Shown here: positions 1-64,000 of the stretch, piece after piece
Layout: each line of letters starts with the position of its first letter
Position numbering within the stretch: position 1 is the first letter of the stretch
Origin: Lactiplantibacillus xiangfangensis
GTDB taxonomy: Bacteria > Bacillota > Bacilli > Lactobacillales > Lactobacillaceae
Assembly (NCBI RefSeq): GCF_001438845.1
Contig: NZ_JQCL01000103.1
Coordinates: forward strand, 225,379-289,378
Reading direction: 5' to 3'
Length of the DNA: 64,000 bases
Position numbers and translations under genes: made by a program
Notes under the pieces: generated by a model
Databases searched by the model: none
What the model was told of the DNA's origin: nothing
What the model saw: only the letters and a program-made list of their open reading frames with translations

Positions 1-150
1 CGCGGTGCCAGACCGTACTTTGGCAGGCACCGTCCCCCCATAGCACACCAGGGTTGCCCGACAAAGCGAATACTTAGGAATAACTATCGCAACTGTTACG
101 GTGTTAATAGCAATTTTAGACTTTTCAACCTTTAGTTAAATAACTAAAAG
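1..150. repeat. Partial copy of a dispersed palindromic repeat (copy 1)
   Basis: This intergenic stretch matches the right half of the repeat at about 9.08-9.38 kb, in the same orientation. Shared blocks include CATAGCACACC, a CCGAC...GCG(A/G)AT block, AATAACTATC, GTTAATAGCAA and TTTTAGACTTTTCAACCTT. The other half lies outside the window. The remainder up to position 203 shows no gene. Confidence 0.7.
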
Positions 151-203
151 TTAAAAGTCATAAAAATCGGTAAACATGTCGCTTACATGCCGTCAAAATT
201 CAT

Positions 204-1232
204 TTAATTGAACGGCTGATATTGGAAAGCAATCCGGTCCGTTCGTGGTTGCCCCGGACGCAAGACGATGTTACCAAACCCAGTATGGTTGATGGCATCT
301 GGAAGGGTCTGTGCTTCAACCGCAACTGCGTTATAGTCACCCCGCTGCTCCGCCGCGCTATCGAACGGATTGGCGGTAAAAATTACTAAGCCGTTCCGGT
401 TTGAAAACACTTTAACTTGGTGATTACCGTTTGCATCCCCCAAGATAGCAATGGGTTGCCGCTCATCTGGCCGAACGACAAACGTCTCGTCGATTTCCTT
501 TTTAGCCGTCATATTGACCACATCGTCTACGGCCACTTTCAACAACCGTGGACGGTTAAAATCAAAGGCCGTTCCCTTAACGGCAATCATTTCACCCGTG
601 GGGACCTTTTGTTCGTCACAGACCAACCGTTGTTGACTATTAACTTGAAGTGACTGCTGAGCCAATGTGCACCGATCAATTGTCGTATTCCAATAAACGT
701 GACTCGTTGGGTTGAATAACGTGGGCGCATCGGTCTTTCCCGTAAATTGAATCGTGACCCGATTACGGTTATCCAAACTGAACTTAATCACAACATCCAG
801 GTTACCGGGGTACTGGTCAGTCGTACTCAAAATGTGTTTGGACAAGGTCACACTCACCGTCTCGTTTTCTTGCTCAAGCGCACCATCAAAATTAAGGGTG
901 TTAAACCCGTGCGCTCCACCATGAATGGAAAAGCCCGTTCGGTTCATATCGACATGATAAGTTTTCTGATCAATTTTGAATTTTGCACCACTGAGTCTCC
1001 CTGCCACGCGGCCAATTGACTGTCCGACACAATAACCCACGCGCTGATAATCTGCAATCGAATCTAGTCCCCAAATCAACGGAACTTTTTGTCCCTTTTC
1101 ATAAACGTTAAATGATTGCCAAATCCCACCATAACTTAGAATTGTAATTTCAGTCTTGGCGTCATTCGTTAACGTATACTGCGTGACTGTCTCACCATCA
1201 ACGACTTCCACAATCTTTTGCTCCGTCTTCAA
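204..1232 (-). CDS. galM: Aldose 1-epimerase (galactose mutarotase)
   Basis: The enzyme interconverts alpha and beta anomers of galactose or glucose in the cytoplasm and feeds sugar kinases. The 342-residue length fits the family. Visible signatures are GRVAGRLSGAKF near residue 75, the substrate-binding HGG near residue 105, the catalytic-His block NPTSHVYWN near residue 175, and the late glutamate in AVEAQTLPDA. The start is TTG: the only nearby ATG (1239) is in another frame and soon stops, while an AAGGGG ribosome site lies 9 bases before the TTG. It is monocistronic as far as visible, with a terminator of the next operon upstream. The specific aldose preference is not deducible. Confidence 0.92.
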   Translation of the reverse strand: MKTEQKIVEVVDGETVTQYTLTNDAKTEITILSYGGIWQSFNVYEKGQKVPLIWGLDSIADYQRVGYCVGQSIGRVAGRLSGAKFKIDQKTYHVDMNRTGFSIHGGAHGFNTLNFDGALEQENETVSVTLSKHILSTTDQYPGNLDVVIKFSLDNRNRVTIQFTGKTDAPTLFNPTSHVYWNTTIDRCTLAQQSLQVNSQQRLVCDEQKVPTGEMIAVKGTAFDFNRPRLLKVAVDDVVNMTAKKEIDETFVVRPDERQPIAILGDANGNHQVKVFSNRNGLVIFTANPFDSAAEQRGDYNAVAVEAQTLPDAINHTGFGNIVLRPGQPRTDRIAFQYQPFN

Positions 1233-1266
1233 CTTTCATCGCCCCTTATAACGTCTTAGTGATTTT

Positions 1267-1306
1267 AAAAAAAAGAAACCAATCACGTCATCGGCAACTG
1301 GTTTCT
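1267..1306 (-). terminator. Intrinsic terminator of the HyuA/FAD operon
   Basis: On the minus strand the arms AGAAACCA and TGGTTTCT enclose a 17-base loop and are followed by a run of T. It lies directly after the stop of the HExxH gene. Confidence 0.8.
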
Positions 1307-1326
1307 GAATTCACTTGATTACCGGC

Positions 1327-1950
1327 TTAATTCTCGCCCACTTCATCTTGGTAAGCCGCGTGTGCCTGCGTCAACCAATCTGCTGGTAACTCCTTTGTCG
1401 TCATCAAGTACTGATAGTCATACAAATTGGGTAGAAAAGGTAACTTTAGAAAAGCTTTGGTAAACGCATTGGCCGCAATCTCACTTGTCCGTAAGATCGT
1501 GCCGTAGCGTTGCCAACCAAATACTTTCGTTAACTTGACCTTGGCAAGCTGTTCATTAACGGGCGTGGCTTTTTCCATTTCCCAATAGTGGAAAAATTCA
1601 TGTGCTAAGTGAATCTTCAACGCTTGATCATAAGATAACCCACCTGAACGCGCCAAATTTTCAATTGATTCTTTGTAATAAGTCACTTTTGCCGTATGGT
1701 TAGGCCCTTCTTCATATTGTGCTCGTAGTTTAGTTTTAAAGAGCTGACCCGATTTTTCGACCTTAACGATTTTAATACTCGCCTGCTCGTATAAACGCGT
1801 AATTGAGGCGGTCGATACTTGTGAAGCTGCTTCCTGACCAATTTCCAGCGCCTGAGTAATGTAACTCTTTCGTGCTTCAGGGGGAATCTTATTGAACAGC
1901 AGATCCTGTTTGAGCTCTAAATATCCTAAAAATTCATCTGAATATGCCAT
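1327..1950 (-). CDS. Uncharacterised HEFFH-motif protein, last gene of the HyuA operon
   Basis: A 207-residue soluble protein with no family I can name. It contains HEFFHYWE near residue 117, an HExxH-type zincin signature, so a metal-dependent peptidase or hydrolase is conceivable; a third zinc ligand could not be assigned, and the central residues are unusually aromatic. No signal peptide or membrane segment is seen. The ATG follows AGGAGG by 6 bases. It starts 21 bases after the HyuA-like gene and is followed by the operon terminator, so co-transcription is likely. Function in the same catabolic route is inferred from position only. Confidence 0.8.
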   Translation of the reverse strand: MAYSDEFLGYLELKQDLLFNKIPPEARKSYITQALEIGQEAASQVSTASITRLYEQASIKIVKVEKSGQLFKTKLRAQYEEGPNHTAKVTYYKESIENLARSGGLSYDQALKIHLAHEFFHYWEMEKATPVNEQLAKVKLTKVFGWQRYGTILRTSEIAANAFTKAFLKLPFLPNLYDYQYLMTTKELPADWLTQAHAAYQDEVGEN

Positions 1951-1971
1951 TAGTTTCCTCCTAAAGTTAGG

Positions 1972-4101
1972 TTACTTATAAGCAACGGCGATGAGGTGGT
2001 CGTCATCCTTCACCATTTCTAGTTCCACGTCGACAATTGACATTAATTGTTCAATCGTTTGCATCCCCGTCAAGTCTAGCATCTTTTCTTTGTAGAATAA
2101 GAAGACCTTGGGGATAGTCGCATTGGCATCCGAATACGTCGTGTGATCGTCAATAAATGGCACTAGCGCATCATCGACTTCGTTCTTCTTACAATGCAAC
2201 GTAAACGTGTTCTTCTGTTTAAAACGAATCACACCTTCACGGTCAATGACACAACTGTCGGTCTTCTTACGCTTAAAGAACAACATGCCACTAACGGTCG
2301 TCGCGTTTAGCAGTTTCCAACGCCCCGTTTCACTATCTAAACCAACACTGTTGATATCGGCGCCAAGCGCATTAGCCGCTAATTCGCGGTACTGTTGTTC
2401 ATCCAAAGCCGCTTCACTGAAATTCTTTTGCCGCAGTTCAGTTGCACCAGTTGCTACCGCCCGCACAACGTTGTGCTGTGCATCAATTTCAATGTTCACA
2501 TCAACGGTATCTTCATTGGCACCAGATTGAGTAATCTTTTCGATAACGTCCGCCCGAATTTGCTTAATATCCTGGTCAGTTGGGTTAGTCAATGACCGTT
2601 CGATCTGTTCACGCACCATTGCTAAAGCGACCCCAATCGTTGAGATATATGGCGCATTTTTTGCGATTTTAAACTTATTTTTAAACGCTTCCGCTAATGG
2701 TGGCGTTACGATTGAAGCACTTCCGCCGCCACCAATAAAGGTAACCATGTGCGGATCAAGATCGTAATCCGCAATCAAATCTTGAATGGTTGGTGATAGC
2801 TTCGCAATGGCCCTGTCAACGACTTGGCGAGCCGCTTCCTTGCCCGTGATACCTAAATGCTGACCTAACGCCTCCCAAGCAATCGCATTACTCTCATCAA
2901 TACCGTGCGCGTAATCGTCATCCGGCACGTAGCCTAATAAGTTAGCCGCGCCAGCAAGGGTGTACGAATACACTCCCTCATCCGTTTTAACAACGGCGTA
3001 TTCCGCCGGGTCACTTGGACGTGGTGAAACGTATTCCACCGTCGGATGACTAAACTGATCTGCCGGTGTAAAGCATTCATAATCTAAGTTTGCAATGTGC
3101 GCACTCCGCGGACCAACGTCTACGATTTTGCCATCGGTAATTCGAACCATACTACCACCGGCAACACCTAGCGTCCGCACATCCAGTGAACGTAGGTAAG
3201 TCTTATGTCCACCAACCTGTGCGTATTTGATCATGACTTTCCCATTTTTAATAACAGAAATGTCCACACTGGTCCCACCGACTTCGAAGAAGATCCCATC
3301 ACTCACTTTTTCGTACATCAGGGCACCGGCAACTCCCGCTGCTAGTCCTGAAAGCATCGTCAAGATTGGCCGTTTACGAACTTCATTGATACTCATGACA
3401 CCGCCATCGCAGCGCATGATCATCAAATTACTTTTAATATTCGTATCAATGACCGCTTGTTCCGTCATGTTAGCAGTTTGCATCATCTTAGGAATTAACG
3501 ACGCATTGATGACCGCCGTCCTTGTCCGCATTTTCAGCCCATATAATTCTGAGATTTCATGTCCACCAGTGGCGTACAGGCCCTTTTTCTGGGCAACATC
3601 GATCACCGCTAATTCATTAGTTGGGTCATCAACGCTGTACGCTTCACTGGCCACCATAACTTCACAGTTGTCCTTCTTTAAATCATCAATCGTGTCCGAA
3701 ACAAGCTGTTCGGTCAACTTACCAGAATCAAGAAACCGGCTTTCCGTTTTGAGAAACTTTTTAGGTGCTAATTCGATTGGTGGCACCTTGGTTTCTTTTT
3801 GAGCACCTTTACCATCTAACCCGGTTCCCATGCCAATGATACCGACACTTGCAACGTCTCCTTCGAGTAACGCGTTGGTGGCTTGGGTCGTGCCATGAGC
3901 AATAAAAACAACGTCTTCAGGCGCAATGTGCCCTTTTGCTAGTAGTTCCTTAATAATTCGGACAATCCCAACGGCCACGCCTTCTTCGTGCGTCGTCGGA
4001 ATTTTAATTTTGTTAACGATTTCATAAGTTTCGTCGTCAATGGCAACGGCATCCGTAAACGTCCCACCAACATCAATTCCAATTCTAACTTTTCTACCCA
4101 T
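1972..4101 (-). CDS. Hydantoinase/oxoprolinase-family protein (HyuA type)
   Basis: Members of this ASKHA-fold family (HyuA, N-terminal half of 5-oxoprolinase, acetone carboxylase subunit) use ATP to activate cyclic amides or ketones. Signatures are IGIDVGGTFTDAV near the N-terminus, HGTTQATNALLEG near residue 90, FEVGGTSVDISV near 270 and FIGGGGSASIVTPPLAEA near 480. The 709-residue product has a C-terminal extension of about 180 residues that I do not recognise. No HyuB partner gene is present. I prefer the ATG at 4101, 8 bases after AAGGG, over the in-frame GTG 9 bases upstream. It lies between a permease and an HExxH protein. The substrate is unknown; an oxoproline-like or hydantoin-like ring is possible. 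Confidence 0.88.
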   Translation of the reverse strand: MGRKVRIGIDVGGTFTDAVAIDDETYEIVNKIKIPTTHEEGVAVGIVRIIKELLAKGHIAPEDVVFIAHGTTQATNALLEGDVASVGIIGMGTGLDGKGAQKETKVPPIELAPKKFLKTESRFLDSGKLTEQLVSDTIDDLKKDNCEVMVASEAYSVDDPTNELAVIDVAQKKGLYATGGHEISELYGLKMRTRTAVINASLIPKMMQTANMTEQAVIDTNIKSNLMIMRCDGGVMSINEVRKRPILTMLSGLAAGVAGALMYEKVSDGIFFEVGGTSVDISVIKNGKVMIKYAQVGGHKTYLRSLDVRTLGVAGGSMVRITDGKIVDVGPRSAHIANLDYECFTPADQFSHPTVEYVSPRPSDPAEYAVVKTDEGVYSYTLAGAANLLGYVPDDDYAHGIDESNAIAWEALGQHLGITGKEAARQVVDRAIAKLSPTIQDLIADYDLDPHMVTFIGGGGSASIVTPPLAEAFKNKFKIAKNAPYISTIGVALAMVREQIERSLTNPTDQDIKQIRADVIEKITQSGANEDTVDVNIEIDAQHNVVRAVATGATELRQKNFSEAALDEQQYRELAANALGADINSVGLDSETGRWKLLNATTVSGMLFFKRKKTDSCVIDREGVIRFKQKNTFTLHCKKNEVDDALVPFIDDHTTYSDANATIPKVFLFYKEKMLDLTGMQTIEQLMSIVDVELEMVKDDDHLIAVAYK

Positions 4102-4116
4102 CAAGATCACCCTTTA

Positions 4117-5403
4117 CTAATAAAGCATAAATGACGCAACAATCAGTCCAACAAAGGTTGAGGCTGCTAACCAGAACAACGTTTTCTTCAAAATATCATT
4201 AACATCCGTCTTGGTAAAATCAGCAACCCAGACGTTTTGTGAGTTAGTTGGGTCACAAACCGCTTGGACGTTACTATCTAACCGTAAGGCAACCATTGCG
4301 GCAACTGGGTTCATTCCACCAGCGACTAATAACGTTAAGATTCCTGAACCTAATCCCCAAACGTTTAACGGGCCACGATAAATCGCTAACGGTGATAATA
4401 ATCCAAAAATCAGGATAAACATCAATTGGTTTTGTGGCACGATTAATTGAATGGCTGGTTTCAAGATTGCTGCAACTTGAGGTGCCATAACACTGTTGAG
4501 TAACATCCCAATTCCCATCATCAAACCAATCGCACCCGCAACATCTTGAATCCCTTCTACGGCAGCGCTGCTGACCACGTGCACTGGCTTTTTCGGTGTG
4601 CTTAAAATTAACGCTGCAATAATCCCGATAATAATAGAAATAACTAATGGCATCTTAAATGCAAACACGAGAACAACCGGAACAATTGGTGCAATTAAAG
4701 CAATCGAACGAACTTGCTTTGAGCCACCGCCCATGTTGCCGTTGGGCATTGCCCAGGCACGACGTTTTTTGCCGGAAAATTTGACGAAGAAAACAATCAT
4801 TAAGATAGCAACGATAATGAGTGGAATCCCACAAATCCAAGACCATTTAGTAACCGTTGCGAGTGGTAATTTCAAAACATCAATATAAACGGCTAAAGTT
4901 GAAACTGAGAAAGTAACCCCAATCCCATTTGCTAGTAATAAGATAATCCCTGCAAGCGTGGGGGTTAATCCGGCTGAAATCATAATTGGAATAATAATGG
5001 TCCCAACTAAGATGACCATCCCTAAACCATTACTTGCGGCAAAGATAATGGAACAAACTGCAAGAAACCCTAGTGAAATTGCTAATGTCCGATCACCAGC
5101 CAATTCTGCGGCTTTTTTGATAATCGCTTCCGTAACACCAATTTTGCTCAAGACTTTCCCAAAAATTGACCCGAAGATCAATCCCGAAATAGCCGTGGAC
5201 ATTCGCATTGATCCGAGTTCCAACACATCTTTGGCAATGGTATATACCTTCTCATCACCTGAAATAACTGGGACCCCAGCAATCAGTGCCATAATAATCG
5301 CCATGATTGGCAGGGCTAGCAAAGTCGGTAATTTTCTGGCCATCATCAACGCAACCATGATGGCAAACACGGCAAGAATGCCGATAACTTGTACAGTTTC
5401 CAT
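4117..5403 (-). CDS. Ion-transporter-superfamily permease (GntP/CitMHS-like)
   Basis: An integral membrane protein of 428 residues with about 11-12 hydrophobic segments and a central hydrophilic loop near residues 210-230. The organisation, with paired re-entrant-like segments (IIIPIMISAGLTPTLAGII near 145 and the DPTNSQNVWVADF block near the end), resembles secondary carriers for gluconate, citrate or dicarboxylates. The start is the ATG of METVQVIG, which has GGAGGG just upstream; the in-frame TTG overlaps that ribosome site. It is 15 bases upstream of the HyuA gene and 17 bases downstream of the FAD oxidoreductase, so one operon. It presumably imports the substrate of the pathway; substrate not deducible. 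Confidence 0.85.
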   Translation of the reverse strand: METVQVIGILAVFAIMVALMMARKLPTLLALPIMAIIMALIAGVPVISGDEKVYTIAKDVLELGSMRMSTAISGLIFGSIFGKVLSKIGVTEAIIKKAAELAGDRTLAISLGFLAVCSIIFAASNGLGMVILVGTIIIPIMISAGLTPTLAGIILLLANGIGVTFSVSTLAVYIDVLKLPLATVTKWSWICGIPLIIVAILMIVFFVKFSGKKRRAWAMPNGNMGGGSKQVRSIALIAPIVPVVLVFAFKMPLVISIIIGIIAALILSTPKKPVHVVSSAAVEGIQDVAGAIGLMMGIGMLLNSVMAPQVAAILKPAIQLIVPQNQLMFILIFGLLSPLAIYRGPLNVWGLGSGILTLLVAGGMNPVAAMVALRLDSNVQAVCDPTNSQNVWVADFTKTDVNDILKKTLFWLAASTFVGLIVASFMLY

Positions 5404-5420
5404 AGTACCCTCCAAAAAAT

Positions 5421-6833
5421 TTATTTTTCGATATAACTGCCTTGTGCAATTAACGTTGTTTGTAACGCTTCCGTATCAATTGCCTGAACAGATTGACCGT
5501 GTTTAACAGCTTGAGCAGCCGCAGTTCCACAGGCTTGACCTAACGCCGTCATCGTTGGTGTGGTCCGAATCGCTGCTTGGGCTTCAAAACTTGCGGAAAC
5601 ACACCGTCCCGTCACTAATAAGTTGTTAAATTCATTCGTCACCATAATTTCATAGGGAATCTGGTAGTAACTGTCCATGACCTTACGATCAAAAGTCTGG
5701 CTAGTCATCTCACTGGCCGTCTTGGCATGTACCGATGAGGTTCCTTCCCCTTTAGGATTATGAATATCAATCGGATAACCATTATGGGCAATCGTCGACG
5801 CAAACTTCTTACTTTGAAGAACGTCATCCCCGGTTAAAACGTAGCGTCCTTTAATTTGCCGCGAGCCCCGAATTCCCACACTTGGTCCAGAGTAAGCAAT
5901 TTTAGCATTTTGGAAGCCCGGAATATGATGGACTAAAAATTGATATAATTCCTGACACTGTTTTCGGCCAACCATTTCTGCGTGCGTTAAGCTCTTAGCA
6001 TCAACCCCATTTTCATTAATAATCCGGGTTGTATTCAGAATAAATTCACCAGGGTTATTCGTTTCAAAGAAAAGAATGTCTTCACGCGGAATTGAAATCT
6101 CACCGTTGGCTTTGGCCTTTTTGAATTCATCGTTGAACCCAATAAAGGACAAATTGTGCACGTGTTTCATGACATTCAAGTCACGGTTAAGCCGTGGAAA
6201 GCGCGCGGGATCTTTTAGCACCGTCGCCCGGAGTTGCTCGGTATCGACCCCATATATTTTCAAATTCATCGTTAATGGTTGGGCTGCGTGGTCACTCTCC
6301 CGACCGTATTGGAATGGGACACCGCTCATGGTAGCCAAATCGGCATCCCCAGTTGCATCAATGAACACATCCGCAGTAATCGCTGATACGCCATCTTTAT
6401 TTGTCACGTACAGTTTAGTAATTTGCTTATCTTGCTGCTCCGAACCTGTTAAATACGAGTGAAATAAAACGTCACATCCAGCCTCAGTTACCATCTGATC
6501 CAAAACGTATTTCAAACCTTCAGCATCAAACGGTGTGACGTAAGAGATATAGTTTGTTGAATCTAGCACATGTCCCGGTGAATAATGTCCTGCAACCAAC
6601 CGATCAACGATTTCTTGACCAATACCTTTGATTACCTGCTTTTCACCCGCAAAAAACGTCATCATGGGACCAACTCCCATGGCAGTCAATGACCCGCCAA
6701 AGTAGCCGTGCTGATCAATAATTAATACTTTCGCACCATTGCGTGCAGCGGCAATTGCTGCACAGACGCCGGACACACCACCACCCATAACAACAACGTT
6801 ATAGTGGCTTTCTTCTTTATTAATCTTAAGCAT
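5421..6833 (-). CDS. FAD-dependent oxidoreductase
   Basis: A 470-residue cytoplasmic flavoprotein of the FAD_oxidored type. The N-terminus has a dinucleotide-binding fold, VVMGGGVSGVCAAIAAARNG, followed by the acidic strand end LIIDQ and a GGSLTAMG block; the second FAD contact FIDATGDADLA is near residue 160 and the C-terminal block TTPTMTALGQACGTAAA closes the flavin site. The start is the ATG at 6833, 7 bases after GGAGG; longer forms would read through the promoter. It is the first gene of an operon with permease, HyuA-like and HExxH genes, and its promoter carries a cre site. The reaction is unknown. Confidence 0.87.
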   Translation of the reverse strand: MLKINKEESHYNVVVMGGGVSGVCAAIAAARNGAKVLIIDQHGYFGGSLTAMGVGPMMTFFAGEKQVIKGIGQEIVDRLVAGHYSPGHVLDSTNYISYVTPFDAEGLKYVLDQMVTEAGCDVLFHSYLTGSEQQDKQITKLYVTNKDGVSAITADVFIDATGDADLATMSGVPFQYGRESDHAAQPLTMNLKIYGVDTEQLRATVLKDPARFPRLNRDLNVMKHVHNLSFIGFNDEFKKAKANGEISIPREDILFFETNNPGEFILNTTRIINENGVDAKSLTHAEMVGRKQCQELYQFLVHHIPGFQNAKIAYSGPSVGIRGSRQIKGRYVLTGDDVLQSKKFASTIAHNGYPIDIHNPKGEGTSSVHAKTASEMTSQTFDRKVMDSYYQIPYEIMVTNEFNNLLVTGRCVSASFEAQAAIRTTPTMTALGQACGTAAAQAVKHGQSVQAIDTEALQTTLIAQGSYIEK

Positions 6834-6857
6834 CGCTGAGCCTCCAAAGTTTGATTG

Positions 6858-6871
6858 TGTTAGCGCTTTCA
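6858..6871 (-). promoter_or_regulatory. Catabolite-responsive element (cre) for CcpA
   Basis: On the minus strand TGAAAGCGCTAACA fits the TGWAARCGYTWNCW consensus at every position. It lies a few bases downstream of the -10 box, at the predicted transcription start of the FAD/permease/HyuA operon, a position typical of CcpA repression. Confidence 0.82.
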
Positions 6872-6878
6872 CAGTCTT

Positions 6879-6906
6879 AATATACAACACTTTCAATTTA
6901 TGTCAA
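6879..6906 (-). promoter_or_regulatory. Promoter of the FAD/permease/HyuA operon
   Basis: On the minus strand a perfect TTGACA (6901-6906) is separated by 16 bases from TATATT (6879-6884). The cre site follows immediately downstream. Confidence 0.75.
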
Positions 6907-7075
6907 CGTTTTTGAATATTTTTTTTAGTTTTTCTGACAGTTTCTGATTTTTTGAGAATTTTTTACAAACATCCTCGATTGAGATTGCCCCTGTTTAGGA
7001 GTACAATATGTAAGATAAACGCCGGTATAAAGGGAATTTAAAATACTTCATCAACAAATTAAGGGAATGAATACG

Positions 7076-7933
7076 ATGCAATCTGCAGTAATTATGAAAA
7101 TCTTGTCGTTGCAATCGAGTTTCACTGTCAGCGAGAACGACATTGCGCAGTTTGTGACACGTGAACCCGAGTCCGTTATTACGAGTACCATTACGGAATT
7201 AGCTAAAAAAATCAATACATCCGAAGCAAGTATTAATCGTTTTTGTAAGAAAATCGGTTATAAGGGATTTAATAGCTTTAAAGTCGCTTTAGCACAAAGT
7301 AACTTTCAACGTGAACAAACCACGCAATCCGCAACTCATGAAAGCAACACGATTGAAGAGATGTCGAGCGACTACCGTTCAATGATTATGAACACCTCTG
7401 CTATGTTAGAAATGAACACCATTCAAAAAGCAACTAAGCTCATCAAAACCGCCACCGTGGTCCACGTGATTGCGCTCTACACCACGTCTTTTGTGGCGCA
7501 GGAATTTTCATTTAAACTACGTCAATTAGGTATGAACGTCAGAGTTTATACGGAGATGCTTGAAGTCCAACTTGGTATGGCTAACATGGATAAAAACTCC
7601 GTTGTCATCGCAATCGTGCCATCAGTGGCCAGTCGTGACGTGATTTCATTTATTACGACTGCTAAGGAGCACAACGCAAACGTTGTATTGATTTCCGGTA
7701 ACGATAGTACCGAAGTCAATGACTCCGTCGACGTAAAACTCATCGTTCCCGATCATATGTTGGCGCATAATCCACTCATCTTTTCTAACTCACTGATGTT
7801 TTCCTTCGTAACTGATATTCTAATCGCTGAACTAATCTCCAATGACAAGAATTTAAAACAACGCAAGCTGAATAGCGACACCATCATTAATTCATTTCAA
7901 AGTGCCAATAGCGGCTTGTTTGAACGCTATTAA
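7076..7933 (+). CDS. RpiR-family transcriptional regulator (HTH + SIS)
   Basis: A 285-residue regulator. The N-terminal HTH_6 domain (about residues 1-77) has the typical end SEASINRFCKKIGYKGFNSFK; the C-terminal SIS domain (about 105-240) would bind a phosphosugar or related effector, with the short motif VIAIVPSVASRDV. The second ATG (7076) is preferred because AAGGGA lies 9 bases before it and abuts the first ATG. It is divergent from the FAD/permease/HyuA operon, sharing a 240-base promoter region, so it is the likely pathway regulator. A strong bidirectional terminator follows. Confidence 0.9.
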   Translation: MQSAVIMKILSLQSSFTVSENDIAQFVTREPESVITSTITELAKKINTSEASINRFCKKIGYKGFNSFKVALAQSNFQREQTTQSATHESNTIEEMSSDYRSMIMNTSAMLEMNTIQKATKLIKTATVVHVIALYTTSFVAQEFSFKLRQLGMNVRVYTEMLEVQLGMANMDKNSVVIAIVPSVASRDVISFITTAKEHNANVVLISGNDSTEVNDSVDVKLIVPDHMLAHNPLIFSNSLMFSFVTDILIAELISNDKNLKQRKLNSDTIINSFQSANSGLFERY

Positions 7934-7988
7934 CCTAAAACAGGGAACGAAAGTCATCATTTTCATGACTTTCGTTCCCTGTTTTAGG
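7934..7988. terminator. Bidirectional terminator between RpiR gene and fructokinase
   Basis: A 24-bp perfect stem (CCTAAAACAGGGAACGAAAG and onward) with a 7-base loop lies between convergent genes. A A/T-rich stem base gives a weak T-run on either strand. Confidence 0.85.
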
Positions 7989-7994
7989 TTTAAT

Positions 7995-8864
7995 TTATTT
8001 CAGTAAATCTGCCGCCATGGCATAGTCCCCGACCGTAGCCGAGCCGTTATTTGGCACTTGTGACCGCACAATCAGTTCATCTAAGTCCGGTAACGCAACG
8101 TAGTTATTGTTCAACTGTTCCACGTATTTGCGAATCTTAGGCATTTCAGCATCGCTTAACACGGAACCCCCGAACACAATCTTTTCGGGTGCTAAATTCA
8201 AGTAAGTGTTGAAGGCCAACTGCGCAGCGTAGTAGCTGACGTAGTCAAACACGACGTTATCCCGTGACAAATCTTCACCACGTTGACCAGTTCTTTTCTC
8301 AATTGCTGGACCAGCGGCCATTCCTTCAAAGCACCGGTTACCATGGAACGGGCAAGCCCCTTCAAAGTGATCATCGGGATGCGGCACGACCATCGTATGC
8401 CCCATTTCCGCGTGGGCCCGACCGCCAATAAAATGGCCATCCTGAATGGCACCGCCACCAATTCCAGTCCCAATCGTGAAGTAAACTAACGAATGGTTAG
8501 CTTCACCGGCACCGACCCGATATTCGCCATAAGCTGACGCGTTAACGTCCGTGGTAAACGCAATCGGCACATTCAGGGCCGCTTTTAACGTCCCCACGAT
8601 GTCTGCGCCCTGCCATCCTTTTTTAGGTGTAGCAAGGACGTGGCCGTACGTTGCTGAATCCTTGCGAATGTCAATCGGACCAAACGAGCCAATTCCTAAC
8701 GCATCGACAGGGTGAGCTTCAAAAAACGCCACACATTTTCCTAAGGTTTCTTCAGGCGTCGTCGTCGCAATGCGGGCACGCTCCTGCGTCTGCATCGTTT
8801 CGTCTGCGACCGCTACCACAAACTTAGTTCCGCCAGCTTCAATACTACCCAATCTTTTATTCAT
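7995..8864 (-). CDS. ROK-family fructokinase
   Basis: Phosphorylates fructose (possibly mannose or glucose) with ATP in the cytoplasm. The 289 residues begin with the phosphate loop GSIEAGGTKFVVAV, have the sugar/catalytic block TDVNASAYGEYRVG (Asp near residue 107), the second nucleotide motif TIGTGIGGGAI, and the structural zinc cluster HFEGACPFHGNRC near residues 165-180 typical of ROK fructokinases. AGGAG lies 10 bases before the ATG. It stands alone, convergent with the RpiR gene, not visibly within a PTS or sucrose operon. Confidence 0.9.
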   Translation of the reverse strand: MNKRLGSIEAGGTKFVVAVADETMQTQERARIATTTPEETLGKCVAFFEAHPVDALGIGSFGPIDIRKDSATYGHVLATPKKGWQGADIVGTLKAALNVPIAFTTDVNASAYGEYRVGAGEANHSLVYFTIGTGIGGGAIQDGHFIGGRAHAEMGHTMVVPHPDDHFEGACPFHGNRCFEGMAAGPAIEKRTGQRGEDLSRDNVVFDYVSYYAAQLAFNTYLNLAPEKIVFGGSVLSDAEMPKIRKYVEQLNNNYVALPDLDELIVRSQVPNNGSATVGDYAMAADLLK

Positions 8865-9077
8865 CTACTCATAACTCCTCTTGATTTCGTTTGAATGCGA
8901 TTACATTATAGCATTTCAGAAATTACCAGTCATCCCGAAAAAAGTAGCCACTTTACTTTTAGCAGTTAAGTCTGTGATATCAGCGACAACCAGACTAAGT
9001 TTTATCTTTAATAACTAGAGGTTGAAAGTTAAATTTATGAATTGGTTATTGTTATATCAGTATTTAAACTAATACAA

Positions 9078-9380
9078 ATTAACTACTTGTGAGTGAGTCC
9101 GGTTATCCAAATCACAATAGTAAATCTGTTTTGAGCGCAGTCGGATAGTCTTGGTGTGCTGTGTCGGCAAGATTGGCAGACGTTTTTTATCTGCCAATCT
9201 TGCGGGGCGATTCAAAGACGTGGGCTGGCGGCTTTGAATCGAGGTCGCAGACCGTAGTGTGGCTGCGGCCGTCCCCCATAGCACACCGAGGCTATCCGAC
9301 GGAGCGGATAATTTAGAAATAACTATCACTACTATTACGATGTTAATAGCAACTTTAGACTTTTCAACCTTGAGCTTTAT
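9078..9380 (+). repeat. Dispersed palindromic repeat, copy 2 (uninterrupted)
   Basis: About 300 bases between the fructokinase and asd. Outer inverted arms GAGCGCAGTCGGATAG (9130-9146 region) and CTATCCGACGGAGCG (9292-9306 region) enclose GGTGTGCTGTG/CATAGCACACC arms, a 14-bp perfect hairpin (GCAAGATTGGCAGA / TCTGCCAATCTTGC) and a 9-bp hairpin (GATTCAAAG/CTTTGAATC). The same sequence recurs inverted at 23.94-24.42 kb and partially at 1-150. An ATP-rich flank follows. No convincing gene lies within it; the remaining bases from 8865 to 9077 show nothing recognisable. Confidence 0.82.
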
Positions 9381-9387
9381 AACTAAA

Positions 9388-9422
9388 AGAACCAGCAACT
9401 CATCGATTGAGTTGCTGGTTCT
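9388..9422 (-). terminator. Terminator of asd
   Basis: A 15-bp perfect stem AGAACCAGCAACTCA with a TCGA-type 4-base loop lies just after the asd stop, with a short T-rich tail on the minus strand. Confidence 0.75.
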
Positions 9423-9429
9423 ATTAAGC

Positions 9430-10488
9430 TTATTGCATGTGTAATAAGCCCATCTTTTCCATTGTTTCAGCAATTTGTACGGAGTTCCATGCGGCACCCT
9501 TTAACATGTTGTCCGAAACATCCCACATCTGGAAGGCTTGTGGCGTTTCTTGATCTGGACGAATCCGACCAACGAAAGTATCGCGGGAACCTTCAGCATC
9601 GTGAGCTTGTGGATAAATTTGATGATCAGGATCGTCTTGTAATACGATGCCCGGAGCTTTTGCCAAAACATCTTGAATGTCTTTGACCGTTGCTTTAGGA
9701 TCTTCAACTTCAAAGTAAATTGATTCTGAGTGCGCTACAGGAACGGGAATCCGTACACAAGTAGCGGTTACTTTGATGTCTTTACTATCCATATCATCTA
9801 ACATGATCTTTTTGGTTTCGTGAATCATCTTCCACTCTTCATGAGTGTAGCCATCTTCTTCAAACACGTCGATTTGTGGTAGCGCGTTAAAAGCAATTGG
9901 GTAGTGTTTCTTGTCGCCAGAGACTGGTAAGATATGGGCTTCCATATCCTTGCCATCAAGGTAAGCTTGCGTTTCATCACGCAATTCCTTTAAGGCCCGG
10001 TTTCCAGCACCACTAACGGCTTGATAAGTTGAGACAATGACCCGTTTCAGCCCAAAGGCCTTGCGGATCGGTTCGAGAGCAACCACCATTTGGATCGTTG
10101 AGCAGTTCGGGTTAGCCACAATACCGTGGTGTGCCTTTAATGCTTCTGGGTTAACTTCAGGAACGACCAATGGAATTTCCGGATCCATCCGGAAAGCACT
10201 GGTATTATCAACAACTACCGCCCCCCGTTTAACAGCTTCTGGGGCAAACTTTTTCGATACGGAGCCACCCGCTGAGAAAAGGGCCAAATCAATTCCTTCA
10301 AATGATTCGGGAACCGTTTCTTCAACAGTTAAAGGTTGACCGTTGAATTGCAATTGTTTCCCTGCTGAACGACTTGATGCCAATAGCTTAACCGAATTGA
10401 CTGGTAAACTTGTTTGTTCCACCATTTTGATCATCCGTGCACCAACTGCACCGGTTGCACCGACAATCGCGACGTTATATCCACTCAC
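9430..10488 (-). CDS. asd: Aspartate-semialdehyde dehydrogenase
   Basis: Reduces aspartyl phosphate to aspartate semialdehyde with NADPH, feeding lysine/diaminopimelate, threonine and methionine synthesis. The 352 residues show the NADP-binding [13 protein letters not shown] at the N-terminus, the catalytic cysteine in [12 protein letters not shown] near residue 130, and the substrate-binding [13 protein letters not shown]. The start is GTG, 7 bases after GAGGT. An extended -10 promoter (TGCTATAAT on the minus strand, -10 at 10524-10529) lies upstream. It is isolated from other lysine genes here. In L. plantarum a gene in this context is called asd2, which I recall but cannot verify. Confidence 0.95.
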
Positions 10489-10650
10489 TATGAAGACCTC
10501 GCTTTGATAGTTATTGAAACATTATTATAGCACGATTTTAAAAATTAGAAAACAATGAGTCAATTTAATTATAAATTACTAATGTCAATTAACATAGACT
10601 TGGACCCATCCGGCGTATACTAAAGGCAATCAAGAAAGTGAGGGAATACG

Positions 10651-11601
10651 ATGTGCACTAGCCTAACTTATACGGATACTACCGGTCAGCCGTACTTTGC
10701 CCGAACCATGGACTTCCCCACCACGACGCCTTGGCGACCGATCTTTTTGCCACGCGGTTATTCTTGGCCCACCGGGTTAAGTTTTACGCGTCAAACCCGT
10801 TACGCCATCTTGGGGGGTGGTCGGTTACCGCAAAATTTTGCTAGCTGCTTAATGGCTGACGGTATCAACGAAGCCGGTCTCGCTTGCGCCGAGTTATACT
10901 TGCCACACGCCGTTCATTACCACTCGGATGAACAACCAGGGACCGTTAACTTAACCCCGCAAGGATTTATTAACTGGGTTCTCGGTGAACATACTAGCGT
11001 CACTGATGTCTTAACTGACCTTGCCAACGTCACTTTGGTCGCCAAACTTTGGGGTGGTGACGACCAAGTTTATCCCTTCCACTGGTCGCTTTGCGATCGC
11101 AGTGGCCACAGCGTCGTGATTGAACCAACTACCAAACTACTGACCGCACAAGTTAACCCCAGTGGCGTTTTAACCAATACACCCGTGCTGGCACGCCATT
11201 TAGCGAATCTGAACCACTATTTAGGCGTCACTGGCTCCCAGTTTTCAGCGACCACCGTTAGCGCCGCCAAAAATTGGTTAAAGCAACAACGTCCCCTACC
11301 AACCGGGCCACTCCCGACGGACCGCTTCATTCGCACAGCGATTCACCGCTTAGGAACCGCCACACTTACGCCAGAGCAAGTCAAACCAACTTTACTTTCC
11401 TGGTTAGCGGAAGTTAGCCTACCCTACGTTCCTGAACGGGAATCACTCAGTCATAATTACACTCATTACCGTAGTATTATCGATTTGCAAGCAACGACCT
11501 ATCACTTTATGCCCCGCCATTCAGCTCAAGTTCGCACCATCCCATTGACGAAAACCATGAGCACAACTTGGCACGTCCCATTCATTTACCGGGCAAACTA
11601 G
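10651..11601 (+). CDS. Choloylglycine hydrolase / penicillin V acylase family protein
   Basis: An Ntn-hydrolase of 316 residues that exposes Cys2 as nucleophile after removal of Met1. Conserved residues are visible: Cys2, Arg18, Asp21 (ARTMDF), the Asn of VLTNTP near 175 and the Arg of DRFIR near 228. The residue aligned with the bile-salt-hydrolase Asn81 is a tyrosine (ELYLP), as in penicillin V acylases, and the length matches the family. GAGGG lies 6 bases before the ATG. Substrate is therefore more likely an N-acyl amide such as penicillin V or acyl-homoserine lactone than conjugated bile salts. L. plantarum carries several such paralogues (the gene next to asd is usually labelled bsh4). 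Confidence 0.9.
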   Translation: MCTSLTYTDTTGQPYFARTMDFPTTTPWRPIFLPRGYSWPTGLSFTRQTRYAILGGGRLPQNFASCLMADGINEAGLACAELYLPHAVHYHSDEQPGTVNLTPQGFINWVLGEHTSVTDVLTDLANVTLVAKLWGGDDQVYPFHWSLCDRSGHSVVIEPTTKLLTAQVNPSGVLTNTPVLARHLANLNHYLGVTGSQFSATTVSAAKNWLKQQRPLPTGPLPTDRFIRTAIHRLGTATLTPEQVKPTLLSWLAEVSLPYVPERESLSHNYTHYRSIIDLQATTYHFMPRHSAQVRTIPLTKTMSTTWHVPFIYRAN

Positions 11602-11816
11602 TGTCGTTGCTTCAAAAAGTGATCAAATTCAGTATTAATTGTTTGGCGAACACGGGTATCTTCTAGATCCGCCTTCGTCATTTTTTGATCGCCAGTGACC
11701 CGACTAACGACCTGTAGATAACCAAATAAAACCTGACTCGGATCCATGTGGTACTGACTTGCCAACGAGACGGCCAAATCATAACGATCCGGCCCCATCA
11801 GTGCAGAATAATCCAT
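11598..11816 (-). CDS. Small conserved-looking hypothetical protein
   Basis: A 72-residue acidic-to-neutral helical protein with no family I recognise; no signal or membrane segment. AAGGGG lies 10 bases before the ATG, codon use resembles neighbours, and it overlaps the convergent choloylglycine hydrolase stop by 4 bases. No terminator is obvious. Function unknown. Confidence 0.65.
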   Translation of the reverse strand: MDYSALMGPDRYDLAVSLASQYHMDPSQVLFGYLQVVSRVTGDQKMTKADLEDTRVRQTINTEFDHFLKQRH

Positions 11817-12041
11817 TTGTGTACATCCCCTTAAATTCGTAAGTTGATTGGTCTAACCAAGAGAACAATCTTTGTAAGTAATTATTTCAGTTTGTTTAAA
11901 CCTAATAGCGTTTTAGAATAGCATAATTCGGATTAAATTACTGGAATTAGTCTCGGCCACCAAACCAACCACTCAAATCCCCGCACAATATGGTAAGATT
12001 ATCTTAATAATAGTAAATATATTGTGGGAGAATCAGGACGA

Positions 12042-14726
12042 ATGCGAAAGTTATTAAAGCCTAAATTTTTATTTTTATTTTTCTGGATTATTGCAGTGTT
12101 TGCAAGCATTGCAGTTCTACCAAATCTCGAATCATTTTTAACCCATCAAGAAGTTCGCACGACTCAATCGGGAGCGACTAGTAAACAGCAAATACGCTGG
12201 GGACACGGTCTAGCGAACACTCAATCACTTACCCTGGTCTTTAATAATCCCGGCGGCAAACTAACAGCTTATCAGAAATCCCAAGTCAGCAAAACACTTT
12301 CTAACCTCAATTTAAAAGCTGACTATTATGGCATCAAACAGTTACGTACGAATCAGATGATGACCAATGATAAGAAGTTACTAACCGCCAGCGACGGTTC
12401 AACTGAGATTGCCGTTGCCGCAGTTAAGTCGAGTGCGGAAAACTTACCAATCGTTGCTGAACAGATTAATAATGCCATCACCGTTTCAGGGCTCAATACG
12501 GCCGTGACCAATCCGCAATTGGTTGCACGCGCACACACTAGACAACGCGTCCGCGAAGTCATCAGCGCCTACCTCATTGGTAGTGCCGTGATGCTACTAG
12601 TATTAGGCTTTATTTTCCGCTCACTACTGGTTCCCCTCATCAATTTGTTAACGCAAGTGATCGTCTTAATCACGTCAACGAGTCTGGTGACTAACGCGCA
12701 AACCACTTGGCACCTCCCATTTTCAACCGAAAGTGTCGTACTAATTAGCCTGGTCAGCTTGCTAGTCACCAGCCTACTGACTTGGTCCTTCATGCGCGAC
12801 TACTGGGCTGAAGACGTCCTTGCCGATGGTGATAAGGTCAGTCTGGCAACCATGGCGATTCAATATAAACGTTGGTTAGTTGTCCTATTACCCTTAGCCA
12901 TTATTGCGCTCGTGCTTGGACAGACGAGTTGGCTATCACTAGCGTCAGCTTGGACGTTAGCCATCACCCTAGTCATAGCTGCCCTAGCGACCCCGACTCT
13001 CAACTACGCTTTTACTGCCTTACTTGGCGAAAGTATTTACTGGCCCGGGACGCGGGCTTGGCGACCACGTGCCAAAAACCTATGGGGACAATTCGCTCGC
13101 CTTAGTCACTGGCAACCCATCCTAGGGTTACTCGCCGCTGCAATTTTAATCGTTCCCGGATTATTAATGGCTAAAGTCCAATACGCGGACGATAATTTAC
13201 GGCCAACTCATCAGGACCAACTCTCTTCTGCAGAACTAGGCCAACAAATTCTAACCGCTCATTTTGGCAATGGTGCCGCTGAGCCAATCGTCGTTACGAT
13301 TCACAACGCGAAACCCATGACGACGCAAACAAACTTACAGGCGCTAGATGCCTTAACCACCAAACTTCAAGTGGTTAAAAACGTTGCCCGGGTCGTTTCA
13401 GTGACTCAACCAACTGGCCATCGCCTCAGTCCGTTTTACGTTAAAAATCAAATTGCCCTGATCAACGCCGACTTAGCTGGTAAGCAAGTCACGGTTACCG
13501 GTCTTCAAAAAACGATTGCAGCTAACCAGCAAGCCTTACAACAGGCTGAAACCAAGCAACATGCAAAGTCGGTTGACAAGCTGTCCGATCGTTTAAATAA
13601 CGTCGCCACGACCAATGACGACCTGCTAGAACAGATTGCCGACTTGAATGATAAGTTGGCAGAACCGGCATCGACACCTAGCCATACTAGTCGCATTAAT
13701 CGGTCATTTAACAAGTTAGATCGTTTAAATAGCCGCATGACTCGCCAACTTAACGGGCTGGTCGATCAACAAAATACGGTCGCTGAACAGGCTGGGCGCG
13801 CCAATCAAAAGGTTCGCAAAGTCAATAAATCTTTAAAGAAAACGACGCAGTCCCTTCAGACACTGCTGGCTTCACTTAAAGTCACGAGTACTTACCTTAC
13901 CGGACTGTCCAACAGTCAAATTGGTCAAAGTTTTTATTTGCTAGCTAATGGTCATCTCAACGACGACTACCAAAATAGTCTCTTTACCAACGTCAGCAGC
14001 GATCAACACACGACGCAATTGACCATTACACTGAGCACTTCGCCAACTAGCGCAACGAGTTTAAAGACCATGAAAACTATTAAACAAGTGGTCAAGCACG
14101 GTTTATCCGCGACAACGTTAAGCCACGCAACGTTCACCACCAGTGGCGTCACGAGTCAACAAGCTGCTCATCACCAGCTGATTTCAAAGCACGGCTTGAC
14201 GTGGACCATTCTAAGTCTAGCCATCATTGCGATTTGTCTCTGGTTAACCCTGAGTTCGTTTACGTTAAGTGCCTTACTCACAACCGGGTTAACCCTGCTA
14301 CTCATTGCAAGCTGGGGTTGGACACAGTTGATTATGACCACTTGGTTTAACAACGGTCCCCTCAGTAGCAGTGTCTTCCTCTGGGGCGTTGGGTTATTAA
14401 GTCTCCATTGGTTGAGTCTCACCCTGATGACCGTCCATCGTAAACACTGGCTTCAACATTTCGATGACGCACAGTTACTTCGCCACTTCTACTTGTCTGG
14501 TCAATCCGTTTGGCCACTAACGCTTTTTGAACTAAGTTACTTGCTACCATTACTGTTAATGTCTGACGCCAACTTACACGCGTGGGCCGTTATGGGACTA
14601 GTTGGTATCACCATCAGCAACCTCGTGGTACCACTCGTATTACCAGGTCTAATCACTTGGACCGTCCGGCCACCAAAAGGACTCAAGAATTGGTTAATAA
14701 AACACCATATTTTAACGGCTAAATAA
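12042..14726 (+). CDS. MMPL/RND-family membrane transport protein
   Basis: An 894-residue polytopic protein. One N-terminal membrane segment (about residues 8-28) precedes an extracytoplasmic domain, then five to six segments (about 175-350), a second extracytoplasmic domain (about 370-720) and five to six C-terminal segments (about 725-880). The second external domain contains a long predicted coiled coil (about residues 475-620) rich in Gln, Lys, Asn and Leu. The duplicated layout is that of MMPL exporters such as YdgH/YdfJ. The ATG at 12042 is preferred over an upstream in-frame GTG because GGGAGA lies 10 bases before it. Substrate unknown; lipid or antimicrobial export is family inference. 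Confidence 0.87.
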   Translation: MRKLLKPKFLFLFFWIIAVFASIAVLPNLESFLTHQEVRTTQSGATSKQQIRWGHGLANTQSLTLVFNNPGGKLTAYQKSQVSKTLSNLNLKADYYGIKQLRTNQMMTNDKKLLTASDGSTEIAVAAVKSSAENLPIVAEQINNAITVSGLNTAVTNPQLVARAHTRQRVREVISAYLIGSAVMLLVLGFIFRSLLVPLINLLTQVIVLITSTSLVTNAQTTWHLPFSTESVVLISLVSLLVTSLLTWSFMRDYWAEDVLADGDKVSLATMAIQYKRWLVVLLPLAIIALVLGQTSWLSLASAWTLAITLVIAALATPTLNYAFTALLGESIYWPGTRAWRPRAKNLWGQFARLSHWQPILGLLAAAILIVPGLLMAKVQYADDNLRPTHQDQLSSAELGQQILTAHFGNGAAEPIVVTIHNAKPMTTQTNLQALDALTTKLQVVKNVARVVSVTQPTGHRLSPFYVKNQIALINADLAGKQVTVTGLQKTIAANQQALQQAETKQHAKSVDKLSDRLNNVATTNDDLLEQIADLNDKLAEPASTPSHTSRINRSFNKLDRLNSRMTRQLNGLVDQQNTVAEQAGRANQKVRKVNKSLKKTTQSLQTLLASLKVTSTYLTGLSNSQIGQSFYLLANGHLNDDYQNSLFTNVSSDQHTTQLTITLSTSPTSATSLKTMKTIKQVVKHGLSATTLSHATFTTSGVTSQQAAHHQLISKHGLTWTILSLAIIAICLWLTLSSFTLSALLTTGLTLLLIASWGWTQLIMTTWFNNGPLSSSVFLWGVGLLSLHWLSLTLMTVHRKHWLQHFDDAQLLRHFYLSGQSVWPLTLFELSYLLPLLLMSDANLHAWAVMGLVGITISNLVVPLVLPGLITWTVRPPKGLKNWLIKHHILTAK

Positions 14727-14731
14727 TATAT

Positions 14732-14782
14732 AAAAAGAATGGATGACTGCGTTTCGAAGACGTAGTCACCCATTCTTTTTTG
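14732..14782. terminator. Bidirectional terminator between MMPL gene and LPXTG gene
   Basis: AAAAAGAATGGATGACTGCGT pairs imperfectly with ACGTAGTCACCCATTCTTTTT around a 7-base loop; T-runs exist in both directions. Confidence 0.85.
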
Positions 14783-14818
14783 CTATCTAACGTTCACTCA
14801 TCACTAACAATCTTCAAA

Positions 14819-16756
14819 TTAATTAGAACGCCGACGGTAGAAATGTAACCCCAACGCAACTAGAATTCCTGCCAAAACTAGGCCTAGAGCTGCATATAAC
14901 CGTTGTGGTTGCTCATTAGTCTGCGGTAGCGTCGTCATTGAAGAACCCGTGCCTGGTTTAGTACCAGTTCCGGGTTGTCCAGGTTGATTGGATGACGAAC
15001 TACCACCGTTTGCACCATTACTGCCGTTACCTTGATTCGAAGACCCTGGCGCCGTGACATTAGGATGTCCTGGTGTTGGCGTTTCGGTCCCCGGATTTTC
15101 AGGAGCAGGCGTACCCGTTCCAGGTTTTTCTGGTTCAGTGACACCGGGTTCTTCAGGGGTCCCAGGTTCTGGCTTCCCTGGTTCTTCCGGTGTTCCCGGT
15201 TCTTCAGGCGTCCCAGGTTCTGGCTTCCCTGGCTCTTCTGGTGTACCCGGTTCCTCACCACCACTCGTTTCCGGTTCATCGGTTGCTTTAACAGCCACCG
15301 CCGCCGTTTGACCAGCAGTAATCGTAAATGGTAATGGCGCGGAAGATAAGTCGTAGTTTGTTGGCGCTTTCGTTTCAACAAATTGATAGTCACCAGGTGT
15401 CAGACCATCTACCGTTAACTGTCCTTGCTCATCAGTTGTGAGGCCGCTTTTGATAACCGTCCCCGTCGCGTCCTTTAAGTCGTACACTGCACCGGCTAAA
15501 GCCTTGCCATCAGTCGCATCGGTCTTATTCAGTACGACCGATCCCGTTTCTGGTTCCACCGGTGTCTTCGTATCACCTTGACTAACTTGAACTGGTGTTG
15601 CGGTATCCTGTGCCGCGATGGTGAACTTGATTGGCGTACTGTCAAGCTCGTAACCAGCTGGCGCTTTCGTTTCAACAAACTGGTAGTCACCAGGTACTAA
15701 ATCGCTGATAGCGATCTCACCATTGGCATCAGTCGTCAATCCGGATTGAATCACCTCACCGGTCGCATCTTGTAACTCATACTCAGCACCACTTAACTTA
15801 GCCTTGGTCTCAGCATCTTGTTTACTAAAAATAACTTTCCCGACGGGGTCACCGGCACCGATATCGTTGCCATTATCACCATTACCAGTACCACTGCCAC
15901 CGTAGCTAACGTTGCCGCTAACAGTTGAGCCATTCATCGTGGCCGTATTAGTCCAGTTACTGCTTCCACTTGAAACATTGCTTAACTTGCTGTTGTAAAC
16001 CATGTTGACCGCAGTGGTGACATTGCTAAAAGTAAACGTGAGGTTGCTACCATTGACGCTCACTTCCGGTGTAATGGTGCCACTTTGAACAAAGTTTCCC
16101 GCGTCATTATAAGTACCAGTGTAAGCAATCACTGACCCTGGCACAAACGTCTGATTGGGACTCAACGTATCCTTGACCACAACCGTACCAAGACTTTGGT
16201 TTTCAGGATTAAAGGCAACGTTCCACGTCAATTTTGAAGGTAACCCGTTGTTATCATACCCACTAATCCAACCTATCTTGTTAACGATCCAACCATAGTG
16301 AACGTCTGAATCCGACGTCCCCTTTGCATAAAATTCTAGCGTCCCCGACCGATTAGTTCCAGTCTGAGATAAGACGTTATTAAACGTAATCGTCCCCGTT
16401 GTCTGTCCAGCTTTGATCACAAAGTTCCCGACCGTTTGACCGTTATTGTCAACGATTGGAAAACTCAGATCAACCGGTGCAATCGCACCATTTGGCAGTT
16501 CAACCGTTGCAGTGTCACCGCTCGCAATCGGTTGGCCGTCACGAATGGACCAATCATACTTAACCGTATAATCTTCCCATTTGCTTAGCGAACCTGTATC
16601 CGAAACCACCGTCCCATGGCGGTCAGTAACAACTGCACTACTGCCAGTTAGCCCATTGGCGGGGATTTCAGCCGCTTTGGCGACCCGTCCCAATGCTAGA
16701 ACCGTCGTAAAAACTGTCAACAGACCAAGGAGGACTGCAAACAATCTGACTCGCAT
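14819..16756 (-). CDS. LPXTG-anchored surface protein with SpaA-type repeats
   Basis: A 645-residue cell-wall protein. It has a signal peptide (MRVRLFAVLLGLLTVF... ending AKAAE near residue 29), an Ig-like adhesin/collagen-binding-type region (about 40-290) whose two halves end in short repeats, two SpaA/Cna-type domains (about 308-395 and 405-490, marked by DANGEIAISDLVPGDYQFVE and the related TDEQGQLTVDGLTPGDYQF), a Pro/Gly/Glu wall-spanning repeat (PGTPEEPGKPEPGTPEEPG units), a Gly/Ser/Asn stretch, LPQTN, a membrane helix and the tail YRRRSN. Sortase A would attach it. It shares domains with the larger protein at 35.5 kb. Ligand is not deducible. Confidence 0.9.
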   Translation of the reverse strand: MRVRLFAVLLGLLTVFTTVLALGRVAKAAEIPANGLTGSSAVVTDRHGTVVSDTGSLSKWEDYTVKYDWSIRDGQPIASGDTATVELPNGAIAPVDLSFPIVDNNGQTVGNFVIKAGQTTGTITFNNVLSQTGTNRSGTLEFYAKGTSDSDVHYGWIVNKIGWISGYDNNGLPSKLTWNVAFNPENQSLGTVVVKDTLSPNQTFVPGSVIAYTGTYNDAGNFVQSGTITPEVSVNGSNLTFTFSNVTTAVNMVYNSKLSNVSSGSSNWTNTATMNGSTVSGNVSYGGSGTGNGDNGNDIGAGDPVGKVIFSKQDAETKAKLSGAEYELQDATGEVIQSGLTTDANGEIAISDLVPGDYQFVETKAPAGYELDSTPIKFTIAAQDTATPVQVSQGDTKTPVEPETGSVVLNKTDATDGKALAGAVYDLKDATGTVIKSGLTTDEQGQLTVDGLTPGDYQFVETKAPTNYDLSSAPLPFTITAGQTAAVAVKATDEPETSGGEEPGTPEEPGKPEPGTPEEPGTPEEPGKPEPGTPEEPGVTEPEKPGTGTPAPENPGTETPTPGHPNVTAPGSSNQGNGSNGANGGSSSSNQPGQPGTGTKPGTGSSMTTLPQTNEQPQRLYAALGLVLAGILVALGLHFYRRRSN

Positions 16757-17105
16757 CTTTTACTCCCCCATTCTCTCGTTCACCGCTATTTACCAAACGA
16801 CCTTTTGTTAACGTAGCAACGATGATAACTATAGACTAGCACCACCGCTACTTTAACAAAGTCAACAATATACCCAACCGTTCACAGTTGTATACCAATA
16901 AGCTTGCTTGGATAGTTTTCCAAACAAATTCGCCCGTTAACAAAAAAAATAAGCACCCACCCAAAATGGTCCAAAGGGGGCTTCAAACACGCGTTGCGAC
17001 CATGATAATCGCAAGGGTTTGGGACAAACTAAAAAAGTCATTCAGAAAATTTCTGAATGACTTTTCCTATTATTAGGTCCGCAACGTGAACCCTTGCATC
17101 CCCGT
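16757..17105. other. Intergenic region with one terminator module
   Basis: About 350 bases between divergent-free minus-strand genes. It holds the leader of the LPXTG gene, a terminator (17030-17066) and flanking arms GCAAGGGTT / AACCCTTGC. On the minus strand the terminator block resembles the 3' part of the structured element at 50.77-50.96 kb (ACGTT, AATAGGAAAAG, CAGAAATTTTCTGA, GTCCC in the same order). Confidence 0.55.
17030..17066. terminator. Terminator of the GNAT gene
   Basis: AAAAGTCATTCAGAAA pairs with TTTCTGAATGACTTTT with almost no loop; T-runs on both strands. It serves the minus-strand GNAT gene. Confidence 0.8.
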
Positions 17106-17540
17106 TTATAACGTATACTGCATGGCTTGGTGCTTCAAACCAGCTTCCATAAAGATGGGGCCAACTGCTTGAAACCCTAAATGCGCATAAAACTGCTGCG
17201 CGGTCACTTGGGCACCTAGTTCAAGCTGCTGATAGCCTTGCGTGCGAGCATCACTGATTAGCCGTTTAATCAAAGCACCCGCATACCCGTGTCCCCGCGC
17301 GGTCTTTAAGGTCGCCACCCGTTGAATATGTCCCGTGGTTGCATCATTGGGCGTGATCCGGGCTGTGGCAACGGCGTGCCCTTGGTCATCGTATAAAACG
17401 TAGTGCCACGTTGCGGGCGTAACCGTATCTAACTCTAGGTTAGGATCAATGCCCTGTTCTTTAATAAAAACCGCCTTACGAATCATGATTGCATCCGCGT
17501 AGACCGCCGAACTCGTTTGATTGCTTTGCTTAATCTCCAT
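17106..17540 (-). CDS. GNAT-family N-acetyltransferase
   Basis: A 144-residue acyl-CoA-dependent transferase of the ElaA/YjcF-like group: VFIKEQGIDPNLELD near residue 20 corresponds to the characteristic VFxxEQ segment, and the acetyl-CoA pyrophosphate loop is QRVATLKTARGHGYAGALIK near 75. The ATG at 17540 is chosen because AGGTGG lies 9 bases upstream; the longer form would need an unsupported N-terminus. It appears monocistronic. Substrate unknown. Confidence 0.85.
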   Translation of the reverse strand: MEIKQSNQTSSAVYADAIMIRKAVFIKEQGIDPNLELDTVTPATWHYVLYDDQGHAVATARITPNDATTGHIQRVATLKTARGHGYAGALIKRLISDARTQGYQQLELGAQVTAQQFYAHLGFQAVGPIFMEAGLKHQAMQYTL

Positions 17541-17717
17541 ACCTTTAGACCACCTTTTAATGAAATTGAGCTTAACCGTTTTGCGTGCCAACGTCAACTG
17601 CCCATTTAACGCATTCTTAAAGATGTTAGCGATTGCGAGGTGGTGACTTATGTTAAAATGATTTGATGACTGCTATTTGAGTCATATCCAAATTTCTCGC
17701 AAATGAGGTCTTTACAC

Positions 17718-19871
17718 ATGCTTACCAAACTCCGTCAACACCTCAATACGCGGATTGGCTTCTTTTGGCTACTAGTTATTTTATTTTGGGCCAAAACACT
17801 TTTTGCGTATTTAGCTGAATTTTCATTAGGCGTTTCGGATATCCTGCAAGTCTTCTTGATGCTAGTCAATCCAATTGCTATTACGGTGTTTCTCTTTAGT
17901 CTGGCGTTTTACATTCGTAAAACCGGTTACTACTATTACATCCTCTTATTGATTGATGCTTTAGATACCGTTTTACTGTATGCCAACGTTATCTACTACC
18001 GCGAATTTACCGACTTTATGACCGTCAGTACCATCACCGGTTACTCTAAGGTTAATCAGGGCTTAACCGGTTCTTCACTGGCGCTGACCAATTGGTACGA
18101 CTTCATTTATTGGGCTGATATTTTAATTATGCTGGCCCTATTTATCTTTCATCGGATCAAACACGACGACCGACCGATTCCTAAGCGAACCGCTTTTGCC
18201 TTCACTTCGGTGGCCATCGCCGGTTTCGGGTTAAACCTGACCTTAGCAGAATCCAACCGTCCCCAGCTATTAACGCGGACCTTTGACCGTAACTACATTG
18301 TCAAATACTTGGGACTTGATGCCTTCACCGTTTACGACGGGATCAAGGATGAGCAAACCAACCACCAACGTGCCAGCGCAAAGAAATCTGAGCTGGACAC
18401 CGTCAAAGAATTCACGGAATCACACTACGCCGCTCCGAACGCGAAAATGTACGGTATCGCTAAGGGCAAAAACGTTATCGTGATTCACTTGGAAAGCTTC
18501 CAGCAATTCCTCATTGATAAAAGAATCAATGGTAAGGAAGTCACGCCATTCTTGAATAAGCTCTACCACAGTAATTCGACTTACGCCTTTAAGAACTTTT
18601 TCCACCAAGTCGGCCAAGGAAAAACTAGTGATGCCGAAAACATGCTAGAAACGAGTACTTACGGGCTATCGACTGGGTCACTGTTCTCACAGTTGGGCTC
18701 AGACAATACGTTCCAAGCGGCCCCCGCAATCTTGAATCAACGGGCCAAGTACTCCTCCGCCGTTTTCCACGGGAACGTGGCTAGTTTTTGGAACCGGAAT
18801 AACACTTATAAAAATATGGGTTATCAGTACTTCTTCGACGCCAGTTACTTCGATACGACTGGTGACAAATCAACTGGGTACGGTTTGAAGGATAAGTTAC
18901 TCTTCAAGAACTCCGTTGAGTACTTAGAACGGCTGCAACAACCGTTCTACGTTAAGTACATTACGGTCACCAACCACTTCCCATTCACGATGGATAAAGA
19001 AGATACTGATTTTAAGACGACCGATACTAGTGATTCTGCCATCAACGGCTATTTCCAAACTGCCCACTACTTAGACCAATCAGTGCACGAATTCTATAAC
19101 TACCTGAAAAAAACTGGTCTGTTAAAGAATTCAATGATTGTCTTGTATGGGGACCACTACGGCCTCTCCAACAGCGAAAATGAAACGTTAGCGCCCATTT
19201 TAGGTAAATCAGCGAGTGACTGGACCTCGTACGACAACGCCCAGTTACAGCGGGTGCCATTCATGGTTAACATTCCGGGCACGACCGGGGGTAAAATCGA
19301 ATCAACATACGGTGGTGAAATTGACGTCTTGCCAACCATCTTGCATTTGCTAGGAATTTCTAGCAAGCGCTACATTCAATTTGGGACCGACCTATTCTCT
19401 AAGGATCACGATCAAACGGTCGCATTCCGAAACCGCGACTTCGTTACACCTAAGTACACCGTTCTCAATGATAAAATTTATAGTAACGAGACGGGTGAAC
19501 AAATCGACGCGACGGAAGAAGTCCAAAAACAGGTCGACGCTGATCAGAAAAAGGTGAACAAGGAACTGAGTCTCTCAGACTCCTTAAACAATAAGAACTT
19601 GCTACGTTTTTACACACCAAAGGGCTTCAAAAAAGTCGACGCAGCAAAATACAACTACGCTGACGGCCTTGAAAAAGAAATCGAACTTCAGAACAAGTTG
19701 AAGAACGGTTCCACTAGTCTCTACTCGAAGTACGGCAACAAGTCGACTGAGTCGTTGTACCGCACGGATGCACCAGAAGACAGTCATAAGAAGACTGATT
19801 CAACGCGGATCAAGATCACCAATCCTGATGACAACGATACTTCAGCTACTTCTAGCAGTAGTTCCAAATAA
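17718..19871 (+). CDS. Lipoteichoic acid synthase family protein (LtaS type)
   Basis: Polymerises or transfers glycerol phosphate from phosphatidylglycerol on the outer membrane face. The 717 residues have five N-terminal membrane segments (about residues 10-180) and an external sulfatase-fold domain. Metal and catalytic sites are visible: Glu in VIHLESFQ near 258, the catalytic Thr in GQGKTSDAE near 303, and GDHYGLS near 478. The C-terminus has a long charged tail ending in a Ser run (TSATSSSSSK). GAGGT lies 8 bases before the ATG at 17718. A membrane GDPD gene follows, separated by a terminator. As L. plantarum has two LtaS paralogues, this may be the secondary one or a primase; not resolvable here. 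Confidence 0.9.
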   Translation: MLTKLRQHLNTRIGFFWLLVILFWAKTLFAYLAEFSLGVSDILQVFLMLVNPIAITVFLFSLAFYIRKTGYYYYILLLIDALDTVLLYANVIYYREFTDFMTVSTITGYSKVNQGLTGSSLALTNWYDFIYWADILIMLALFIFHRIKHDDRPIPKRTAFAFTSVAIAGFGLNLTLAESNRPQLLTRTFDRNYIVKYLGLDAFTVYDGIKDEQTNHQRASAKKSELDTVKEFTESHYAAPNAKMYGIAKGKNVIVIHLESFQQFLIDKRINGKEVTPFLNKLYHSNSTYAFKNFFHQVGQGKTSDAENMLETSTYGLSTGSLFSQLGSDNTFQAAPAILNQRAKYSSAVFHGNVASFWNRNNTYKNMGYQYFFDASYFDTTGDKSTGYGLKDKLLFKNSVEYLERLQQPFYVKYITVTNHFPFTMDKEDTDFKTTDTSDSAINGYFQTAHYLDQSVHEFYNYLKKTGLLKNSMIVLYGDHYGLSNSENETLAPILGKSASDWTSYDNAQLQRVPFMVNIPGTTGGKIESTYGGEIDVLPTILHLLGISSKRYIQFGTDLFSKDHDQTVAFRNRDFVTPKYTVLNDKIYSNETGEQIDATEEVQKQVDADQKKVNKELSLSDSLNNKNLLRFYTPKGFKKVDAAKYNYADGLEKEIELQNKLKNGSTSLYSKYGNKSTESLYRTDAPEDSHKKTDSTRIKITNPDDNDTSATSSSSSK

Positions 19872-19902
19872 ATAGTCTAAAAACAGTTCAACACTTAGAT
19901 TG

Positions 19903-19944
19903 AAAGTCCCGCGCAGAAATTTAAAATTTCTGCGCGGGACTTTT
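19903..19944. terminator. Terminator of the LtaS-family gene
   Basis: AAGTCCCGCGCAGAAATTT and its complement form a near-perfect long stem, followed by TTTT on the plus strand. Confidence 0.88.
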
Positions 19945-20055
19945 GCTTTATTATCAGACATAGCGAACTGCCCGGTCTGGCACCTCAATTCGCAACCCCG
20001 CTCAATCGTAGTTAATGCTAAACTATAAATAAATCTATTTAAGGGGGCTCAATCA

Positions 20056-21849
20056 ATGGGCGCTTGGCGTTTTTGGTGGGATGGTACCCGCCGCTTTTGG
20101 AAAAACTGGGGCAGCTACGTTGCTTTGATTTTTGGCACGAACTTAGTCATCAGCTACCTCGCAATTCCGTTTTTCAACTGGGCACTAGAACTACTGCTCA
20201 AATCTCAAGGGGTCACGTACGTTTCGTATACTAACCTTGGGCATATTATCATCCGGTACCCGTTAGCGGCGGTCGGGATGATAATTATTTTACTTGCTCT
20301 TATTATTCTAGTTTACTGGCAATTTGCCTTTCTGCTACTTGGCATCATGAACATCTTTCGGGGACGGCCGCAAACCGTGGTCGCCGTTTTACGTGAGACG
20401 TTTTCTAGTCTTCACGATACGTCGATCAGTACCTTTCTCTTTTTCATCGGCTACTTTATTGTCATTTTGCCATTTGGAAGTTTCATCTTCACGACCCCAC
20501 TGCTAAATAAGGCCCAGATTCCAGCCTTCATTGTCAGCTACCTGCTGGATAACCCGTGGATGGCAGTTGGCCTAGCAGTCTTCTATCTGGGCGCCGGTTA
20601 CATCGGAATTCGGTTGATTACACTGTTACCCCTGATGATTATCGACCAATTACCTTGGAAATCAGCTGTGGCGCGCAGTTGGTCCCAAACGCGTCACAAA
20701 ACACTACGCTACCTCTGGTACATGCTCGTGATTTTAATTATGGTCACGCTAGTCGTTTCATTACTTTACGCCACTATCTACGCTGCCCAACTGGCACTGG
20801 ATAAAACGGCTTGGGCCATGGCAGCGGCCACCGTTAACCTGTTCATCATGGAGAGCGTCACCGAGATCATCATCTGCTACACAACGGCCATCTTTATGAT
20901 GCTGATCATTGCCTGCTATCGACAAGACTTCACGATTCTCCGACAACGGCCTTTCCACTTTAACGAAGCGCCCCGTTTGCGACGTTTCACACGCAGTAGC
21001 GTCATCGTCGGACTAGTCCTTGCTAGTGGTCTATTGGTGGCTTTTAACCTAATCTACTTGAACGGGCTAGCCATTACCAAGCCACTCATTATTTCCCACC
21101 GGGGTGTCGACGACGGCAACGGCGTTCAAAACACGATTCCAGCACTCGTTAAGACAAGTCAGTTGCATCCCGATTACGTTGAAATGGACGTCCAAGTCAC
21201 GAAGGACCATCAATTTGTCGTGATGCACGACCCGAACTTAAAAACGCTAGCGGGCATTAAAAAGAAACCTGGAAAATTAACGCTTAAACAGTTGGAAAAA
21301 ATTACCGTCCGTGAAAACGGCTACGCAGCTAAAATTCCAAGCTTTGATGCGTATCTAAAGGCTGCTCATCAGCGCCATCAAAAACTGTTGGTCGAAATCA
21401 AAACCAGTTCGGTCTACACCAGGGCCGACACGCAACGTTTTATTGACCGTTACGGTAAAACACTTATCGCCCATCACGATCAAGTTCACACGTTGAGCTA
21501 CCGGGTCATGAGCGACCTGAAACACTTAGACAAGCAACAATTTGTGAGCTACATTTTGCCGTATAACCTGACATTCCCACATACCGATGCTAACGGCTAC
21601 ACCATGGAAGTGACAACACTCAATGATCGCTTCGTGGATAAAGCCGAGCGTTATCACAAAGCCGTTTACGCTTGGGACATTGATGATACCGACCAAATGG
21701 ATCAGATGATGTTCATGGGCGTCACTGCGGTCATTACGGACAACCTCCATGAAATGCAAACAGAGGCTAAGACCAACACTGAAAATCCTAGTTACGCGAA
21801 GTTACTGTTGACCTTTATGAACGAGCTCAGTCTGACGAGTAATGACTAG
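20056..21849 (+). CDS. Membrane-anchored glycerophosphodiester phosphodiesterase
   Basis: Hydrolyses glycerophosphodiesters (lipid deacylation products or possibly teichoic acid glycerol phosphate) to glycerol 3-phosphate and an alcohol. The 597 residues start with a glpQ-membrane domain of about eight segments (residues 15-345), followed by the catalytic GDPD domain (about 350-590) with ISHRGVDDGNGVQNT, EMDVQVTKDHQFVVMHD and LVEIKTS carrying the usual His, Arg, Glu and Asp residues. AAGGGGG lies 9 bases before the ATG. It is adjacent to an LtaS-family gene, suggesting shared polyglycerolphosphate metabolism. Terminator follows. Confidence 0.93.
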   Translation: MGAWRFWWDGTRRFWKNWGSYVALIFGTNLVISYLAIPFFNWALELLLKSQGVTYVSYTNLGHIIIRYPLAAVGMIIILLALIILVYWQFAFLLLGIMNIFRGRPQTVVAVLRETFSSLHDTSISTFLFFIGYFIVILPFGSFIFTTPLLNKAQIPAFIVSYLLDNPWMAVGLAVFYLGAGYIGIRLITLLPLMIIDQLPWKSAVARSWSQTRHKTLRYLWYMLVILIMVTLVVSLLYATIYAAQLALDKTAWAMAAATVNLFIMESVTEIIICYTTAIFMMLIIACYRQDFTILRQRPFHFNEAPRLRRFTRSSVIVGLVLASGLLVAFNLIYLNGLAITKPLIISHRGVDDGNGVQNTIPALVKTSQLHPDYVEMDVQVTKDHQFVVMHDPNLKTLAGIKKKPGKLTLKQLEKITVRENGYAAKIPSFDAYLKAAHQRHQKLLVEIKTSSVYTRADTQRFIDRYGKTLIAHHDQVHTLSYRVMSDLKHLDKQQFVSYILPYNLTFPHTDANGYTMEVTTLNDRFVDKAERYHKAVYAWDIDDTDQMDQMMFMGVTAVITDNLHEMQTEAKTNTENPSYAKLLLTFMNELSLTSND

Positions 21850-21919
21850 GTATTTTTCATAATATTTGCTCCGTCGGGAAGCCCTGGTATGCTATCAGTG
21901 TCAACCAGATTAGGTTCAT

Positions 21920-21967
21920 AAAAAAGGTCCTTATCATCAGCAACGAACTGATGATAAGGACCTTTTT
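21920..21967. terminator. Bidirectional terminator between GDPD and reductase genes
   Basis: AAAAAGGTCCTTATCATCAG and its exact complement enclose a 7-base loop between convergent genes. Confidence 0.9.
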
Positions 21968-21971
21968 CAAT

Positions 21972-22976
21972 CTAATGGTGCGCGTTTTTCTCAAATAATG
22001 TTGTGCTGTGTAACGGACTGCGGCGTTCTGGATATAGCCGCATCATTAACTGGTTGACCGCGTTCGGTGCTTCACCGAAGCCACTGGCAATCAAACCTAA
22101 CTTCCCAGGATAGGTTACCGTATCCCCAATGGCCGTAATTCCGGGAACATCCGTATTCATCTCGGTATCGACATCAAACAGATGGTTCGTCATGGTTGGC
22201 ACAACGTCCCAATTTCGAATCACCTTATTATCCGCGATAAACCCATAATTAACGATCAAATCGTCCACGGCTAACGTTTCCTCTGCGGTTCCCCGGACTT
22301 CTTTCATACTCAAGTTAAGTTGCCCCGATGGTGTTTCAGCGAGCGCTTTAATCAAAAATGGGGTCTTGATTTCAACGGACGACGCCTTCAACAGGTCGAC
22401 GCTGTGCTCCATTCCCCGGAACTGATTGCGCCGGTGCATGATGTACACTTTTTTAGCTACCTTTTCCAACATCAAAGCCATGTCGATGGCCGAATCACCA
22501 CCACCGGCAACTAACACCGTTTGGTCCTTAAACTTATCCAGACTAGGAATATGATAAAATAGCTGACTGCCCTCAAAGTCACCGGCATTATCGACTGCTA
22601 AGCGCCGGGGTTCAAACGCCCCGCTCCCGGTCGCAACAATAATCGCCTTCGTATGTGAAACCGTCCCGTTGACGGTCGTGACCGTAAAGTCACCCATGGC
22701 GCCACTCACATTGACCACCGCACTACTTAGTGCGACATCAATTGGGAATTGCTTCATTTGGCTCGCCAATTGGCTAACCAAATCGGTCGCCTTAATGGCT
22801 GGGTACCCCGCAACATCGTGAATCATTTTTTCCGGGTAGAGGGCTTGGACTTGCCCACCCAACGTTGGAAGACTCTCTAATAACTGGACCCGCGCATTGC
22901 GCATCCCTGCATAAAAGGCTGCAAACATCCCAACGGGACCGCCGCCAATAATGGTCAAATCATATTCTGCACTCAT
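21972..22976 (-). CDS. Ferredoxin/flavodoxin-NADP+ reductase, thioredoxin-reductase-like (YumC type)
   Basis: A 334-residue homodimer-type flavoenzyme that passes NADPH electrons to ferredoxin or flavodoxin. It has the FAD motif IIGGGPVGMFAAFYAG at the N-terminus, GGQVQALYPEK, the NADPH motif VAGGGDSAIDMAL near 165 and the C-terminal FAD block ITAIGDTVTYPGK near 285. The thioredoxin-reductase CxxC is absent, as in YumC-type enzymes. The ATG at 22976 is chosen because AGGAAG lies 10 bases upstream; the longer form would overlap the promoter region. Divergent from the hydrolase gene. Confidence 0.93.
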   Translation of the reverse strand: MSAEYDLTIIGGGPVGMFAAFYAGMRNARVQLLESLPTLGGQVQALYPEKMIHDVAGYPAIKATDLVSQLASQMKQFPIDVALSSAVVNVSGAMGDFTVTTVNGTVSHTKAIIVATGSGAFEPRRLAVDNAGDFEGSQLFYHIPSLDKFKDQTVLVAGGGDSAIDMALMLEKVAKKVYIMHRRNQFRGMEHSVDLLKASSVEIKTPFLIKALAETPSGQLNLSMKEVRGTAEETLAVDDLIVNYGFIADNKVIRNWDVVPTMTNHLFDVDTEMNTDVPGITAIGDTVTYPGKLGLIASGFGEAPNAVNQLMMRLYPERRSPLHSTTLFEKNAHH

Positions 22977-23094
22977 GCTTTCACTACTTCCTAATCGTTT
23001 ATTCGTTGGCTTAATTTTAGAGGATTCACTAAGGTTTTGCAAAACCAATTTCCCAATTTTCAACTATAATGGGTTTAGAAAGGAAAGTGATCGT

Positions 23095-23865
23095 GTGCGA
23101 CGCTCTAAAATTATAACTTGTATGGCAATCGTCAGTGCGGCCGTTGTCACTCTGAGTGGTGCTTATTGGCAGTGGCGCTTGACACCCCTAAAACACGTTC
23201 AAGTCCAATCAACTAACATTCCGACCGTCTTCGTTGCCGGCGACTATGCGAAGGCCTTCTCAACTAACGGCTTCGTTCACCGACTGAGTGCGACCCACTT
23301 AATGACCCGGGCTTTGATGGTACACGTTGCTAAAAACGGGCACGTCGTCGTTAAACAGTTCGCGCCACTACGGCACAACCCGACCATTCAAGTCGTTTTT
23401 GCCGATAATCACCATTCCAAACGCCAAGCGCGGCAACTGGCGACCGTTATGCACCTACTTAATCAGCGTTACCACGTCCAGCAATTCAACGCGGTCGGCC
23501 ATTCCTCTGGGGGCAACATCATTTTCGATTACTTGACCGCTAACCATCAGGAAGCTCAACCACACATCCAGCGCTTCGTCTCCATTGGGACCAACTATCC
23601 AAACGCCGCGCTGCAGCTTAAGCACTTGCCGCAACAAACTAAGATTCTAAACATCGCCGGCCAAATTTGGCGGACATCGGGTGACGGCGAAGTCCAATTA
23701 AATGGCATCCTCGCCTTTAGCAAGTTATTGACCGCCCATCACTTTGAAATTCAAACTAAAATCATTCACGGCAACCCGCTACGGACTGAACACTCGATGC
23801 TGCATATCAACCCGACCGTTGATGCTCAACTAGCAACTTTTCTATACGGTACTTCGAATTCTTAA
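23095..23865 (+). CDS. Secreted or membrane-anchored alpha/beta hydrolase (DUF915-like)
   Basis: A 256-residue protein with an N-terminal signal/anchor (about residues 6-25, positively charged start) and an alpha/beta hydrolase domain: the nucleophile elbow is VGHSSGGNIIFDYL near residue 140, with a late TEHSMLH histidine near 235. The start is taken as GTG at 23095, since AAAGGAAAG lies 7 bases before it; upstream ATG codons would overlap the divergent reductase. Members act outside the membrane with unknown ester substrates. Confidence 0.82.
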   Translation: MRRSKIITCMAIVSAAVVTLSGAYWQWRLTPLKHVQVQSTNIPTVFVAGDYAKAFSTNGFVHRLSATHLMTRALMVHVAKNGHVVVKQFAPLRHNPTIQVVFADNHHSKRQARQLATVMHLLNQRYHVQQFNAVGHSSGGNIIFDYLTANHQEAQPHIQRFVSIGTNYPNAALQLKHLPQQTKILNIAGQIWRTSGDGEVQLNGILAFSKLLTAHHFEIQTKIIHGNPLRTEHSMLHINPTVDAQLATFLYGTSNS

Positions 23866-23937
23866 ATATAATCATCATTTTATCAATAGCTACGGAGATC
23901 ACCTTGATCTTGCGTAGTTATTTTTTGTCCCTAATTA

Positions 23938-24420
23938 AAGGTTGAAAATTCTAAAATTGTTATCATCACCATAACAGTAACAATAGTCATTCCTAAATTA
24001 TCCGCTCCGTCGGATAGCCCTGGTGTGCTATGGGGGACGGTCCCAGCCAAAGTGCTGTCTGCGGCCTCGATTCAAAGCCGACAGCCCACGTCTTTGAATC
24101 GCCCCGCAAAATTGGTAGATAAAAACCACCTGCCAATTTTGCCGACACAGCACACCAAGGCTATCCGACTGCGCTCAAAACAGTCCTACTATTGTGATTT
24201 GGATAATCGGAGGTTGTCACTGATGATATCAGTCGTGAAGGTGGCCTTAACCGGTGATTTTCCGGTCTTAGGCCACGGACGGTCCGGGGCAATTGCGTTT
24301 TTTGCAAGTGTTCCGGGCGAGGGGCTAGACCGCTCCCCAGGCTAGGCCCGGTCCCACGACCACATATCATCAGTGGCAACCGGACTAGCTTATACAAGTA
24401 GCTAATCCCCACCGATTGTC
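23938..24420 (-). repeat. Dispersed palindromic repeat, copy 3, interrupted
   Basis: Inverted relative to copies 1 and 2. It begins with AAAGGTTGAAAATTCTAAAA and keeps the outer arms (CCGTCGGATAGCC / GGCTATCCGACTGCGC), the CTTTGAATCGCCCCGC block and the GATTTGGATAA block. Homology to copy 2 continues after a 170-bp insertion (GGACT, ACAAGTAGCTAAT). Confidence 0.8.
24212..24381. mobile_element. MITE-like 170-bp terminal-inverted-repeat element
   Basis: Starts GGTTGTCACTGATGATAT and ends with the complement of GGTTGCCACTGATGATAT (one mismatch in 18). Immediate flanks are GGA on both sides (24209-24211 and 24382-24384), while copy 2 of the host repeat has a single GGACT at the matching place, so the empty site is visible in the same window. 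The interior has GC-rich hairpins (GTGGCCT...AGGCCAC; CCGGGGCAATTGC...GCAAGTGTTCCGG) and no transposase. Confidence 0.65.
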
Positions 24421-24605
24421 CAACAGAAACGACAATAGTAAAACTAATTTTAGCGCAGTCAGATAGCCTCACGTTTGACTACCTGACAAACGATTATTAC
24501 GACTAAACCATCCCACGCTAACCATGTTAGATTAGCCTCGTTCGCCACTCCCAACGGCAATCCCGTTGTTTTTGACGCGAATTCATTTTAAAGATGGTGA
24601 TAAGT

Positions 24606-24827
24606 ATGACTTCACGGCCCATTTCAAACCGACAATTTCAACGTTTTACGACAACAACGCAAGCGACCACACACGTTCGTCATAATCAGCGCGCGGCTAG
24701 TAACTTAGCCCAGACTGATCAAAAGCAACGCGTCTTACGGCAACACCACACGCTAGTATTGCAAAAAAGCGATCACCACGTTTTACGTGGCAATCGCAGT
24801 ATGACTCTGACGACTAAACATCACTAA
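24606..24827 (+). CDS. Small basic hypothetical protein
   Basis: A 73-residue Gln-, Thr-, His- and Arg-rich product starting MTSRPISNRQF. A weak AGATGG-type ribosome site precedes the ATG, and a good terminator follows 20 bases after the stop, arguing that a transcript ends here. I recognise no family. It could equally be a small RNA gene whose open frame is incidental. Confidence 0.4.
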   Translation: MTSRPISNRQFQRFTTTTQATTHVRHNQRAASNLAQTDQKQRVLRQHHTLVLQKSDHHVLRGNRSMTLTTKHH

Positions 24828-24845
24828 CTGATGTTAGGTCCATTT

Positions 24846-24899
24846 AAGTTCAGTTAAACGCGCTCTTTCAATTAGAACGTCTTTAACTGAACTTTTTTT
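24846..24899 (+). terminator. Terminator after the small basic gene
   Basis: AAGTTCAGTTAAA and TTTAACTGAACTT enclose a 23-base loop followed by seven T. Confidence 0.85.
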
Positions 24900-24949
24900 G
24901 ATACCTGGCTAGCTTGTTTAAGAATCTAAACTAACTATGTTAAAGGCAG

Positions 24950-25834
24950 CTAATCCTTTTCATGATCAAGTTTATTAAGGGCCCGCTTCAAAACATCTTG
25001 CGCGTCAGCGTCTAGCGACGGGTAAGCTAATGGTAATTCCCCCATCCGCTGATTGATGATTTCTGAAACGCAGAGACGCGAGTACCACTTGCTATCAGAC
25101 GGAATCACGTACCACGGCACTGATTTTGACGCCGTTTGTGTAATTGCATCTTCATAGACCCGTTGGTAGTCGTCCCAGTATTTCCGTTCCCGGACATCAG
25201 CTGCTGAGAACTTCCAATTGTGACTTGGAATCTCAATCCGGCGAATAAACCGTTGCTTCTGTTCCGCCTTCGACATGTGGAGGAAGAATTTCAACACAAG
25301 GTACCCATTACGTTGCAAGTATTCTTCAAAATATTTTAGATCCTCAAACCGTTGCTCAAAGAAGGCGTCGTCCACTTGTTCTGGCTTTTGAATATCCCCA
25401 ATGTGGGCGTTCAGAATAATCTCCGGGTGCACGCGGCTGACCAAAACGTCCTCGTAATAGGACCGGTTAAAAATGCCAATCATCCCTCGCTTCGGGACCT
25501 GGTCGTGGATACGCCACAAATAATCATGGGCGAGTTCGCGACTACTTGGTTGTTTAAACGACGTGACTTGGCAGCCCTGAGGATTGACCCCACTCATGAT
25601 ATGCGCAATCATACTATCTTTGCCCGCAGCGTCCATGGCTTGAAAAATAATCAAGACGCCACGCCGGTCTTGTGCGTATAGTTTGCCCTGTAACTCCGTT
25701 AATTGCTTAATATTTTTCGCAATCTCCGCTTTAATGGCCTTTTCGTCCGTGTACTTTTCATCTGGCGCCGTCGCTAATTTTGTTAGCCCTAACGTTTTCT
25801 TACCCGTATACCGATATTCTTTTTCAAAATTCAC
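24950..25834 (-). CDS. Polyphosphate kinase 2 family protein (polyphosphate:nucleotide phosphotransferase)
   Basis: Transfers phosphate between polyphosphate and nucleotides in the cytoplasm. The 294 residues contain the Walker A-like FQAMDAAGKDSMIAHIMSG near residue 70, FNRSYYEDVLVSRVHPE (lid/Walker B region) near 125 and the KFFLHMSKAEQKQRF segment. Size matches single-domain class PPK2 enzymes that form ADP or ATP from AMP/ADP. GTG start with GAAGGGAAG 8 bases before. Monocistronic, with 255 bases of unremarkable upstream sequence shared with the divergent nucleoside hydrolase. Confidence 0.93.
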   Translation of the reverse strand: MNFEKEYRYTGKKTLGLTKLATAPDEKYTDEKAIKAEIAKNIKQLTELQGKLYAQDRRGVLIIFQAMDAAGKDSMIAHIMSGVNPQGCQVTSFKQPSSRELAHDYLWRIHDQVPKRGMIGIFNRSYYEDVLVSRVHPEIILNAHIGDIQKPEQVDDAFFEQRFEDLKYFEEYLQRNGYLVLKFFLHMSKAEQKQRFIRRIEIPSHNWKFSAADVRERKYWDDYQRVYEDAITQTASKSVPWYVIPSDSKWYSRLCVSEIINQRMGELPLAYPSLDADAQDVLKRALNKLDHEKD

Positions 25835-26089
25835 TGCCTGAACTTCCCTTCATCACCGGTTGATCATTGGCGTAGTCAATTAATCAATTTACTTTGACTG
25901 TAAGTATAAGGCAGCGATTACATTTTGACCAGTCATTCCCCGGTTTCATAATCCGAACAATTGCTAGTTTTATCCGCTTGGTAATTCGCAGTCAACCGTT
26001 GTCACAGCCGTCTGAAACGTTTACAATTAAATCATAGTTCTACCAAGGTTACCAATACGGTGAATACCTAATCAGGGAGGATGTTACTA

Positions 26090-27046
26090 ATGGCAAAACG
26101 CAAAATGATTTTAGACTTGGATACGGGGATCGACGACGCACTGGCAATTGCTTACGCGGTCGGCGCTCCCGACGTTGATTTAATTGGGATCATTAGTTCA
26201 TACGGTAACGTGGTCGTTCCACAAGCGGCCGACAATAGTTTACGGATTTTGGAATTACTTGGCGCAACCGATGTTCCAGTCTTTCTAGGTGAACCACATT
26301 CCAGTACGACCGAACATTTCGACGTTATGGCGATTTCACAACAGATTCACGGAAAAAACGGGATTGGCGAAGTTGATTTGCCAGCACCTAAACGTGCCGT
26401 TGAAACGCAGTCCGGCGTGGACTTCTTAATCGATGCCGTTCACCAGTATGGTGCCGACCTCACGTTAGTGCCAACTGGTCCGCTAACCAACTTAGCCGCA
26501 GCGCTCAAAAAGGCACCAGATATCGCGACAACGATTGGTAATGTCACTCTCATGGGTGGTGCGCTGACCGTTCCTGGTAACGTCAGCCATTTTGCCGAAG
26601 CAAACATCAACCAAGACGCAGAAGCAGCTAACGACGTCTTCACCAGTGACTTAAACTTGACCATGGTCGGATTAGACGTCACGTTGCGGACCTTGTTAAC
26701 CAAACACGAAACGCAACAATGGCGTGATTTAAAGACTACTGCGGGTGCTAAGTTTGCCGACATCGTGGACTACTACATCGCCGCTTACGAAGTCACCAGT
26801 CCCGATTTACACGGCTGTGCCTTGCACGATCCATTAGCCGTCGGGGTTGCCTTAGACCCTAGCTTCGTCACCACGTTAGACCTCAACATGTTCGTTGAAG
26901 CAGAAGGTGTTGACTACGGCCGAACCATTGGCGACCCGGCCCGACTCAACGACCCAACCAACGTGACGGTTGCCTTAACAGTGGATAAAGATCGTTACTT
27001 GAAGACCTTTATGACCTACTTAACCACCCTCTTTAAAAAGAACTAA
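26090..27046 (+). CDS. Nucleoside hydrolase (inosine-uridine preferring type)
   Basis: Splits the N-glycosidic bond of ribonucleosides for salvage. The 318 residues begin with the calcium-binding LDLDTGIDDALAIAYA, followed by the VPVFLGE block, TLVPTGPLTNLA and LMGGALTVPGNVSHFAEAN, ending with the conserved HDPLAVG near residue 250. The ATG at 26090 is chosen because GGGAGG directly abuts the first ATG and lies 9 bases before the second. Base specificity cannot be read. Confidence 0.93.
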   Translation: MAKRKMILDLDTGIDDALAIAYAVGAPDVDLIGIISSYGNVVVPQAADNSLRILELLGATDVPVFLGEPHSSTTEHFDVMAISQQIHGKNGIGEVDLPAPKRAVETQSGVDFLIDAVHQYGADLTLVPTGPLTNLAAALKKAPDIATTIGNVTLMGGALTVPGNVSHFAEANINQDAEAANDVFTSDLNLTMVGLDVTLRTLLTKHETQQWRDLKTTAGAKFADIVDYYIAAYEVTSPDLHGCALHDPLAVGVALDPSFVTTLDLNMFVEAEGVDYGRTIGDPARLNDPTNVTVALTVDKDRYLKTFMTYLTTLFKKN

Positions 27047-27065
27047 CATCACTATTTAAAACCAA

Positions 27066-27115
27066 AATAACACTGTCCCACCGTCAAAATTTGGCTGGTG
27101 GGACGGTGTTATTTT
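27066..27115 (+). terminator. Terminator of the nucleoside hydrolase gene
   Basis: AATAACACTGTCCCACC pairs with GGTGGGACGGTGTTATT, followed by TTT. Confidence 0.87.
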
Positions 27116-27173
27116 TACCTCAAGCGCTAAACGTGGTAAATTGAATTAAAACGATTTGAAAGTGGGCATCATA

Positions 27174-28037
27174 ATGGCACAAAAATACTACGCCGTTCGG
27201 CAAGGAAAACAACCGGGCATCTACCGGACCTGGGCAGAAACCCAAAAACAGGTCACCGGCTTTTCGCAAGCTCAATACAAGAGTTTTGCCACTGAAGCGG
27301 AAGCACAAGCCTTCATGCAAGGCAAAACGACAACACCAACCAAGAAGTCACGTACTAGCCGTACACACACAACGACCGCAACGCCCCCCATTAAAGCGGA
27401 CATTACGGTCTACACTGATGGGGGCTCGCGTAATACTGGGAACGTTGCGGGTGGCCACGTCAAGCAAGAAGACCGGGCAGCCTGGGCTTACCGCATTGAA
27501 CTTAGCGACCAACTCGCAACCGATTCCGGCGGCGAATGGGGCGCAACCAATAACCGCATGGAAATCATGGCCTTTTTACGCGCGTTGGAACAGCTACAGA
27601 AGTTGGGCCAAACCAACACTCAGATTCTATTCGTATTAGACTCACAGTACGTCCTAAACGCCGTCACTAAGGGGTGGCTTGCCGGGTGGAAACGGCGCGG
27701 ATGGAAGCGCAGTGCCGGTCCCCTAGTTAATGCCGAGCTTTGGCAAAAAGTTGATCAACTCCTGCCCCAATTTAACCACCTGAATTTCAACTGGACCAAG
27801 GGCCACGCCACCAATCAAGGCAACGTCTTTGTTGACCACCTGTTGAACCAAACTATGGATCACATGGTTCCCGGCCAAGCCGCACCAACAACGACGGCGA
27901 CGGTCACTGCCCATACCAAGACACCTAGTACCCCTGCTCCTAAAAAGCCAGCTCAACCGGCCGACCCCGCCGTCGCTAAGAAGTCCGTTGACGCCATCCG
28001 GAAAATGTTGCGAGACGCTGGACTTAACCAGGATTAG
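27174..28037 (+). CDS. rnhA: Ribonuclease HI with N-terminal viroplasmin domain
   Basis: Cleaves RNA in RNA-DNA hybrids. The 287 residues begin with a viroplasmin/RNase H1 hybrid-binding domain (KYYAVRQGKQPGIYRTW...QAFMQG, about residues 3-48), a Thr-rich linker, the catalytic domain (about 75-225) with the Asp-Glu-Asp-Asp set visible in VYTDGGSRNTG, NNRMEIMAFL, VLDSQYV and VFVDHL, and a Pro/Thr/Ala-rich linker to a short C-terminal helix (AKKSVDAIRKMLRDAGL). The ATG giving MAQKYYAV is preferred. The domain order resembles eukaryotic RNase H1. Terminator follows. Confidence 0.92.
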   Translation: MAQKYYAVRQGKQPGIYRTWAETQKQVTGFSQAQYKSFATEAEAQAFMQGKTTTPTKKSRTSRTHTTTATPPIKADITVYTDGGSRNTGNVAGGHVKQEDRAAWAYRIELSDQLATDSGGEWGATNNRMEIMAFLRALEQLQKLGQTNTQILFVLDSQYVLNAVTKGWLAGWKRRGWKRSAGPLVNAELWQKVDQLLPQFNHLNFNWTKGHATNQGNVFVDHLLNQTMDHMVPGQAAPTTTATVTAHTKTPSTPAPKKPAQPADPAVAKKSVDAIRKMLRDAGLNQD

Positions 28038-28089
28038 CCGCTCCGGCTGTCGAACTGATTTAAATTTCACCTTATTGCACTCAAGCATC

Positions 28090-28129
28090 AAAAAAGCTCG
28101 CCCCTGCTTAAAACAGGGACGAGTTTTTT
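28090..28129. terminator. Bidirectional terminator between RNase H and MFS genes
   Basis: AAAAAGCTCGCCCCTG and CAGGGACGAGTTTTTT enclose a 7-base loop between convergent genes. Confidence 0.87.
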
Positions 28130-28186
28130 CATTACCATCCTAATTGTCTTCATTCTTAGTAACTATCTCATGTTCTGAAAAATCAA

Positions 28187-29572
28187 TCATGCTTTACGAG
28201 TCCGCATTGCGTTGATCAACACCACCAGATTTAATAAGATCAAAACGAGTAAGACACCCAAAGCCGCCGCAGATCCCAGTGCAGTCCGATGTGCATTACT
28301 ACCACTGGCTTGCGTTTGGACTAAGGTGATGACCGCCGAAACAATCGATGTCCCGGTCGCTCCCGCAAATTGTTGCAAGGTATTAAAGACCGCATTTCCA
28401 TCAGCTTGCTGCTTGACGTTTAACTGACTTAAACCACTAGTCATTGTATTTCCCATCGTCAGTCCCATACCGACCATAAAGATGATATACAGCACTAAGA
28501 TGAGCGCACCCGTTAAGTGCAACCCAAACACCGTAAATAAGGCCACGGCTAGTGCAATAATTGTACTCCCGGTTAAAATCGGCTTTGCGGCACCAAAGGA
28601 ATCCAGAATCCGTCCCCCTAGAGGCGCAAAAATTGCGCCGATTGCCGCCCCGGGTAAAACAAATAAGCCGGCTAATAAGGCCGATTTGCCGTTAACCAAC
28701 TGAATGTAGTTTGGCAAGATAAAGGCTAAGCCCAATGCATTAATCTGAATTAAGAAGAACCCTAGCAAATGCCAATCAAAGGAACGCGTTTTAAAAATCG
28801 TTAGTTTAATCAATGGCTGCTTTGAGCGCCGGGTGAACCAAATAAACGCCGCTAGTCCGATTAACCCTAGGACTAGCCACCCAATCACTAACCACGGTTG
28901 CGTCCCTAATTGTTGCAAATGACTAAAAGCCATCGTAAATCCAACAAAGACCACCACAATTGCCAACCATCCCGCAACATCGAAGCCAGCTTTAACAGTG
29001 GGAGCCGCTTGCCGAATCGAAAATAACCCTAACAATAGTGACACGACTAGTAACGGCAGTAGTAAAATGAAAATCCAATGCCAACCGAGACCGCTGACAA
29101 CAAGGCCACCAAATGTCGGTCCTAAAGCGGGCGCAATGGCTGTGATTAGCGTCCCAATCCCCATCAAAGTCCCCCGCTGCTGGTCAGGCGTCCAATCTAA
29201 AATGATATTGAACATCAGCGGTAACGCGATCCCCGTTCCTAGCCCTTGAATCAGTCGTCCTAATACCAACATCGAAAAGTTGCCAGCAATGGCGTCAATC
29301 ACTAACCCGGCGATAAATAACAAGTTCGCCGTCACAAACAACGTCCGTGTCCGAAAACGTCGTTTTAAAAATGACGAAATCGGAACAATAATCGAAACGA
29401 CCAGTAAATAGGCCGTGGTCATCCACTGTACCGTAGCCGTATCAATATTGAATTGTCGCATCAAGACTGGGAACGTGATGTTCATCGCGGTTTCAACAAT
29501 TACCCCGCAAAACGACAGCAACCCGGTTGCCACGATTGCGAGAATTAATTTTAAGTCAACTTTTTTTGTCAT
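28187..29572 (-). CDS. MFS drug exporter, DHA2 (EmrB/QacA) family
   Basis: A 461-residue proton-driven exporter with about 14 membrane segments. Family marks are the first helices with VQWMTTAYLLVVSIIVP, the GRLIQGLGTGIALPLMFN segment and the central ALGPTFGGLVVSGLGWHWIF (motif C type). GGAGC precedes the ATG by 7 bases. It is divergent from a MarR gene with palindromic sites between, so it is probably repressed by that regulator. Substrate unknown. Confidence 0.92.
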   Translation of the reverse strand: MTKKVDLKLILAIVATGLLSFCGVIVETAMNITFPVLMRQFNIDTATVQWMTTAYLLVVSIIVPISSFLKRRFRTRTLFVTANLLFIAGLVIDAIAGNFSMLVLGRLIQGLGTGIALPLMFNIILDWTPDQQRGTLMGIGTLITAIAPALGPTFGGLVVSGLGWHWIFILLLPLLVVSLLLGLFSIRQAAPTVKAGFDVAGWLAIVVVFVGFTMAFSHLQQLGTQPWLVIGWLVLGLIGLAAFIWFTRRSKQPLIKLTIFKTRSFDWHLLGFFLIQINALGLAFILPNYIQLVNGKSALLAGLFVLPGAAIGAIFAPLGGRILDSFGAAKPILTGSTIIALAVALFTVFGLHLTGALILVLYIIFMVGMGLTMGNTMTSGLSQLNVKQQADGNAVFNTLQQFAGATGTSIVSAVITLVQTQASGSNAHRTALGSAAALGVLLVLILLNLVVLINAMRTRKA

Positions 29573-29606
29573 AATTCAGCTCCTAACAGTTGATGGTTCT
29601 AATACG

Positions 29607-29618
29607 AACTAATTAGTT
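29607..29618. promoter_or_regulatory. Putative MarR operator palindrome, MFS side
   Basis: AACTAATTAGTT is a perfect 12-bp palindrome 35 bases upstream of the MFS start. A second related site, TTAGTTAAATAACGAACTA, lies just before the MarR start (about 29694-29712). Confidence 0.55.
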
Positions 29619-29659
29619 AGTATAACACACTCATTTAAAATTTAAAGGGCTATTTTACG

Positions 29660-29688
29660 TTGACTTGCCAGACTAGTTTACCTATAAT
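29660..29688 (+). promoter_or_regulatory. Promoter of the MarR gene
   Basis: TTGACT (29660-29665) and TATAAT (29683-29688) are separated by 17 bases. The downstream TTAGTT...AACTA repeat would overlap the start of transcription, consistent with autoregulation. Confidence 0.75.
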
Positions 29689-29729
29689 GCACATTAGTTA
29701 AATAACGAACTATTAAGGAGATGCACCGC

Positions 29730-30179
29730 ATGGAACGTTCTATCGGGATTGCAATCAAAAAGGCCAATAATGCCTTATCTCGTGACTCAGATCACTTTGC
29801 GAAACAATTAGGGTTGACCGGCATGCAAATCAGTACGATCAACTTCATTGCGGCCCATGAAACCACCCAAGATATTTTCCAACGGGATCTAGAACATGAA
29901 TTTAATATCCGCAAGGCAACGGCTTCCAGCCTAGTGACGACCATGGTTGCTAAGGACCTTTTAATTCGCGTCCCCGCCACTAACGACGCCCGTTACAAAC
30001 GCCTGTTGCTAACGCCGAATGCACGCCAACTGGCCACCAAAATCGAAGCCTTTTTTGAAGCTAGTGAACGCCGCATTCAGAACTTACTCGGTCCCGCCTT
30101 TGAATCGACCTACACTCAGCTAACACAAATCAGCACGGACTTTACCGCAAAAGCAACTGAGCAATCAAAAAAAGACTAG
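29730..30179 (+). CDS. MarR-family transcriptional regulator
   Basis: A 149-residue winged-helix dimer. The recognition-helix region is FQRDLEHEFNIRKATASSLVTTMVAKDLL and the wing is RVPATNDARYKRLLLTP. The ATG at 29730 is preferred since AAGGAG abuts the first ATG and lies 9 bases before this one. Divergent from and probable repressor of the MFS exporter gene. A terminator overlaps its stop codon. Confidence 0.92.
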   Translation: MERSIGIAIKKANNALSRDSDHFAKQLGLTGMQISTINFIAAHETTQDIFQRDLEHEFNIRKATASSLVTTMVAKDLLIRVPATNDARYKRLLLTPNARQLATKIEAFFEASERRIQNLLGPAFESTYTQLTQISTDFTAKATEQSKKD

Positions 30180-30205
30180 CCCATTGGTTAGTCGTTTTTT
30201 GATTG
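30162..30205. terminator. Terminator overlapping the MarR stop codon
   Basis: CAATCAAAAAAAGACTAGC pairs with GTTAGTCGTTTTTTGATTG around a 6-base loop. Confidence 0.82.
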
Positions 30206-30285
30206 CAGCGAAATTCAAGCTCCAAACTTTACTTTTAAATTGATGATTGTGGGCAACGTCGCCGTATTTAAAAAAAATGTTACGC

Positions 30286-31056
30286 TTAAATCCAGCCAAC
30301 CTGTTTCAAACCGTTAGCAATTCCATCATGGTCACAATCAGTGGTCGTTAGGTCCGCCAACGCCTTAATCTCAGGCGCGGCGTTTCCCATTGCAATCCCA
30401 GTACCCGCACTCTGTAGCATTTCGCGGTCATTTTGATTATCTCCGAATGCGACCACGTTTGCGGGTGCAACGTTGAGGGCAGCCGCCAGTTTCGCAATGC
30501 CTTGAGCCTTAGAACCTACCTTAGGAATCACGTCGACTCCACATTCGTGGAACCGAACAAATGAGAATTCGTCAGGATGTGGTAATTTGGCGTCCACCGC
30601 TTTAGGATAAAACATCATCGCTTGGTAAACGTCGTGATGTAAATAATAATCTGGCGCATAGTCTAATTCTGGCGCTTTAAACGTATTAAGCACCGAGTCC
30701 GTCAGCTCAGACGGCTTCGTGTGAATATGTAACCCGTCTAGCGATTCAACCACGATATCAACGGACTGCTGGTCGGCAGCGTGAATCAGCTTAGCCAAAT
30801 TTTCACGGGACAAGGTGTGTTGATGCACTTGCTTACGGTCAGCAAAAGCTGCCGAACCATTGCATAAAACGTAGTCGCTTAAATCTAACGCCTCAATAAC
30901 GGGCCGCGCCATGGCCAAGTTTCGTCCAGTAGCGATTGCCACGTGAATCTGATTATCCTTTAACGCTTGAATACTGGCAATCGTGCTGGGCAACAACTGC
31001 TTTTTACTATTTAATAACGTATCATCAATATCGAACACTGCTAATTTTGCGACCAT
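30286..31056 (-). CDS. HAD-superfamily phosphatase, Cof/YbjI type
   Basis: A 256-residue cytoplasmic phosphatase acting on sugar phosphates or similar. Motif I is FDIDDTLLNSKK, motif II VAIATGRN, the lysine is in VGSKAQGIAKL near residue 195, and motif IV is VVAFGDNQNDREML. The class IIB cap lies between residues 80 and 185. GGAGG lies 10 bases before the ATG. It starts 18 bases after the LacI gene, so they form an operon; the effector of the regulator may relate to its substrate. Confidence 0.9.
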   Translation of the reverse strand: MVAKLAVFDIDDTLLNSKKQLLPSTIASIQALKDNQIHVAIATGRNLAMARPVIEALDLSDYVLCNGSAAFADRKQVHQHTLSRENLAKLIHAADQQSVDIVVESLDGLHIHTKPSELTDSVLNTFKAPELDYAPDYYLHHDVYQAMMFYPKAVDAKLPHPDEFSFVRFHECGVDVIPKVGSKAQGIAKLAAALNVAPANVVAFGDNQNDREMLQSAGTGIAMGNAAPEIKALADLTTTDCDHDGIANGLKQVGWI

Positions 31057-31074
31057 GTTTCAAATGCCTCCAAC

Positions 31075-32013
31075 TTACCGTTTAATAAAATCTGATTTGA
31101 TCAATTCATGGGTGCGACTCGTTCCGATGGCTAGTCGAAACGCGGCTTGCCCTAAAGCTTCCAAGTGATGATCAATCGTGGAGAAGTGCAACAACCGACT
31201 TGAAAGTAAATTTTCTTGTCCAATGACTGGAATCGGTGGTTGGTGTTGATCCACAAAGTACTGGTGGATCCCCGCACCGATATCATCCCCATTGGAAAAA
31301 ATGGCATCGACCGGGTGTTCAGCTTTTGCGAAATATGCCCCGGCCTGGTAGCCGTCGTCATAAGTGACCGCACCCGTAAATAAATTAGTGTCCGTGAGCT
31401 TACCGTAGACTTCCTGGTAAGCCCTGCGCGTCACCCGGGTGCTTGCACTAATCACGTTATTGCGACTAAGCACAACACCCATCGTTTGATAGCCTTGTGT
31501 CTGGGCCCACTTAAGCGCGTACACGTAGGACGCCATCCGGTCTGTAAACGCCGCGGCCAGTTGCCGCTCATCACCGGGATCTTCACAACAAACGATTTGT
31601 CCGTACTTGCGGTAACGCTCCAACGTATCTAGCGAACTACTCCGAGAAGTGAAAATCAATGCGTCATACGCTTTCCCCCGCAACTGTTCCAAGTAGTGCC
31701 GTTCAATGGTCATATCGTAGTTCGTCGGTAGCAACGTAATTTTATACCCCGCTGAAAAGCCCGCCCCAACAATGCCGTCAATGACCCGTGCAAAATACGG
31801 ATGGTTCGCGTATGGTAATACGACACCAATCGTCTTGGTTTGACCATTACTCAAGTCGCGCGCGACCCGGTTAGGAACGTAATCCAACTGTTGCATAATT
31901 GCTTCAATCTTTGCCCGCTTATCATCGGCCACGTACTTCTGATGATTAATCACCCGCGAGACTGTTGAAACTGAACAACCTGATAACCGCGCAATGTCAT
32001 GAATATTCGTCAC
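31075..32013 (-). CDS. LacI-family transcriptional regulator
   Basis: A 312-residue regulator with the N-terminal HTH (IHDIARLSGCSVSTVSRVIN) and hinge (YVPNRVARDLSNGQTKTIGVVLP), then a periplasmic-binding-protein-like effector domain. The start is GTG at 32013, 8 bases after GGGGGAG, placing the HTH at the N-terminus as usual; longer forms would add 18 unsupported residues. Operon with the HAD phosphatase. A long inverted repeat at 32049-32102 lies directly upstream and may be its own operator or a terminator of the oxidoreductase gene. Confidence 0.92.
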   Translation of the reverse strand: MTNIHDIARLSGCSVSTVSRVINHQKYVADDKRAKIEAIMQQLDYVPNRVARDLSNGQTKTIGVVLPYANHPYFARVIDGIVGAGFSAGYKITLLPTNYDMTIERHYLEQLRGKAYDALIFTSRSSSLDTLERYRKYGQIVCCEDPGDERQLAAAFTDRMASYVYALKWAQTQGYQTMGVVLSRNNVISASTRVTRRAYQEVYGKLTDTNLFTGAVTYDDGYQAGAYFAKAEHPVDAIFSNGDDIGAGIHQYFVDQHQPPIPVIGQENLLSSRLLHFSTIDHHLEALGQAAFRLAIGTSRTHELIKSDFIKR

Positions 32014-32048
32014 AACAACCGCTCCCCCTTCTTTAATCATTCCATAAC

Positions 32049-32102
32049 AAAACCTGGGATGTTTCATAAAATTACCATAATTTATGAAACCGGTCCCAGG
32101 TC
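32049..32102. promoter_or_regulatory. Long interrupted palindrome upstream of lacI-type gene
   Basis: Nested arms ACCTGGGA/TCCCAGGT and TTTCATAAA (32062-32070)/TTTATGAAA (32081-32089) centre on about 32076. On the minus strand the outer stem ends with TTTTGTT, so it could terminate transcription from the oxidoreductase gene, while a TTGACC overlaps it and could belong to the lacI-type promoter. Confidence 0.55.
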
Positions 32103-32171
32103 AAGTGTTTTTTACCAATTAATTAAATTATCGCCCAGAATCGGCCATTTTTTCCAGTCAGAAACTGACAC

Positions 32172-33191
32172 TTAACGACGGCACTGCTTGATACCGGTCG
32201 CTAACATTTGAATCTGTAACAAAGTTTCGTCATCCTTCACGACTTTAGGGCGGCCATTCACAATGGTTTCATAAAGGTCATCGTAAACCCGTGAGTAATC
32301 CCCAACTTCTGAAACCACTTTTTCTTCATGATACTGACCCGCATCATCCATGTACGTCAACGTGCCGTAGTTTTCCGGTTGGTCAACCCCAAAGTCCGCG
32401 TGGTTTGGCATGTAGAAACGTTTTAAATCGGCCTCTTGGCGATCCTTGTCCGCCTTGACGAACATGCCCTTTTTCCCGTAAACCACAAAGCTGGGTCGCG
32501 GCTTGATACGGAAATAACTCGATTTAACGGAGACTTTCAACGCACCATAGTAAAGATCAATGTCGAAGTAGTCGTTCATCCGGTCGGCACCTAACAATTG
32601 GCGAACGTCGTAGTGGACGTCATCGGGATGCCCGAAGTAAGCAATCACTTGATCTAGGGTATGGCACGCATGCCCGTAAAGGTAACTAGTATCCAATGAA
32701 AAATGGTCCACGTTGGTAGGTACTTCCGGCCGGAAATAGTCAAAATGCATTTCGACTTCTAGTAAGTCACCTAAGCGGCCGCCTGCGATGACTTTTTGCA
32801 TGGTCAAATAATCCGAGTCATACCGTCGATTTTGATAACATTCGACTAACAAGTTCTTCTGCTTAGCTAAGTCAAATAGTTCCTTAGCTTCCGCGACGGT
32901 CTCAGTAAACGGCTTTTCTACCAGCGCATTTTTACCATGATTTAAAACGTCTTTAGCGAGGCTAAAGTGCGTTTTGCTGGGCGTTGAGACAACCACTAAT
33001 TGGATTTCTGGATCATTATAAATATCATTGATATCCGTCGTGTAATGAACCCCATCGATTGGCGTCCAATCCTGGCGTCCAGAACGCGAATAGATGGTTT
33101 TAACTTTGATCTTATCCTTAAGCTTCAATGCAAATGGTAAGTGGTAACGGTTGGCGCTCTTACCGTTACCAATGTAGGCAATCGTTAACAT
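32172..33191 (-). CDS. Gfo/Idh/MocA-family oxidoreductase
   Basis: A 339-residue NAD(P)-dependent dehydrogenase acting on sugars, inositols or derivatives. The Rossmann start is IAYIGNGKSANRYHLPFALK, the catalytic lysine is in LVEKPFTETVAEAKELF near residue 95, and HACHTLDQVIAYFG near 175 carries the usual Asp/His pair. The ATG at 33191 lies 9 bases after GGGGGA. It reads toward the LacI-HAD pair, separated by a palindrome; co-regulation is possible. Substrate unknown. Confidence 0.9.
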   Translation of the reverse strand: MLTIAYIGNGKSANRYHLPFALKLKDKIKVKTIYSRSGRQDWTPIDGVHYTTDINDIYNDPEIQLVVVSTPSKTHFSLAKDVLNHGKNALVEKPFTETVAEAKELFDLAKQKNLLVECYQNRRYDSDYLTMQKVIAGGRLGDLLEVEMHFDYFRPEVPTNVDHFSLDTSYLYGHACHTLDQVIAYFGHPDDVHYDVRQLLGADRMNDYFDIDLYYGALKVSVKSSYFRIKPRPSFVVYGKKGMFVKADKDRQEADLKRFYMPNHADFGVDQPENYGTLTYMDDAGQYHEEKVVSEVGDYSRVYDDLYETIVNGRPKVVKDDETLLQIQMLATGIKQCRR

Positions 33192-33386
33192 GTTGATTAT
33201 TCCCCCAATATAAGTTGATAAGTTAATTATACGGTGTTGCCACCACAAACCAAATGATTTCACTTAACTTGTTTTTTTCGATTACTGGCAAGTAAATTAT
33301 TAAGCCATTCGCTGTGCAGATGATGTCTTGTCGTTCCAAAGTGGAGTAAAATTAAATAAACTAACTAATCAAGGGGGAATTTTGGC

Positions 33387-35393
33387 GTGCAAACTGTCTT
33401 TTTAGTACTACTACTTATCGCTGCCGTCGTTGCAGCTAACGCCGTTTATGCCCGTTTTAACCTAGTTCCAGTTGCTTTTTTACAAATTGGTGCGGGCTTA
33501 TTATTATCTTTAATTCCACTTTATCAAAACTTTGAATTGGAACCCGAGATCTTCCTTTTCGTCATTATTTCAGTCCTCATGTTCAATGATGGTCAAAATA
33601 CCAGTATTCGTAAGCTCAGCCGCAATTTTGGCACGACCTTATCGCTGGCAGTCGTGTTAGCCATGGTGACCATCCTCATCGTTGGGGGCACGACTCACCT
33701 ACTGATTCCACAATTTTCACTAGCTTTGGCACTCGCGCTTGGTGCAATCATTACGCCGACCGACGCCGTTGCCGTTTCGTCAATTACGACTAAGGTTGCC
33801 GTTCCAGGCCGGGTGATGGACACCTTGGAAAACGAATCCTTGTTTAACGACGCATCCGGTATCGTTGCGTTTAACTTGGCCATCGCATCGCTAATTACCG
33901 GTCAATTTTCCGTGTGGCATGGAATTGGCAACTTTTTCTACGTCTTTGTCGGTGGGATCTTAGTCGGACTCTTTCTTGGCTACGTCATTGTGGCGGGTCG
34001 AATTATGCTCATCAACATGCGGGTCGATACGCCTTCCGTAATCGTGCCCTACACACTACTGACCCCCTTCGTCGTTTACTTTTTAGCTGAAGGTATTGGC
34101 GTTTCTGGAATTCTAGCGGTCGTCGCTACCGGACTGATTCACGGGATTCAGTCTGAACGGTTACGCTTAACGACTTCCCGGTTACAAATTGTCATGACCA
34201 CAACTTGGTCGATTGTGGCCAGTATCTTGAACGGAATCGTCTTCGTCCTTTTAGGTGTCTCATTACCAAGCGTGATCAGTCACCTACAACAACGTGATAC
34301 CGGTTCCGTCGCCGTCTTGATTGGCCTCGGAATCTTGCTCTACGTTTTAATGACCTTCGTTCGCTTCTTGTGGCTGCGGTTTGACCTAGCCAGGATTCGC
34401 GCATGGAACAACCACGAAAAGACGCGCAACGCCTTTGTAGTGGCCTTAAGCGGGGTCCACGGAACCATTACACTGGCCATGGCCTTTTCACTCCCCCTAA
34501 CCTTAAACGGGGCCGCCTTTCCTTACCGTAACGATATTATCTTCGTAGCGGCAGTCGTCATTCTGACGAGCTTGCTAGTGCCAACGATCTGGTTGCCACT
34601 GACCTTACCAAAACAAGTTGAAAAAGTCACTGAAGCGGAACTAGCAACGGCTAAGTCCGAAATGGTTGCCGACGCTATCACAAGGCTACAAAACAGTCAC
34701 AGCGATAACCCGACAACCAGCCAAGTCACCATGATTTTAGAGGGACAACGGGCTTTAGACGGACGCCCCAAACGTTCACAGCTGACCGAATTATTTGATC
34801 AGACCTACACCATTGAACAGCAAACCATTGACCAGATGGTCGCACAGGGTAAAGTGTCAGATGAACTGGCCGAACGCTACATGCAAGTTGCTAGCAATAC
34901 CCGGCTACACAATCAACGAACTTTCTGGCAACGATTCGGTTTGTTCTTCAAATTCATGGTGATTGGTAAATGGTCGCGAAATCAACGGGCCCGTGCACGC
35001 CGCAAGGAACTTCACCAGTACAAACCGCGCGCTGGCCAGACCCGCGAACAGTTGACTGCTCGCAAAATGGAGATGTGGACACAGCTGCGAACGGTCGAGC
35101 AACAACCCTACGCGGCGGTTCGTCAATTTCTAACGAGTCACACGACTCCGGATAACCAGCAAGCCATTGGGATTGTTCGGCGGGCATATGATGAACGCCA
35201 CCGTCGCCTATCTGGAAATCGAGATTCTCAGAAGGACCAAAATGAGATGCTGATTGAGGCGTTCCAACTAGAATACAACTTTATTCAAAGCCAAATCGGC
35301 ACCAAAAAATACAGTGCTGAACTAGGAAACCAACTCTACGAACAAATTTCAACCGACCAACTCGTATATTTACAGTCCGTCAACGCAGATTGA
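33387..35393 (+). CDS. Na+/H+ antiporter, CPA1 (NhaP/NhaK) family
   Basis: Exchanges cytoplasmic Na+ (or K+) for protons. The 668 residues have 12-13 membrane segments (about 1-400) including ALGAIITPTDAVAVSSI near 115 and ENESLFNDASGIVAFNLA near 148 with the ion-binding acidic residues, then a 260-residue hydrophilic cytoplasmic tail that is rich in Arg and Gln and probably regulatory. GTG start 8 bases after GGGGGA. Terminators follow. Confidence 0.92.
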   Translation: MQTVFLVLLLIAAVVAANAVYARFNLVPVAFLQIGAGLLLSLIPLYQNFELEPEIFLFVIISVLMFNDGQNTSIRKLSRNFGTTLSLAVVLAMVTILIVGGTTHLLIPQFSLALALALGAIITPTDAVAVSSITTKVAVPGRVMDTLENESLFNDASGIVAFNLAIASLITGQFSVWHGIGNFFYVFVGGILVGLFLGYVIVAGRIMLINMRVDTPSVIVPYTLLTPFVVYFLAEGIGVSGILAVVATGLIHGIQSERLRLTTSRLQIVMTTTWSIVASILNGIVFVLLGVSLPSVISHLQQRDTGSVAVLIGLGILLYVLMTFVRFLWLRFDLARIRAWNNHEKTRNAFVVALSGVHGTITLAMAFSLPLTLNGAAFPYRNDIIFVAAVVILTSLLVPTIWLPLTLPKQVEKVTEAELATAKSEMVADAITRLQNSHSDNPTTSQVTMILEGQRALDGRPKRSQLTELFDQTYTIEQQTIDQMVAQGKVSDELAERYMQVASNTRLHNQRTFWQRFGLFFKFMVIGKWSRNQRARARRKELHQYKPRAGQTREQLTARKMEMWTQLRTVEQQPYAAVRQFLTSHTTPDNQQAIGIVRRAYDERHRRLSGNRDSQKDQNEMLIEAFQLEYNFIQSQIGTKKYSAELGNQLYEQISTDQLVYLQSVNAD

Positions 35394-35444
35394 TTTTGCT
35401 TAACCATTCGTCAAACCGGCGGATGGTTTTTATTTTAAAAAATA

Positions 35445-35494
35445 AAGTGCCCCATAATTGTTAGAATTGCTGATCTAACAATTATGGGGCACTT
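35445..35494. terminator. Bidirectional terminator between antiporter and LPXTG genes
   Basis: AAGTGCCCCATAATTGTTAG and its exact complement enclose an 8-base loop between convergent genes. Confidence 0.9.
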
Positions 35495-35519
35495 CAATTC
35501 CTAATAGACTGTTTTTGAG

Positions 35520-38500
35520 CTAAGCGCGTCGGCGCCGAATTCCAAACCAGCCGACTAACGAGAACATTAGCCAACCAATTACCATTAACCAAACTGATTC
35601 AGATTCATCAGTTTGTGGCAATGTTTGCGCAGCTTTACGTGGCGTTGTTTTAGGCGTCATATTTATCTGAGCCACCGCTGGCGTGACTGCAATAGTCACT
35701 GCGGTTGGTTTAACTGGCGTTTCCGGAACAACTGGTGTCGTTGGTGAAGGCATCACGTGATCTGGTTGCACCGGTTGACCTGGCGTAGTTGGTTTCATAG
35801 GTGTTTCAGGTGTTTCAGGTGTTTGCGGTACTATTGGTGTTTTTGGTTCTTCCGGTGTTATCGGAATTACCGGTTTCGTCGGCGTCTTTGGTTCTTCCGG
35901 TGTTGTCGGAATTACCGGTTTCGTCGGTGTAGTCGGGATTAACGTATTTGCCACCGTTTGTTCCTGGTTAGCTACTTCAGCGGAAATCACAATTTCTAGT
36001 GCTTTCGTACTGATTTGATAACCAGCAGGTGCAGCTGTTTCAACTAAGGTGTACGTGCCTAAGGCTAAATCCTTAAAGGTGAGTTCACCATTAGCATCAG
36101 TCGTGCCTTTTGCTACCAAGTTACCTGCCGCATCCTTTAATTCAAAGGTCGCACCAGCTAATTTGGTTCCAGTCTCACGATCAACCTTGGTAATCGTTAA
36201 TTGACCTTTAATTGCATCATCCGCAACTGTTTGCGTCTGGTTAGCTACTTCAGCGGAAATCACAATTTCTTGTGACTTAGCACTGATTTGATAACCAGTA
36301 GGCGCAGACGTTTCAACCAAGGTGTACGTACCAAGGGCTAAATTATCAAAAACAAGCTGGCCATTAGCATCGGTCGTGCCTGTTACCACATTACCCGCTG
36401 CATCCTTTAATCCAAAGGTCGCACCAGCTAATTTAGTTCCAGTCTCACGATCGACTTTGGTAATCGTCAGTTGACCCTTAATCGCATCATCCGCAACTGT
36501 TTGTTCCTGATTAGCTTGTCCAGCAGAAATCACAATTTCTTGTGACTTTTCGCTAACTCGATAACCAGCAGGTGCATTTGCTTCAACTAAGGTGTACGTG
36601 CCTAAGACCAAATCCTTAAAAATAAGTTGGCCATTAGCATCGGTTGTACCCGTTGCTACCAAGTTACCTGCCGCATCCTTTAATTCAAAGGTCGCACCAA
36701 CTAATTTGGTTCCAGTCACACGATCAACCTTGGTAATCGTTAGTTGACCCTTAATCGCATCATCCGCAACCTCTTGTGCTTGGTTAGCCGCTTCAGAGGA
36801 AATCACAATTTCTTGTGAGGTCGTACTGATGTGATAACCAGCAGGCGCAGACGTTTCAACCAAGGTATACGTGCCAAGGGCTAAGTCCTTAAAAATAAGT
36901 TGACCACTAGCATCAGTCATACCCGTTGCTACCAGGTTACCTGCTGCATCCTTCAATTCAAAGGTCGCACCGGCCAACTTGGCATCAGTCACACGATCAA
37001 CTTTAGTAATCGTTAGTTGACCCTTAATCGCATCATCCACAACTGTTTGTGTCTGGTCAGCTTGTTCAGCAGAAATCACAATTGCTTGTGAGGTCGTATT
37101 GAGTTGATAACCAGTAGGCGCAGACGTTTCAACTAAGGTGTACGTTCCTAAGGCTAAATCCTTAAAAATAAGTTGGCCGTTAGTATCAGTTGTTCCCGCT
37201 ACCACGTTACCCGCTACATCCGTCAGTTCAAAGGTCGCACCAGCTAATTTGGTACCAGTCGCGCTATCAACTTTGAGCACCGTCAGATTACCTTTAATCT
37301 CAGCATCCGTAACCGTCACTGTTTGATAGTTAACTTGACTATCCAAAGTAACGTTCTTAATATCAGAATTCACGGTATAGCCTACAGGTGCTTTAGTTTC
37401 TTGGACCTGATAAGTACCTTGTTTTAGATTAGCAAAAACAACTTGACCATTTTCGTCAGTTGTTTTCTCAGCAACCTGCTTACCATCAGCATCCGTCAGC
37501 GTAAAGATTGCACCAGCTAACTTATGACCAGACTCATCAGTCTTATTGACTGTAATCGTCCGATAAGCGTTCGTTAGTGTAACCGTATTGCCGACCGTAG
37601 CTTGACTGGCTTCATAGCCATCCAATGCAGATTCCTGCACCGTGTAGATATAAGGAGTGCCTTTAGCGTCACTAGTTAGCAAATTATCGAATGACCCTTG
37701 ATATTTATTTTCAGGAGTCAAAGTCAAAGTTTGTGTAGTTGGATTACCATTCAGATACAAGGTCACTGTGACATTTGGTGTCACTTCCGGAGCGTTGACC
37801 CAAACTTTCTTAACCGCCAAACTCGTCGTTGGAATTGGATCATCAGAAACTGTTTGTGTAACGAGATAGGTATTAGTCGTACCATCAGACGGAGCAACAA
37901 TCGTAATTTCACGTGACGTTTTGTCTAACAAGTAGCCCTTAGGTGCAACCTTTTCAACTAACAAATACCTTCCGGCAGCCAAGTTTGCAAACACCACTCG
38001 ACCACTTTCGTCAGTCTTTAAACCAGTTTGCAAAACAACACCATCAGCTGTTTGTAATTCATAAACAGCATCCGGTACTGCAGCCCCGGTTGTACTATCA
38101 TTCTTATACACAATCAAGTCATAAGTCTTCCAATCTGCTGAACCTTCAGCACCATAATGATATGAAGGATTCGAATTAACAGTTTGGGGTTTGTCATCAC
38201 CTTCTCCAGGAGTGGTAGTTCCGCCTTCTCCAGGAGTGGTAGTTCCACCATCTCCTGGATCAGTCGTACCGGCTGGTGTATAGGTGGCACTTGCATTGTT
38301 AGCATAGGTCTGGTCAGGCTCAATTGAAGCCTCATAAAAAATATTAATAGCAGTAGTAATGTTTCCTAAACTGATGGTCATCTGATTACCATTTGTGGTC
38401 ACACTTATAGCTGTAGCTGATATGTCCTTAGCAGGTGTAAATTTTTTATCCTTAAAGCTGTAGGTACCAAGTTTACCCTGATCTCCAACTGCTTCATTTG

Positions 38501-39683
38501 GAACAAATTGTCCGCCAATATAGTCACCACTTTCAAAGGTAACATGGTCATCATCACTAGTACCGTAAGTCTGATACTGGCCTAGTTGATCAACAACCGT
38601 GACATTGTTCCACGCTTCGCCACCAATATTCACAACTACTTGCCATAGCATATACGTTTGATCCTCAACTTTAATTGGCCAGCCAACCTTATTAATTTTA
38701 GCTTTGTCATCACCAACCTTAGGATCCGATCCAGATACATAAATAGATAACGTTCCCTTCCGGCTAGACACGTTACTTAACTTACCGTTAAAAGTCAGTG
38801 TTCCATCTTGAGCGCCATTAGCAATTGAAAAAGTTCCAATTGATACACCAGCGTTATCAGTCACGTCTACCGCAGTACTACCAATAGTAGCTAGAACATT
38901 GTCAGGCAATTTTACCGGCGCTGTATCCCCATCTTTGACTGGTACACCATCATCAATCCACCAATTATATGTTACCAAATAGTTTGAATAGAGGCTGAGC
39001 GCATCACTCGCACTATACTTGTTACCCTTGCTATCCGTCACAGTAGCATCATCCGCTGAAAGTCCATTAACTGCAAACTTAGCTTGGGCTGCTAAAGCAG
39101 CAAGATTACTGTAGCTTAATTTCATTAAACTAGCTTTGGGTAGAATATTAAGCGACCCTTTTTGACTAGTCGTGACGGGCGAATATTGTTGCGTCACCGT
39201 CTGTTGCTTACTATTTTCAGCATTATCTGATTTAGCTTTAGTTTGCACTTTAACCGAATCACTTTTGCTATCCTGAGGTGCGGAACTGCTGCTGGAAGAT
39301 TGTTCCTTATCCAACGTATCAGACGAAGCTGAACTTGAGCTTGCAGCACTGCTACTAGAAGAGCTCGCTTTACCCGTCGTATCGGATGAAGTTGAACTCG
39401 AGTTTGCAGAACTGCTGCTCTGGCTAGTCGACACTGGCGTTGAAGAACTGCTTGACGTTGCACTACTTTTAGTAGAACTACGCGTTGACAGGACAACTTT
39501 CTTTGCTGGTGTCGTTGACTTTTCACTTGAAACTGATGCTGCATCGACAGTTGATTTAGCGGCAGTTGTCGCCGTTGAATCTGCTTTAGCGGCGGTGGCA
39601 TTGGTTGCTAACAAAGTCAGCAACGTTGCTGTCCCCGCTAAAAAAGCTTTAAAGCGTTGATTCGTATTATCTAATTTCATCAT
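35520..39683 (-). CDS. Large LPXTG-anchored adhesin with SpaA repeat array
   Basis: A 1387-residue wall-anchored protein. Order: signal peptide (about 1-34, ending ATAAKAD), Ser/Thr-rich stalk (about 35-150), adhesin/collagen-binding-type Ig-like region (about 200-475), a Gly/Thr linker with GEGGTTTP units, one SpaA domain, one CnaB B-type domain (TTSLAVKKVWVNAPEVTPNV), one more SpaA domain, then five near-identical SpaA repeats of about 91 residues (KGQLTITKVDR start), a Pro/Thr-rich wall region, LPQTDES, a membrane helix and RRRRA. SpaA domains usually form internal isopeptide bonds. It is probably a stalk-like adhesin; the ligand is unknown. The preceding 270 bases hold its leader and the divergent promoter. 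Confidence 0.92.
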   Translation of the reverse strand: MMKLDNTNQRFKAFLAGTATLLTLLATNATAAKADSTATTAAKSTVDAASVSSEKSTTPAKKVVLSTRSSTKSSATSSSSSTPVSTSQSSSSANSSSTSSDTTGKASSSSSSAASSSSASSDTLDKEQSSSSSSAPQDSKSDSVKVQTKAKSDNAENSKQQTVTQQYSPVTTSQKGSLNILPKASLMKLSYSNLAALAAQAKFAVNGLSADDATVTDSKGNKYSASDALSLYSNYLVTYNWWIDDGVPVKDGDTAPVKLPDNVLATIGSTAVDVTDNAGVSIGTFSIANGAQDGTLTFNGKLSNVSSRKGTLSIYVSGSDPKVGDDKAKINKVGWPIKVEDQTYMLWQVVVNIGGEAWNNVTVVDQLGQYQTYGTSDDDHVTFESGDYIGGQFVPNEAVGDQGKLGTYSFKDKKFTPAKDISATAISVTTNGNQMTISLGNITTAINIFYEASIEPDQTYANNASATYTPAGTTDPGDGGTTTPGEGGTTTPGEGDDKPQTVNSNPSYHYGAEGSADWKTYDLIVYKNDSTTGAAVPDAVYELQTADGVVLQTGLKTDESGRVVFANLAAGRYLLVEKVAPKGYLLDKTSREITIVAPSDGTTNTYLVTQTVSDDPIPTTSLAVKKVWVNAPEVTPNVTVTLYLNGNPTTQTLTLTPENKYQGSFDNLLTSDAKGTPYIYTVQESALDGYEASQATVGNTVTLTNAYRTITVNKTDESGHKLAGAIFTLTDADGKQVAEKTTDENGQVVFANLKQGTYQVQETKAPVGYTVNSDIKNVTLDSQVNYQTVTVTDAEIKGNLTVLKVDSATGTKLAGATFELTDVAGNVVAGTTDTNGQLIFKDLALGTYTLVETSAPTGYQLNTTSQAIVISAEQADQTQTVVDDAIKGQLTITKVDRVTDAKLAGATFELKDAAGNLVATGMTDASGQLIFKDLALGTYTLVETSAPAGYHISTTSQEIVISSEAANQAQEVADDAIKGQLTITKVDRVTGTKLVGATFELKDAAGNLVATGTTDANGQLIFKDLVLGTYTLVEANAPAGYRVSEKSQEIVISAGQANQEQTVADDAIKGQLTITKVDRETGTKLAGATFGLKDAAGNVVTGTTDANGQLVFDNLALGTYTLVETSAPTGYQISAKSQEIVISAEVANQTQTVADDAIKGQLTITKVDRETGTKLAGATFELKDAAGNLVAKGTTDANGELTFKDLALGTYTLVETAAPAGYQISTKALEIVISAEVANQEQTVANTLIPTTPTKPVIPTTPEEPKTPTKPVIPITPEEPKTPIVPQTPETPETPMKPTTPGQPVQPDHVMPSPTTPVVPETPVKPTAVTIAVTPAVAQINMTPKTTPRKAAQTLPQTDESESVWLMVIGWLMFSLVGWFGIRRRRA
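35950..37300 (-). repeat. Five tandem coding repeats of about 270 bp (SpaA array)
   Basis: Within the large adhesin gene, five consecutive units encode KLAGATFELKDAAGN, LGTYTLVE(T/A)xAPxGY and (I/V)ISxE blocks almost unchanged. Unit ends are TV(A/V)DDAIKGQLT. High DNA identity between units makes copy number prone to change. Confidence 0.88.
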
Positions 39684-39861
39684 TTTCCCTCCCTTCTATA
39701 ATGAGATTGAAGGTTAAGGTCAATCAGAGGTTAACCTAACCAATTAATTATAATCCCAATTGCATGAGCATAACAATGATTGAAACAGAATATTGTCAAT
39801 CCAATCAACTGTTATTTTGACGACCACATAAAAAAAACGTATTCACTGGATGTCCAAACAG

Positions 39862-39890
39862 TTGACAAGTTCTGAACCAACTTATACATT
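39862..39890 (+). promoter_or_regulatory. Promoter of the isochorismatase-family gene
   Basis: TTGACA (39862-39867) is followed after 17 bases by TACATT, or after 15 by TATACA. It lies about 65 bases upstream of the start codon. Confidence 0.6.
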
Positions 39891-39953
39891 GAGGACTAAG
39901 AAAACCCAACTGCGGGTTCTCTATCTCAGTGTGACCACTTAGGAGGATTTTTT

Positions 39954-40508
39954 ATGCCATCGAAACAAGCCTTACTAATCATCGATTACACCAATGACTT
40001 TGTCGCTGACCAAGGCGCGCTCACGTGCGGACAACCAGGGCAACTGCTTGCAACGCCCATCGTGACGTTAGCCGACCAAATGCGTACGGCGGGTGACTGG
40101 GTCCTATTGCCAACCGACGTCCATACGCCCAACGATCCGTACCATCCCGAAAGCAAACTGTTTCCGCCCCATAACGTTCGTAACACTTGGGGACGTGAGC
40201 TATACGGGCCTTTAAAAGACTGGTACGCCGAACACCAAGATGAAGCAACCGTTTGGCAATTCGACAAGACCCGTTACAGTTCGTTTGCCGGAACTGATCT
40301 TGATCTGCGTTTACGAGAACGCCACGTCGACACCCTGCACTTAGTTGGGGTCTGCACAGATATTTGTGTTTTACATACTGCCGTCGACGCCTACAACTTA
40401 GGCTATCAACTCGTTATCCACGAAAATGCCGTCGCGAGCTTTGACGCCGCCGGACACGACTGGGCACTGCGTCACTTTAAAAACACGCTCGGAGCCACCA
40501 TCGTTTAA
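39954..40508 (+). CDS. Isochorismatase-family cysteine hydrolase
   Basis: A 184-residue soluble hydrolase of the nicotinamidase-related group. The catalytic triad is visible as Asp in LIIDYTNDF, Lys in FDKTRYSSF near residue 105 and Cys in VGVCTDICVLHTA near 140 (with a typical cis-peptide context). AGGAGG lies 7 bases before the ATG. Monocistronic, with a terminator after it. Nicotinamide deamidation is possible but the nicotinamidase zinc site was not identified, so substrate is left open. Confidence 0.88.
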   Translation: MPSKQALLIIDYTNDFVADQGALTCGQPGQLLATPIVTLADQMRTAGDWVLLPTDVHTPNDPYHPESKLFPPHNVRNTWGRELYGPLKDWYAEHQDEATVWQFDKTRYSSFAGTDLDLRLRERHVDTLHLVGVCTDICVLHTAVDAYNLGYQLVIHENAVASFDAAGHDWALRHFKNTLGATIV

Positions 40509-40514
40509 GCCTAA

Positions 40515-40561
40515 TAAAAATAAGGATTCAGAAATTTTAAAATTTCTGAATCCTTATTTTT
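40515..40561. terminator. Bidirectional terminator between hydrolase and TetR genes
   Basis: AAAAATAAGGATTCAGAAAT and its complement form a 23-bp uninterrupted palindrome. Confidence 0.9.
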
Positions 40562-41213
40562 ATTTAACGGGGGTCAACCCACGCATTAAGACTTCCACCG
40601 CTTCCTGACTGGCCTTATCAGCGTCAAAGTCAGCCGTTGGTGCAAGGAAGACCTGTGGGAAAACGTAGCTACCAAGAATGCCTACCAAATAACGAATGAT
40701 ACGCATATTTGGCCAATCTACCAATTCACCACGATCTTTAAATTGCTGTAATACCTCGCCGACTTGCCCATTCACGACCGCTTCCACCTTACCTGACAGG
40801 TCCGTAATAATTTTAGGATTACGCAGAATTTCTTGAGCAAAGACCTTAATTTGTTGCCGATTTTCAACCGCAAACGTCATCCGATCCTGAATGGCATACT
40901 GCAAAAAGGACTTTAAATCGACTAAATTATTGGTCTTGAGTTCATCGAGAAATTCAGTCGCCACCATCGGCACCACGTGGGCTACGATGGGATCCAAGAT
41001 TGCTTTTAAAATTCCATCTTTAGTCTTGAACTGCTTAAATACTGTCCCTTCTGAAACGCCGGCAGCCTTAGCAATTTCACTAGTACTTGTCCGATCAAAG
41101 CCCTGTTCGGCAAACAAATTCAGGCTGACTTGCAAGACCGACTGTTGCTTAGCGGATAGGTCAGACTCTCGCAACGTCTTTTTAAATAAGGTTTCAACAT
41201 TATTGACTTGCAT
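40560..41213 (-). CDS. TetR-family transcriptional regulator
   Basis: A 217-residue regulator with the N-terminal HTH (ARTSTSEIAKAAGVSEGTVFKQF-like segment near residues 40-62) and a helical ligand domain. GAGGA lies 6 bases before the ATG. It ends an operon whose earlier genes are an ABC ATPase (with an internal stop) and an ABC-2 permease, and it most likely binds the two 14-bp palindromes in the operon promoter at 43.29-43.34 kb. Confidence 0.92.
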   Translation of the reverse strand: MQVNNVETLFKKTLRESDLSAKQQSVLQVSLNLFAEQGFDRTSTSEIAKAAGVSEGTVFKQFKTKDGILKAILDPIVAHVVPMVATEFLDELKTNNLVDLKSFLQYAIQDRMTFAVENRQQIKVFAQEILRNPKIITDLSGKVEAVVNGQVGEVLQQFKDRGELVDWPNMRIIRYLVGILGSYVFPQVFLAPTADFDADKASQEAVEVLMRGLTPVK

Positions 41214-41312
41214 CTAAATTCCTCACGTTCATTTTAACTTTTAATCAAGTATACGGCACGCTGACGACCACGCCAACCGACAATCTACCGTGGTACTTTT
41301 CCAAACTGACAC

Positions 41313-42524
41313 TTAAACTTTTCGATAACGTTTTAACCCAATAATGTTTAAAAGCGTTAAAACCACTAGGAAAATTAACAGGATGCCAATATCAAATCCC
41401 AAATCAAAGATCGAGGTGCCGCGCATCATAATATCAGTAACGGCATCACCAGCGTATTTAATTGGAATAATGTAAGAAATCACCTTGACCCAAGTTGCCA
41501 TCGAATCCAGTGGAATAATTCCGGAGAAAAAAATTTGCGGGACAATCACTAGCGGAATAAACTGCATCATTTGGAATTCGGAATTAGCAAACGTGGACAA
41601 CAGGATTCCAAAGGCTAACGCCACCAACGCTAAAATCAGGTTAATAACGATTATGCTCGCCATACTTCCAACAACTTCAGTCCCGAGCATCCAAACGGTA
41701 ACCAAAACGATTAGAATCGTTTGAATGACTGCCAAGATACCGTAACTCAACATGTACCCAAAGACGATGGAAGCACGTCTGACCGGCGTTGCTAACAGCC
41801 GCTCCAGGGTTCCAGTTGTTCGTTCTTTTAATAGGGCCATCCCAGAAATCAAGAAAACAAAGAAGAACACGAAAAAGCCCATTAAGATCGGTAACATCTT
41901 AGCAAAGTAGCCAGTATCCTTATCCCCATAAACGTAGTGATTCGTAATCTTAGGCGTCTTTTGACTGGTTGACTTAGTCGCGGTCGTCGTGGACGTAGCC
42001 TTCGTCGAGGCGACCCGTTTAGCCGCTACCGCACGTCCGCCAGTCTTAGCTGTGGTTGCTTGTTGTTTTTGAACGGCTCGCAATTGGGCCTGCATCTTGA
42101 CCGTCGCCTTGGTACTCTTCTTCAAAGCCGACTTCAGCTGCTTAATACTCGTTGCGGTCACCGCATTCCTAAAAGCTAACTTCACGGTCGCCGTCTTCGT
42201 TGAGTCCGTATTGGCGTAAGTCAAGCTATAATCGTTCCCATTTTTCTTAACAATGGCATCAATATTTTCCTTGGCCAACGCTTGTTTAGCGGCACGCTTA
42301 GTATCATATTTTTTAACGGTGACGTGCTTAATGTCGGCCATTTGCTGATTCAACTTATGGCTAACCGAGACAGTCCCAACCGTCACATCAGTTGATGAAT
42401 TAGTATTAAAAATAACACTCATCAGTAACATAATTAAGATTGGTGCGAAAAACATCAATGCTAATGTCCGCTTGTCACGGAAGAGTTCCTTTAGCACCCG
42501 GTTCATAATTGCAATTGTTCGCAT
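41313..42524 (-). CDS. ABC-2 type exporter permease
   Basis: A 403-residue membrane subunit. One N-terminal helix (RTLALMFFAPILIMLLMSVIF) precedes an extracytoplasmic domain of about 190 residues, including a Lys/Thr/Ala-rich stretch, then five to six C-terminal segments from about residue 215, with ERTTGTLERLLATPVRR typical of drug or lipid ABC-2 exporters. Its ATG overlaps the end of the ATPase gene, with GGAGGG upstream. If the ATPase is truly truncated the permease may have no partner. Confidence 0.9.
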   Translation of the reverse strand: MRTIAIMNRVLKELFRDKRTLALMFFAPILIMLLMSVIFNTNSSTDVTVGTVSVSHKLNQQMADIKHVTVKKYDTKRAAKQALAKENIDAIVKKNGNDYSLTYANTDSTKTATVKLAFRNAVTATSIKQLKSALKKSTKATVKMQAQLRAVQKQQATTAKTGGRAVAAKRVASTKATSTTTATKSTSQKTPKITNHYVYGDKDTGYFAKMLPILMGFFVFFFVFLISGMALLKERTTGTLERLLATPVRRASIVFGYMLSYGILAVIQTILIVLVTVWMLGTEVVGSMASIIVINLILALVALAFGILLSTFANSEFQMMQFIPLVIVPQIFFSGIIPLDSMATWVKVISYIIPIKYAGDAVTDIMMRGTSIFDLGFDIGILLIFLVVLTLLNIIGLKRYRKV

Positions 42525-43246
42525 TACTCAGCACCCTCCGCCTTCAAAAAGACCGCTTCAATCGTTGCCACTTGATATTGCCGTTCCAAGGTAGCTGGTG
42601 TATCAAATGCCATCACCTTTCCATCCAATAACAGGGCCACGCGGTCACATAATTCTGCTTCGTCCATCACGTGGGTCGTAATCAAAATACTACGACCTTC
42701 ATCACGAATCCGGCTAAGTTCAGCCCAAATCTGCCGCCGCAAAGCTGGATCGATTCCAACGGTTGGTTCATCCAGGATCAACAAATCGGGCTTACCCATC
42801 AGCGCAATTGCTAACGATAATCGTCGCATCATCCCACCGGAATACCCAGCGACCCGCTTATCCAAGTCTGCAGTCAGGTCAACGACCTTAGCCACGTAGT
42901 CCACCTCGGCGTTAAGGTCACGCTTAGCGATGCCTTTCATCAAACCGTAAAACTTTAAATTTTCACGTCCAGATAATGCGTCGTATAACGCATCCGTTTG
43001 GGCCATGTACCCGATGCGGCCAAGTAATTCTCAGTTAGGCATCGTTGTATCAAAGACTTTAGCCGATCCACCACTAGCGACTTCCATCCCCAGTGCCACC
43101 TTGATGACCGTCGACTTCCCAGCCCCAGATGGCCCAATCAGCCCAACGATTTCTCCTGGATTGACCGTCAAGTTAATATCTTTTAAGACCATTTGATTGC
43201 CAAACTTTTTGGCCAGATGTTGTAAATCAATAATTGCTTGCGCCAT
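42524..43246 (-). pseudogene. ABC transporter ATPase interrupted by an in-frame TGA
   Basis: The reading frame is a complete 240-codon ABC ATPase apart from one stop. Walker A (GPSGAGKSTVIKVALGM) lies in the first part; the frame then reads KVFDTTMPN, TGA at 43031-43033, and continues without a shift as ELLGRIGYMAQTDALY (Q-loop), the signature YSGGMMRRLSLAIALMG, Walker B LLILDEPTVGID and the His switch ITTHVMDE. A CGA-to-TGA transition (Arg to stop) is the simplest explanation. Restart at the downstream ATG (43004-43006) would lack Walker A. Unless the base is a sequencing error or is read through, the exporter is inactive. Confidence 0.88.
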
Positions 43247-43290
43247 ACGCTTGCCCCCCCTAATAAAATCACACTGGTTAGCTTAGTGAG

Positions 43291-43345
43291 TGAGCGATTA
43301 CTCACTTAATAAAATCTATTATAGTGAGTGATTACTCATTGTCAA
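43291..43345 (-). promoter_or_regulatory. TetR-controlled promoter with two operators
   Basis: On the minus strand TTGACA (43340-43345), a 16-base spacer and TATAAT (43318-43323). The palindrome TGAGTAATCACTCA (43325-43338) fills the spacer; a second, TGAGTAATCGCTCA (43291-43304), lies downstream, 34 bases centre to centre. Confidence 0.82.
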
Positions 43346-43378
43346 TCTTTTTTATCAACACTCAGCCTTAAGACCAAC

Positions 43379-43424
43379 AAAAAAGCAGTAACTAACGCGC
43401 CACTGCGGCGAATTTAGTTACTGC
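43379..43424 (-). terminator. Terminator of the GntR/ABC operon
   Basis: On the minus strand GCAGTAACTAA and TTAGTTACTGC enclose a GC-rich loop and are followed by six T, 30 bases after the permease stop. Confidence 0.85.
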
Positions 43425-43456
43425 CAATCGGTAAAGTATTTTGACAACTAATGGTA

Positions 43457-44233
43457 CTAATCTAACTTAGGTTCGACCCACTTTGAGAGAATCCAAACGT
43501 TTAATGCCCCTTCGGCTAAGATCACAATCGCCATGACAGCGACGCCTACCCACATGTTATCAATAACGCCGCCATTGATTGCCTGACTCGAAAGGAAACT
43601 AAGCCCGCCAATTAAGGCGCTAACAAGCCGCAGGGCGATCAACATGACACCAATGTAAATGATCACGTTTACGACCCCTTGACGAAAACGTGGCAAAAAG
43701 CTGCTGGCCGCGTTCGTCACGAAGTGGACTAGGCTGATCGTACTCCAAATTAGTAAGAGTGCCATGATACCAACCACGACCGCAGTTAAGCCAAGTTGGA
43801 CTAAGTTGACCTCACTGTTTAGCTGGCTAAGCCCTTCCGGCACCCCGTTGAAGACTTTGCCCAAACTGTTATAACCAATCAACAAGGTTATGCCGAATAG
43901 AATTCCTTGAACTAACCACAGGTAGATTTGGTTGGCCAACGACGCCCCTAGGTTAAGCAAGTAGAGCTTCCAGTCGCTGATGGGAATCAACCGGTACGTT
44001 TCCGTCATGACCGTCCGCTCATTTTGAACAGCTAACATGACTAGGCTGACCACGCCAGGAATCATCATAAAACCGCAGAGTGTAAAGAACGGCGTGTAGG
44101 CATGAAAGTCGCCCATAATTGCTTGCCAGAGACCTGAAATGACGAGCATTAACAGTTCAAACGCCACCACCCAGTTCATTAAGACAAACCGCGGCCAACT
44201 TAATTGCTTAAATAACGCCCAACTCTTAGTCAT
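43457..44233 (-). CDS. ABC transporter permease of the GntR/YtrA-type operon
   Basis: A 258-residue membrane protein with six hydrophobic segments (WVVAFELLMLVISGLW, FFTLCGFMMIPGVVSLVML, LANQIYLWLVQGILFGITLL, LGLTAVVVGIMALLLIW, VVNVIIYIGVMLIALRLV, GVAVMAIVILAEGALNVWIL). The ATG at 44233 has AAGGGGGG 7 bases upstream and overlaps the ATPase stop by 8 bases, implying translational coupling. It partners the upstream ATPase. Substrate unknown; YtrA-type systems often respond to wall-active peptides. Confidence 0.85.
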   Translation of the reverse strand: MTKSWALFKQLSWPRFVLMNWVVAFELLMLVISGLWQAIMGDFHAYTPFFTLCGFMMIPGVVSLVMLAVQNERTVMTETYRLIPISDWKLYLLNLGASLANQIYLWLVQGILFGITLLIGYNSLGKVFNGVPEGLSQLNSEVNLVQLGLTAVVVGIMALLLIWSTISLVHFVTNAASSFLPRFRQGVVNVIIYIGVMLIALRLVSALIGGLSFLSSQAINGGVIDNMWVGVAVMAIVILAEGALNVWILSKWVEPKLD

Positions 44234-44936
44234 TGTCAGTCCCCCCTTCGTATAATTGTTCATAATAAGTTTCAATATCCATGTGCTTTTGGTCTCGAAT
44301 CGTCTCAGTCTCCTCATGCACCACGATCGTTTGATCCTTAACAACAACGATTTCATCTAAAATCGGCGCAATTTCTGAAACGTAATGGTCACTCACTAGT
44401 AACGTTGCCGTGTCTGGTAGCCAGCGAATAATACTATTAATGATCTTTTTGCGACTCATACTGTCGATCCCACTAAAAGGTTCATCCAGTAAGTACAGGT
44501 CAACTTGGCGACTTAACGTCAAAGCAATAATCAACTTTTCGCGGGTTCCTTTCGATAAGGCGGCCAATTTTTGCTGCCCATCTAAGTCTAAAAACTGTGC
44601 CAATTCCTGATAGCGCTGACTGTCAAAGTCCGGATAAACCGCGTCATAGAACTGTTCAATGCGACTAATTTTTTGATTAGGTGCAAATCCCTTCAAGTGA
44701 TCCGTAAAACTAACGTGTTGTTTACGGCCGACCGGTGTACTGGATCCACTGACCGTAATGGCGCCAGACCCCTTCGCGCTTCCGGTGATTAACCGCATCA
44801 AGGTCGTCTTGCCGGCACCGTTTGCGCCTAATAAACCGACCACTTTTCCACCCGCCAGCGTCAACTGCACATCATGCAAAATATGACGTTGATTACGGTT
44901 ATATTTTAAACTTTCAATCGTTAAGATGGCTGTCAT
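44226..44936 (-). CDS. ABC transporter ATPase of the GntR/YtrA-type operon
   Basis: A 236-residue nucleotide-binding subunit: Walker A GLLGANGAGKTTLMRLITG, a degenerate signature ALSKGTREKLIIALTLS (LSKG instead of LSGG, as in YtrB-like proteins), Walker B LYLLDEPFSGID and the switch histidine in SDHYVSEI. The ATG at 44936 lies 8 bases after AAAGGGG and inside the end of the GntR gene (23-base overlap), so translation is coupled. Pairs with the following permease. Confidence 0.92.
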   Translation of the reverse strand: MTAILTIESLKYNRNQRHILHDVQLTLAGGKVVGLLGANGAGKTTLMRLITGSAKGSGAITVSGSSTPVGRKQHVSFTDHLKGFAPNQKISRIEQFYDAVYPDFDSQRYQELAQFLDLDGQQKLAALSKGTREKLIIALTLSRQVDLYLLDEPFSGIDSMSRKKIINSIIRWLPDTATLLVSDHYVSEIAPILDEIVVVKDQTIVVHEETETIRDQKHMDIETYYEQLYEGGTDND

Positions 44937-45303
44937 CTTGATTTCCCCTTTGCTGGACGTACCGCTGAACACTGGTGATAATCTCATCATCGCTCAAATT
45001 TAAAGCGTGTAATTCGTGATAAACCGTTGCGAGTTGCTCTTGCACCAATTGTTGCTTCAACGTCGCTATTTTTGGTTGGTCTTCGGTCACAAAGTTGCCG
45101 CGACCCCGCTGTGAAACTAAAAAGCCTTCCGCAATCATCGTACCAAGCGCGCGTTGGACCGTATTCACGTTCACAGTAAGGTCTAGCGCTAACTGCCGCA
45201 CTGCGGGGAGCTGCTCACCCGGCTTTAACTTGCCCGTCACCATTTCATGGTAGATAACTTGCTTAATCTGTAAATAAATTGGGACTTTATCGTCAAATTC
45301 CAC
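44914..45303 (-). CDS. GntR-family transcriptional regulator, YtrA subfamily
   Basis: A 129-residue short regulator: winged helix with IYLQIKQVIYHEMVTGKLKPG, QLPAVRQLALDLTVNVNTVQRAL and GFLVSQRGRGNFV, and only a short dimerisation helix pair afterwards, which defines the YtrA subfamily. GTG start 9 bases after GGGAGG. First gene of an operon with ABC ATPase and permease, which it presumably represses along with itself through the AGTGTT-N20-AACACT inverted repeat upstream. Confidence 0.93.
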   Translation of the reverse strand: MEFDDKVPIYLQIKQVIYHEMVTGKLKPGEQLPAVRQLALDLTVNVNTVQRALGTMIAEGFLVSQRGRGNFVTEDQPKIATLKQQLVQEQLATVYHELHALNLSDDEIITSVQRYVQQRGNQDDSHLND

Positions 45304-45319
45304 TGACTTACGCCTCCCT

Positions 45320-45351
45320 AGTGTTCTATTTAACTATTACAATATAACACT
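45320..45351. promoter_or_regulatory. Inverted repeat at the GntR operon promoter
   Basis: AGTGTT (45320-45325) and AACACT (45346-45351) are separated by 20 bases, between the putative -35 (TTGACC on the minus strand) and the ribosome site of the gntR-type gene. Good candidate operator. Confidence 0.55.
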
Positions 45352-45385
45352 GGGTCAATTTTTGTGCAACCAAAAAGTCATTAGC

Positions 45386-45440
45386 TTCCCTGACAGCGCT
45401 TTCATTTTCAACTTGATTGTTTCCCCGACAGCGCTATACT
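45386..45440 (+). promoter_or_regulatory. Promoter with 15-bp direct repeats before the immunity-like gene
   Basis: TTCCCTGACAGCGCT (45386-45400) and TTCCCCGACAGCGCT (45421-45435) are direct repeats 35 bases apart. The second overlaps the spacer of a TTGATT (45413-45418) / TATACT (45435-45440) promoter. The first also overlaps a one-mismatch cre (TGACAGCGCTTTCA, 45391-45404). Confidence 0.6.
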
Positions 45441-45460
45441 TGGATTAAGGGGATGAGCAC

Positions 45461-45745
45461 ATGCTTAAAAATGAAAATGCGATTACTTTGACCACTGCGA
45501 TTGACGTTGCTTACAACGATCCCGCAGTCCAAGCAGTCCCAGAATTGGTTCAGCTATTATTAAAAGCAGCTCAAGCTCTCGACTGTGTGGCTGATCACCA
45601 CCAAGTCGCTAGTCAACTCAATCACGACTTAGCCACTTGGGGACGCGCCCACACCAGCGGTCCCGCAGCTTTAGATGCGCTCTACTTGGCAACGCTCAAG
45701 GATAGTACCGGATTGGCCTATCAAATGCCTTACCAACAAGCGTAA
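45461..45745 (+). CDS. Bacteriocin-immunity-like small helical protein
   Basis: A 94-residue cytoplasmic, all-helical protein resembling class IIa bacteriocin immunity proteins (EntA_Immun family) in length and helix pattern (VPELVQLLLKAAQALD, LNHDLATWGRAH, ALDALYLATLKD). Such proteins bind the mannose PTS receptor and protect against pediocin-like peptides. GGGGA lies 7 bases before the ATG. No bacteriocin precursor with a double-glycine leader is seen nearby, so it would be an orphan. Family assignment is moderate. Confidence 0.65.
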   Translation: MLKNENAITLTTAIDVAYNDPAVQAVPELVQLLLKAAQALDCVADHHQVASQLNHDLATWGRAHTSGPAALDALYLATLKDSTGLAYQMPYQQA

Positions 45746-45756
45746 TCATGATTGGC

Positions 45757-45802
45757 CTAAAAGGGTTCGGTCCACTGATATCAGTGAGCCGAACCCTTTT
45801 AG
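45757..45802. terminator. Bidirectional terminator between immunity-like and hydrolase genes
   Basis: CTAAAAGGGTTCGG pairs with CCGAACCCTTTTAG; the apex contains the palindrome CACTGATATCAGTG. It sits between convergent genes. Confidence 0.87.
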
Positions 45803-46726
45803 TTAATTCACGTATTGGGCTAAAAAGCTAGCCACGTGTTGTTTATAGTTTTGATAATTTTGGGTAATCGCCGTTGTGTGCCCAGCGCCTTTAACGAGCC
45901 ACAGTTGCTTAGGCTGGTGCGCATTTTGATACAACGTTTTACCCATACGGGGCGGCACAAAATCGTCCTTGGTTCCACTAATAATCATAATCGGCAACCG
46001 GTTCTTTTTGATTGCAGCGACCGCGTCAGCTTCTCTGAAGTTATAACCCGCGCGCAACTGGGTAACCATACTCGTCACGTCAACCAATGGGAAGGCCGGC
46101 AGATGATACATTTGCTTAGCTTGATAGCTGATGATGTCCTGCGCACTGGTAAAGGGACTGTCAACCACGTACGCCTTAATTTGTGGAACCTGGCGCTCAC
46201 CACTTGCCATGGTCATCCCGGCTGCCCCCATACTGATGCCACTCATCACGATCTGCGTCGTCCGCGTGCGCTTAACGACCGTCTTAGCCCACTGCAAATC
46301 ATCGCGTCGTTCCAACCAGCCGTAACCCACGGCCTGACCCTGACTATCACCGGACGCCCGGGAATCAGGAACCAGCACATTGTAGCCCAGCTCGTGATAC
46401 ATCCCCGCCCAGGCGCCCATTAAAGATTTATTTCCCGCAAAGCCGTGAGCCAGAACGACCGTTTTTCGCGCATCTTTATTGGGAACGTACCAAGCAACTA
46501 ACTTCAAATGGTCTGGCGTTTCAATTTTCCAAGTTTGTTTTTTTACGTGTAAGTACCAATATTTTTCTCGGTAGACCGCGCTCTTTTTCGATAACCGCGT
46601 GCTCTGAGTAATGAATCCTTTGTCACCGCGGGCAATTGCCACGTGGTAAAAATAACTGCCGGCACCAATCAGGCCACCACCAACGATAACGATGATAACG
46701 CCTAACGTTATCCACAACTTTTTCAC
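45803..46726 (-). CDS. Membrane-anchored alpha/beta hydrolase
   Basis: A 307-residue serine hydrolase with an N-terminal anchor (about residues 5-28) and an external catalytic domain: VVLAHGFAGNKSLMGAW (oxyanion loop), the nucleophile in MSGISMGAAGMTMAS near residue 170, the acid in IISGTKDDFVPP near 250 and the histidine in VKGAGHTTAI near 280. GTG start 5 bases after GGGGGAG. Resembles cell-surface hydrolases of lactobacilli (BEM46/YqkD-like). Substrate unknown. Confidence 0.88.
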   Translation of the reverse strand: MKKLWITLGVIIVIVGGGLIGAGSYFYHVAIARGDKGFITQSTRLSKKSAVYREKYWYLHVKKQTWKIETPDHLKLVAWYVPNKDARKTVVLAHGFAGNKSLMGAWAGMYHELGYNVLVPDSRASGDSQGQAVGYGWLERRDDLQWAKTVVKRTRTTQIVMSGISMGAAGMTMASGERQVPQIKAYVVDSPFTSAQDIISYQAKQMYHLPAFPLVDVTSMVTQLRAGYNFREADAVAAIKKNRLPIMIISGTKDDFVPPRMGKTLYQNAHQPKQLWLVKGAGHTTAITQNYQNYKQHVASFLAQYVN

Positions 46727-46858
46727 TTGCGCTCCCCCACTTTCATCCTTAAATGAAGATTCACGAATTTACAGCGTGATATTCGATGAATTTTCGCCAC
46801 ACCCATAATAATAACGTTTATAATTGAAGATAACTAGACCAGATTGGGAGGCCCAAAA

Positions 46859-48661
46859 ATGCATTATTCAGAAACTTGGGATTTAGACCGAATTTTTCCG
46901 GGTGGTATCAGCTCGCCGAAGCTTCAAGCGAAAATCACAAAGATTACGCAACAACTCGCTGAAGCCAGAACCGCGCTGACTAATTGGCGCACTGACGCTG
47001 ACACACCCGACAACGACTGGTTCGTTCTCATTGTTAACGACTTACAAAAGATTCAGGCTGGTCTTGCCCAGTGCGAAGTTTTCGTTGTTGCGGTCCAATC
47101 CGCTGACGCCAAAAACACTCAGGCTGGGACCATCTTGAACCAACTCTATCAACTTGATAATCAGTTAGATAACCTGCTGAATCGGTTCAAAAAGGGCTTG
47201 GTTAATCTTGATGACTCAACGTTTAAAACCATTTTAACGCAGCCAGCATTAAAAACCGTTGCCTTCAACCTGACTGAGATGCGCGAGCAGGGACGCGATC
47301 TTTTAGCCGATTCAACTGAAGCATTGATCAATAACTTATCCTTAGACGGTTTTCAGGCGTGGAGTGACCATTACGACACCCTTGTTAACCAGCTCAAAAT
47401 CAACTATACCGACGAACACGGACAGACCCATCAATTATCTGCCGGTCAAGCCCAAAACATGCTAGCAGCGGCGATGCCTAATGCGCAACGCGCGCAGTTA
47501 ATGCAAAATTGGGAAGCCACCTGGCAAGCAAACGCCGCCCCCTTCGCCGATACCTTGAACCACTTAGCTGGCTTCCGCCTGACTAACTATCAAGCACACG
47601 GCCTGACCAACTTTTTGCAAAAGCCGCTAGAACTTAACCGAATGAGCCAAGCAACCCTTGACGCGATGTATCAGGTCGTGGCTGAGGATAAGGGCTTGTT
47701 GCTTCACTACCTCCAACGTAAAGCCGCGTTGTTAGGTAAATCACAGCTCGATTGGCAAGACGTGGAAGCCCCGCTCGACTTAGGCGGCCAACCTACTAGT
47801 CAAACTTACGACCAAGCCGCTGACTTCGTGATTACAAACTTCCAGAAGTTCAGTCCTAAAATGGCGCACCTCGCCAAGTACGCCCTCGAGCACCGCTGGG
47901 TTGAGGCTGAGAATCGCCCTAACAAGCGTCCCGGCGGCTACATGGATAACTTACCGGAGACTCAAGAATCACGCATCTTTATGACCTTCACGGGGTCACC
48001 AAACGACACCGCAACGTTGGCCCACGAACTAGGACACGCCTTTCACGCCGACGTTATCAAAGACTTGCCACTCTGGCGGCAGGATTACGCGATGAACGTC
48101 GCCGAAACCGCATCGACTTTTTCAGAGTTAATCGTGGCGGATGCCAGTGTCAAAGCAGCCTGCGACCCCAAAACTAAGCTACAACTATTGGATACTAAAA
48201 TTCAGAATCCATTAGCCATGTTCTTAGATATTCGGGCGCGCTTCCTCTTTGAGACCCGCTTTTACGACGCGCGCAAACGGGGAATCGTCACCCCTGACGA
48301 GTTATCCACGCTGATGCTTGACGCACAAAAGGAAGCCTACGGGAACGCCTTAACCACTTACCACCCAATGTTTTGGGCTAGCAAGTTGCATTTCTACCTT
48401 TCAGACGTTCCGTTCTACAACTTCCCGTACACGTTTGGTTATTTATTTAGCCTCGGCATCTACGCCCAAGCCAAGCAGCAACCCGACTTTGAGGACCGCT
48501 ACATTGCGCTACTTCGCGATACTGCCAACATGACCACCGAAGAACTCGCACAAAAACACCTCGGGGTTGATTTGACCAAGCCAGCCTTTTGGCAAGCGGG
48601 GGTTGCGCTAATCAAACGCGATATCGATGAATTTATGGCGTTATCCGCGCCACTACTATAA
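46859..48661 (+). CDS. pepF: Oligoendopeptidase F family metallopeptidase (M3)
   Basis: Degrades oligopeptides of about 7-17 residues in the cytoplasm. The 600-residue protein ends with the M3 catalytic domain; the zinc motif is LAHELGHAFHAD near residue 390 with the downstream glutamate in MNVAETASTFSE. Length matches PepF. The ATG at 46859 has GGGAGG 7 bases upstream; a TTG 15 bases earlier overlaps that site. An XRE regulator begins 17 bases after its stop and a methyltransferase follows, so the three may be co-transcribed. Confidence 0.92.
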   Translation: MHYSETWDLDRIFPGGISSPKLQAKITKITQQLAEARTALTNWRTDADTPDNDWFVLIVNDLQKIQAGLAQCEVFVVAVQSADAKNTQAGTILNQLYQLDNQLDNLLNRFKKGLVNLDDSTFKTILTQPALKTVAFNLTEMREQGRDLLADSTEALINNLSLDGFQAWSDHYDTLVNQLKINYTDEHGQTHQLSAGQAQNMLAAAMPNAQRAQLMQNWEATWQANAAPFADTLNHLAGFRLTNYQAHGLTNFLQKPLELNRMSQATLDAMYQVVAEDKGLLLHYLQRKAALLGKSQLDWQDVEAPLDLGGQPTSQTYDQAADFVITNFQKFSPKMAHLAKYALEHRWVEAENRPNKRPGGYMDNLPETQESRIFMTFTGSPNDTATLAHELGHAFHADVIKDLPLWRQDYAMNVAETASTFSELIVADASVKAACDPKTKLQLLDTKIQNPLAMFLDIRARFLFETRFYDARKRGIVTPDELSTLMLDAQKEAYGNALTTYHPMFWASKLHFYLSDVPFYNFPYTFGYLFSLGIYAQAKQQPDFEDRYIALLRDTANMTTEELAQKHLGVDLTKPAFWQAGVALIKRDIDEFMALSAPLL

Positions 48662-48678
48662 GAAATGGAAGTGATCAC

Positions 48679-49095
48679 ATGTTTCCTGAACGTTTAAGAG
48701 CCCTCCGACGGGGACAAAAAATGACGCTGGCCGAATTGGCCACCGCCTTAAATGACCAACCCGACGCCGACATTACGACCCGTCAAAATACGGCGGCCCA
48801 AATCGGAAACTGGGAACGTAATTTGCGAACCCCTTCCTACTTGGAAGTACGCAAGTTAGCTGAGTATTTTAACGTCACAACGGACTACCTGTCTGGTCGC
48901 GCCGACCAAGAAGAATACGATCTCGGTCGCATCTTTCTCTCCGGTAAGCCACTGACCTTTAACGCTGAAAAGCTCAGCAGTGAAGACCGATACGAACTGT
49001 TTCAATTGATGAACGGTTACCTTCACGGTCGCCAACAGCGTCCAGCACCCGATACGACCGGGCAAGAAGAACTGGACCTTCACTTTGATGATTAG
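48679..49095 (+). CDS. XRE-family transcriptional regulator
   Basis: A 138-residue DNA-binding protein with an N-terminal HTH_3 domain (RLRALRRGQKMTLAELATALN...AAQIGNWERNLRTPSYLEVRKLAEYFNVTTDYLSGR). The C-terminal third is acidic and uncharacterised. GGAAG lies 7 bases before the ATG. Tightly spaced between pepF (17 bases) and a methyltransferase (8 bases). Confidence 0.9.
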   Translation: MFPERLRALRRGQKMTLAELATALNDQPDADITTRQNTAAQIGNWERNLRTPSYLEVRKLAEYFNVTTDYLSGRADQEEYDLGRIFLSGKPLTFNAEKLSSEDRYELFQLMNGYLHGRQQRPAPDTTGQEELDLHFDD

Positions 49096-49103
49096 GAGTC
49101 TTT

Positions 49104-49955
49104 ATGAATCCCAAAAAACTAAAACAATTAAAAAAGCGGGCTAAGCAGCAAGCCACCCCGCCTTACATTGAACAGATGCAACGTTACCGAACACTTTTCA
49201 AAGATGACCCCAAGATTTTAGTCATGATCAATAACGTTTTGGAAAGCGACCGGCTGTTAGCGGCCGGGCTTCCCCCGCAACAATTACCCGTCCTACAAGT
49301 CCCTGACCACTTCCAGGACGAACTCTTTGCGCGGATCAATCAGAGTTTCGCCATTGGGGACCCTGCCGGTGACGCCGAATGGGAACGCCTTTCCGACGCC
49401 CTTCCAAAAGTGGATAAGTTACTGCGCGACTTTCGGGATTACGTTGAGGATAAGTACGGCATGTGGGCCTACATCAGTGCCCCGTTCCTAAAGGATCTCG
49501 CTGACTTTGTCGGGGACGCCCCCGTTTTGGAAGTCATGGCTGGTAACGGCTACGTTTCCAAAGGGCTACGCCGGTTACATCCTTCACAGACCATCTACAC
49601 GACAGATTCTAAGGCTTGGACCCACGAAGCGAATAATCAGACCGGCCGTCAGCCTGTGACCGCTATCGAACCGTTAGATGCCATCAGTGCCTTCAAGAAA
49701 TACGCCGACCAAGTCAAATACATCATTATGGCGTGGTCACCGGATAAATTGACCATCGACTGGGAGTTACTACAAGCGATTCGTGCCAGTGGGACGAACA
49801 TCACGTTGATTTGCATCGGTGAAAAGTACGGGGCCACGGGTTCCAAACAATTTTGGAATCACGCGGACTATCAGTCCGGCGAAGCCGTCGAGCAGCTTAA
49901 CCGCCACTACCGGCCATTCGACCTGATTCACGACCAGGTGTATCTTATTCACTAG
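49104..49955 (+). CDS. SAM-dependent methyltransferase-like protein
   Basis: A 283-residue soluble protein. The C-terminal half is a Rossmann methyltransferase: motif I is VLEVMAGNGYVSKGLR near residue 143, the acidic strand end is YTTDSKAW, and motif IV region is YIIMAWSPD near 215. The N-terminal 110 residues are helical, start with a Lys-rich segment (KKLKQLKKRAKQQ) and match nothing I know. AGGAG lies 5 bases before the ATG. Probably co-transcribed with the XRE regulator. Substrate unknown. Confidence 0.82.
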   Translation: MNPKKLKQLKKRAKQQATPPYIEQMQRYRTLFKDDPKILVMINNVLESDRLLAAGLPPQQLPVLQVPDHFQDELFARINQSFAIGDPAGDAEWERLSDALPKVDKLLRDFRDYVEDKYGMWAYISAPFLKDLADFVGDAPVLEVMAGNGYVSKGLRRLHPSQTIYTTDSKAWTHEANNQTGRQPVTAIEPLDAISAFKKYADQVKYIIMAWSPDKLTIDWELLQAIRASGTNITLICIGEKYGATGSKQFWNHADYQSGEAVEQLNRHYRPFDLIHDQVYLIH

Positions 49956-49965
49956 TTAATGGAAC

Positions 49966-50149
49966 GAGAGTGGGACAAAAGACGGGTTGCTACCGAGCAT
50001 AGCCTAGAAATACGAATGATTGTGCATTTTCAATCGTTCGTATTTCGTAGCTAAGCGGAGGAAGCAGTCTTTTATCGCACGTTTCGTGCTATAAATATTC
50101 GGAGATGCAAAAACGAGTTTGGGTTTTGTCCCAAACTCGTTTTTGCATC
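49966..50149 (+). repeat. Structured terminator-associated element, copy A
   Basis: Starts GAGAGTGGGACAAAAGAC. Outer stem AAAAGAC (49977-49983)/GTCTTTT (50067-50073), inner 15-bp stem AAATACGAATGATTG (50008-50022)/(50031-50045), then CACGTTTCG and a 20-bp perfect terminator stem (50103-50149). Architecture matches copy B at 50.77 kb although inner stems differ completely in sequence. It fills the gap between two convergent genes. Confidence 0.75.
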
Positions 50150-50154
50150 CTAAG

Positions 50155-50670
50155 TTATAACGTTTTAATGACCCGGGCAGGAACCCCCGCTACAACGGTA
50201 TTAGCTGCCACAGATTTGGTCACCACGGCGCCGGCACCCACGATAGCATTCTCACCAATGGTCACCCCCGGCAAAATCAAGGCCTTGGCACCGATCCAGG
50301 CACGTTTTCCTACCTGAATGGGTTTCAAGTCCAAATCATGGCGATGCTCTGGATCAAATTGATGATTGACCGTAATCAAGCTGGCGCCGGGACCAATCAA
50401 AACATCGTCGGCTAGCGTGATGCCACCCAAATCGGTAAACATCACGTTATTGCTAACGTAGACCCGTTTTCCCATCTTGATATTGGCACCGAAGTCGGTG
50501 TAAAACGGTAGCCGAATTTCGACCGACTCATCTAACGATTGCCCCGTAATCTCACTCACCAGTGCCCGCGTTTCCGCGACATCGTGTGGCTGGTCATTGA
50601 GTTCCTGAACGAGCCGTTGATTACGTATTGACCGCTGATGCCGCTGCACATCTATTTGTGGTGCAAACAT
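50155..50670 (-). CDS. Hexapeptide-repeat O-acetyltransferase (maltose/galactoside acetyltransferase type)
   Basis: A 171-residue acetyl-CoA-dependent acetyltransferase with a left-handed beta-helix (about residues 60-165): hexads such as [36 protein letters not shown], and the catalytic-type histidine in TVNHQFDP. C-terminal GVPARVI is typical. AGGGGA lies 9 bases before the ATG. It is flanked on both sides by copies of the structured element. Acceptor is probably a sugar or other small hydroxyl compound. Confidence 0.9.
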
Positions 50671-50771
50671 GTTTGTCCATCCCCTATAAGTTTTGAATTC
50701 AGTATAAGGGGCACCCGTAACAATGTAAAATGCCTATCTTTCATAGGACTCGATAGCTTTTTAGCATAAAA

Positions 50772-50955
50772 AGAGTGGGCCAAAAGGCGGTTAGCTTGCG
50801 AGCATTAACGTGAAATCAGCGATTATTCCTGGGTTGGGAATAGCCGCTGATTTCGGGTTAAGCGGAACAAACTGCCCTTTGACCCACGTTTCGACCATAA
50901 CAATAGGAAAAGCCAACCAGAAATTTTCTGATTAGCTTTTTGAATTTGGTCCCTA
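50772..50955 (+). repeat. Structured terminator-associated element, copy B
   Basis: Starts AGAGTGGGCCAAAAGGCGG. Outer stem AAAGGCGGTT/AACTGCCCTTT (50870-50880), inner stem GAAATCAGCG (50812-50821)/CGCTGATTTC (50845-50854), then CCCACGTTTCGACC, AATAGGAAAAG and a CAGAAATTTTCTG-tipped terminator. It lies in the 320-base gap between the acetyltransferase start and the hydrolase stop; on the minus strand its hairpin would terminate the hydrolase transcript. Confidence 0.75.
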
Positions 50956-50992
50956 ACGCTTCCCTTATTAAAAGAATCTTTTTAATATCGAC

Positions 50993-51778
50993 TTAATCCA
51001 ACAAATGCGTCGCCAAAAAGTCAACGGCCGCTTCATGCATCCGGTGAGGCACGTGATGCACCCCACCATCCGCACGTTTAAAGACGGTCTGTGCTAAGGC
51101 GGCGTCATCTTGATACCGTTCTTGAAAGTCAGCCACATACTTGTATGGCACCATCTGATCCGCCGTCCCGTTAAAGAAAAACATCGGGCGACCATTCAAC
51201 CGGTCCACGTGCTGTGACAAGTCAAATTGACCAATCTGATCATACGTTTTCGTTAACAGATCCGCTGGTAATTGGGCTTTTAACTCGGCCGGAATCTGTG
51301 CCACTTGGTCCTTCGCAAAAGCAACTGGTTCTGGTGACCCAATTAGGGAAACGCCAGCAACAACGTTGGCCTGAGTCGCCATGATACCAGCAGCGGTAAT
51401 GCCACCCATGGACGTTCCCATAACGCCGACCTTTTCAGGATCGGTAATGCCCGCGCTCACCAGTGCATCGACCAATTTGGGAAACTCCGCGACTGAATGG
51501 CCAACAATCGACCAAAAATGTTCTGGGTGTCGATCTAAATCAACCCCTTCGTTACGACTGCCGTGCAGGTACGCCGTGGGCAAAATCACGCGAAAGCCGC
51601 GCCGCACCAAATCATAGCTTGCGACCAATTCAGATGACGTCTGCGTTGTCCACCCGTGATAGTCAATAACGGTTGGTAGCTTAGTTTGGGCCTGACTAGC
51701 CGCAAACACGTGTAATACCGGTAAATCCGCAATTTTCGTGGTCCGAACGATCACGTCTTCAAATACATTGGTTGTCAT
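50993..51778 (-). CDS. Alpha/beta hydrolase (YtmA/prolyl-oligopeptidase-like)
   Basis: A 261-residue cytoplasmic serine hydrolase: VIDYHGWTTQ near residue 38 (oxyanion), nucleophile in VGVMGTSMGGITAAG near 118, acid in FFNGTADQMVPY near 205 and the histidine in GGVHHVPHRMHE near 243. The ATG at 51778 is preferred for its canonical N-terminus, though the ribosome site (GGAAATGG) is weak and an in-frame TTG/ATG lies upstream. Substrate unknown. Confidence 0.87.
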   Translation of the reverse strand: MTTNVFEDVIVRTTKIADLPVLHVFAASQAQTKLPTVIDYHGWTTQTSSELVASYDLVRRGFRVILPTAYLHGSRNEGVDLDRHPEHFWSIVGHSVAEFPKLVDALVSAGITDPEKVGVMGTSMGGITAAGIMATQANVVAGVSLIGSPEPVAFAKDQVAQIPAELKAQLPADLLTKTYDQIGQFDLSQHVDRLNGRPMFFFNGTADQMVPYKYVADFQERYQDDAALAQTVFKRADGGVHHVPHRMHEAAVDFLATHLLD

Positions 51779-51841
51779 GTTTATCACCATTTCCAAGATT
51801 AATAGTTCATATTCTAGCAGAGAACGACTTGCAAACCAATC

Positions 51842-51883
51842 AAAAAACGTTAATTACCGGTTCTCTTCCCGATAATTAACGCT
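51842..51883 (-). terminator. Terminator of the thioredoxin-like gene
   Basis: On the minus strand GCGTTAATTATCGG and CCGGTAATTAACG enclose an 8-base loop followed by six T. Confidence 0.83.
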
Positions 51884-51893
51884 TTGTTAAACC

Positions 51894-52214
51894 TTACTTT
51901 TCTAAGGTATCTAAGAAATCTTCAACTTGTTTCTGGGTCTTACGGAACTTGTCAACGTAACGACCAGTTTCTTGACCATCTTCAATACCGACAAAACTAG
52001 GAATCCCCATGACACCCATATCTTGTGCGATTTCAATATTCGCATCGCGGTCAACCGTGATCCAATCATATTGATCATATTTAGCTTCGATTTGAGGCAT
52101 CACTGGCTTGATAAAGGCGCAATCCGGGCACCAATCCGCCGTGAAAAATAACATGTGTTTGCCAGTTTTAATGCGTTCGCGGATTTCCGCGTCACTTAAA
52201 GTTGCTGTTGCCAT
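51894..52214 (-). CDS. Thioredoxin-like protein
   Basis: A 106-residue thioredoxin-fold protein with the redox motif WCPDC (TADWCPDCAFIKPV) near residue 28 and the cis-proline loop MGIPSFVG near 75. WCPDC differs from the WCGPC of housekeeping thioredoxin and is typical of a distinct Firmicutes group. GGAGG lies 7 bases before the ATG. Monocistronic. Confidence 0.92.
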   Translation of the reverse strand: MATATLSDAEIRERIKTGKHMLFFTADWCPDCAFIKPVMPQIEAKYDQYDWITVDRDANIEIAQDMGVMGIPSFVGIEDGQETGRYVDKFRKTQKQVEDFLDTLEK

Positions 52215-52282
52215 TTCAATGCCTCCAATTTAATTATTAATCATAGTTTAACACATACTAAAAGTAAGTAAAGCGTTTTGGC

Positions 52283-53404
52283 TTACTTTTGTGCTTTTTC
52301 AAGCGCCTGCTGTAAATCGGCTTGAAGGTCCACCACGTTTTCAATCCCGACTGACAGCCGTAACAAGTTCGCCGTAATCCCCTTAGCCGCTCGTTGTTCT
52401 GGGCTTAGATCCGCGTGCGTCTGAACCGCTGGCACTGTGACCAAGCTCTCGACACCACCTAAACTTTCAGCAAATGAGACGACCTTTAATGCCTGCAAAA
52501 ACTGGTCAACATCGGTCCCCGTAGCTAAGTAGAAACTGATCATACCACCCCGCCCAGGATACAAGACCCGTTCAACGTACTGATTTGCCGTTAAAAATTT
52601 GACTAGTGCCTGCGCGTTCGTTTCGTGTTGGTGTAAGCGCAGCGGCAACGTCTTAAGACTCCTTAATAATAACCACGCGTCAAACGGATCCAGCACGGCG
52701 CCCGTCGTAACTAGGTTGAATTCTAATTGTTTAGCGTCCGCTTGATTTTTAGCGACCACCGCGCCAGCCAAAATATCATTATGCCCAGCAAGGTACTTTG
52801 TCGCTGAATGTACTACGATATCGGCACCTAAATCGAGGGGCTTTTGAATCAGTGGCGTGTAAAAAGTGTTATCCACGATTAACTTAATGTGGTGTGCGTG
52901 AGTTGTCGCCGCGGTTTTCTTAAGATCAATGAGCTTCATTGTAGGATTGGAAGGTGTTTCTAACCAGAGTGCTACCGTATGCGCATCAATCAACGCTGCT
53001 AGTTCACTTTGGTCCTGTCCATCCCATACTGCAAACGTCAAATGGTAGTGATCATGTAATAAGTCAAAGAACCGGTAGGACCCACCGTATAAATCGTCCG
53101 AAATAATAATTTTATCCCCGCTATGAAAGAGCGTGAAGACTAGCTGAATCGCTGCCATTCCGGAAGTCAATGCGTAAGCCGCTACCCCGTGTTCCATTTG
53201 TGCTAACGTCGCTTCCAACACGCCACGTGTCGGTTGCGCTTCCCTTGGATAATCAAACCCCGTAGACTGCCCCAGTCCGGCATGCCGGTACGCAGTGGAT
53301 AAGTAAATCGGGGCAGAAATTGCGCCCGTTTTGACGTCATCCGTTCGGTTCCCGGCTTGTGCTAACAACGTTTCAATGTGCCATTTTTCATTAGAATTTG
53401 TCAT
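52283..53404 (-). CDS. Cys/Met metabolism PLP enzyme (cystathionine gamma-synthase or lyase)
   Basis: A 373-residue PLP-dependent enzyme of the trans-sulfuration family. Marks are [42 protein letters not shown] (cofactor phosphate), [14 protein letters not shown] with VDNTFYTP and the Schiff-base lysine in [17 protein letters not shown] near residue 197. The ATG at 53404 has GAGGG 8 bases upstream. A T-box leader precedes it, so expression rises on starvation for one amino acid, probably methionine. Gamma-synthase versus beta/gamma-lyase cannot be separated by eye. Confidence 0.92.
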
Positions 53405-53479
53405 ATCAATCACCCTCGCTCAGTTTGCTCTTACGTTTTTTAGTTCATTAAAATCGGCTTAACCAATCCCCAGCTACAC

Positions 53480-53718
53480 AAAAAAAGCCCCCGTCCTTCA
53501 TGGGACGACGGCTTCGTGTGACCACCCAAGTTCAATAGCGGGTCACCCCGCTAAACTCACTAAGTTGTTTCCAACTTGCTGGGGTATCGGCCAGTGCCGC
53601 TAGCGCAGCCCAACGACCGCCACTAGGCATTCCGAGTTCATCTTCACAAAAATCCAACCGACCGTTTTCCACTTAACACGGCTCCCTGTGCGATTATTTT
53701 TAAGCTACTCTTCTCATC
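53480..53718 (-). promoter_or_regulatory. T-box riboswitch leader (probable Met specifier)
   Basis: On the minus strand the leader starts TGATGAGAAGAGTAG (AGTA box), has an AGGGAG...AGTGGAAA distal-loop-like region, a candidate specifier ATG in GTGAAGATGAACTCGG, the T-box TTGGGTGGTCACACGAAG (53513-53529) and a terminator with TTTTTT (53480-53512). TTGACG/TAGAAT with 18-base spacing lies upstream. The specifier call is tentative; a TGC also occurs nearby. Confidence 0.8.
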
Positions 53719-53796
53719 AACATGTATTTTAATTATATTCTCATTCTACTCTAATTATAAATAAGGCGTCAAGCAAGACCACCGTTTTATTTTGCA

Positions 53797-54486
53797 TTAC
53801 TGATCATAGTGTTCTAAAGCCGCCGCGCGAATCAACGTCCACGCACTATTCGTCTGAAATTGGGTCGGGTGAACGGCTACTTTACTTAGGGCTTCCGCGT
53901 CATTGGCAAGTTGCCATGCCCGTGAACGGCCGCCAGCATGGCATACATCCAATACGTCCGCTTGATCTAATAAGTATTGTAGCAAAGTCGTTAAGGGTTT
54001 AGGGGACGCCACTAATTGTAGCGAAGTGACTTGCGCGGCCATCAACCAGCACCGCGCCTGATCGGCCAACCCCCGCAAACGGACGGCGCTAGTTTGACAG
54101 TTGTCAGTTGCGGGTTTGAAGGCCTGAATCGTTAAACTCAACAAGGCTGCCGCGACGTTCAGTAACGATGCGTGTTCCAGCACAGCTAGGTCACCTACCA
54201 AGTACCATTGCCGGCGAAGTCCCGGTGTGATTTGAAGGCCTTGCTGGTTTGCGACTTGGGCAATCTGATTGAGTAACCGCGAATAAGCCGTATGTGCTAA
54301 CCGGTCATTCAACACTGCCAACGTTTCCTGTGGATAAATTTCACACGTCTCGTCATTCGGGTCCCAGACAAGCAAGTCGTAATCCGCACTATTTTGAACT
54401 GCCAATACGGCCGCCGTGGGATCTAATTGCCACTTCTCCGCTGGCTCAAAGTCACGACCGATCAGTTGTACTGTGTATTTACGCAC
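53797..54486 (-). CDS. Hypothetical protein, about 229 residues
   Basis: A soluble, Ala/Leu/Gln-rich helical protein; the first 50 residues look like a small beta domain (VRKYTVQLIGRDF...LLVWDPNDETCEIYP) and the rest is helical (LLNVAAALLSLTIQAF). I recognise no family. The GTG at 54486, 9 bases after GAGGGG, is preferred over a GTG adjacent to that site. It lies alone between the T-box leader and a MerR gene. Confidence 0.72.
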   Translation of the reverse strand: MRKYTVQLIGRDFEPAEKWQLDPTAAVLAVQNSADYDLLVWDPNDETCEIYPQETLAVLNDRLAHTAYSRLLNQIAQVANQQGLQITPGLRRQWYLVGDLAVLEHASLLNVAAALLSLTIQAFKPATDNCQTSAVRLRGLADQARCWLMAAQVTSLQLVASPKPLTTLLQYLLDQADVLDVCHAGGRSRAWQLANDAEALSKVAVHPTQFQTNSAWTLIRAAALEHYDQ

Positions 54487-54683
54487 CGTTATCACCCCCT
54501 CAAGTTTACAGCCCAGCTTAACACCTTACGGTAACTGTAAGGCAACCTAAAAACTTGGCCTTTTTTTATCACTCGTACGGGCAAATCTGTTTACAACCCA
54601 AGTGTTGATGATTAGACTAACAATAATGATTCAATTTAAATTGACAATCAAAAGGCTGGTTGACACCCTTAGGAGGAATTAAA

Positions 54684-55121
54684 TTGTCCTACACAATTCA
54701 AGAAGTTGCTAAGAAAATGGCCATTTCTACTTACAGCATCCGGTACTACCATGACCACGGCATGCTCCCTTTCGTCAAGCGTGACGAAAACAACAACCGG
54801 GTTTTCGAAGACGTCGATCTTGAATGGTTAAACCTGATTATCTGCCTGCGTTCCACTGGTATGCCCGTCGAACGGATTCAACACTACTTAAAGCTTGTTC
54901 AGGAAGGTGAACAGACGGTCCCTGAACGCTATGAAATGATGAAGGTTCAGCAACGCCGGACCTTAGATGAAATCAACGATCTCCAAAATCATCTCAAGAC
55001 TATTAATCATAAGGTCGATCACTACGCCGACGTTTTGATTAACAATAAAGTCGACACGATTGTTCCTTCCAATATGGAAGAAGCTGAAAAACACGAAGTT
55101 TACCAGGAAAACCCGTCGTAA
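54684..55121 (+). CDS. MerR-family transcriptional regulator
   Basis: A 145-residue regulator: HTH SYTIQEVAKKMAISTYSIRYYHDHGMLPF, wing KRDENNNRVFEDVDLEWLNLI, then a coiled-coil dimerisation helix (about residues 80-120). No metal-binding cysteines at the C-terminus, so it belongs to the non-metal group. The start is TTG at 54684, 7 bases after AGGAGG. Monocistronic, with a terminator. Confidence 0.92.
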   Translation: MSYTIQEVAKKMAISTYSIRYYHDHGMLPFVKRDENNNRVFEDVDLEWLNLIICLRSTGMPVERIQHYLKLVQEGEQTVPERYEMMKVQQRRTLDEINDLQNHLKTINHKVDHYADVLINNKVDTIVPSNMEEAEKHEVYQENPS

Positions 55122-55134
55122 ATTTAAACATCCA

Positions 55135-55178
55135 AAAAGGACTTGAGAACGTTCACTGACGTTACCCAAGTCCTTTTC
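55135..55178 (+). terminator. Terminator of the MerR gene
   Basis: AAAAAGGACTTG pairs with CAAGTCCTTTTC across a 21-base loop containing AACGT repeats. Confidence 0.75.
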
Positions 55179-55193
55179 TAATTTACATTTAGC

Positions 55194-55508
55194 TTAGAAA
55201 TGAATGTACTTAAGAATCACGAGGAAGTACACCAATATAACTACCGCGAGTCCGAGCGTTTCTAGTAAAGCAATCCACTGACCACCCGCAGTTCGGCCCC
55301 GTGGTCCAAAGCACAAGTAACCCCCACCACACAATACGGCTAACGTGCCAAGGTCTAAGCCCCAACTATGATTGAACATATAAACAAACGGGCCAATAAT
55401 TGCTGCAACTAAGGCGACCCACTTAAAAATAACTAGAATTCGGCGTCCGAGACGCTTATCTTTTTCATCATATATTTCATGTTTAACTTTCTTTTTCTCC
55501 GCTGCCAT
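55194..55508 (-). CDS. Small membrane protein, three segments
   Basis: A 104-residue protein with a charged N-terminus (AAEKKKVKHEIYDEKDKRLGRR) and three hydrophobic segments (ILVIFKWVALVAAIIGPFVYM, GTLAVLCGGGYLCFG, LLETLGLAVVILVYFLVIL). GAGGTG lies 7 bases before the ATG at 55508. Family not recognised. Function unknown. Confidence 0.75.
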   Translation of the reverse strand: MAAEKKKVKHEIYDEKDKRLGRRILVIFKWVALVAAIIGPFVYMFNHSWGLDLGTLAVLCGGGYLCFGPRGRTAGGQWIALLETLGLAVVILVYFLVILKYIHF

Positions 55509-55606
55509 TCCAACGCACCTCAATTTCACGTTCAATTAGATTAACCATTCTAGTATGCCGTAATTAGAGGTACTTTTCAAGAAGGCGCTTACTGGAACTT
55601 ATTACA

Positions 55607-55672
55607 AAGAACGTCCCGGCTATGTGGGACGTTCTGCTTGCCGAAGGACGCTGCAATTTCACAGCGCCTTCA
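55607..55672 (-). terminator. Tandem hairpins after the Ser-rich protein gene
   Basis: On the minus strand GAAGGCGCTG/CAGCGTCCTTC and AGAACGTCCC/GGGACGTTCT hairpins follow the stop; the second ends in TTTGT, a weak terminator. Confidence 0.55.
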
Positions 55673-55680
55673 CGATCTTT

Positions 55681-56283
55681 TTAATTAGATGGACTGGTTG
55701 CGACCACGCGCCAAGTGCTGCCATTTGAAAGGGATTGTTGTTCCAAGCTTCCCTGCGCGTTGACACGGAACCGACCGGCTAAGTGATCCGCTTCGGTACT
55801 ACTATTTTCATAAACGTCAACGTAAACTAAACCTGACCGTTGATATTGCTGGAAAATAAAATCATCCTTAGTGACACTCGCGCCTTGATACTGCTTCTCG
55901 ACTTGCGCCCAGGCCCAATTATTGACTTGCGTCGTTGTTAAATTATTTCCAGCCGTTGAACTGGTCGCCGTAGTACCGGATTGTGATGAACTCGTCGCAG
56001 CCGTTGAAGCCGACTTACTAGAGGCAGTGGTTGCGGTTTTACTTTCACTACTAGTACTTTCCCCACTGCTAGTCTTGGACTTTTCCGTGCTACTACTATC
56101 ACTAGCTTCCGAACTACCTTTTTCAGCCGCAGCCTTGCTGCTAGCCTTACTACTAGTCACAACCGATGAGCTCACTTCTGACTGTGTCGAAGAAACGTGG
56201 TCACTCTTAGGCCAGAGGTACACACCGCCACCTAAAACAGCGAGGCCGGCGACCACGATGCTGCTAACTAACACCTTTTTCAT
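55681..56283 (-). CDS. Exported Ser/Thr-rich protein
   Basis: A 200-residue protein with an N-terminal export/anchor segment (KKVLVSSIVVAGLAVLGGGVYLW), a low-complexity Ser/Thr/Lys/Ala stretch (about residues 30-112) likely to be an extended wall-spanning or glycosylated linker, and a folded C-terminal domain of about 85 residues (TQVNNWAWAQVEKQYQG onward) of unknown type that recurs in lactobacillal surface proteins. GGGGAG lies 10 bases before the ATG. Preceded by a structured leader with a terminator. Confidence 0.78.
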   Translation of the reverse strand: MKKVLVSSIVVAGLAVLGGGVYLWPKSDHVSSTQSEVSSSVVTSSKASSKAAAEKGSSEASDSSSTEKSKTSSGESTSSESKTATTASSKSASTAATSSSQSGTTATSSTAGNNLTTTQVNNWAWAQVEKQYQGASVTKDDFIFQQYQRSGLVYVDVYENSSTEADHLAGRFRVNAQGSLEQQSLSNGSTWRVVATSPSN

Positions 56284-56400
56284 AACTAATCAACTCCCCA
56301 AAAATTAATAGTTTTGATGCTAACTTAACAATACGCTACCTGGGGTCATTTTACCAACGATTACCTGAGTTAAACAAAAAACTTAACATTTCATTACAAC

Positions 56401-56625
56401 AAAAAAAGCGCTCAGAAATTAATCCGAACGCTTCATTCACGGCACTGGTAAACCAGTGGGGGTGACATTCCACAATATCAGTGACCCAAGCACTCTGAAA
56501 TACGTCAGAGAAACGTGCCCCGCTATCAATTTAGTCACTAGCCGCTCGCGCGGAACTTCCATTGCTGGAAATCTGACTTTATCGACTCATCGCATTCACT
56601 ACCCTATCATCTTTGGTCACTAATT
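56401..56625 (-). ncRNA. Structured RNA candidate upstream of the Ser-rich protein gene
   Basis: On the minus strand: a three-way junction closed by AGTCA/TGACT with two GNRA-capped hairpins (TTCCA-GCAA-TGGAA and CCGC-GCGA-GCGG), a hairpin CTCTGA/TCAGAG, a GGGT...ACCC hairpin, CACTGG/CCAGTG, then a terminator AAGCG...CGCTT plus seven T (56401-56433). It ends 118 bases before the gene. No riboswitch class was recognised; some blocks (AGCGGGG, CTTGGGT) recall T-box leaders but a T-box sequence is not clear. Confidence 0.55.
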
Positions 56626-56635
56626 GCAAGCTAAT

Positions 56636-56682
56636 CAAAAAAATCGCCACCTTGTTAGCACGCGGCTAACTGGGTGACGACC
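56636..56682 (-). terminator. Terminator of the 149-residue protein gene
   Basis: On the minus strand TCGTCACC..GTTAGC and GCTAAC..GGTGGCGA form a stem followed by seven T. Confidence 0.82.
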
Positions 56683-56774
56683 ATCAGGCACAATGATTTG
56701 GCTTGGCTCCATATCATGAAGCTATCATACCGAATCACTGTAAAGATATCATTGATATTTTGTAAAACTTTCAC

Positions 56775-57224
56775 CTAAGCGTCCGCTTCGGTGATTTGGT
56801 TTAATCGTTCAATTTGTGAATCAAGCCACGTTGTTAATAACTTGGCCGCACCGTCCTGATCAGCCAAGACGTCATCGGCCGTACCAAGCTCATCAATTCG
56901 TAATCCTGAAGGCAATGCTTCAGATTCCGCAATCATGTATAACCGGATTGGCATCGTTTCGTCAGCATCCGTTACTTTGCCGATTTCCGTCAAGTTAGCC
57001 AAAGGAAGGTTAATGACACTCGTCTCTAGCCAAAAGCTCACAGCGGGCTCGTGAGTAGTCGTCAGCGTTGCCTGTGCAAGCTGATCAGCGGCCACATCCT
57101 TCAAAAAGTTCGTCAGCCACGGTTGCACTTGCTTCGTCAACGTCTCATATTTTCCATCCAGAGTCGTTACGCTAAGCTTCTCAGCAGTGACATCATCAAT
57201 AAATGCTTGTACGTTTCGTTGCAT
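56775..57224 (-). CDS. Hypothetical protein, 149 residues
   Basis: A soluble acidic protein with alternating helices and a central strand region (PAVSFWLETSVINLPLANLTEIG). No family recognised. GAGGG lies 5 bases before the ATG. It starts 12 bases after the upstream membrane protein gene, which follows lplA by 13 bases, so the three may form an operon. Confidence 0.75.
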   Translation of the reverse strand: MQRNVQAFIDDVTAEKLSVTTLDGKYETLTKQVQPWLTNFLKDVAADQLAQATLTTTHEPAVSFWLETSVINLPLANLTEIGKVTDADETMPIRLYMIAESEALPSGLRIDELGTADDVLADQDGAAKLLTTWLDSQIERLNQITEADA

Positions 57225-57236
57225 ATTATCCCTCGT

Positions 57237-57620
57237 TTAGTTAGTTTTATGTCGCCAGCGTGTCAATAAGACGAGCGTGTAGAAGTTAATCCCCAACCCA
57301 ATCGCGCCAATGACTTCCAATAACAACTTAATTTCCATTCCAGCCGTACTTTGATACCCCGCCATTAAGGCGTTGACTAGCCCTAATGAATAAATCAAGA
57401 TAACGATTCCGAGGACGTAAAAGCCGAGCATTCGGTTTAAATACACTGCTAAGATTCCAACGAAATAGAGTACTAATGCAATTAAGAGCCCTTGCCACAT
57501 TTCTGGTAATGAAATTAGTTTGGCTTGTAAGTGAAAATGGCTAATTGACATCATCCAATTGACGATACCGTAACAAAAAAAGGAAACAAACGCAAATGCG
57601 ACTAAGCGAGTCAGTTTCAA
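57237..57620 (-). CDS. Small membrane protein, four segments
   Basis: A 127-residue protein with four hydrophobic segments (LVAFAFVSFFCYGIVNWM, WQGLLIALVLYFVGILAVYL, LGFYVLGIVILIYSLGLVNAL, LLLEVIGAIGLGINFYTLVLL). Start is TTG, after GGGAGTG. It is 13 bases downstream of lplA and 12 bases upstream of the next gene. Function unknown. Confidence 0.75.
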   Translation of the reverse strand: MKLTRLVAFAFVSFFCYGIVNWMMSISHFHLQAKLISLPEMWQGLLIALVLYFVGILAVYLNRMLGFYVLGIVILIYSLGLVNALMAGYQSTAGMEIKLLLEVIGAIGLGINFYTLVLLTRWRHKTN

Positions 57621-57633
57621 AAAAACACTCCCG

Positions 57634-58647
57634 TTATTGGGCGATTAAATCAATAATGTCTGTCCGGGAAATACCGGTAAAGTACTGGTTCAAGTCAAGT
57701 GTTGCTAACTTCTCAGCAATCACATCATGATCATACCGGACTCCGGTCAACGCCTCTTCAACGTCGTGGACATCACCACTACCGAAGAAATCACCGTAAA
57801 ATTTTATGTTCTGAATGCGCCCATCGTGCACTGACAAGCGGGCATCAATTGTCCCCATGTCAAAATGCTTCCGGCGCTTGACGGAGAATTCGGGTGATTT
57901 TCCGTAAACCCAATCCCAATTAGCATAATATTCTTCGTAAATTTTATCAATAGCCTTTTGTTGTTCTGGTGTGACGTGGTATTCCTTATCGGCAATCTGA
58001 TCAAGTGAATCCACGTGGAAAAGTTCTTTCAATAAAGCATCTTGAAATTCCGGAACGGTGATTTCTTGATACTCAGGCGCCAAGTATGGCCGCAAATTAG
58101 TGACCCGACTCCGAACGGACTTAATCCCCTTTGATGCAATCTTATCAGTTGGAACAGTCAAAGCTTGGGGGACAACGTCTAAGTCCACGTTGAGCATCAA
58201 CGTTCCGTGTGAGAACGTCTTGCCATTTCTGGAATACATCGCATTGCCAGAAAACTTCTTGCCGTCAACTAATAGGTCATTACGGCCACTGACCGTCGCA
58301 GTAGTTGCGCCCATGTCGTGCAAGGCATCAATGATTGGCTTCGTAAACGTCTTAAAATCACCAAATTCTTGGCTATCACTATCCACCACAAAGCTAAAGC
58401 AAAGGTTACCGAGGTCTTGGTACACCGCTCCCCCACCAGATAACCGCCGAGTAACTTGAATGTGATGGTCACGCACATAGTCCGCGTTAATTTCTTCCAG
58501 TGTATTTTGATTACGCCCAACAATGATGCAAGGTTCCTCGTAATAAAACAAGACTAACGGTTCATCAAAATCAACATTGTTCATTAAATACTGTTCGGTG
58601 GCTAAGTTGCGACCGATTTCGTGATCTTTCATTGCAACGTAATACAT
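57634..58647 (-). CDS. lplA: Lipoate-protein ligase
   Basis: Activates lipoate with ATP and attaches it to E2 or GcvH lysines. The 337 residues carry the biotin/lipoyl ligase fold: RRLSGGGAVYQDLGNLCFSFV near residue 75, GRNDLLVDGKKFSGNAM with the catalytic lysine near 130, and FSHGTLMLNVDL, plus the LplA C-terminal domain (about 250-337). GAGGAG lies 11 bases before the ATG. A promoter-RNA-terminator unit lies directly upstream, and two small genes follow closely. Confidence 0.93.
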   Translation of the reverse strand: MYYVAMKDHEIGRNLATEQYLMNNVDFDEPLVLFYYEEPCIIVGRNQNTLEEINADYVRDHHIQVTRRLSGGGAVYQDLGNLCFSFVVDSDSQEFGDFKTFTKPIIDALHDMGATTATVSGRNDLLVDGKKFSGNAMYSRNGKTFSHGTLMLNVDLDVVPQALTVPTDKIASKGIKSVRSRVTNLRPYLAPEYQEITVPEFQDALLKELFHVDSLDQIADKEYHVTPEQQKAIDKIYEEYYANWDWVYGKSPEFSVKRRKHFDMGTIDARLSVHDGRIQNIKFYGDFFGSGDVHDVEEALTGVRYDHDVIAEKLATLDLNQYFTGISRTDIIDLIAQ

Positions 58648-58698
58648 AGTGGATTCAGCTCCTCAGCTTTAAATTACTTTAATCATACAACAAGGCAT

Positions 58699-58979
58699 AA
58701 AAAAGGACCCACAATGTGAGCCCCGTTTTGGAAGAATCATTCAAAATTTCGTGTGGAATTCTTCATTCCTCAAACACCATTGATCCACAATCCACATCCA
58801 TGAACGTTCTGATTGGCGGCAACCCGCTCTCCGTGGATAATCCGTGCCATCAATAGATGGAGTTTGGCCAGCCAGTTATCCGAAATTAGCGGAAACGCTG
58901 TATACTGCACTAGCTATCACTTGACGGGTTTGTTACAACAATAGGGTAACGTTTGATACTGACCTGAGATTCTTCCGAT
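58699..58979 (-). ncRNA. Candidate structured RNA of about 280 nt upstream of lplA
   Basis: On the minus strand a promoter (TTGCAA 59009-59014, 17-base spacer, TATATT 58986-58991) fires just before GGAAGAATC (58968-58976), which pairs exactly with GATTCTTCC (58730-58738). Inside are hairpins GTTAC/GTAAC, AGCG/CGCT, GGATAA/TTATCC with CCATC/GATGG, CAATC/GATTG and GGAAT/ATTCC. A terminator GGGGCTCAC-ATT-GTGGGTCC plus six T follows (58699-58724). No class recognised; it could be a stand-alone RNA or a leader of lplA. Confidence 0.65.
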
Positions 58980-58985
58980 AAGCCC

Positions 58986-59014
58986 AATATAGCACAGAAT
59001 GTAAGCGATTGCAA
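58986..59014 (-). promoter_or_regulatory. Promoter of the lplA-upstream RNA
   Basis: TTGCAA and TATATT with exactly 17 bases between, on the minus strand; the predicted start is 3-4 bases before the 5' arm of the closing stem. Confidence 0.7.
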
Positions 59015-59022
59015 TAACGCTC

Positions 59023-59058
59023 AAAAAACAACCCGGCCAGCACATGCCAACCAGGTTG
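59023..59058 (-). terminator. Terminator of acm2
   Basis: On the minus strand CAACCTGG..GGC and GC..GGCCGGGTTG form a stem with six T following, about 85 bases after the acm2 stop. A further ATGGCG/CGCCAT hairpin lies before it. Confidence 0.78.
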
Positions 59059-59142
59059 CCTGAAGTTAATGGCGGTCGTAATCGCCATCTATCTTACTAG
59101 CTAAATTATAAAACCGCCGGACGGATAAGACAACTTACTTGC

Positions 59143-61488
59143 TTACCGGACAATTGCGACATAGTGAATTGCACCGCTACGACTTAAGTATCGTAACCAA
59201 GTGTATCCTTCGGCTTTAACGGTACCATCATAATAGACGACGTCACCAGCATAATACTCACCGACAACCCCTGCCCGCGTCGTTGGTGCCGTGCGAATAT
59301 TCGTCGTCGTTGTAAACCGGAAACTACCTTTTTGTGGCGTAACCCGATCTGCCTGACTCGTTACCGCACCGACTTCAACGTAGTGGCTGGCACCAGAATA
59401 AGACTGATACCGTAACCAGGTCTGACCATTAACGGTGACCTTAGCATTGTAATAAACCGTGTTACCGGCGTAATACGTGCCAACCGTTGCTGAATTACGG
59501 TCTGCCGCATTCTTAATCGCAGTCGTGTGGGTAAAGTGGTAAGCACCCGTTGCGGGTGTCACTACGGCCTGACTAAGATTTGGCCCTACGTTTGCTGGCG
59601 TAACTTGAACATAGTGCGTTGCACCGGAATAAGAAACGTAGCGTAACCAAGTTTGTCCACCGACTGTGACTTTAGCGTTGTAATAAACGCGTTCACCCGC
59701 ACCGTAAGTACCGACCGTGTTGGAATTATTATCCGCCGCACTCTTAATTGCTGTATTTTGCGTAAATTGGTAAAATCCAGAAACGTTTTGAACTTCTGGC
59801 TTTGGTGCTGCAACCACGTCATCCCCACTGGTGGCCACGTAATGTGTCGCACCGGAGTAAGAAACGTAGCGCAACCAAGTCAACCCATCGGCCTGCACAG
59901 TGCCGTTATAGTTAACCTTTTGGCCAGCGTCATAGTGTCCAGCAATCGCCGCACCCTTTGAAGCACCGTTACGAATATTAGTATTGACCGTGAAGGTGTA
60001 CGAACCGGTGCTTGGTAACGTATTACTTGGCGTCGTTGGTGCAACTGGACCTGGCGCTGGTGCTGGGGTGGCGTCCTTAATCATGACATAATGATTCATG
60101 CCCGAATAAGATAAGTATTGTAGCCACGTTTGACCATTTGCGTTCACTTTAGCATTGTAATAAACGGATTCGCCAGCCTCATAGGTCCCCACTACGGCTG
60201 AATTCTTATCAGTCGTATTGTGAATAGGGGTTGCTTGCGTAAACGTATACCGCCCACTTTCAGGCGTAACTTGACCCTGGTTGCCATTGTCTTGACCAGG
60301 TTGACCGCCCAGTGCTTCGCTATCCCAATCTTGTAAATAATAGCTGCGAATAACATTGATCAATGAACTAGCGTAATGCGGATCCGTCGCGTAACCATCT
60401 TGTTGTAATAACGCTGCCACGCGCCGATAATCCGTAACACCTAGTAAGTTCTTGTACCGTGGATTTTCAACCAAAAAGGCCCCGTGATCTTCAACACTCG
60501 CTGACCAATTTGGGTACTTCCGGAAAGCAGCTTTGACCGTAATGTAGCGATGACCATCCCACTCTTGCGTATTAAAAACAATCGATTGGCCGTTATATGA
60601 CCCTTTGATACCAAACAGGTTGTTCCCCTTTTTGGCTAATTCTGAAGCACCCCAGCCGCTTTCCAAAATCGCTTGTGCAGCGGTAACTGAAGGTAACACC
60701 TGATATTTATGCCAACCTGCAATAGCGCCAGCTTTAATTTCATCTAAAAAGTATTGCTGTGGGCTAACCCGAGCCGTCACCCGATCAGCTTCAGCCACAT
60801 AAACTTCTGGTTGCGGTGCTGGCGTAGCAGCCACCGGTGCCGTAACCAAGGTTTCAGCTTCTGGTACTACCGCATGACTGGCAACACTAGCGACGCTGCT
60901 TTCAGTTGCCACAGCACTGTTTGCATTTGCAACACTAGTAGCACTGGCTGCTACGCTAGTTGCTGTACTTGCTGTCGCACTTGTGGCCGCACTGGCCTTG
61001 ACACTTGCAACACTAGCCGCCGTACTTGCTTCCGCAGCACTCGCTGCTAAGCTTTCAGCGTTGTTAGCCAAACTAGTTGGTGCTGAAGCTTTAATTTGAG
61101 TATCGCTACCAGCAGCTGCAGCTGATTTACTTACGGAACTGGAACTAACCTGACTAGCTGGCGTCTCTGCACTGGTTGCACTGGTTGCGCTACTAGCACT
61201 AGTTTGACTTGTACCCTCAGCACTCTGAGCAACGCCCGACTGTGTTCCGCTAGTAGCTTGGCTACTTGCTTGTGAACCAGTCGTTTGCTGGCTTAGCGTA
61301 GTGGTTACGAGACGTGTTTGGTTGGCCGTTCCAGTAGCCGTGGATTCATAAGTTGTTTCTGTCACCGGCTCAACCGTCTCTTGATTATTCGCCGGTTTAG
61401 TCGTCGTATCCGCTTTACTGAGCATCGCTGGTAGTAAGGCAGTGCTTAACATAAGAGAAGCAACAATTTTAGTCATTCCCATTTTCAA
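59143..61488 (-). CDS. acm2: Major autolysin, GH73 N-acetylglucosaminidase
   Basis: Cleaves the peptidoglycan glycan strand during daughter-cell separation. Order in the 781 residues: signal peptide (about 1-27), an Ala/Ser/Thr-rich region (about 30-215; the Acm2 counterpart is known to be O-glycosylated), GH73 domain (about 240-395; AAQAILESGWG with the catalytic Glu, NNLFGIKGSYNG, WSASVEDHGAFL) and five SH3b wall-binding repeats of about 70 residues (each ending WL(R/Q)YxSxSGxxHYV). A TTG start with GGGGA 7 bases upstream is plausible, an ATG two codons later less well spaced. Not linked to neighbours in an operon. Confidence 0.95.
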   Translation of the reverse strand: MKMGMTKIVASLMLSTALLPAMLSKADTTTKPANNQETVEPVTETTYESTATGTANQTRLVTTTLSQQTTGSQASSQATSGTQSGVAQSAEGTSQTSASSATSATSAETPASQVSSSSVSKSAAAAGSDTQIKASAPTSLANNAESLAASAAEASTAASVASVKASAATSATASTATSVAASATSVANANSAVATESSVASVASHAVVPEAETLVTAPVAATPAPQPEVYVAEADRVTARVSPQQYFLDEIKAGAIAGWHKYQVLPSVTAAQAILESGWGASELAKKGNNLFGIKGSYNGQSIVFNTQEWDGHRYITVKAAFRKYPNWSASVEDHGAFLVENPRYKNLLGVTDYRRVAALLQQDGYATDPHYASSLINVIRSYYLQDWDSEALGGQPGQDNGNQGQVTPESGRYTFTQATPIHNTTDKNSAVVGTYEAGESVYYNAKVNANGQTWLQYLSYSGMNHYVMIKDATPAPAPGPVAPTTPSNTLPSTGSYTFTVNTNIRNGASKGAAIAGHYDAGQKVNYNGTVQADGLTWLRYVSYSGATHYVATSGDDVVAAPKPEVQNVSGFYQFTQNTAIKSAADNNSNTVGTYGAGERVYYNAKVTVGGQTWLRYVSYSGATHYVQVTPANVGPNLSQAVVTPATGAYHFTHTTAIKNAADRNSATVGTYYAGNTVYYNAKVTVNGQTWLRYQSYSGASHYVEVGAVTSQADRVTPQKGSFRFTTTTNIRTAPTTRAGVVGEYYAGDVVYYDGTVKAEGYTWLRYLSRSGAIHYVAIVR

Positions 61489-62020
61489 TTCTAAGTCCCC
61501 AAACTTTCTGTAAAATCTGACTTTCCCAACAACAGTTAACTTTAAAACCCAAACCTGTTAAACCCTTTTTAGTACAATCCCTAAACTACACCGTTATGGT
61601 ATCATTCTAACTTATCATCTTCAAATCACATATTTACATATTGTTTTATTTATATTACATTTTTTACATTTGTTAATACCGTGTCTATAATGCCATTAGT
61701 TAAAAATTAATATCATTCGTTTATCAATTTATTGACATTCTAAAAATATGTACTTATCAAGCGATAATCAGCTACTATTTTATATAATTTATTTGATATC
61801 ATTCATTTAAAAAATATTACAGTCATTTTTAAAATAGTTGAGTAGGCACAATTATTTGTAACCAAAAAGTTAAATTAGATCTCGAAAATAAAATTACTAG
61901 TTATAAATTTTCATATTTTTTATGCTAGTTTACAGAATCTCTGGTCTAAAAGACTTACAGGCATCCGATTTAATGCTAAAATAAATGTAATATTAGCCAT
62001 ATCAAACGGGGGTAACCATA
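61489..62020. other. A/T-rich divergent intergenic region between acm2 and usp
   Basis: About 530 bases, strongly A/T-rich from 61600 to 61960. It must contain both promoters; for usp a CTTACA/TAAAAT pair with 17-base spacing (about 61949-61977) is visible. No gene or clear RNA fold was identified; short direct motifs ATATCATTC(A/G)TTTA recur near 61710 and 61795. Confidence 0.5.
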
Positions 62021-62473
62021 ATGCTACAACAATATCAAAATATCTTGGTACCAGTTGATGGCTCCAAAGCCACTGAAGAAGTTTTAAGACGCGGCATTGA
62101 AGTTGCGAAACGGAACAAGACCCATCTAGACATTCTCAACGTACTAGAAGTTAACCAGTTCAGTGACACGTACGGTGGCGCTGTAAGTGGCGACGTCATT
62201 TACAAACTATCTGAAGACGTGCAAAAGCGGTTGGAAGAACTGAAACAACGCGCAATCGATGCCGGTGTCACCGATGTTGACATGCACATTCGTTTTGGTA
62301 ATCCTAAGACGGTTATCGCACGTGAATTCCCAGCTGATCATCATAATCAGCTCATCATGATTGGGTCAACTGGCCTTTCAGCCGTTGAACGCTTAATGGT
62401 CGGCTCAGTCACGACTTACGTTAGCCGTAATGCGGTTTGTGACGTTTTAATCGTCAAGCCAGTCCAAGCATAA
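62021..62473 (+). CDS. Universal stress protein, UspA family
   Basis: A 150-residue cytoplasmic dimer-forming protein of the ATP-binding type: ILVPVDGSKATEEVL at the N-terminus, the adenine/phosphate loop IMIGSTGLSAVERLMVGSVTTYV near residue 115 and the closing CDVLIVKPV. GGGGG lies 8 bases before the ATG. Monocistronic, with a terminator. Expected to respond to growth arrest or stress. Confidence 0.93.
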   Translation: MLQQYQNILVPVDGSKATEEVLRRGIEVAKRNKTHLDILNVLEVNQFSDTYGGAVSGDVIYKLSEDVQKRLEELKQRAIDAGVTDVDMHIRFGNPKTVIAREFPADHHNQLIMIGSTGLSAVERLMVGSVTTYVSRNAVCDVLIVKPVQA

Positions 62474-62491
62474 TTATGTTAATAAAAACAT

Positions 62492-62528
62492 CAAAAAAAG
62501 TTTGAGACACCCGTCTCAAACTTTTTTT
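62492..62528 (+). terminator. Terminator of the usp gene
   Basis: AAAAAAAGTTTGAGAC and GTCTCAAACTTTTTTT enclose a 4-base loop. Confidence 0.9.
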
Positions 62529-62575
62529 CTAGTATCAATCCAAAACCTAACTTTTGAATGAAAGGTCGATCGCCA

Positions 62576-63478
62576 ATGCACTGGACTTTTAATCTAATAA
62601 TTCCGGCTAATTTAGCCCACCAGACGGTTCGCGACTGTCTAAGGGCCTGGCTGATTCCGAAACGGATTCAGGGACAGTTACGTCAGAATCGCCGGATTTG
62701 GTTGAATGGAACGACCGCTTCCGTTGCGAGTTCCGTCAACTTAGGAGACCAGCTACGACTCGATTTTGTCCCCAGCGACTTTCGAACGCCCGTCTCAAGC
62801 TACTTGCCAGATACTTCCCGTGTGGTCGATATTTTATTTCAAAATCACGACCTACTAGTCGTTAATAAACCCGCCGGCATCAAGTCACATCCCAATCAAC
62901 CTGGCGAAGTTGGTACCCTACTCAATTTTCTAGCAGCCATGCTCCCTGAAAAAATGGGCGCACCTTACATGGTCCACCGTTTAGATCAGATGACCTCCGG
63001 CGCAATGATCGTTGCGCTGAACCCCGTGGTCGTCCCAATTTTAGACCGTTTAATCAGTGAAAAACAGATTCACCGCACATACTTAGCCTGGGTCCGGGGA
63101 CACTTTGACTCCCCCACCGGTCATTTCACGGCACCAATTGGCCGTGATCAAACGGATAAGCGCAAACGCTGGGTCAATACCCCGGATGCCCAACCCGCTT
63201 TGACTGACTACCAAGTTCTGCAAACAACGGCTCACCAGTCCCTAGTTCAACTTGAGCTCCATACCGGTCGAACCCACCAATTACGAGTACACCTTGCGGC
63301 CAGTCAGCACCCCATTATTGGCGATCCATTATACGACGCACAAGCCGCGAATGCGCCCCGTCTGCTATTACACGCCATTAAAATCCACTTAGTCTTGCCC
63401 TTTGAAGGCCGGCAAGTGAGCGTTGTCGCACCGCGGCCAGCGGTTTTTGACCAGCCGGATGAAATTGAAACCTTTTAA
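62576..63478 (+). CDS. RluA/RluD-family pseudouridine synthase
   Basis: Isomerises uridine in rRNA or tRNA. The 300 residues have an S4-like N-terminal part (about 1-70), the catalytic Asp in VHRLDQMTSGAMIVAL near residue 138, and downstream LELHTGRTHQLRVHLA and HPIIGDPLYD blocks typical of the RluA family. The ATG at 62576 is preferred over one 18 bases upstream as GAAAGG lies 10 bases before it. The target base cannot be told from sequence. Confidence 0.92.
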   Translation: MHWTFNLIIPANLAHQTVRDCLRAWLIPKRIQGQLRQNRRIWLNGTTASVASSVNLGDQLRLDFVPSDFRTPVSSYLPDTSRVVDILFQNHDLLVVNKPAGIKSHPNQPGEVGTLLNFLAAMLPEKMGAPYMVHRLDQMTSGAMIVALNPVVVPILDRLISEKQIHRTYLAWVRGHFDSPTGHFTAPIGRDQTDKRKRWVNTPDAQPALTDYQVLQTTAHQSLVQLELHTGRTHQLRVHLAASQHPIIGDPLYDAQAANAPRLLLHAIKIHLVLPFEGRQVSVVAPRPAVFDQPDEIETF

Positions 63479-63513
63479 CCGCTACCCGACGGAACGATTA
63501 ATTTAATACAACC

Positions 63514-63562
63514 AAAAACAGGCGATTTAGCGGAATTCAATCCCATTAAATCGCCTGTTTTA
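63514..63562. terminator. Bidirectional terminator between pseudouridine synthase and phosphoketolase genes
   Basis: AAAACAGGCGATTTA and TAAATCGCCTGTTTT enclose a 16-base loop between convergent genes. Confidence 0.88.
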
Positions 63563-63586
63563 TAATGACTTAATTAAAGTAACTGC

Positions 63587-64000
63587 TTATTTCAAACCGT
63601 GCCATTGCCAGTCATTAACTTCTGGCAAATCAGTCCCGGCATCACGAATATAAGCATTGTGCTTTGCTAACATGTTGTCCATGTCCTGTACAAAGGAAGC
63701 GCCCTTGTCGACCATTTCTGGTTGAACGGCAATTGCGGACTTCGCAATGTCAAAGCGATCCATCTGGTTCATCACACGTACGTCAAATGGCGTTGTGATG
63801 TCCCCGTTTTCACGGTAACCATGAACGTGTAAATTATGGTTGTGACGATCGAAGAAGATGTCTCGTACTAAGTCTTCATAGCCGTGGAATGCAAAGACAA
63901 CCGGCTTGTTCTTAGTAAAGTAATGGTCAAATTCTTCGTCAGACAACCCACGAGGATCTTTCTTAGGACTACGTAGCTTCAAGATATCGATGACGTTGAT
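63587..64000 (-). CDS. xpkA: Phosphoketolase, C-terminal fragment (gene continues beyond the window)
   Basis: Only the last 137 residues are inside the window; the frame is open to the edge ([20 protein letters not shown]...). The complete enzyme uses thiamine diphosphate to split xylulose 5-phosphate (and often fructose 6-phosphate) into acetyl phosphate and an aldose phosphate, the key step of heterolactic pentose use. [19 protein letters not shown] and [20 protein letters not shown] are characteristic of the C-terminal domain. Its presence supports a lactobacillus source. Confidence 0.95.

Follow-up and report, generated by a model that had tools for sequence, protein, structure and literature searches.

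The 495-nt gap (58648-59142) between a glucosaminidase-like hydrolase gene and the lipoate-protein ligase gene lplA, in a 64,000-nt stretch of the Lactiplantibacillus xiangfangensis genome (hereafter the window), houses on its minus strand a promoter, a predicted structured RNA, and an intrinsic terminator, with an exact match to the cre consensus lying over the -35 box. Sequence comparison establishes the conservation of this unit, its consensus fold, its terminator, the cre match, the build of its promoter, and its linkage to lplA. Our preferred reading, only narrowly ahead of a cis-acting leader, is a discrete RNA of ~280 nt repressed by CcpA, lplA itself being served by terminator read-through, a weak proximal promoter, or both.

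An initial annotation, made from the letters of the window, had described a promoter-RNA-terminator unit here, and all of its elements are found on the minus strand where it placed them (Table 1). The near-consensus promoter that it reported lies at 59014-58986 and matches the consensus at 9 of 12 positions. The closing stem of 9 bp, said to begin 3-4 bases after the start, begins 3 bases past the predicted transcription start at 58979, and its 3' strand (58738-58730) stands apart from the terminator hairpin (58724-58704), as had been claimed. The 495-base gap and the 52 bases from the terminator to the lplA ATG are likewise correct. Taken one by one, such elements are near chance: a promoter scan gave 6 promoter-like sites against 5.1 expected, a terminator scan gave 4 terminator-like sites against 3.2 expected, and the single sequence folds with an ordinary energy (z -1.27), matched by 20 of 200 shuffles. 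These scans and the single fold are by themselves insufficient, and the existence of the unit above chance rests on comparison. There the observation is borne out by its presence in 21 of 21 genomes, by the contrast in identity with surrounding sequence, and by a consensus energy well away from nulls. The hydrolase upstream has a repeated C-terminal segment, in which five stretches match NF052572, all below the model cut-off.

Table 1. Features at the lplA upstream region, in window coordinates.
Feature	Position	Strand	Remarks
lplA, lipoate-protein ligase	57634..58647	minus	TIGR00545 match of 444.6 bits (cut-off 280); ATG at 58647
lplA-proximal -10-like box TATGAT	58682..58687	minus	no -35 recognised by eye
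Predicted structured RNA, 281 nt, predicted start to end of T-run	58699..58979	minus	conserved in 21/21; consensus fold of 65 pairs
Intrinsic terminator, 58724-58704 plus T-run to 58699	58699..58724	minus	predicted hairpin
Closing stem P1, 3' strand GATTCTTCC	58730..58738	minus	pairs with GGAAGAATC
Hairpin GGAAT...ATTCC	58755..58769	minus	helix 11; 2/5 pairs changed on both sides
Arm richest in compensatory changes	58786..58846	minus	conserved GCCGCCAAUC in terminal loop
Small hairpin CCATC...GATGG	58847..58860	minus	5 pairs, all invariant
5' domain, P2 and helices inside	58866..58964	minus	near-invariant across genus
Closing stem P1, 5' strand GGAAGAATC	58968..58976	minus	9 bp
Promoter TTGCAA-17 nt-TATATT	58986..59014	minus	TG one base before -10 (extended -10); 9/12 consensus matches
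Putative cre (CcpA operator) TGCAATCGCTTACA / TGTAAGCGATTGCA	59000..59013	.	overlaps -35 box; exact consensus match
Glucosaminidase-like hydrolase, 781 aa	59143-61488	minus	upstream neighbour of RNA

We found the RNA in all 21 Lactiplantibacillus genomes searched, that of L. xiangfangensis included, at 82-100% identity. In every one of them lplA lies downstream, with 49-52 nt between the T-run and its ATG; the upstream hydrolase was not found within ~1.5 kb in 4. In the alignment of these 21 sequences, 20 of them distinct, mean pairwise identity reaches 93.1% over RNA positions 1-117 (the 5' domain), 82% over positions 118-250, and 87% in the terminator, compared with 57% upstream of the promoter, 70% in the spacer to lplA, and 53% at third codon positions of lplA (first 900 nt). 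The most conserved part measured is the cre/-35 stretch, with a mean identity of 98.7%.

As far as we searched, the full-length RNA appears only in Lactiplantibacillus, with nothing convincing among the 376 genomes sampled from other genera. Blastn against 397 genomes of the family returned matches in 21, all Lactiplantibacillus, and a scan of 84,980 species genomes for an exact 22-base core returned 14 stretches. Named Lactiplantibacillus species account for 13 of these; the remaining one belongs to an uncultured Lactobacillus MAG, which is the nearest of the 14 to the window (93% over 7.7 kb). The L. plantarum EGD-AQ4 record shares 75% with the window over 3.2 kb. A covariance model, R1, matched 29 of 301 genomes at E ≤1, 15 of them in the genus and 14 outside it, the latter scoring 10.6-30.4 bits (best E 1.6e-7). 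We re-searched the nine of these 14 with E <0.01. In L076-L081 and at the second place in L082, the R1 alignment consists of the terminator, the bulk of the model being deleted, and L079, which has a look-alike closing stem, overlaps the final part of a coding frame; L084, L083, and L082 at its first place gave only short rows of 63-79 nt. A terminator-free model, R2, matched 27 of 397 genomes, 21 in the genus and six others at E 0.013-0.83. Of these six, all but L087 and L089 were inspected: the best lies inside a reading frame, on its opposite strand, and three more align poorly. The weaker matches inspected for the two models are thus terminators or chance. In both scans, stricter filters applied when more than 40 genomes were searched, with weak matches lost. 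R2 found nothing convincing at 60 lplA loci of other genera (best 12.5 bits), and a plasmid collection held no match to the RNA. The RNA is not named in the literature listings covered by our search, which gave the openings of abstracts.

RNAalifold gave a consensus of 65 pairs, and in 11 of these both sides have changed. Its elements are the closing stem, a multi-helix first domain, an arm whose loop is conserved, flanked by a small hairpin before it and another hairpin after it, and the terminator. P1 retains 9 of 9 pairs in every sequence of the alignment. It is also near certain in the single-sequence ensemble of the window and has a probability of at least 0.67 at three sampled pairs in each of 21 such ensembles. 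For several inner helices of the consensus, the pairs sampled have probabilities of only 0.02-0.25 in the window, and sampled pairs of the 5' domain range from 0.00 to 0.98 across the single-sequence ensembles. The terminator hairpin is predicted in all 21 sequences at -8.2 to -13.0 kcal/mol. Exposed in the consensus of the 5' domain are CCAAUUGUU (CCUAUUGUU in the window) and AAACCC, which together with GCCGCCAAUC and GAAGA are the accessible conserved runs of the RNA.

As nulls for this consensus we refolded each of 100 tree-based alignments that preserve the column rates. At -67.5 kcal/mol, the consensus energy lies far below that of the nulls (-39.8 ± 4.7, lowest -52.4), and the 11 doubly changed pairs exceed the at most 4 in these nulls and the at most 7 across all four null comparisons. 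In the consensus fold 99.5% of cells are paired, falling to at most 43% when the partner is slid by 1-3 columns; this measure does not discriminate against the refolded nulls (up to 99.7%), nor do variant cells still paired (0.93, null up to 0.92) or doubly changed cells (31, null up to 29). When pairs were put one by one to a G-test with a tree-based null, a single pair (columns 163/183) was significant if only structure pairs were considered, and none over all column pairs. Covariation falls mostly in the arm at 58846-58786 (helices 9 and 10), where 8 of 11 pairs are changed on both sides, and in the hairpin at 58769-58755. The helices of the 5' domain hardly vary, and covariation therefore tests them little. 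The covariation test that the initial annotation had proposed thus comes out in favour of the fold in the number of doubly changed pairs, beyond that of the nulls, and weak in its single-pair signal; taken together, the aligned sequences support the structure as a whole.

It is very unlikely that the stretch is a functionless spacer with chance pairing or a short coding gene. The shuffles that fold as well as the single sequence and the weak single-pair covariation would suit a spacer, but the identity of the 5' domain relative to codon position 3 of lplA, and a consensus energy and a count of doubly changed pairs that both lie beyond the nulls, argue against it. A 14-codon GTG frame that lacks a ribosome site is common to 13 of the 21 sequences and would suit a coding gene; against this, single-base indels separate the species, and among the 40 commonest frames those of at least 12 codons with a ribosome-site-like stretch keep start and stop in at most 4 of 21.

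No Rfam family matched the RNA at the gathering score. The sole match in the window, Ref68 (Enterococcus sRNA 68, Lacto-3 RNA), lies elsewhere, at 56465-56594 on the minus strand (93.5 bits). At E ≤10 two animal microRNA families appeared (E 2.1 and 8.1), chance-level matches that do not fall within the RNA. In five relatives searched at E ≤1 nothing fell in the RNA; a CrcZ match of 44 nt (E 0.03) lies outside it. The earlier statement that the RNA resembled no riboswitch class thus agrees with Rfam, which gave no known riboswitch, T-box, or other family.

The accompanying suggestion of a 6S-like RNA fares poorly. The 6S family RF00013 has no match in 58640-59140 at E ≤10, and the match in this genome lies elsewhere, at C53:99064-99252 (189 nt; its 40.4 bits fall short of the 46.4 cut-off). 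This 6S candidate has upstream a frame that, from its translation, we take to be RarA-like and ~1 kb downstream one that we take to be Usp-like. A rarA/usp neighbourhood is described for 6S RNA of lactic acid bacteria (LAB) in PMC8414754, and it is lacking at the RNA studied here, whose direct neighbours are the glucosaminidase-like hydrolase and lplA. A Usp gene does lie 3 kb from the RNA, at 62021 on the opposite strand. A 6S paralogue or divergent 6S RNA would fit the long closing stem and the free-standing look of the unit, as well as the cre over the -35 box, a position found in about one third of LAB 6S genes according to PMC8414754. Against it stand the lack of an RF00013 match here, the 6S candidate elsewhere in the genome, one copy per LAB species in the survey (PMC8414754), and a consensus fold that is multibranched, not a rod with a single central bulge. 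We consider this reading highly improbable.

The initial annotation overlooked the conserved cre over the -35 box. The site matches TGNAANCGNTNNCA exactly on both strands, and an exact cre is present in the promoter of each of the 21 genus genomes. The window contains 6 exact hits to the cre consensus at 5 places, compared with 0.73 expected; the other matches, at 4011, 6858, 32085, and 45391, lack an extended -10 at the spacing of the RNA promoter (one strand examined). A composite of cre, 5 nt, and TGnTAnnnT has an exact match at only 2 places in the genome, the second being L148 (G000:C54:6440-6467). In PMC8414754, a cre over the -35 of LAB 6S promoters is judged likely to be inhibitory. 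The promoter of the RNA would thus probably be off when sugar is plentiful, under predicted control by CcpA.

We also found this promoter build before lplA in other genera. A looser pattern, consisting of a cre with at most 2 mismatches, 4-6 nt, and TGnTAnnnT within 200 nt before the lplA start, occurs in 20 of 48 lplA loci of other genera and in 0.25% of single-letter shuffles, under a criterion fixed only after the first loci had been viewed. A cre with at most 1 mismatch occurs in 29 of the 48 (2.8% in shuffles). The 48 combine 18 of the 30 first-batch loci (L092-L109) with 30 second-batch loci; left out were L110-L121, mostly paralogues, distant copies, or repeats. In the first batch, counted over 28 of its 30 loci after L116 and L117 were dropped as repeats, and with L110, L113, and L114 lacking a usable start, 5 of 27 lplA starts had the pattern; in the second, 15 of 30 loci had it, from the same five genera, so that the loci are not independent. 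By genus, the looser pattern is present in 20 of 20 loci of five genera (g3, g14, g16, g21, and g25) and in 0 of 28 loci of thirteen others. Local alignment to 10 of the 21 distal promoters gave strong likeness in g16, g14, g4, g3, and g21 (mean z 7.5-3.6) and none in g25 (z -0.1), although g25 is pattern-positive. In some genera two lplA-like genes lie close together: G040 (L092), G053 (L101), and matches in G076, G106, and G132.

In the five pattern-positive genera the start of the cre is 59-125 nt from that of lplA, too close for the RNA to fit between them. In Lactiplantibacillus, therefore, the RNA sits between an lplA-type promoter, probably CcpA-controlled, and lplA. PMC3146418 reports that lplA of L. 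sakei is induced on ribose, a rise that fits release from catabolite repression.

Immediately before lplA lies a second, -10-like box, which reads TATGAT in 17 of the 21 genus genomes, TATAAT in 2, TATATT in 1, and GATACT in 1. It resembles the -10 and start region of g16 lplA promoters (mean z 2.8, 4 loci), with likeness elsewhere in g26 (z 2.4) and at one g23 locus (z 3.1). These resemblances are suggestive only, and the box is perhaps the remnant of an older lplA promoter.

We favour, by a narrow margin, a discrete RNA of ~280 nt, made from the CcpA-controlled, lplA-type promoter and ending at its own terminator. We infer that when glucose is abundant, CcpA on the cre over the -35 box would keep the RNA off, and that once repression is lifted it would be made; its near-invariant 5' domain and exposed loops could then bind a partner, whether protein, metabolite, or RNA, and act in trans, away from lplA. 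The mRNA of lplA would come from terminator read-through and/or the weak proximal -10. This reading is favoured by the behaviour of the terminator arms: when terminator-internal pairs are forbidden, they remain single-stranded in each of the 21 predicted folds. It is also consistent with the proximal box (TATGAT, TATAAT, or TATATT in 20 of 21), with the exact cre in every genome, and with the identity of the 5' domain, 93% against 53% at codon position 3 of lplA. On the other side, the unbroken linkage to lplA and the lplA-type promoter suit a cis-acting leader at least equally, the proximal box has no evident -35, and just one base pair is significant individually.

Such a leader, in which the folded RNA would sense a metabolite or protein signal and set the passage of polymerase past the terminator, is nearly as likely. 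It could work through a ligand-held antiterminator or through processive antitermination, which requires no overlap of sensor and terminator. The promoter build shared with lplA of other genera makes it stronger than the initial annotation could know: that annotation had taken the non-overlap of closing stem and terminator to argue for a stand-alone RNA as much as for a leader, and the non-overlap stands, but the lplA-type build had been missed. lplA follows the RNA in all 21 genus genomes, including the 4 in which the hydrolase was not found within ~1.5 kb, and the near-invariant 5' domain is as expected of an aptamer or protein-binding site; the induction of L. sakei lplA on ribose (PMC3146418) points the same way. 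Short complementarity to the terminator arms also exists upstream, with runs of at least 6 in up to 14 of 21 sequences for the 5' arm and up to 19 of 21 for the 3' arm, each in one 24-column stretch and each count without a chance level, so that a ligand-held antiterminator is conceivable. The best duplex partners vary between species, however, that of the 3' arm lying at columns 217-238 in 11 of 21 sequences and elsewhere in 10. Against a leader also speak the constrained folds, in which the terminator arms find no alternative pairing, and the -10-like box that lplA retains. Linkage within one genus could be plain inheritance, and 28 of the 48 lplA loci elsewhere are without the promoter build. 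More specifically, the RNA might represent a new, genus-specific class of cis-regulatory RNA, whose near-invariant 5' domain, on binding a protein, lipoate, or an intermediate of lipoylation, would let polymerase pass the non-overlapping terminator; this we regard as rather unlikely.

Species of Lactiplantibacillus are much-used food and gut bacteria, and the strongly conserved RNA that we describe lies where carbon catabolite control meets the attachment of lipoate to central enzymes. RNA regulation in lactobacilli could be approached directly by experiment through it. Should it act on lplA in response to a lipoate-related signal, it would be a kind of switch that, within a non-exhaustive search, is not known to have been described.

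Among known systems, LAB 6S RNA (RF00013) resembles the RNA in its closing stem, its terminator, and, in many LAB, the cre over the -35 (PMC8414754); it is unlike it in fold and length, has a model that does not match here, and is represented by a candidate elsewhere in the genome. CcpA-repressed small RNAs are known in other Firmicutes, for example RsaI of Staphylococcus aureus and SR1 of Bacillus subtilis, and the present RNA would likewise be made once carbon catabolite repression lifts; it differs in that no relevant Rfam match appeared at E ≤10. The EAR and put RNAs are conserved structured leaders that act by processive antitermination, with a fold that does not overlap the terminator. 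The RNA described here differs in having no Rfam match and is like them in its conserved fold apart from the terminator. Unlike riboswitches, T-boxes, and other terminator-controlled leaders, it has neither a competing antiterminator fold predicted in the constrained folds, although short runs complementary to the terminator arms make one conceivable, nor a match to a known class, yet it shares with them the succession of promoter, structured RNA, and terminator before a metabolic gene at a near-fixed distance.
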